From NCBI GenBank assembly GCA_026398575.1, contig JAPLSP010000138.1:1-24844 (forward strand): 24,844 nucleotides of DNA. Reading direction: 5' to 3'. Of the stretch, positions 1 to 24,844 are shown piece by piece; the first letter of the stretch is position 1, and each line of letters starts with the position of its first letter. Made by a program: the position numbers and the translations under genes. This DNA is from Candidatus Sumerlaeota bacterium. GTDB lineage: Bacteria; Sumerlaeota; Sumerlaeia; JADFCT01. The notes under the pieces are model-generated. The model saw only the letters and a list, made by a program, of their open reading frames with translations. It did no database searches and was not told the origin of the DNA.

Positions 1-43
1 TACGGCGCATCGCTGGAGGATTGCCAAAAACTTATGCGGCGAG

Positions 44-1741
44 TCATTGAGCCGTCTTTCGATTTATTGCCTTCCTGATGACCATCAGGAGTACAATCGT
101 AAGAAATAGCAGCCCGATGATTTGGATCAGGCGCCAGGCAAGATGATCAATCGCGCGGTTGGCGCGGGCGGAGGCCAAATCGAGCGTGTCCTGCGCCGCT
201 TTCATGACTGGCGTGATGTTTTGGGTCGCGGTCGTGGAGGCGGCCAGGGCGTTGACTTCCGCGAGCAACGACCGGAATTCGGCCGAAGAGGCCTGCCCGG
301 CGCGCGCCGCTTCGGTGTATTCGCGGATGTCGAAGGGGTGGTCGTCCTTTTTGTTTCTATCGCCGTGCGCGCTGTCCGTCGTCAGGCGCTCGATGGCTTC
401 CAGCATCTTCAGCGTATCGCGCGCGCTCTGTTGAAACGCCAGCGCGGACTGAGTGTAATCCCGGACGTCGAAGGGATGCTCGTTTCCTTTTTTGTTTTTC
501 TCGTCGCGCGTCGAATCCGTTGTCAGCCGTTCGATCGCCTCCATCAGTTTCCGCACTTCCTGCGAGCCTTGCTCAATGGATTGTGCGGCCTGGGAGTATT
601 CGCGCACATCGAATTCATGCGCCGGCGCGCCGCCGGCCTTGATCCGGCTTTCCTCGCGCAGGCGCTGCTGTTCGGCTTCTTTCTGATAGGCGTTGACGGC
701 GGCCATCAGGGCCTGGCTGGCCTGCGCCGCTGCCGTGATGGAATCGGCCGCTTGCCGGACCGTTGCGATGGTTTCGCTCGTGGATCGCACGATCGTATTG
801 ACGCCCGTGGTCAGGTGATCGGCGCGCATCAGAGCCTCATCCGCTTTTTCCAGCGTCATCCGGACGTCGCCCAGCGTCTGGCGCAGGGTTGTCTGGCTGG
901 CTTCCATGTCTTTGATCAGCTGCTCCAGTTCCCTGCGCAGGCGTTGCGGCATTGCTTCGACGGCGTCGGTGAAGCGCGCGAAATCCTCCGTGCCGCGCTT
1001 GACGCTGCCGGGCAAGTCGGCCACGCCCGTGATGCCGCGCACGAAGCTGCGGCCCAGGTCAATGGCGCCGGATAGCTGGTTGTTCAGTCCGCTCACGGTT
1101 TGCGTCAGCAGGCTCGCGCCCTCTTTTTCCGGCGCGGCGGAATATTCGGTGATGCGCTTTTCGATGTCGTCAAAGTCACGCGGCGGCAGATAGGACGCCG
1201 CCAGTTCCCGCGCCTGGCGGTAGTTGTCGCCGCCGGCTTTTTCCGCGATGTCATGGGATGCGCCGAAAAGGTCCTTGTCCGCGCCGGTCTTGAGCCGGGT
1301 TTGCTGCCGCGCGCTCAATGCCCAAACATCCACCAGCGCCGCGCGCGGGTCCTTGTTGTCCAACGCCTGGCGATAGCGCTGTTTGGATTCGTCGCGCCAG
1401 CGCTCGATCTGCGCCTGCTCTTCTTTCTTCGCGAGTTTTTCCAGCAGCGCCTTGCCCGCCTCGTCCAGCGCGTCGTTAAGATTGACGCGCAGCCGGTCCA
1501 GGTCCTCTTTCAGCGCGGCGCCGGTAGTCTTGCCGTTCTCGCCCGCGGCCGCTGCACCAGCCATAGCCGGGCAAATAGAAAGCAAGAACGCGCCAAACAC
1601 AAAAATGGAAAGCCTGCCAGAGAGCTTGGTTCTCCAGGAGGTCGCCGCATTAAAAAAAGTCAGGATTTGGGTATCTGCGGCGCGGCGACACACCATTCTA
1701 GGAAAGGTTCCTGGCGGCGAATAAAATCGTTCAAGCATCAT
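44..1741 (-). CDS. Exported coiled-coil protein with three tandem repeats and a C-terminal membrane anchor
   Basis: I do not recognise the family. The 565-residue product has a positively charged N-terminus followed by a hydrophobic segment (about residues 44-66, ending AMAGAAAA), like a signal peptide or anchor, although the 43 residues before it are long for a signal peptide. Residues ~70-370 are charged, Ala/Glu/Gln-rich and probably helical coiled coil. Residues 377-423, 424-469 and 470-~502 are three tandem copies of a unit starting FD(V/I)R(E/D)Y(S/T) and containing MEAIERLTTDS or a degenerate form. A transmembrane segment follows (about 537-555, LIQIIGLLFLTIVLLMVI) with a short basic tail. 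The first ATG is preceded by AAGGA with a 9-nt spacer, which supports this start; an ATG 15 codons later is an alternative. A structural or tethering envelope role is inference only. Confidence 0.8.
   Translation of the reverse strand: MMLERFYSPPGTFPRMVCRRAADTQILTFFNAATSWRTKLSGRLSIFVFGAFLLSICPAMAGAAAAGENGKTTGAALKEDLDRLRVNLNDALDEAGKALLEKLAKKEEQAQIERWRDESKQRYRQALDNKDPRAALVDVWALSARQQTRLKTGADKDLFGASHDIAEKAGGDNYRQARELAASYLPPRDFDDIEKRITEYSAAPEKEGASLLTQTVSGLNNQLSGAIDLGRSFVRGITGVADLPGSVKRGTEDFARFTDAVEAMPQRLRRELEQLIKDMEASQTTLRQTLGDVRMTLEKADEALMRADHLTTGVNTIVRSTSETIATVRQAADSITAAAQASQALMAAVNAYQKEAEQQRLREESRIKAGGAPAHEFDVREYSQAAQSIEQGSQEVRKLMEAIERLTTDSTRDEKNKKGNEHPFDVRDYTQSALAFQQSARDTLKMLEAIERLTTDSAHGDRNKKDDHPFDIREYTEAARAGQASSAEFRSLLAEVNALAASTTATQNITPVMKAAQDTLDLASARANRAIDHLAWRLIQIIGLLFLTIVLLMVIRKAINRKTAQ
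335..613 (-). repeat. Coding tandem repeat: two full 46-47-residue units before a diverged third
   Basis: Two adjacent full units lie at 473-613 and 335-472, both opening FDVR(E/D)Y(S/T) and sharing (M/L)EAIERLTTDS, each ending in a Lys/Asp-rich linker and HP. A third, more diverged unit follows at about 236-334 (FDIREYTEAAR). The units differ at many codons, so this is an old protein-level duplication, unlike the near-identical short DNA repeats elsewhere in the window. Confidence 0.8.
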
Positions 1742-1883
1742 AATGCGACATCCTTGGGCGCGATCTATACATCCATCGCTTGAGCGGCGTTATCTGCCAC
1801 GCTCCGCCGAAAGGCAAGTCCAAAACCAACCCCGAAAACCAACCGGGCGCATTTCAGCCGCGCTACCTTGGCGTGCTGAAGGG

Positions 1884-1980
1884 GTCTGACAAAATAATGT
1901 GCGACAAAATAATAAAGCCATTCCTGCCTGATTCAACAACAAAGTGTCTTCATTGTTTTGTCAGACATTATTATGTCGGA
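1884..1980. repeat. Iterated inverted repeat with GACAAAATAAT motifs
   Basis: Two direct copies of GACAAAATAAT (1888-1898 and 1903-1913, 15 bp apart) face two inverted near-copies (1952-1962 and 1967-1977, again 15 bp apart). The outer arms 1884-1899 and 1951-1966 match in 15 of 16 positions when one is reverse-complemented. The block is more AT-rich than its surroundings. The symmetry resembles ends of a REP/MITE-like element or a doubled operator; no transposase is present. Confidence 0.7.
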
Positions 1981-2061
1981 ATATGCGCCGCTTCCCGCCG
2001 GTAGCTGCCTTGGGATGCGCCCAGACCGACCTCGAAAAAGCAGTCCTCATCTTCATCTCTA

Positions 2062-2106
2062 TGTCCACCCGGTCCACCGCGTCCACCTCGTCCACCCAGT
2101 CCACCC
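2062..2106. repeat. Five 9-bp GTCCACC-type tandem repeats
   Basis: Five consecutive nonamers with a GTCCACC core (2062-2070, 2071-2079, 2080-2088, 2089-2097, 2098-2106), unbroken phase, just downstream of the prmC stop. The same nonamer type occurs inside mutL at 7602-7637. Confidence 0.85.
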
Positions 2107-2114
2107 CCTCCTGC

Positions 2115-3110
2115 TCATCCCCTCTCCACAACAATCACGCGCGGATGTCCGGCGCCGTCTCGGAGCAGCTTGGGCGCTTTCCACCGCGAATTCGAGCGGA
2201 TCAAATCCTGCGCCTTTTCTCCCTGAGCGTAGCCGATCTCGAATATCAGCGCGCCGCCGGGGAGCAAATGATCCGGCGCCTCGGCCAGCATTCTTTTGAT
2301 GAATTCATCCCCTTCCGTTCCTGAGAAAAGCGCCAGCGCGGGTTCGTAGTCGCGGACGTCGGGCATGAGAGCTTCACGTTCTTTTTCACCGACATAAGGA
2401 GGATTGGAAACGATCAGATCGAATTCGCCGGAGACGGTGGAGAAAATATCCGATTGGATGAAAGCGATGCGACCTGTGTCTATGTCAGCCAAACCCAAGC
2501 GTCCGGCGTTTTCTCGCGCGACGTTGAGCGCTGCGGCGGATAGATCGGAGCAAACGACATGCGCCTCGGGGATTTCCGCAGCCAGCGTCAACCCGATGGC
2601 GCCGCTGCCGGTTCCAAGATCGAGAATGGAAAGTTCCGCGTTCCGGGTTCCGCGTTCCGCGTTCCGCCTTCCGCTTTCTGCGTTCTGCGTTCCGCGTTCC
2701 GCGTTTGGAGCCCCAGGCAATTTCGGAAGTTGAAACTCGGAACTCGGAACTCGGAACTCGGAACTATTGGTTCTGGGCCTTATCCATTCCAGCGCTGATT
2801 CCACCAGTAATTCCGTTTCCGGCCGGGGAATCAGAACATGCTGATTGACGAGGAATTCTCGTCCCCAGAATTCTTTGTGGCCCAGGATATATGCGATCGG
2901 TTCACGGCGCAGGCGGCGTTGAATCATCGTATGAAATTGCGCGCTTGCGGCCTCATCGAGCGCGTTATTTGCGCGCAAGATTAACTGCGTTTGATTCATT
3001 CCCAACGCTTCGGCCAGGAGCAACTCCGCGTCGAGCCGAGGGCTGGCGGCGCCGGCTTCTTTCAAGCGCAAGGCTGCCTTGTTTAATGCTTCTTCGATAA
3101 TCGGAGGCAA
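2115..3110 (-). CDS. prmC: Peptide chain release factor N5-glutamine methyltransferase PrmC (HemK)
   Basis: PrmC methylates the glutamine of the GGQ motif in release factors RF1 and RF2 with S-adenosylmethionine, in the cytoplasm. The N-terminal helical domain (about residues 1-110) contains the family's SPRLDAELLLAEALG and ILGHKEFWG stretches. The Rossmann methyltransferase domain begins with the SAM-binding LDLGTGSGAIGLTLA (about 163-177), followed by the catalytic NPPY in FDLIVSNPPYVGE. Residues ~113-159 are a low-complexity insert rich in Asn-Ala-Glu-Arg-Gly-Thr, encoded by 7-bp repeats and lying exactly between the two domains; without it the length is the usual ~280. The start is a TTG with no good ribosome site nearby, but no ATG is available before an upstream stop and the N-terminus aligns with the family from here. 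It lies 84 bp downstream of the oxidoreductase on the same strand. Confidence 0.93.
   Translation of the reverse strand: MPPIIEEALNKAALRLKEAGAASPRLDAELLLAEALGMNQTQLILRANNALDEAASAQFHTMIQRRLRREPIAYILGHKEFWGREFLVNQHVLIPRPETELLVESALEWIRPRTNSSEFRVPSSEFQLPKLPGAPNAERGTQNAESGRRNAERGTRNAELSILDLGTGSGAIGLTLAAEIPEAHVVCSDLSAAALNVARENAGRLGLADIDTGRIAFIQSDIFSTVSGEFDLIVSNPPYVGEKEREALMPDVRDYEPALALFSGTEGDEFIKRMLAEAPDHLLPGGALIFEIGYAQGEKAQDLIRSNSRWKAPKLLRDGAGHPRVIVVERG
2633..2766. repeat. Two heptanucleotide arrays inside prmC (GTTCCGC and GGAACTC families)
   Basis: Eleven consecutive 7-bp units, mostly GTTCCGC, run from 2633 to 2709 without an indel. After a 22-bp non-repeat spacer, five units, mostly GGAACTC, run from 2732 to 2766. 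Both are read through by prmC on the minus strand and give a seven-residue peptide period (such as AERGTRN). The array fills the linker between the helical and methyltransferase domains. Confidence 0.9.
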
Positions 3111-3136
3111 AGGGGATGCCTGGTTGAGGATTGAGA

Positions 3137-3192
3137 CAAGCGCCCGCTAAAGCGGGAACTCCAAACACCTGCTAAAGCAGGAACTCCAAACA
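3137..3192 (-). repeat. 25-bp hairpin repeat, two units plus a partial
   Basis: On the minus strand two 25-bp units (3162-3186 and 3137-3161) follow the pattern GAGTTCC, stem, TTTA loop, stem, then TGTTTG or CGCTTG, with a partial unit at 3187-3192. The stems are perfect but differ in sequence: CCTGC/GCAGG in one unit and CCCGC/GCGGG in the other, so the changes compensate. The repeat occupies the gap between the oxidoreductase stop and prmC. The same family recurs at 23564-23655. Confidence 0.85.
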
Positions 3193-3194
3193 TC

Positions 3195-4226
3195 TTACTT
3201 GTATTTTGCTTTCAACGCTGCGCCTTTCTTTGCGCTTTGGCAGGCCAAATCCAAGATGTGGATTGGGCGGCGCGACCATTCGGGCGTGATGACGAGGCGC
3301 GCGCCTTTGGTCAAATGCGCGGCGACGTTTTTGTAAAACTCCTGCCCCTGGCTCGGCGGGTTTTGGCCGGAGCGAACGGTCTTGACGCCGTCCTCGACCG
3401 TCGCGATTTCCCACGTCGGGCCGTCGAACACATAGGAGCCTTTCGTGCCGGTGATCTCCAGCCAGCCGCGTTTGGGGTTGGCGTCGAGGCTCGATATCAG
3501 CAGCGTCACGCGCGCGCCGTTGCGGAAGCGCACGGCGGCAAATCCTTCATCCTCGATGGTATCCTTTTTCCACGGCGTCTGCGGCGCCCAGAAGCCCGTC
3601 TTCGTGAAGCCGCTGACTTCGGCAATCTCGGATTGGATGATCTGCAGCGAATACTCCAGCAGATGAACGCCCCAATCGTAAAGGATGCCGCCGGAGATCG
3701 TCTTGCTCGTCCGCCACCACTCGCGCGGCTTGTTGTAGCCGCTCATGTGCGCCTCGATGCGGAAAACCTCGCCGATGACGCCCTTGCGGATTTGCTCGAC
3801 GGCGCGCAGGATGCAGCCGTCCCAATGGCGGTTGTGGTAGGTCGAAAGCATGACGCCCTGCTTCTTCGCCTCGCGAATCATCGCATCGCATTCGGCGGTT
3901 GTGATGGAAAAAGGCTTTTCCGTGACCACATGCCGCCCGGCGCGCAGGCATTGCAGCGCCAGCGGCGCGTGCGTATTGTGCGGCGTGATCACCGTCACAA
4001 GCTGAACGGCTGACTTCTTGAGCATCTCAGCTGTCGAGCCGTAGGTTTCAATGCCGGGGAAATCCGCGCGCGCGGCATTGAGACGCGCCGGATCAATATC
4101 CGCCACCGCCACCGGCGTCATCCCCGCCGCCTTCATCTCATTCAGATGCTGCCGCCCCATGTTGAACGCGGCGCCATACCCAATCGCTGCAACCTTGATG
4201 TCCAAGGCCTTCTTGTAGATCTTCAT
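3195..4226 (-). CDS. Gfo/Idh/MocA family NAD(P)-dependent oxidoreductase
   Basis: Cytoplasmic sugar, inositol or sugar-acid dehydrogenase-type enzyme; substrate unknown. The 343-residue protein starts with a Rossmann beta-alpha-beta (VAAIGYGAAFNMG, glycines near residues 16-18). The family EKP motif follows in VVTEKPFS (about 103-105), its lysine being the usual catalytic or cofactor-contacting residue. The C-terminal half carries the alpha/beta substrate domain, with GGILYDWGVHLLEY supplying the usual conserved Asp and His. The ATG at 4226 is chosen over an upstream in-frame start because AAAGGA sits about 9 nt before it and the Rossmann fold begins directly after. There is no signal peptide, unlike the two Tat-exported relatives further right. 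Possible short operon with prmC, separated by hairpin repeats. Confidence 0.88.
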   Translation of the reverse strand: MKIYKKALDIKVAAIGYGAAFNMGRQHLNEMKAAGMTPVAVADIDPARLNAARADFPGIETYGSTAEMLKKSAVQLVTVITPHNTHAPLALQCLRAGRHVVTEKPFSITTAECDAMIREAKKQGVMLSTYHNRHWDGCILRAVEQIRKGVIGEVFRIEAHMSGYNKPREWWRTSKTISGGILYDWGVHLLEYSLQIIQSEIAEVSGFTKTGFWAPQTPWKKDTIEDEGFAAVRFRNGARVTLLISSLDANPKRGWLEITGTKGSYVFDGPTWEIATVEDGVKTVRSGQNPPSQGQEFYKNVAAHLTKGARLVITPEWSRRPIHILDLACQSAKKGAALKAKYK

Positions 4227-4545
4227 GCAGCTGATCCTTTCGGTGTTTAGTATTCCCTGGCCAAGGGTGAGAATTTCTCCGCACATTGCCGCCGCCATAG
4301 TCTCCGGCGCCCAGGAACCACAATAAAATTAGCGCCCCAATTAAGGCTTCGGTGGGCGCTGAAAGCAAGCAGGGAATTTGTGAAGGCGGGATGATCCGTG
4401 ATCATCCGCGACATCCGTTACATCCGTGTTCTATTGCCGTTAGCCAGGCGACAACGGCAGTCAGGAAAGCGGCGCCAAGGACAACGGCGATGGAACACGG
4501 ATGACGCGGATGCGGCGGATTGCCACGGATCCACGCCACAAAGCA
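4227..4545. other. 319-bp gap with several inverted repeats
   Basis: No gene is supported. Visible structures are AGCGCCC (4331-4337) facing GGGCGCT (4354-4360), CATCCGTGTTC (4421-4431) facing GAACACGGATG (4493-4503), and inside the latter TGCCGTT (4435-4441) facing AACGGCA (4453-4459). The flanks carry irregular ATCCG/CGGAT iterations (4391-4430 and 4496-4535). No T-run marks a classic terminator for thiC, whose 3' end is at 4546. Confidence 0.6.
4421..4503. repeat. Nested inverted repeat downstream of thiC
   Basis: An 11-bp perfect outer inverted repeat (4421-4431 with 4493-4503) encloses a 7-bp inner hairpin (4435-4441 with 4453-4459). It is bordered on both sides by degenerate CGGATG iterations. 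It may be part of a dispersed repeat; a transcription-ending role is possible but there is no U-tract. Confidence 0.55.
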
Positions 4546-6398
<1,853 letters not shown>

Positions 6399-8537
6399 AT
6401 GGGCGTCATTCAAATACTTCCCGCGGTTCTCATCAATCAGATCGCGGCGGGCGAGGTGATCGTCCGGCCCGCGTCGGTCATCAAGGAATTGCTCGAAAAC
6501 GCGATTGACGCCGGCGCGACGCGCGTGCGGATCGAGGTGGACCGCTCGTGCCGCAACCTGACGCTCATTGACAACGGTTGCGGCATGACGCCCGATGATG
6601 CGCGCCTGGCGATCCAGCGCCACGCCACCAGCAAAATTCGCGACATCGAGGACCTGACGAATATCACGACGCGCGGCTTCCGCGGCGAGGCGCTGGCGAG
6701 CGTCGCCGCCGTGGCGCGGTTGGAGGTGCTGACGCGCCGCGCGGAGGACGTGGCCGGATTCCGCCTCGCCATCGAAGGGGGCCGCGAGGAAAGCGCCGGG
6801 CCGGTCGGATGCGCGCCGGGGACGACGATGCGCGTGCGCGATCTCTTCTTCAACGTGCCCGCGCGCCGCAAGTTCCTCAAGAGCGAAGCGTCGGAATTCA
6901 ACGCCATCATGCAGCTGCTGACGCGCCAGATGCTGGCGCGCGGCGACGTTGGCTTCATGCTGCTTCGCGAGGAAAAGAAACTCATCGAGCTGCCCACCGA
7001 TCAGCCGCTGGCCTCGCGCATGGTCCATCTGCTGGGCAATCTGGCCGAAGAACAGCTGCTCAAGATCAACGACGACCGGCACGGCATAAGAATCTACGGA
7101 TACATTACGCGGCCCGAGGCGACGCGCAAAGACCGGCGCGAGCAGTATTTCTTCGTCAACCAACGCCCCGTCACTCACCGCACCATGGGCTTCTCGCTCG
7201 AACAGGCCTTCCACGGATTGCTGATGGGCGGGCGGCATCCGGTTTGCTGTCTGTTCATCGAGATCCCGCCAGGCGAGGTGGACGTCAATGTGCACCCCAC
7301 CAAGGAAGAGGTGCGCTTCCGCGATGAAAGCAAGGTGACGGGGGTGTTGAATCACGCGGTGTCCGATGCGCTTCGCCAGGCGAATCTGACGGCGGCGATG
7401 CGGCTGCCCCCTGGCGCCCCCAATAAAGGAACCGGCGATTTGGCGCCGGACCAGCGCCACGCCGAATTCGCCCAGCGCGCCGAGCAATTGGGATTCGCCC
7501 CACCTTCAACTCCTTATGCAGCGGGGCGTCTGCCAGACCTGCCCGCGCCCGAAAAGCCGCTCTGGACAGGCAAAACCAAGATAAGCTCAAAATCATCCCC
7601 GCAGCCCACCGCGTCCACCCCGTCCACCGCGCCAGCCTTCCAAAAAAAATCTGAAGCTGCCCCAGACGATTTGCGCTTCGGCCCCGAGGATGACAACGAC
7701 AGAGCTGCCTCCACGCCGATGATTAATAATCACATCGCTCCATCTCTCGTCGCCATATCAGTAATACCTTGCGCAGATGATTCTTCAACGCCCCTCGACT
7801 TGGAGCAATCCTCAATCCCCAATCCCCAATCCTCAATCCCAAATTCGCAATCCCCAATCCCCACTCTGCAATCGTCAATCGTCAATCGTCAATCGTCAAT
7901 CCCCACTCTGCAATCGTCAATCCCCAATCTTCAATCCGCAATCCGCAATCCGCAATCCGCAATTTCCACTCCCCAGCCCCTCGGCCAGATCGCCGATTGC
8001 TATCTGGTGGCGTCGTTGGGCGACGATTTGGTGGTAGTGGATCAACATGCCGCTCATGAGCGGATCAACTTCAACCGCGTCATGGCGGCATTCGAGCGCG
8101 GCGGCGCCGATACGCAGCCGTTGCTGATTCCTGTCACGTTCGATGTTCCGGCGCGCGACCTTGGGCGCATCGAGGAACTTGTGCCATTGCTCAAAAGCGC
8201 CGGGATCGAGGTCGAGCATTTCGGTGGGCGCACCTACGTCGTGCGCGGCATTCCGGCTTCGATGCCCGACATGGATATTGCCGCCGCAATTCAGGATTTG
8301 CTTTCCGAGGAACGCGAAGCCAGCGGCTTGACCGGAGCGACGCCCCAGGAAAAAGTGGCCGCGCGCATTGCCTGCCATGCTTCGATCAAAGCGAATCAGC
8401 ATTTGTCGCCGGAGGAGCAGAAGCAGCTGTTGCGCGATATTTTCGCGGCGGAAGATCCTTATACTTGTCCGCATGGGAGGCCGACAATTATTCGGCTGAC
8501 GCGGGCGCAGTTGGATAGGCAATTTGGGCGGGGTTAA
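6399..8537 (+). CDS. mutL: DNA mismatch repair protein MutL (endonuclease-type)
   Basis: MutL couples MutS mismatch recognition to strand removal. The 712-residue protein has an N-terminal GHKL ATPase with KELLENAIDAGA (catalytic Glu near 30, Mg-binding Asn near 34), DNGCGM (58-63), TRGFRGEAL (91-99) and the transducer domain. The C-terminal domain has the endonuclease-type motif DQHAAHE (548-554), ACHASIKA and CPHGRP (from 690), so this is a nicking MutL rather than the E. coli type. The consensus DQHA(X)2E(X)4E has Asn instead of the last Glu. The linker holds a Pro/Ser/Thr-rich part encoded by 9-bp repeats (7602-7637) and 56 residues encoded by 24 heptanucleotide units (7805-7972). The ATG at 6399 starts the standard sequence MGVIQILPAVLINQIAAGEV. 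A hairpin follows the stop. Confidence 0.97.
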   Translation: MGVIQILPAVLINQIAAGEVIVRPASVIKELLENAIDAGATRVRIEVDRSCRNLTLIDNGCGMTPDDARLAIQRHATSKIRDIEDLTNITTRGFRGEALASVAAVARLEVLTRRAEDVAGFRLAIEGGREESAGPVGCAPGTTMRVRDLFFNVPARRKFLKSEASEFNAIMQLLTRQMLARGDVGFMLLREEKKLIELPTDQPLASRMVHLLGNLAEEQLLKINDDRHGIRIYGYITRPEATRKDRREQYFFVNQRPVTHRTMGFSLEQAFHGLLMGGRHPVCCLFIEIPPGEVDVNVHPTKEEVRFRDESKVTGVLNHAVSDALRQANLTAAMRLPPGAPNKGTGDLAPDQRHAEFAQRAEQLGFAPPSTPYAAGRLPDLPAPEKPLWTGKTKISSKSSPQPTASTPSTAPAFQKKSEAAPDDLRFGPEDDNDRAASTPMINNHIAPSLVAISVIPCADDSSTPLDLEQSSIPNPQSSIPNSQSPIPTLQSSIVNRQSSIPTLQSSIPNLQSAIRNPQSAISTPQPLGQIADCYLVASLGDDLVVVDQHAAHERINFNRVMAAFERGGADTQPLLIPVTFDVPARDLGRIEELVPLLKSAGIEVEHFGGRTYVVRGIPASMPDMDIAAAIQDLLSEEREASGLTGATPQEKVAARIACHASIKANQHLSPEEQKQLLRDIFAAEDPYTCPHGRPTIIRLTRAQLDRQFGRG
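7602..7637. repeat. 9-bp GTCCACC-type repeats inside the mutL linker
   Basis: Four consecutive nonamers (two exact GTCCACC cores flanked by two degenerate units) encode a Pro-Thr-Ala-Ser-type stretch. They belong to the same family as the intergenic array at 2062-2106. Confidence 0.75.
7805..7972. repeat. 24-unit heptanucleotide array inside mutL (CAATCNN family)
   Basis: Twenty-four successive 7-bp units, mostly [T/G/C]CAATC[C/G], run without any indel over 168 bp, which is exactly 56 codons. Sub-blocks of TCAATCG, GCAATCC and CCAATCC are visible, and a CCACTCT-GCAATCG pair occurs twice. In the mutL frame they give heptapeptide repeats such as NRQSSIV and NPQSAIR. The array is the linker just before the C-terminal dimerisation/endonuclease domain. 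Confidence 0.95.
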
Positions 8538-8547
8538 GTGCTACACT

Positions 8548-8602
8548 CGCCGGCAGGGATGCCGGCGCTCCCAGTGGGCGCTCCCAGTGGGCGCTCCCAG
8601 TT
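8548..8602. repeat. Strong hairpin followed by three 13-bp repeats downstream of mutL
   Basis: CGCCGGCA (8548-8555) pairs perfectly with TGCCGGCG (8560-8567) around a GGGA loop, 10 nt after the mutL stop. It runs into three tandem units of GGCGCTCCCAGT(G/T) at 8564-8576, 8577-8589 and 8590-8602. There is no U-tract, so it is not a classic intrinsic terminator. A degenerate CGCTCCCAG echo occurs near 8727-8735. It looks like a dispersed repeat that may also block transcription or stabilise the transcript end. Confidence 0.75.
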
Positions 8603-8748
8603 AAACCGCTTGCTTTCGGGGGCGTCTGGGGTCAGTCTCTTGAGTGATTTGCGCGGCGGCTTGCGACTGCCGGAGGGTGGGTGTTTTATCCTTGAAGATG
8701 TTTGGATACAGGCGCCCGCTCCCAGTTTCTTGGGAAGGATCAGGAGGG

Positions 8749-9732
8749 ATGGACAAGATACGAGTAGGCGTCATCGGCGCCGGACGCATGGGTCAACACC
8801 ACGTGCGCATTCACGCCGAGCATCCGAATACGCAACTGGTTGCGGTCGCCGATGTGAATCTGGCGTCCGCGCAAGCGCTGGCAAAGAAATATAAAACCAA
8901 AGCCATTGCCGACTACCGGGAGTTGATCGGCGCGGTGGATGCGGTCTCCATCGCGGTGCCAACCGTCCTGCATCACGAAGTGGCCAGCGAGTTCCTCACC
9001 CACGGCATTCACGTCCTTTTGGAAAAACCCATAACCCGCACGGTGGAAGAGGCCGAAAGCCTGGTCAAGACCGCGCGCAAGAACCATGTGATTCTGCAGG
9101 TGGGCCATATCGAGCGCTTCAACGCGGCCATCCAGCGCTACCACGAAATCGCCGGAACGCCGGTTTTCATCGAGGCGCACCGCCTCGGGCCTTTCGATCC
9201 GCGCGTGCGCGACATCGGCGTCGTCATGGACCTGATGATCCATGACCTGGACATCATCCTGCACCTGGTTCAGTCCGAAGTGATCTCGATCGAGGCGGTC
9301 GGCTGTCCGGTCCTGACCGATCGCGAAGACATCGCCAATGCGCGGCTGCACTTCGCCAATGGCTGCATCGCGAACCTGACGGCCAGCCGCATCACGCCGA
9401 GCAAGAAGCGCAAAATCCGCATTTTCCAGCCGGCCATGTACGTCTCGATTGATTACGCCAAGCCCGCGATGCACGTTTACCGGCTCACCCCCGAACCGTC
9501 GCCCGCTCCCGGACAACCGGCCATGCGGATCAAGCGCACGGTCGAGCGATTGAAAAAAGAAGAGCCGCTCAAGGCTGAGATAGATCATTTCCTCGATTGC
9601 GTCGCCCACGGCAAAGAGCCGCAAGTCAAGGGAGAGCACGCCCAGAACGCGCTGGAATTGGCGGTGACGATAACCCAGAAGATGCGGGAAGACTATGAGC
9701 GGCGCACGCAGAATCTTCATCATAGCGGGTGA
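8749..9732 (+). CDS. GnnA-like Gfo/Idh/MocA oxidoreductase of the lipid A locus
   Basis: A 327-residue Gfo/Idh/MocA oxidoreductase. The Rossmann motif VGVIGAGRMGQHH begins near residue 6, and EKP is at about 92-94 (VLLEKPIT). HIERFN and DLMIHDLDIIL give the substrate-domain His and Asp residues. It overlaps lpxB by 38 bp. In several bacteria a UDP-GlcNAc 3-dehydrogenase (GnnA) of this family sits beside lpxA/lpxB and, with the aminotransferase GnnB, makes the 3-amino sugar used for amide-linked lipid A. The position and the HIERFN type fit GnnA, but no gnnB or lpxA is in the window, so the substrate is inference. The ATG at 8749 starts right before the Rossmann fold; GGAAGGA lies about 9 nt upstream and AGGAGG almost touches the ATG. 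Confidence 0.85.
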   Translation: MDKIRVGVIGAGRMGQHHVRIHAEHPNTQLVAVADVNLASAQALAKKYKTKAIADYRELIGAVDAVSIAVPTVLHHEVASEFLTHGIHVLLEKPITRTVEEAESLVKTARKNHVILQVGHIERFNAAIQRYHEIAGTPVFIEAHRLGPFDPRVRDIGVVMDLMIHDLDIILHLVQSEVISIEAVGCPVLTDREDIANARLHFANGCIANLTASRITPSKKRKIRIFQPAMYVSIDYAKPAMHVYRLTPEPSPAPGQPAMRIKRTVERLKKEEPLKAEIDHFLDCVAHGKEPQVKGEHAQNALELAVTITQKMREDYERRTQNLHHSG

Positions 9733-10879
9733 AAACTCCGGCGACCTTCACGCGAGCCAACTGATCCGGGCCGTGCGGCGCCTCGATTCCGAGACGAAGT
9801 TCTATGGCCTCGGCGGCCCGCAGATGCAGGAGGCCGGCGCCGAGATCATTCAGAACATCGTGCGCGATCTGGCCATCGTCGGCCTGACGCCCGTCATCCG
9901 CAATATCCGGAAGATATTCCGGCTGCTCCAGATGACGCGCGAACGGCTGGAAAAAGACCGCCCCGACGCGCTGGTCTGCGTGGATTATCCGGGCTTCAAT
10001 CTGCGTGTGGCAGGCTACGCCAAAAAACTGGGAATCCCCGTCATCTACTACATCTGTCCGCAGGTCTGGGGCTGGCACTATAGCCGCATTTACAAGATCG
10101 CCAAAGTCGTGGACATGGCGCTGGTGATCTTTCCCTTCGAAAAGCGCATGTACGAGAAAGTGGGCGTCAACGTCCACTACGTCGGCCATCCCCTGCTTGA
10201 TAAATTGCGCATCACGCGCGGACGCGAGGCGATCTGCTCGCATTTCGGCCTGGACCCCAAGCGCCTGCTGATCGGCCTGATGCCCGGCTCGCGCAAGCCG
10301 GAGGTGATCCGCCATCTGCCGATCATGCTGGACGCGGCCGAGCGTATCCTCGAAGCGCTTCCCACCGCGCAGTTTGTGCTGCCGCGTTCGACGACGATTG
10401 ACCGCACGCTCCTTGAAAAATACCTCGAACGCAGCCGCGCCTCCGTCAGGATCATCGAAGAACAGCGGCTCAATATGCGCAAGGCGCTCGACTTTGAGAT
10501 CGTCAAGTCCGGCACCTCGACGCTCGAGAGCGGCGCGATGCTCGTGCCGATGGTCATCATCTACAAGGTTTCGTTCCTCTCGTGGTTCGTCGGCAAGATG
10601 GTCATCCGTTTGCCGTTCCTGGGGCTGGTCAACATCGTGGCCGGAGAGCGGATCGTGCCGGAGTTGCTTCAGGACGAATGCACGGGCGAGCGCATCGCGG
10701 ATGAAACGCTTTCGATTCTGACGGACGACGAGCGCCGCGCCAACATGGTCTATCAGCTCAATCAGGTACGCGAGGGATTGGGCGGCGCCGGAGCGGGCAA
10801 ACGCGCCGGAGCGCTGGTATGCCAATTTCTGGATGGAAAAGCCGGGCAGGAGAGTGGTAAAAAACCACAGGCAACGTGA
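9695..10879 (+). CDS. lpxB: Lipid-A-disaccharide synthase LpxB
   Basis: LpxB joins UDP-diacylglucosamine and lipid X into the lipid A disaccharide at the inner membrane (glycosyltransferase family GT19). The 394-residue protein carries the family signatures AGENSGDLHAS (about 11-21), VDYPGFNLR, CPQVWGWHYSR, GHPLLDKL, MPGSRKPEV (usually LPGSR), KSGTSTLES and NIVAGERIVPELLQ. Length is normal. The start lies inside the end of the GnnA-like gene, indicating translational coupling. It shows that the organism makes lipid A and so has a lipopolysaccharide-type outer membrane. The stop overlaps the start region of the following nucleotidyltransferase gene. Confidence 0.96.
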   Translation: MSGARRIFIIAGENSGDLHASQLIRAVRRLDSETKFYGLGGPQMQEAGAEIIQNIVRDLAIVGLTPVIRNIRKIFRLLQMTRERLEKDRPDALVCVDYPGFNLRVAGYAKKLGIPVIYYICPQVWGWHYSRIYKIAKVVDMALVIFPFEKRMYEKVGVNVHYVGHPLLDKLRITRGREAICSHFGLDPKRLLIGLMPGSRKPEVIRHLPIMLDAAERILEALPTAQFVLPRSTTIDRTLLEKYLERSRASVRIIEEQRLNMRKALDFEIVKSGTSTLESGAMLVPMVIIYKVSFLSWFVGKMVIRLPFLGLVNIVAGERIVPELLQDECTGERIADETLSILTDDERRANMVYQLNQVREGLGGAGAGKRAGALVCQFLDGKAGQESGKKPQAT

Positions 10880-10893
10880 GAGGAATGAATTCG

Positions 10894-11172
10894 ATGCTTC
10901 CACCCGAAATGCTAGCGAAAATCACCGCATGCGCAAAGGAATTCGACGCTAGCGTGGTGTGGCTCTTTGGCTCTGCGATGGGCGATATTGATAAAGCCCA
11001 TGACATAGATCTGGCGGTTGAGGGAGTGCCGGATGGGAAGGTTTTTGATATGTATTGCAGGTTGAGTGACGTAATTGAAAAGGAAATTGATCTTGTGGAC
11101 CTTTCGGTTAACCCGCCGATTCGTCATATCATCTGGGAAAGAGGTGTTCGCATTTATGAGCGCGCTAAATAA
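10894..11172 (+). CDS. MNT-type nucleotidyltransferase (MntA-like antitoxin)
   Basis: A 92-residue minimal nucleotidyltransferase. The catalytic motif is complete: FGSAMGDIDKAHDIDLAV has the Gly-Ser loop and paired Asp residues, and EIDLVDL supplies the third Asp. Known MntA proteins neutralise the HepT ribonuclease by adding AMP to a tyrosine of its active-site motif. The ATG at 10894 is chosen because AGAGGA stands 9 nt upstream; an in-frame ATG at 10885 touches that site and a GTG at 10876 overlaps the lpxB stop. It overlaps the HepT gene by 17 bp. Base composition is visibly AT-richer than in lpxB, suggesting acquisition. Confidence 0.88.
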   Translation: MLPPEMLAKITACAKEFDASVVWLFGSAMGDIDKAHDIDLAVEGVPDGKVFDMYCRLSDVIEKEIDLVDLSVNPPIRHIIWERGVRIYERAK

Positions 11173-11587
11173 GTACCTGCGCGAGGAAAGCGCCAATATA
11201 GAAATAACTCTCTGTCTCATTGAAGAGCTATTGGGCAAGCCAACCCTTGACGTGCATTCTGTCGTTGCTTTGGGAACCTACATCCAAAATGCTTATACCG
11301 GCGTCGAGCGCATTATTCGCGGATTCCTGGAAGCAAAAAACATTCGAATCGAAAAAGGCGAATTCTGGCACACAGCTCTCCTGCAATCGGCATTGAGGGA
11401 ACACATGGTTTCCGAACGTCAATATGGGGTTTTGCTTGAGCTACTGAAATATCGTCATGTCCACATTCACGGATATGGCCACTTGATTAAAGAACTGCGT
11501 TTGCGCGAGATTGCTGCTCCGGCGCCAGCCACCATTCGAGAGTTTTTGAAAAATGCATTAGAGGCGCTCGACAAGGAACCAAAATAA
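11156..11587 (+). CDS. HepT-like HEPN ribonuclease toxin
   Basis: A 143-residue all-helical HEPN protein. Near residue 100 the stretch KYRHVHIHGYGH contains the HEPN active-site pattern R-x4-H-x-Y, the tyrosine being the expected AMP acceptor for the partner enzyme. HEPN toxins of this kind cleave RNA such as tRNA ends. The ATG at 11156 lies within the 3' end of the nucleotidyltransferase gene in another frame, the usual tight coupling of MNT-HEPN pairs. Antitoxin-first order and the catalytic residues in both partners argue for a functional toxin-antitoxin module. Composition is AT-richer than the flanking genes. Confidence 0.85.
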   Translation: MSALNKYLREESANIEITLCLIEELLGKPTLDVHSVVALGTYIQNAYTGVERIIRGFLEAKNIRIEKGEFWHTALLQSALREHMVSERQYGVLLELLKYRHVHIHGYGHLIKELRLREIAAPAPATIREFLKNALEALDKEPK

Positions 11588-11618
11588 TATTCATCTCATT
11601 TCCAAGGGAGAAGGCGAC

Positions 11619-12854
11619 ATGAGCGACACCAATCAAGGCAGCATCAAACGCAGAGCGTTCGTCAAAGGCGTGGCGGGCGCGGCAGCGGCGGCGGCGGGGA
11701 CTTTTCTGATCGTCAAGCCGGGATCGGTTTTCGGCGCCGAGGCGAATTCCAAACTCGAACTCGGGCTGATCGGCTGCGGGGGGCGCGGCGGATGGATCGC
11801 GGACCTGTTCGAGCAGAACTCGAACACGAAAGTGGTCGCCGTCCACGACTACTTTGAGGACCGCGCCAAGGGCGTGGGAGACAAGCGCCAGGTGGAGGCG
11901 GGCCGCCGCTTCACGGGCTTGGACAGCTATCGCGAAATGGTCAAAGGCAAGCTCGACGCCGTGGCCATCATCAGCCCGCCGTATTTCCATCCGGATCAGA
12001 TCGTCGCGGCGCTCGAAGCCGGCAAGCACGTCTATTGCGCCAAGCCGATCGCCGTGGACGTTCCGGGCTGCCAGGCGATTCTGGCGGCGGCGGCCAAAGC
12101 GGCGGGCAAACAAAGCATGCTGGTGGATTTCCAGACGCGCGCCAATGAGTTCTATAAAGGCGCCGCCGAACGCATCTTCCAGGGAATACTCGGCAAGGTC
12201 GTCATGGCTCAGGCGTATTATCACAGCGGGCCGCTGGGATCGAAAACCAAGCGGAAGGACGATCTGGGCCGCATGCGCAACTGGGTGTTCGACAAGGTCC
12301 TCTCGGGCGACATCATTGTCGAGCAGAACGTCCACGTCCTCGACGTCGCCAATTGGCTGCTCAAGGGCCATCCCCTCAAAGCCAACGGCTCGTGCGGACG
12401 CAAGGCGCGCATGGACGGCGACTGCAACGATACCTTCACCGTCAACTTCTGGTATGCGGACGATATCATGCTGTCGTTCAGTTCGACGCAGAGCATCAAC
12501 GGCTTCGGCGCCTTGTGCAATCGCGTCATGGGAAGCGACGCCACGGTGGAAACCAACTACGGCGGCGAGGTTTGGATTCATGGGAAGAACGCCGGCTGGC
12601 GCGGTGGCAACACGGGCAGCATTTATAAGGACGGCGCCGTCGCGAACATCAAGGCCTTCCATCAGAGCATCATGGATAGCAAGCCGCTCAACAACATCGA
12701 GGAGAGCGTCAACAGCACGGCAACGGCCATCCTCGGGCGCGAAGCGGCTTATGCAAATGGCCAGTCAGTGACATGGGACGAGATGATGAAGGCGGCGCGC
12801 AAGCTGGAGATCAAATTGAATCTGCCGCCGGATGGTCCCAAGCAGCCGGCGTAA
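11619..12854 (+). CDS. Tat-exported Gfo/Idh/MocA oxidoreductase (first of two)
   Basis: A 411-residue secreted member of the Gfo/Idh/MocA family. The N-terminus has a twin-arginine signal (IKRRAFVKGVAG, then an Ala-rich hydrophobic stretch to about residue 42, SVFGAEA), implying export folded with its nicotinamide cofactor bound. LGLIGCGGRGGW is the Rossmann motif; the EKP motif reads AKP in VYCAKPIAVD. The C-terminal half contains EQNVHVLDVANWLL with the conserved His. Such exported oxidoreductases are abundant in Planctomycetes and relatives and usually act on sugars; the substrate is unknown. AAGGGAGAAGG just upstream is a strong ribosome site. First gene of the exported-protein cluster. 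Confidence 0.9.
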   Translation: MSDTNQGSIKRRAFVKGVAGAAAAAAGTFLIVKPGSVFGAEANSKLELGLIGCGGRGGWIADLFEQNSNTKVVAVHDYFEDRAKGVGDKRQVEAGRRFTGLDSYREMVKGKLDAVAIISPPYFHPDQIVAALEAGKHVYCAKPIAVDVPGCQAILAAAAKAAGKQSMLVDFQTRANEFYKGAAERIFQGILGKVVMAQAYYHSGPLGSKTKRKDDLGRMRNWVFDKVLSGDIIVEQNVHVLDVANWLLKGHPLKANGSCGRKARMDGDCNDTFTVNFWYADDIMLSFSSTQSINGFGALCNRVMGSDATVETNYGGEVWIHGKNAGWRGGNTGSIYKDGAVANIKAFHQSIMDSKPLNNIEESVNSTATAILGREAAYANGQSVTWDEMMKAARKLEIKLNLPPDGPKQPA

Positions 12855-12878
12855 GTCGGACAAAATGACATGGGACTT

Positions 12879-12916
12879 ATGGGGCCTATGGGATGTATGG
12901 GTCCCATAGGTCCCAT
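12879..12916. repeat. 15-bp stem palindrome of TATGGG/CCCATA motifs
   Basis: Arms 12879-12893 and 12902-12916 pair over 15 bp with a single G-T wobble around an 8-nt loop; the inner nine pairs (CCTATGGGA/TCCCATAGG) are perfect. Further ATGGGA and TCCCAT words flank it (12870-12930). It begins 24 nt after the oxidoreductase stop and has no U-tract. It may end or insulate the upstream transcript, or be a dispersed repeat. Confidence 0.75.
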
Positions 12917-12942
12917 GGTTCCCATACTTCACATGCCCAATG

Positions 12943-12948
12943 TATAAT
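12943..12948 (+). promoter_or_regulatory. Possible -10 box for giant gene A
   Basis: TATAAT lies 21 bp before the ATG at 12969, with a weak -35 candidate TTCCCA at 12919-12924 (18-bp spacing). The transcript would start just at the GGAGG ribosome site, giving a very short leader, so this is tentative. Confidence 0.3.
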
Positions 12949-12968
12949 AGTACTTGGAGGCGATTGCG

Positions 12969-14138
12969 ATGAAATCAAGGCATAATCTTTCAGCGTTTGC
13001 TGCTTTGATGGTTGCGGCATGGTTATTGGTTGCTGTCACTCCTGCCAAAGCCGCCGATAACGCAAAGGCCAAAAAAAACTCGCCACCGCCACCGCCTTCT
13101 GCCTGGCAGCAAATCAATACCAAAGCATTGCGGTTGAGTATCGAAAATCTGTCCGCCACGTTCGGAGATCGCTATCCGAAAGGCCGCGATTATCTAAATC
13201 GGCTGGAGGAATGCGAACAGCAGGTTCAGGAACTCGATAAAGGGCCCGCCCTTGCCGCTGACGATCTGGCCGCCTCCAAGACCTTATGCGGCGCGCTGAT
13301 TGACCGATTCAAGGCGCTGCAACGCGACGCCATGCTCGCCAATCCGCTGCTCGATTTCGACCGGCTGCTGCTCGTCAAGCGCAAGGCTGACCGGCTGGGA
13401 TTGCCGCAAAATTGGCAGGGCAACTGCGCGCTTTCTCGAAGCGGATACGACAACGAAATTGCCATCCTCTCGTCTCTCAAGCCCGACGGCGCCATTTCGA
13501 CTCTCTACAGACCCGAAAAAGGCGAGTTCGTCGGAGACGTGGACCTGCACTTCGACGCCGGCAAGATGCTCTTTTCGATGCCGAAGGACAAGAATGGCCG
13601 CTGGCAAATCTGGGAAATCGGCGCCGACGGCAAGAACCTCCGGCAGGTGACGATTGACGAAGAGCCGGACGTGGACAACTACGACGCCTGCTATCTGCCT
13701 GACGGGCGGATTCTCTTCGATTCCACGCGATGCTTTCACGGCGTGCCGTGCGTCAGCGGCGGAAATACCGTGGCCAATCTGTGCATCATGAACAGCGACG
13801 GGAGCGCGATCCGCCAGATATGTTTCGACCAGGATCACGACTGGTGTCCGACCGTGCTCAACAATGGCCGCATTCTCTATTCGCGCTGGGAATACAGCGA
13901 TTCGCCCCACTACTTCACGCGCCTTCTCTTTCACATGAATCCCGATGGCACGAACCAAATGGAGTATTACGGCAGCAACAGCCCCTGGCCCAACTCGACC
14001 TTCTATGCCCGCCCCATTCCCAATCATCCGACCATGATTGTTGGCGTCATCTCGGGACACCACGGCGTTCCACGGATGGGCGAACTGGTGATTTTCGATC
14101 CGGCGCGCGGACGCCGTCAGAGCGACGGCGCCGTGTAG
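12969..14138 (+). CDS. Giant protein A, N-terminal part: secreted hydrazine-synthase-alpha-like propeller
   Basis: A 389-codon open segment. Residues 1-28 are a signal peptide ending AKA. A helical region (about 40-115) is followed by a propeller-like domain with DVDLHFDAGKMLFS, DACYLPDGRILF and LNNGRILYSRWEY, TolB/PD40-like strands as in the middle domain of hydrazine synthase alpha. MNPDGTNQMEYYGSN and ISGHHGVPRMGELVIFDP are highly conserved with giant protein B. The ATG at 12969 is chosen because GGAGG sits 8 nt upstream and the signal peptide starts here. The frame ends in the TAG discussed above, in the middle of the propeller, so the truncated product is unlikely to fold fully. Confidence 0.8.
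   Translation: MKSRHNLSAFAALMVAAWLLVAVTPAKAADNAKAKKNSPPPPPSAWQQINTKALRLSIENLSATFGDRYPKGRDYLNRLEECEQQVQELDKGPALAADDLAASKTLCGALIDRFKALQRDAMLANPLLDFDRLLLVKRKADRLGLPQNWQGNCALSRSGYDNEIAILSSLKPDGAISTLYRPEKGEFVGDVDLHFDAGKMLFSMPKDKNGRWQIWEIGADGKNLRQVTIDEEPDVDNYDACYLPDGRILFDSTRCFHGVPCVSGGNTVANLCIMNSDGSAIRQICFDQDHDWCPTVLNNGRILYSRWEYSDSPHYFTRLLFHMNPDGTNQMEYYGSNSPWPNSTFYARPIPNHPTMIVGVISGHHGVPRMGELVIFDPARGRRQSDGAV
14136..14138 (+). other. In-frame amber codon where paralogue has Gln
   Basis: TAG in the context GCC GTG TAG CGG ATT CCG; the paralogue has GCC GTC CAG CGC ATT CCC. A single C-to-T transition explains it. Open frame and protein similarity continue on both sides. Confidence 0.9.
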
Positions 14139-14189
14139 CGGATTCCGGGCTATGGTGCCAAGGTCCAACCTGTAATCGGCGATTCCATC

Positions 14190-16346
14190 GTGAATAACTC
14201 CTGGCCCAAGTTCCTGCATCCCTATCCCCTCAGCGACAAATACTTCCTGGTCTCCATGCAGCCGGACGGCGGTTCGCCGTGGGGTATTTACCTGGTGGAC
14301 ATCTACGATAATCTGACGCTCGTGCGCGAGGAGCCGGGATACGCGCTCTTTGAGCCGCTGCCTTTGCGCAAGACGCCCCGCCCCGCAATCGTTCCCGATC
14401 ATGTGGACCTGAGCCGACGCAACGCCTCGGTCTATCTGAACGACATCTACGTGGGGAAAGGGCTAGAAGGCGTGCCGCGCGGGACCGTCAAAAAATTGCG
14501 GATTTACGAATTTCATTACGCCTATCCGCGCATGGGCGGCCACAGCCACATTGGGATAGACGGCCCCTGGGACGTCCATCGCATCCACGGAACGGTTCCC
14601 GTCGAGGTGGATGGCTCGGCCAACTTCAGAGTTCCGGCCAATACCCCGATCGCTGTGCAGCCGCTCGATTCCGAAGGGCGTTCGCTGCAGCTGATGCGCA
14701 GTTGGTTCACCGCCATGCCGGGCGAAACGCTCTCGTGCGTCGGCTGCCATGAGTCGCAAAATAGCACGCCTCCCAGCAAGCCTTCGATGGCCATGAGCCG
14801 TCCGCCCTCCGAGATCGCGCCGTGGTACGGGCCGGCGCGCGGCTTCAGCTTCGCGCGCGAAGTTCAGCCCGTGCTCGACAAATATTGCGTCGGCTGCCAC
14901 AACGGCGAAAAACGCAGCAACGGAAAAACAATCGCCAACTTCCGCGGCGACCAGCCGAACGGCGGATTCGACATCGTCAAAGGAAGCAAAGGATTCACGG
15001 CCTCCTACATGGCGCTGCATCCTTTTGTGCGCCGCCCGGGACCTGAGAGCGACTATTTCATGCAGAAGCCGCTCGAATACCATCCGAGCACTTGCGAACT
15101 CGCGCAAATGCTCACGAAGGGACATCATGGCGTCAAACTCAACACCGAAGCGTGGGACCGGCTTTATACCTGGATTGATCTGAATGTCCCGGATCACGGC
15201 ACATGGACCGAGCATCGCGCCATCGCTTCTCCCATGCATGAACGGCGGCTGGAGATGCGGACGCGATACGCCAACCGTCCCGAAGACCCCGAAGCGTATC
15301 CGACCTCCGGCCCGGCGATTCTGGCCAGCGATCCACGTTATGCCGACAGCGAAGCGCGCTCCGCATCCAGTGTCCAGTTGACCGCCGTGGCAAATTCGCA
15401 ATCCGCAATTGAAAATCCGCAATCCGGAATCGTCAATCGTCAATCGTCAATCGTCAATCCACAAGGCTGGCCATTCGACGCCGCCGAGGCAACAAAGCGC
15501 CAGGCAGCCGCAGGCGCACAAACACAAATCAAACTTGACCTTGGAAATAAAGTGGATCTGGACCTTGCGCTCATTCCGGCGGGCGAGTTTGCGATGGGCG
15601 ACCTGGATGGCTGTCTCGACGAGCGTCCCATGGCGCCGGTCAAAATCGAAAAGCCATTCTACATGGGCAGATGTGAAGTCACCAACGCCCAATACGCCCT
15701 CTTCGATCCCGCGCATGACAGCGCCTATATCAGCGTCTATAATAAGGACCAATCCAATCGCGGTGAAATCGCCAATCGCGAACGGCAGCCCGTGATTCGG
15801 ATTACATGGAGGGAAGCGACGGCCTACTGCGAGTGGCTGTCGAAAAAGACCGGGCGCAAATTTTCGCTGCCCACCGAGGCGCAATGGGAATACGCCTGCC
15901 GCGCGGGAACGGCGACGCCGTTGAGCTTCGGCGATTGCGCCGTTGACTTCGGCAAGCTCGCCAATCTGGCCGATCAGCGCGTCAATAACCTGTGCCGGGG
16001 GAATTCGCCCAAATGGATTCCGAGCGTCCCGCAGGTCAACGACGGCGCCATCGTCACCGAGCAAGTGGGAAAGTATCAGCCGAATGCCTGGGGCCTTTGC
16101 GACATGCACGGCAACGTTTGGGAATGGACGCGGACAACCTACAAACCCTATCCCTACGATCCATCCGATGGCAGGGACAGCGGCGAGGCCGAAGGCGCCA
16201 AGGTCGTGCGCGGCGGCTCATTCTATGACCGCCCCCTGCGCGCCCGTTCCGCCTTCCGCCTCTGGTATCCGGCCTGGCAATGCGTCTATAGCGTTGGCTT
16301 TAGAGTAGTCTGTGAAACAGAACCCAGCGACACCGCAAAGAAATAG
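14190..16346 (+). CDS. Giant protein A, C-terminal part: di-CxxCH cytochrome region and FGE-like domain
   Basis: A 718-codon segment in the same frame as the upstream half; GTG at 14190 is merely the first possible start, has no ribosome site and lies inside the propeller, so independent translation is doubtful. It contains the rest of the propeller and two haem motifs, SCVGCHE (codons 590-594 of the joined frame) and YCVGCHN (640-644). A linker encoded by 7-bp repeats follows (15391-15460). The C-terminal domain (from about codon 865) is FGE/sulfatase-modifying-factor-like, with IPAGEFAMG, LPTEAQWEYACRAG, NAWGLCDMHGNVWEWT and VVRGGSFYD. The catalytic cysteines of true FGE (GSFLCH...CNRYR) are missing. 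Without the upstream signal peptide it could not receive haem in the periplasm. Confidence 0.75.
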   Translation: MNNSWPKFLHPYPLSDKYFLVSMQPDGGSPWGIYLVDIYDNLTLVREEPGYALFEPLPLRKTPRPAIVPDHVDLSRRNASVYLNDIYVGKGLEGVPRGTVKKLRIYEFHYAYPRMGGHSHIGIDGPWDVHRIHGTVPVEVDGSANFRVPANTPIAVQPLDSEGRSLQLMRSWFTAMPGETLSCVGCHESQNSTPPSKPSMAMSRPPSEIAPWYGPARGFSFAREVQPVLDKYCVGCHNGEKRSNGKTIANFRGDQPNGGFDIVKGSKGFTASYMALHPFVRRPGPESDYFMQKPLEYHPSTCELAQMLTKGHHGVKLNTEAWDRLYTWIDLNVPDHGTWTEHRAIASPMHERRLEMRTRYANRPEDPEAYPTSGPAILASDPRYADSEARSASSVQLTAVANSQSAIENPQSGIVNRQSSIVNPQGWPFDAAEATKRQAAAGAQTQIKLDLGNKVDLDLALIPAGEFAMGDLDGCLDERPMAPVKIEKPFYMGRCEVTNAQYALFDPAHDSAYISVYNKDQSNRGEIANRERQPVIRITWREATAYCEWLSKKTGRKFSLPTEAQWEYACRAGTATPLSFGDCAVDFGKLANLADQRVNNLCRGNSPKWIPSVPQVNDGAIVTEQVGKYQPNAWGLCDMHGNVWEWTRTTYKPYPYDPSDGRDSGEAEGAKVVRGGSFYDRPLRARSAFRLWYPAWQCVYSVGFRVVCETEPSDTAKK
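15391..15460. repeat. Ten-unit heptanucleotide array inside giant gene A
   Basis: Ten consecutive 7-bp units of the CAATCNN family (including three exact TCAATCG units) with no indel. They encode NSQSAIENPQSGIVNRQSS-type sequence in the linker between the haem region and the FGE-like domain. Confidence 0.9.
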
Positions 16347-16360
16347 CAAGGCTCATTCAT

Positions 16361-16400
16361 GTCCGTGTCAGTCCGTGCCAGTCCGTGTCAGTCCGTATTA
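16361..16400. repeat. Four 10-bp GTCCGTGTCA repeats
   Basis: Four exact-phase decamers (16361-16370, 16371-16380, 16381-16390, 16391-16400), the last degenerate, fill the gap between giant gene A and the second Tat oxidoreductase, ending 17 bp before its ribosome site. Confidence 0.85.
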
Positions 16401-16430
16401 GCCCACAAAAATTTTCCAAGGAGGCTTCCC

Positions 16431-17705
16431 ATGAGCAACAGTCGTGTTTCACGCCGTCGCTTCGTCCAATCCGCGGCGGCGGCGGCAGGCGTTTTCATGA
16501 TCGTGCCCCGGCATGTGCTGGGCGGGTCAGGCTTTGCCCCTCCCAGCGAAACGATCACACGCGGCGTCGTGGGGACGGGCGGACGTGGCATGTCGCACGT
16601 GGAAGCCAATGCCCCCGGCAAGCCTCCCGTCACCCTGGCTGTTTGCGACGTGGACAAGAAGCGTCTGGCCAACGCGGTGAAGAAAGCCGGTGGATCCTGC
16701 GAGGGCTATGCCGATTTTCGCCGGCTGCTCGATCGCAAAGACATGGATACGATCCACATCGGCACGCCGCCGCATTGGCATTCCCTGGTCACCATCGCCG
16801 CCGCCGAGACCGGGCGCGACATCCTTTGCGAAAAACCCATGACCCGTTTCATCGCCGAAGGCCAGGCGGTGATCGAAGCCGTCCGCCGCAATGGCCGCGT
16901 ATTCCAGATCGGGACGTTCGGGCGATTTGGCCGCGAGAACTGGCGCAAGCTAATTCTCAGCGGACGCCTGGGAATGCCCCTCACGATCCGCGTCGGGCCG
17001 CAGACGGGCTTTAACTGGAAAGTAAAAATGTGGAGCGGTCACGTCAACGACGCGCCCAAACCCGTCCCGGAAGAACTCGATTACGATCTATGGCTGGGGC
17101 CCGCTCCCTTCAAACCCTATTTCCCGCATCGCGTGCACGGCAGCTTCCGCGGCTATTGGGACTATGACGGCGGCGGACTGGCCGATATGGGAGAGCATTA
17201 TCTGGACCCGATCCAGTATTGGCTGGGCAAGGATGAAGAATCGCCGGTCGAAATCGAGGCCGACGCGCCGCCCGCGCATCCGGACGCCTGCGGCCTGTGG
17301 GGCGAGGTCCGCATGAAATACGCCGACGGAACCACCCTCATCCTCGACAGCGGCGAATGGGGCAAACCGCCTCAGGCAGGACAGCCTCTTCTCGAAGGAC
17401 CCAAAGGCAAAGTCTGGGGCGAAGGGGCGTCCAAGACCGACCCGGCGGGATTGTTCAGCGGACTGGACTCCGTGCCCGCTCCACCCAAGCTCATATCATT
17501 TCCGGAGGCCGTCCGCTCGCGGCAGAGATGCGGCGGCAACGAAGAGTCGTCGCATCGCTCCGCGTCTTTGATGCATCTGGCCAACGCGGCGATCCGCACC
17601 GGACGCAAGCTTCAGTTCGATTCCAAGACGTGCCGCTTCGTCAACGACGAGGAAGCCAATCGTCTGGCCGATGTTCCCATGCGCGCTCCCTGGAGGCTCC
17701 AATGA
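16431..17705 (+). CDS. Tat-exported Gfo/Idh/MocA oxidoreductase (second of two)
   Basis: A 424-residue exported oxidoreductase. The twin-arginine signal is RVSRRRFVQSAAAAAGVFMI, followed by a hydrophobic stretch. GVVGTGGRGMSH is the Rossmann motif and ILCEKPMTR the EKP motif. The C-terminal domain has DLWLGPAPFKPYFP, SFRGYWDYDGGGLADMGEHYLDPIQY, a pattern typical of the planctomycete-type family members, with conserved Asp and His. The ATG at 16431 has AAGGAGG upstream with a 6-nt spacer, so it is preferred to the more upstream in-frame ATG that would translate the decamer repeats. The stop overlaps the next start as ATGA, so it is translationally coupled to the HEAT-repeat gene. Substrate unknown; probably a periplasmic sugar derivative. 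Confidence 0.9.
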   Translation: MSNSRVSRRRFVQSAAAAAGVFMIVPRHVLGGSGFAPPSETITRGVVGTGGRGMSHVEANAPGKPPVTLAVCDVDKKRLANAVKKAGGSCEGYADFRRLLDRKDMDTIHIGTPPHWHSLVTIAAAETGRDILCEKPMTRFIAEGQAVIEAVRRNGRVFQIGTFGRFGRENWRKLILSGRLGMPLTIRVGPQTGFNWKVKMWSGHVNDAPKPVPEELDYDLWLGPAPFKPYFPHRVHGSFRGYWDYDGGGLADMGEHYLDPIQYWLGKDEESPVEIEADAPPAHPDACGLWGEVRMKYADGTTLILDSGEWGKPPQAGQPLLEGPKGKVWGEGASKTDPAGLFSGLDSVPAPPKLISFPEAVRSRQRCGGNEESSHRSASLMHLANAAIRTGRKLQFDSKTCRFVNDEEANRLADVPMRAPWRLQ

Positions 17706-19849
17706 ATACTCAATTCACATCCCACGCCAGGATGTTTCCCATGGCGCTGATTGCCGCGCTGTTTGCCTGGGGGGCATACGCGGCGGACCCTATGGAGCTG
17801 GTCAAAAAATCCCCCGCCGAAAACGCCGCCGCTCAGCGCGAGCTCAGCAAAGAACTAATCGCGCTCGGCGCCCCGGGCATCAAGCAGCTGTGCGGTATGC
17901 TCACCGACAAAGCCGACGACGCCAATGTCCGCTATGCCTTGCATGGTTTGGCGACCTACGCCGCGCGCCCCGGCGCCGACGCCGACCGCAAGCTCTTTAC
18001 CGGCGCCCTCATCGAGGCGCTCGAAGGCAATGCGCAAGCCATCGTCAAAGAATTCCTGCTGCAGCAAATTCGGTTGACTGGCGGACCTGAGAATATCGCG
18101 GCGCTGGCAAAGTTCCTTTCCGACGAAAATCTCTGCGAGCCAACCGCCCAATTTCTCGTGACCGTTCGCGGCGAGCAAGCCGCCGCCGCGTTGCGCGCCG
18201 CGCTGCCTTCTGCGCAGGGCAAGCGACGCATCACGATCTTGAAAGCCCTTGGCGATCTTCAAGACGCCCAGGCAGCCCCGCTTGCGCTCAAGGACGCCGC
18301 CAGCGATGACCAGGTTCTGCGCCTGACCGCGCTCTATGCGCTCGGCGCCAGCGGCAATCCGGCGGCCATCGAGCCACTGGCCAAAGCCAGCGCCAGCCCA
18401 TCGCGTTACGAACAATCTGATGCGACCCGGTACTATCTCCTCCTGGCGCGCCGCCTGTCCGAGCTGAACAAGAAAGACCCCGCCGCAAAGATTTGCCGCG
18501 AGCTGTATAAGAATCGCGCGGACGAGCCGAACGTTCAAACCGCCGCCCTCACGCAATTGGCGCTCACGCTGGGCGCCGAGGCTCTCCCCGATCTGACCGC
18601 CGCCCTGCAGAATCCGAGCAATCAAGTCAAAGAAGCTGTAATGGGAATCGCCGCCGGCGTTCCCGGTGAAGCGGTTACGCGCTGGTTCATGGATCGCATG
18701 AAAAGCGCGCCGGCCGAGCGCGCTGCGATACTGGCAAAGCTGTTGAAGCGCGGCGACAAGGTGGCTCTGCCGGCAGTGATCGAGGCGATCAAAGACGGCG
18801 CCCCGGCTGTCCGCCGGGCCGCGATCACAGCAGCGGGCGAAATCGGAGGCAAGGACGCGCTGCCCGCGCTGCTCGAAGTCCTCGGCGCCAAAGACGAAGG
18901 CGAACGCCGCGCCGCGCGCGACGCCATGATGACGATTCGCGATGACATCGCTCCCTGGATCGCGGAAAATCTCAAGAGCGCCGCCCCCGCCGCCAAGGCC
19001 GGTTTGATTCGGGTTCTGGCCGGCCGGGGCGCTGCGAATCAACGAGAGGCTGTCCTTGCCGCAACCAACGATGCGGATGATGACGTGCGCGCGGCTTCCC
19101 TGGAAGCTCTGGGAGTTTTGGGCGACGCCACATTGCTCCCCATGTTGATCGAGCGCCTGTCCATCGCCAAAACCGGCGCCGAACGCGACGCCTCTGAAAA
19201 AGCTGTCGCAAGCCTGGCGGCGAAAACCGGCGATCTCGACAAGGCCGCCGCTCTCATCCTGGAAGCGCTCAAGAAAGCAGCCGGACCGGCCAAGGCGTCC
19301 TTGATCAAAGTGATCGGAAGCGTCCCAAGCCCGGCGGCGCTTCCTGCCGTGAACGAAGCGATCAAGGACTCTGACAAAGGCGTCCAGGATGCGGCGTTCA
19401 AAGTTTTGACGGAATGGCCCGATTTGAAGGTTGCGCCCGACCTGTTGGCGCTGGCGCGTACTGCGCAACCGGAAAAGCGCCAGATACTGGCCGCTCGCGG
19501 CTATATCCGCTTGGCTGACAAGGCGCGCGCCACGCAGTCTGAAGTCGCGGCGAGGATGTTTCAGGACGCCGTCGAGATTGCCCGCAGACCGGATGAAAAA
19601 AAGCAATTGCTCGGCGCGCTCTCGGAGCTGAAGAATCTTCAAATGCTGAAAATCGCGCAGGGAATGCTAACTGAAGAAGCGGTGCGCAATGAAGCCTGCG
19701 TAGCGGTGTTGAAGATCGCCGGTGAAACCAAGAAGAAAAATAAAGCGGAGACAGCGGCAGCCTTGAAGGCACTGCTGGAGGTCAGCCAGGATAAGAAAGA
19801 CAGGAAATCCGCTCAGGATATTTTGAACGAGATCGCGAAGATGAAATAG
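17702..19849 (+). CDS. Secreted HEAT-repeat protein
   Basis: A 715-residue protein with a signal peptide (residues ~1-28, MFPMALIAALFAWGAYAA). The rest is a long run of helical HEAT/PBS-lyase-type repeats, seen as recurring motifs such as AALPAVIEAIKDGAPAVRRA, DALPALLEVLGAKDEGERRAA and ALPAVNEAIKDSDKGVQDAA, spaced about 30-40 residues. HEAT repeats form solenoids that bind proteins or scaffolds; no catalytic motif is seen. The ATG at 17702 overlaps the stop of the upstream oxidoreductase. Similar HEAT-repeat proteins often accompany secreted cytochrome and sugar-oxidoreductase genes in planctomycete-like genomes. Its job is probably to organise partners of the cluster in the periplasm (inference). 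Confidence 0.88.
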   Translation: MNTQFTSHARMFPMALIAALFAWGAYAADPMELVKKSPAENAAAQRELSKELIALGAPGIKQLCGMLTDKADDANVRYALHGLATYAARPGADADRKLFTGALIEALEGNAQAIVKEFLLQQIRLTGGPENIAALAKFLSDENLCEPTAQFLVTVRGEQAAAALRAALPSAQGKRRITILKALGDLQDAQAAPLALKDAASDDQVLRLTALYALGASGNPAAIEPLAKASASPSRYEQSDATRYYLLLARRLSELNKKDPAAKICRELYKNRADEPNVQTAALTQLALTLGAEALPDLTAALQNPSNQVKEAVMGIAAGVPGEAVTRWFMDRMKSAPAERAAILAKLLKRGDKVALPAVIEAIKDGAPAVRRAAITAAGEIGGKDALPALLEVLGAKDEGERRAARDAMMTIRDDIAPWIAENLKSAAPAAKAGLIRVLAGRGAANQREAVLAATNDADDDVRAASLEALGVLGDATLLPMLIERLSIAKTGAERDASEKAVASLAAKTGDLDKAAALILEALKKAAGPAKASLIKVIGSVPSPAALPAVNEAIKDSDKGVQDAAFKVLTEWPDLKVAPDLLALARTAQPEKRQILAARGYIRLADKARATQSEVAARMFQDAVEIARRPDEKKQLLGALSELKNLQMLKIAQGMLTEEAVRNEACVAVLKIAGETKKKNKAETAAALKALLEVSQDKKDRKSAQDILNEIAKMK

Positions 19850-19950
19850 CTGCGTCGCGGATTGGCTAAGTGTTTTGATTCAGAATTACGATCACGTACT
19901 TTTGTCTAAACGCCGGATGATAGCGTCAATACTAGCAGATTACTTTATCA

Positions 19951-22900
19951 ATGGACATCTCTATGGCTGCATACTGTCACCAGAAAATCGCGCGTCCTAA
20001 ACATTCCATAAGCGCAAGGGCCCTGCAATGCGCCTTGCTGGCCATTGCGATGGCTTATGCCAGCTCCATCCAGGCCTTCGAGGGATGCACAGTCGAGGAG
20101 CCAAACCCGCAAATCGCGCGGGCGCTCCGCTCCAATACGGCGCCGCCGGTGAACGTGAAGGCGCTCCGGCTGGCCATCGAAGACATCATCAAGACCAATC
20201 CCGGCCAATACGCGCGCGGCCCGGAATTCCTGAAGCGGTTGGACGCATGCGAGAAGCGCCTGCAGGACTCGCAGAATTCACAAGCCACGCCCGCTGGCAG
20301 AAACAAGGTAAACAAGAGCGCGACGGATCCGGAGCTGGCGCATGAATTGCGTCTTTTGCAGTGGCAGGCCTTGATCGAAAATCCTGCCTTGGACTTTGAC
20401 CGTCTCCTGATCGTCAAGCGCAATGCCGGCGCCCTGGGTCTGCCTCAAAATTGGCAGAGCAATTCCAGCCTGAAGCGCTCGGGCTTCGATAACGAGATCG
20501 CCATCTTTTCGCCCTTTCGGCCCAATGAGGGAATCGCCACTCTTTGCAAGCCCGACGGCGGCAGGTTCGTGGGCGACGTGGATCTGCATTTCGACGGCGA
20601 CCGGATGCTCTTTTCCTCGCTCGATGCGCGCAGCCGCTGGCAGGTTTTTGAGATCAAGCTTGACGGCTCGGGTCTGCGCCAGGTTACGCCCGGCGATCAA
20701 CCGGACGTGGACGCTTACGACGCCTGCTATCTGCCCAACGGCAAAATCCTGTTCAGCAGCACCGCGCAGTTCACGGGCGTGCCGTGCGTCTTTGGCGGCT
20801 CGCACGTTTCGATGATTTACAGCATGGACGCCGACGGCAAGGGCATCCGGCAACTGTGCTTCGAGCAGGATCATGACTGGTGCCCCGTGCCGCTGAACAA
20901 CGGGCGCGTCCTTTACGCGCGTTGGGAATACGCCGATACGCCGCACTCGCAGACGCGTTTCCTTTTTCACATGAATCCCGACGGTACCGAGCAGATGGAG
21001 TATTACGGGAGCAACTCTTATTGGCCCAATTCCATCTTCTACGCGCGCGCCATCCCCGGACATCCGACCAAAGTTGTCGCGGTCATCTCCGGCCATCATG
21101 GCGTCCCGCGCATGGGCGAACTCGTCATCTTCGATCCCGCGCAGGGACGCAACGAAGCGAACGGCGCCGTCCAGCGCATTCCCGGCTTCGGTCAAAAAGT
21201 CGAGCCGATCATCAAAGACCAGCTCGTCAATGCGAGCTGGCCGAAATTCCTTCATCCCTATCCGCTGAGCGAAAAATATTTCCTCGTCGCCTGCCAGCCC
21301 ACGGCGCAATCGCTGTGGGGCATTTATCTCGTGGACGTCTTCGACAACATGCTGATGTTGCGCGAGGAACCCAAATATGCCCTGCTCGAGCCCATCCCCG
21401 TCCGCCCGACGCCCAAACCTCCCGTCATTCCCGATAAGGTGGACCTGAGCCGCAAAGACGCGCTGATCTATGTGCAGGACATCTACGCCGGGCCGGGACT
21501 GAAAGGCGTTCCGCGCGGCTCGGTGAAGAAACTGCGCGTCTTCACCTATCATTTCGCCTATCAGGGAATGGGCGGCTTGATTGGCGTCCTCGGGATGGAC
21601 GGCCCGTGGGATATCAAGCGCATCATGGGAACCGTGCCCGTCGAGGAGGACGGCTCCTGCTATTTCCGCGTTCCCGCCAATACGCCCGTCGCTGTGCAGC
21701 CACTCGACGCCGAGGGCAAGGCGATGCAGCTGATGCGCAGTTGGATGACGGCGATGCCGGGCGAAACGCTCTCCTGCGCGGGGTGCCACGAACGTCAGAA
21801 TTCCGCGCCCTCGGGACGCCGCCCCCAGGCGCTTGCCTCGGCGCCCGCCGAGATCACGCCGTGGCTTTGGCCTACGCGCGGCTTCAGCTATCCGCGCGAA
21901 GTGCAACCCGTCCTCGATAAGTATTGCATCTCCTGCCACAACGGCGAGTCGCGTCCCGACGGGAAGACGATTCCCAGCCTGCGCGGCGACAAAATGATCA
22001 CGGACTTTGCTTCCACCATGCCCGGCACGGGCGGAAAACGCGGCGGCAAGTTTTCAGTGAGCTATGCCGAATTGCACCGCTACGTGCGCCGTCCTGGAAT
22101 CGAAAGCGACTATCATCTCCTCACGCCGCTCGAATTTCACGCCGACACGACGGAACTCGTTCGCATGTTGCGCAAAGGCCATCATGGCGTCCAGCTTGAC
22201 GCCGAAGCCTGGAACCGGCTGATTACCTGGATTGACCTCAACACCGAATATCACGGCACATGGACCGACGCCGGATGCGATCCCGGTCCGCAGCGCGAAC
22301 GCCGGCGCGAACTGCAAAAACTCTATGCCAATCGCGACGAAGACCCCGAGCGGGAAGCCACGTGGAAGCCTGCGGTGCTCATGGCTCAGGGGCCAGAGGT
22401 CGGGGATCAGGGGTCAGGGGTCGGGGGTCAGGGATCAGGGGTCGGGGGTCAGGGATCAGGGGTCAGGGGCCAGGGATTGGCAGCTGTTAATCCGCAATCC
22501 GCAATCGTCAATCGTCAATCGTCAATCGTCAATTCACAATCCGCAATCGTCAATCGTCAATCGTCAATCGTCAATTTGCAATCCGCAATCCGCAATCCGC
22601 AATCCGCAATCATCACGACGCGTTCGCTTGATCTGGGTGGCGGCGTCACATTGGAACTGGCGCTTATCCCTGCGGGCGAATTCATCATGGGCGCCTCCGA
22701 CGGCTGTCCGGATGAGCGGCCCGTGACCCGCGTCACGATCTCCGAGCCTTTCTGGATGGGCCGGTGCGAAGTGAGCAACGCGCAGTTTGCGCGCTTCGAT
22801 CCCACGCACGACAGCCGCGTCGAATCGAAGCATGCCTATCAGTTCGGCATTCACGGCTATCCCATGAACAAGCCCGATCAGCCCGTGGTGCGCGTTTCGT

Positions 22901-23556
22901 GGCGGCAGGTCATGGATTTCTGCGAATGGTTCTCCCAAAAAACCGGCGAGAGCATTGATCTGCCCACCGAGGCGCAGTGGGAATACGCCTGCCGCGCCGG
23001 CGCCACGACGCCTTTTTGGTACGGCGATCTCGACGCTGATTTCTCAAAACTCGCCAATCTGGGCGACGCCAGATTGAAAGAACTGGCCGGCAATCCCTAC
23101 ACCGTGGATACGCCGCTGCCCAAGCCGACGAAATACGATGACTGGGTTCCGAAAGAAACGCGTTTCGACGACGGCGCGCTGATCTCCGCCGCGATTGGCA
23201 GCTATCGGCCCAATCCCTGGGGTTTGTGCGACATGCATGGCAACGTGGCCGAGTTGACGCGCACAACGTACGCGCCTTATCCTTACAACGCCGGCGATGG
23301 GCGGGAGGCCGGCGGCATGAAGCTGGATGCCGGCGGCATAAAGCTGGATGCCGGCGCCAAAGGGCAGGGCAGCGGCGTCGCCGAAGGACGCAAGGTTGTT
23401 CGCGGCGGCTCCTGGTATGACCGCCCGATGTTTGCGCGCGCCTCCTACCGTCTGGATTATCCCAGCTGGCAATGCGTCTATAACGTGGGCTTCCGCATCA
23501 TCTCGCGAACAAAAACGGATTCAGTCCCGACGTCCCGAATCGCGAAAGCCCACTGA
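19951..23556 (+). CDS. Giant protein B: secreted hydrazine-synthase-alpha-like propeller, di-CxxCH cytochrome, FGE-like domain
   Basis: An intact 1201-residue paralogue of giant protein A. A signal peptide (hydrophobic residues ~25-42) leads into a helical region and a propeller-like domain (about 150-480; DVDLHFDGDRMLFS, DACYLPNGKILF). Then come two CxxCH haem motifs at 609-613 (CAGCH) and 659-663 (CISCH). The next ~75 residues (813-888) are encoded by two different 7-bp repeat families. The C-terminal FGE-like domain (from ~892) has LPTEAQWEYACRAG and NPWGLCDMHGNVAELT but lacks the catalytic cysteines; a 21-bp tandem repeat adds AGGMKLD/AGGIKLD near 1120-1135. Hydrazine synthase alpha makes hydrazine in anammox bacteria, but no beta/gamma partner is here and the FGE fusion argues for another, unknown function. 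Start is uncertain (ATG 19951 or 19963); no good ribosome site. Confidence 0.88.
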   Translation: MDISMAAYCHQKIARPKHSISARALQCALLAIAMAYASSIQAFEGCTVEEPNPQIARALRSNTAPPVNVKALRLAIEDIIKTNPGQYARGPEFLKRLDACEKRLQDSQNSQATPAGRNKVNKSATDPELAHELRLLQWQALIENPALDFDRLLIVKRNAGALGLPQNWQSNSSLKRSGFDNEIAIFSPFRPNEGIATLCKPDGGRFVGDVDLHFDGDRMLFSSLDARSRWQVFEIKLDGSGLRQVTPGDQPDVDAYDACYLPNGKILFSSTAQFTGVPCVFGGSHVSMIYSMDADGKGIRQLCFEQDHDWCPVPLNNGRVLYARWEYADTPHSQTRFLFHMNPDGTEQMEYYGSNSYWPNSIFYARAIPGHPTKVVAVISGHHGVPRMGELVIFDPAQGRNEANGAVQRIPGFGQKVEPIIKDQLVNASWPKFLHPYPLSEKYFLVACQPTAQSLWGIYLVDVFDNMLMLREEPKYALLEPIPVRPTPKPPVIPDKVDLSRKDALIYVQDIYAGPGLKGVPRGSVKKLRVFTYHFAYQGMGGLIGVLGMDGPWDIKRIMGTVPVEEDGSCYFRVPANTPVAVQPLDAEGKAMQLMRSWMTAMPGETLSCAGCHERQNSAPSGRRPQALASAPAEITPWLWPTRGFSYPREVQPVLDKYCISCHNGESRPDGKTIPSLRGDKMITDFASTMPGTGGKRGGKFSVSYAELHRYVRRPGIESDYHLLTPLEFHADTTELVRMLRKGHHGVQLDAEAWNRLITWIDLNTEYHGTWTDAGCDPGPQRERRRELQKLYANRDEDPEREATWKPAVLMAQGPEVGDQGSGVGGQGSGVGGQGSGVRGQGLAAVNPQSAIVNRQSSIVNSQSAIVNRQSSIVNLQSAIRNPQSAIITTRSLDLGGGVTLELALIPAGEFIMGASDGCPDERPVTRVTISEPFWMGRCEVSNAQFARFDPTHDSRVESKHAYQFGIHGYPMNKPDQPVVRVSWRQVMDFCEWFSQKTGESIDLPTEAQWEYACRAGATTPFWYGDLDADFSKLANLGDARLKELAGNPYTVDTPLPKPTKYDDWVPKETRFDDGALISAAIGSYRPNPWGLCDMHGNVAELTRTTYAPYPYNAGDGREAGGMKLDAGGIKLDAGAKGQGSGVAEGRKVVRGGSWYDRPMFARASYRLDYPSWQCVYNVGFRIISRTKTDSVPTSRIAKAH
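22387..22477. repeat. Thirteen-unit heptanucleotide array (CAGGGGT family) inside giant gene B
   Basis: Thirteen consecutive 7-bp units (CAGGGGT, CGGGGGT, CAGGGAT variants) without indel encode a Gly/Gln/Ser/Val-rich segment. It directly precedes the CAATCNN array and has no counterpart in copy A. Confidence 0.9.
22487..22612. repeat. Eighteen-unit heptanucleotide array (CAATCNN family) inside giant gene B
   Basis: Eighteen units in unbroken phase over 126 bp, with blocks of TCAATCG and GCAATCC. They encode NRQSSIV and NPQSAIR heptapeptides in the same linker as the shorter array of copy A. Confidence 0.95.
23308..23355. repeat. 21-bp tandem repeat inside the FGE-like domain of giant gene B
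   Basis: Units 23308-23328 and 23329-23349 differ at one base, followed by a 6-bp partial unit. They add seven-residue repeats AGGMKLD and AGGIKLD in a loop just before the VVRGGSW motif; copy A lacks them. Confidence 0.85.
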
Positions 23557-23563
23557 CCGTTAG

Positions 23564-23655
23564 TAGTTCCACCGTGTTCGTAGTTCCGCCTTTAGGTGGC
23601 GCTTGTAGTTCCACCTTCAGGTGGCGCTTGTAGTTCCACCTTTAGTTTGTGTTTG
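23564..23655 (+). repeat. 25-bp hairpin repeat, one truncated and three full units
   Basis: Units start at 23564 (truncated, 17 bp), 23581, 23606 and 23631, the last three exactly 25 bp each, pattern TAGTTCC, stem, TT(T/C)A loop, stem, then CGCTTG or TGTTTG. Stems are CCGCC/GGTGG (one G-T wobble), CCACC/GGTGG (perfect) and a decayed one. This is the same family as at 3137-3192, again oriented with transcription. The last unit ends in GTTTG, which with the next bases forms the GGAG ribosome site of the following gene. Confidence 0.85.
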
Positions 23656-23667
23656 GAGAGAATAATC

Positions 23668-24615
23668 ATGCCCAACTCGCATTCACGCCCAACTCGCCGC
23701 CAAATCATCATCCAAGGCCTCCAAGGCGCCGCCCTTGCCGGCGCCGGCTGGTTCCTCTCCCCAGCGCTTCAGTCTCTGGCCCAGGACAAACAACGCGCCT
23801 TCAAAATCGGCGCCTGCGATTGGTCCATCGGAGCGATGGGCCGCCTCACCGCGCTCCGCACAGCCGCCAAACTCGGCCTCGACGGCGTGCAGGTGAGTTT
23901 TGGCAAGCCGGGCGACGGCGACGATCTGCGCAAAGACGAGACGCGCGCGCAATACGCGGAAGCCTGCAAGAAATACGGGATCGAGATCGCCTCGCTGGGG
24001 ATGGGCGTCTTGAACAACGTTCCTCTGGCCGCAAGCGACGAGGCCGAACGCTGGGTGGGCGAATGCATCGAGATCATGCCGAAGATGAACCAGAAGCGCG
24101 TCCTGCTGGCTTTTTTCGCCGCCGGAGACGTGAAAGACAAGCCCGATGCGCAGAAGGCCGTGATCGAACGCCTGAAGCGCCTCGCCCCCAAGGCCGAGAA
24201 AGCCGGCGTGGCGCTTGGGCTAGAGAGCTGGCTCAATGCAGCGGACCATCTGCGGATCATTGACGCCGTCGGTTCGCCCGCGCTGAAGGTTTATTACGAC
24301 GTCTGCAATATGACGGACCAGGGCTACAACATCTACGAAGAAATCCCCCTGCTGGGCAAGAAAGGCCTGCTGTGCGAGATTCACTTCAAGGAAAACGGCA
24401 AGCGCCTGGGCGAGGGGAAGGTGGATTTTCCGCGCGTGCGAAAGGCATTGGACGAGGCCGGCTATAGCGGATGGCTGGTCCTCGAGGGCGCCGTTCTCAA
24501 AGGCTCTTCGTTCGAGAAAGTCTATCCCGAGACGATTCCGTACGTGCGCGGCCTGTTCCCCGAAGGCGCGCGTTCGCCGCAGCAGATCGAATCATCCAAA
24601 CAAGCCGCCGGATGA
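23668..24615 (+). CDS. Tat-exported sugar phosphate isomerase/epimerase-like TIM barrel protein
   Basis: A 315-residue protein with a twin-arginine-like signal (PTRRQIIIQGLQG followed by a hydrophobic segment to ~residue 37, LQSLAQD) and an AP-endonuclease-2/xylose-isomerase-like TIM barrel. Likely metal ligands are visible: Glu near 185 (LGLESW), Asp211 (YYDVCN), His239 (EIHFKEN) and Glu273 (LVLEGAV). Family members isomerise or epimerise sugars and inositols; the true substrate is unknown, and an extracytoplasmic enzyme may act on free or polymer-derived sugars. The ATG at 23668 has GGAGAG 7 nt upstream, and the signal peptide begins here. It closes the exported-protein cluster. A long inverted repeat follows the stop. 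Confidence 0.9.
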   Translation: MPNSHSRPTRRQIIIQGLQGAALAGAGWFLSPALQSLAQDKQRAFKIGACDWSIGAMGRLTALRTAAKLGLDGVQVSFGKPGDGDDLRKDETRAQYAEACKKYGIEIASLGMGVLNNVPLAASDEAERWVGECIEIMPKMNQKRVLLAFFAAGDVKDKPDAQKAVIERLKRLAPKAEKAGVALGLESWLNAADHLRIIDAVGSPALKVYYDVCNMTDQGYNIYEEIPLLGKKGLLCEIHFKENGKRLGEGKVDFPRVRKALDEAGYSGWLVLEGAVLKGSSFEKVYPETIPYVRGLFPEGARSPQQIESSKQAAG

Positions 24616-24619
24616 AAGC

Positions 24620-24701
24620 ATGGGCCTGTTTGGCCGGCGCCGGCGGAGGCAAATTTTTATCTTATCGGCTAAAATTACTGATGGAACCGAAACAGGCCCA
24701 T
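24620..24701. repeat. 12-bp perfect inverted repeat after the last gene
   Basis: ATGGGCCTGTTT (24620-24631) is matched exactly by its reverse complement at 24690-24701, 58 bp apart, starting 4 nt after the stop codon. Between them lies a further 12-bp palindrome (GCCGGCGCCGGC, 24633-24644). It could form a branched transcript end; there is no terminal U-run. Confidence 0.65.
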
Positions 24702-24715
24702 CAGATATAATCTGA
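24701..24715 (+). promoter_or_regulatory. TATAAT box centred in a TCAGAT/ATCTGA dyad
   Basis: TATAAT at 24706-24711 lies inside a 6-bp inverted repeat with a 3-bp spacer. No good -35 is seen. It may be the promoter or operator of a gene running off the right edge. Confidence 0.3.
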
Positions 24716-24735
24716 AAAATGAGAGAGCGAACAAG

Positions 24736-24844
24736 TTGAGTCATGCGCGTGGGATGCGCCGTTTTTTCGAGAAGACCTGGCGGCTCAACGCGCGCGGGGA
24801 GATGAAAAGAAGCGGTATGGAATTTTTATCCGTAGAAAAAAGCG
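24736..24844 (+). CDS. Possible partial gene running off the window edge
   Basis: From a TTG at 24736 (or ATG at 24754) a frame stays open to the end of the window, giving a short basic peptide (RRFFEKTWRLNARGEMKRSG). A possible promoter lies just upstream. The piece is too short to recognise and may be spurious. Confidence 0.25.
   Translation, partial: MSHARGMRRFFEKTWRLNARGEMKRSGMEFLSVEKS

Follow-up and report, generated by a model that had tools for sequence, protein, structure and literature searches.

A phased heptanucleotide array in the inter-domain linker of a Sumerlaeota MutL and its relation to dispersed bacterial heptamer arrays

The STRR heptanucleotides of cyanobacteria are families of tandem 7-bp units, like the arrays described in this work. 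Bacterial genomes are on average without an excess of short tandem repeats (PMC12699852). Heptameric repeats are described as over-represented in bacteria, four units being favoured, and their role is left open; they are intergenic to 89-93% in Xanthomonas and to 68% in Nostoc, and heptanucleotides of Calothrix are mentioned in the same source (PMC4692102). An earlier survey ranked heptanucleotides first in abundance among the repeat classes of most genomes, with the contact length of the polymerase as the suggested cause (via PMC4679880). The TAACTGA heptanucleotide direct repeats of Beggiatoaceae and Cyanobacteria are spread patchily over phyla, and in the genome examined in that work most of them closely precede start codons (PMC4679880). 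A coding system of the same unit length is (AAGACTC)n in the 5' region of neuO, where full-length reading, the ON state, is obtained at unit numbers divisible by three; its switching was measured, and a strain with 21 repeats held about 7% off-size cells (PMC13001214). In Salmonella, a tandem 6-bp repeat (GCTGGC) in mutL itself has been proposed to set mutability, conversion being supported by experiment: the repeat was converted in a mutator strain and not in two non-mutator strains (PMC2955026). With this conversion in print, the idea that repeats in mutL act as a switch is therefore not new. Our literature search, which covered few subscription papers, returned no match for Sumerlaeota tandem repeats, Planctomycetes heptanucleotides, cyanobacterial STRR heptanucleotides, or the units and peptides of the arrays reported below, and the word "heptanucleotide" was absent from the available passages of PMC12699852 and PMC8161180.

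The DNA studied here, referred to as the window, is a stretch of 24,844 nucleotides from a Candidatus Sumerlaeota bacterium. It contains an intact mutL gene on the plus strand (6399-8537), whose product of 712 residues has the Pfam domains HATPase_c_3 (residues 24-119), DNA_mis_repair (210-325) and MutL_C (528-669). NCBIfam assigns the protein to MutL (TIGR00585, E 3.4e-153), and in the PDB it matches MutL chains best, Mlh1 and PMS chains ranking lower; the GHKL ATPase and the MutL_C dimerisation domain that mark membership of this family were both found (Pfam, PDB, NCBIfam). The best named relatives in a homologue search are from Candidatus Sumerlaeota. MutL proteins of the endonuclease type are marked by the motifs DQHA(X)2E(X)4E and CPHGRP. 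The window MutL has DQHAAHE and CPHGRP, which are invariant over 36 aligned sequences, while Asn takes the place of the final Glu in the first motif; a Glu is present at this position in just 5 of the 36.

Within this gene, positions 7805-7972 of the plus strand consist of 24 heptamers in a single phase, and when the units are cut at 7806, 19 of them match CAATCNN exactly. TRF found the repeat at 7806-7963 with a period of 7, 22.6 copies and 80% match and gave a second solution with a period of 21 (7805-7963, score 178). Copies of CAATC always follow one another at distances of 7 or 14 bp. With seven units (7911-7959), the longest exact CAATCNN tandem of the whole window lies in this array and is far above chance, as shuffling the window by single bases 300 times (plus strand) gave at most two units. 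Hence the 24-unit phased array proposed in the initial annotation is real, and so is its phasing, whereas the repetition of the units is not strict. Runs of identical units reach four at most, in CAATCGT x4 (7869-7896) and again in CAATCCG x4 (7932-7959), both on the plus strand, and long pure tracts are absent from the array. The array is thus phased yet degenerate. It is translated as eight heptapeptides, QSSIPNP QSSIPNS QSPIPTL QSSIVNR QSSIPTL QSSIPNL QSAIRNP QSAISTP, located at approximately residues 470-525 of the protein. An AlphaFold2 model built from 36 MutL sequences gave pLDDT values below 50 for residues 370-513 and 517-521, so that nearly the whole array is predicted to sit in a disordered linker between the ATPase and the C-terminal domains. 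The assignment of the array to the MutL inter-domain linker therefore holds, the Pfam domains ending at residue 325 and restarting at 528 with predicted disorder between them. The 6-bp repeat of Salmonella mutL reportedly lies in the ATPase part.

The array had been called unusual for a mutL gene, and the homologue search bears this out. Among 7998 scored proteins, the best 120 were listed, one of which is the window's own; two consecutive heptapeptides of the array type were present in none of the other 119 listed MutL homologues (the linker itself was read in 116). The three closest listed homologues (P0003 to P0005), 60-65% identical in the alignment, are also without an array. When the array peptide (residues 466-530) was used as the query, 35 proteins were obtained at E<=10, two of them from the window and 12 of the other 33 at E<=0.001. 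All 33 have a tandem heptapeptide motif (the array part was read directly in 25), and none has a MutL domain by Pfam. The named sources among them are Sumerlaeota (two proteins) and Phycisphaerae (four). From their Pfam entries we take the array-peptide proteins to include O-antigen ligases, glycosyltransferase-like proteins, an ABC transporter pair, xanthine-dehydrogenase-type and NeuB-like proteins and a DnaE-type polymerase. In five of the records (P0132, P0140, P0141, P0143 and P0146), peptides such as GLRIGDCGLRIS adjoin QSxI arrays; peptides of this type look like the reading of QSxI heptamers from the complementary strand, i.e. inverted array pairs within genes.

A lag-7 scan of the 24.8-kb window returned six arrays, at 2633-2705, 2734-2765, 7806-7963, 15428-15459, 22407-22475 and 22489-22611. 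The same scan found none at lags 3-6, 8, 9, 11 and 12 and one each at lags 10 and 13. The initial annotation, sound on the mutL array itself, had left the other five unmentioned in its entry on that array. The six arrays fall in four of the window's genes (about 13, counted by hand), namely prmC, mutL and two HZS_alpha/FGE paralogues, and they are located between annotated domains in all four; with this share of the genes affected, an array in mutL needs no special reason. The prmC gene (minus strand, 2115-3110) has two adjacent inverted arrays between PrmC_N and the methyltransferase domain: a GTTCCGC array (2633-2705 by TRF), read as NAERGTQNAESGRRNAERGTRNAE, and, inverted relative to it, a TCGGAAC array (2723-2765 by TRF, 2734-2765 in the scan), read as SSEFRVPSSEF. 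A search with the peptide of the prmC array gave seven other proteins at E<=10, one of which, of pseudouridine-synthase type, was at E<=0.001; the weaker matches include MutS2-like and TilS-like proteins. A MutS2-like protein record (P0160) carries an array of the heptapeptide NAERGTR.

The two HZS_alpha/FGE paralogues are 56% identical over 1125 aligned positions, and each carries a CAATCNN array at the corresponding site between its HZS_alpha and FGE-sulfatase domains (Pfam), of different length in the two. The array of copy 1, the second CAATCNN array of the window, spans 15393-15464 on the plus strand by TRF (15428-15459 in the scan), and that of copy 2, the third, spans 22489-22615 on the same strand (TRF 22495-22615 with period 42 and 88%; scan 22489-22611). 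Directly before the latter there is an in-frame G-rich array of TCAGGGG, TCGGGGG and TCAGGGA units (22386-22477, plus strand; TRF period 21, 91%). Copy 2 is a gene of 1201 aa (19951-23556). Copy 1 (12954-16346) keeps to a single frame throughout, but this frame is interrupted by a TAG at 14136-14138, for which a pseudogene, read-through and a base error are alternatives. TRF also found tandem repeats at or near gene borders, at 8564-8601 (13-bp units), 16361-16396 (10-bp units) and 23580-23645 (25-bp units).

As a control, 80 titled mutL loci among the matches listed (1.41 Mb; no Sumerlaeota among the titles) were scanned in the same way. There were two or three calls at each lag from 5 to 13, including two at lag 7, both of which were gaps written as N, so that none of the control loci had a real period-7 array. 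After TRF had shown periods of 21 and 42, we compared the likeness of units at different distances by permutation: units at lags 3 and 6 were more alike than those at lags 2, 4, 5 and 7 in two arrays, that of mutL (p 0.019) and the G-rich one (p 0.0016). Lag 1, at which the mutL units are just as alike as at lags 3 and 6, was omitted from the comparison. The preference was not significant in the other three of the five window arrays compared (p 0.16, 0.22 and 0.30).

A close likeness is to the Xanthomonas GGGAATC and Nostoc GGGGA(C/T)T repeats, which are likewise dispersed 7-bp arrays of mixed units with a preference for four units and with inverted pairs (PMC4692102). Checked by hand, the reverse complement of a rotation of Nostoc GGGGATT is CAATCCC. 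Those repeats are mostly intergenic (PMC4692102), whereas all six arrays of the window are in genes, in linkers. They are also G-rich, while the units of the window's mutL array rarely hold a G-tract: CAATCCC accounts for seven units with at most two in a row, and four consecutive G-tracts, as in a G-quadruplex of the GGGNATC type, are absent from the array. Quadruplex formation by the mutL array was considered and rejected because there are too few G-tracts. The upstream location of TAACTGA (PMC4679880) likewise differs from that of the window arrays within genes, and its forward unit holds stop codons, whereas CAATCNN has none in any sense frame.

This property of CAATCNN follows from its codons. 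On the sense strand the unit is read as CAA TCN NCA ATC NNC AAT CNN, which contains no stop in any frame with any NN, and the encoded heptapeptide is identical in all three sense frames save for its start point. On the complementary strand, stops are possible for some NN. We classed 47 distinct arrays, derived from 50 loci among the matches listed after six repeats of the same places had been dropped: 22 lie in sense and four in antisense orientation within an open frame that spans 600 bases or more and leaves 30 or more codons on either side, and 21 in neither; the frames were taken from stop to stop, which approximates genes only roughly.

Four-unit CAATCNN arrays were present in 26 of 288 genomes of the L017 phylum (Verrucomicrobia by title), in 5 of 44 of the L052 phylum (titled PVC group) and in 1 of 15 single genomes, which include three phylum centres. 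In the L023 phylum none of 150 genomes had such an array, and the backward control, CTAACNN, was also found in none of these. The backward control was obtained in 24 of 288 genomes of the L017 phylum (counted by hand), 3 of 44 of the L052 phylum and 2 of the 15 single genomes. Since the backward pattern is about as frequent as CAATCNN, it is heptamer arrays as a class that are in excess, not CAATC. In some Verrucomicrobia genomes CTAACNN forms strong heptamer arrays of its own, with 206 overlapping matches in one genome (G182). Six IMG/VR viral contigs (L082, L083, L088, L090, L103 and L111) have related flanks and (CAATCGT)n with n from 3 to 5. The arrays of these contigs lie mostly in short open frames. 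The IMG/VR (CAATCGT)n contigs were set aside, as they are not clearly the same phenomenon.

Array lengths could be compared between orthologues in other organisms. In a set of O-antigen ligases (P0124/P0130/P0145/P0127, 92-97% identical), the array comprises 66/52/38/52 residues; it comprises 65/51 residues in an ABC set (P0129/P0135, 97% identical) and 66/52 in a PF13231 pair (P0132/P0140, 92% identical). In all eight pairs with more than 90% identity, the lengths differ by multiples of seven residues (0 in one pair, 14 in six and 28 in one), the eight not being independent since they come from three protein sets and a single set of four proteins supplies six. The non-zero differences are 42 or 84 bp, all multiples of 21 bp; as protein records hold open frames only, a multiple of 3 bp is guaranteed in them, a multiple of seven residues is not. 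The length check in steps of 21 bp that had been proposed for mutL was thus passed by 8 of 8 close pairs of other array genes. In more diverged sets the pattern was less sharp: the PF09586 pair also differed by a multiple of seven, as did two of nine comparisons (at three sites) among P0126, P0143 and P0153; such a difference was absent in the NeuB pair and in both P0141 pairs.

The initial annotation had proposed that gain or loss of a 7-bp unit would shift the frame of mutL, and in silico this is the case for one or two units. Addition or removal of one or two units (7 or 14 bp) gave products of 543, 548, 550 or 555 residues that had lost the C-terminal domain, while changes of three units (21 bp) kept the frame and gave 705 or 719 residues with the normal C-terminal end. 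Since changes of one or two units remove the C-terminal domain in silico, a mutL switch is possible in principle. This outcome would agree with a contingency locus, in which unit gain and loss toggles MutL so that mutators are always in the population, and neuO (PMC13001214) and the Salmonella mutL conversion (PMC2955026) are precedents for it. However, similar arrays sit in prmC and in both HZS_alpha/FGE genes, none of which is known to be linked to mutability, and the 119 other listed MutL homologues lack one. The units of the mutL array are mixed, with runs of at most four, as opposed to the 21 repeats of the neuO strain (PMC13001214). Phase-variation repeats are cited as enriched near the N-terminal end (PMC4692102), whereas the mutL array lies two thirds into the gene; the neuO repeats are in the 5' region. 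The Salmonella case concerns a 6-bp unit with experimental conversion (PMC2955026), the window 7-bp units in a linker, and no variant allele of the mutL array was seen, nor was a close relative of the contig found in which its turnover would show. We therefore regard a mutation-rate switch at mutL, which had been suggested for this array, as unproven and unlikely, and the standing supply of mutators as very improbable. The intact phase had been read as a sign of selection for changes in threes; it is expected from ordinary purifying selection and is therefore no evidence of a switch. A mutL-specific role for the array was also rejected, because like arrays sit in unrelated genes.

A dedicated insertion process that carries CAATCNN, GTTCCGN, TCAGGGG and other families between phyla, as a mobile or horizontally transferred element, would account for the CAATCNN peptide in proteins of both Sumerlaeota (two) and Phycisphaerae (four), for the few further proteins with a prmC-type peptide and for the inverted array pair in prmC, which resembles that of Xanthomonas (PMC4692102). 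Against such a process, Verrucomicrobia hold other heptamers at about the same frequency, and units could be shared through convergence, given that a unit with stops would not survive in a gene; we consider it improbable, though less so than the contingency locus. An assembly artefact, with a wrong unit number or a chimeric array, might be suspected since the window MutL protein is represented by one contig only. However, the frame is open through every array, comparable arrays are found in other assemblies, and the longest exact repeat that overlaps the mutL array is 33 bases. The word lengths usual in assemblers would resolve a repeat of 33 bases. Collapse of the mutL array is accordingly unlikely, and an artefact is the least credible of these explanations.

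We conclude, with a probability of about 0.75, that the mutL array is one of many dispersed bacterial heptanucleotide arrays, here coding, tolerated in a linker and frame-preserving. Coding heptamer arrays at domain boundaries, found in several genes of this contig and in proteins from more than one phylum, are the coding form of a known class. Such arrays would originate and lengthen through slippage during replication or through unequal recombination, and may persist in the genes of a lineage if the unit is free of stops on the sense strand, as CAATCNN is, if the array sits in a flexible linker or loop, and if the total change keeps the frame, i.e. comes in multiples of 21 bp. For the window MutL, the 56-residue insert would be near-neutral, and the arrays may be spread over the whole genome, judging from this one contig. 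More tentatively, and with clearly less chance of being correct than the reading as a dispersed array, a cross-phylum process could repeatedly place stop-free, frame-transparent heptamer arrays into linkers and loops (of MutL, PrmC, O-antigen ligase, ABC ATPase and others), after which growth and shrinkage in 42-bp steps would give environmental bacteria adjustable disordered linkers, with mutL thereby open to rare frameshift loss of mismatch repair.

The mutL array also gives reason for caution, as a repeat within a repair gene alone does not make a switch. The literature places dispersed heptamers mainly between genes (PMC4692102, PMC4679880), whereas here they occur within conserved genes, at domain boundaries. 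Coding arrays with frame-preserving length steps are thus a usable system for following the growth of 7-bp repeats, and its limits, in genes.
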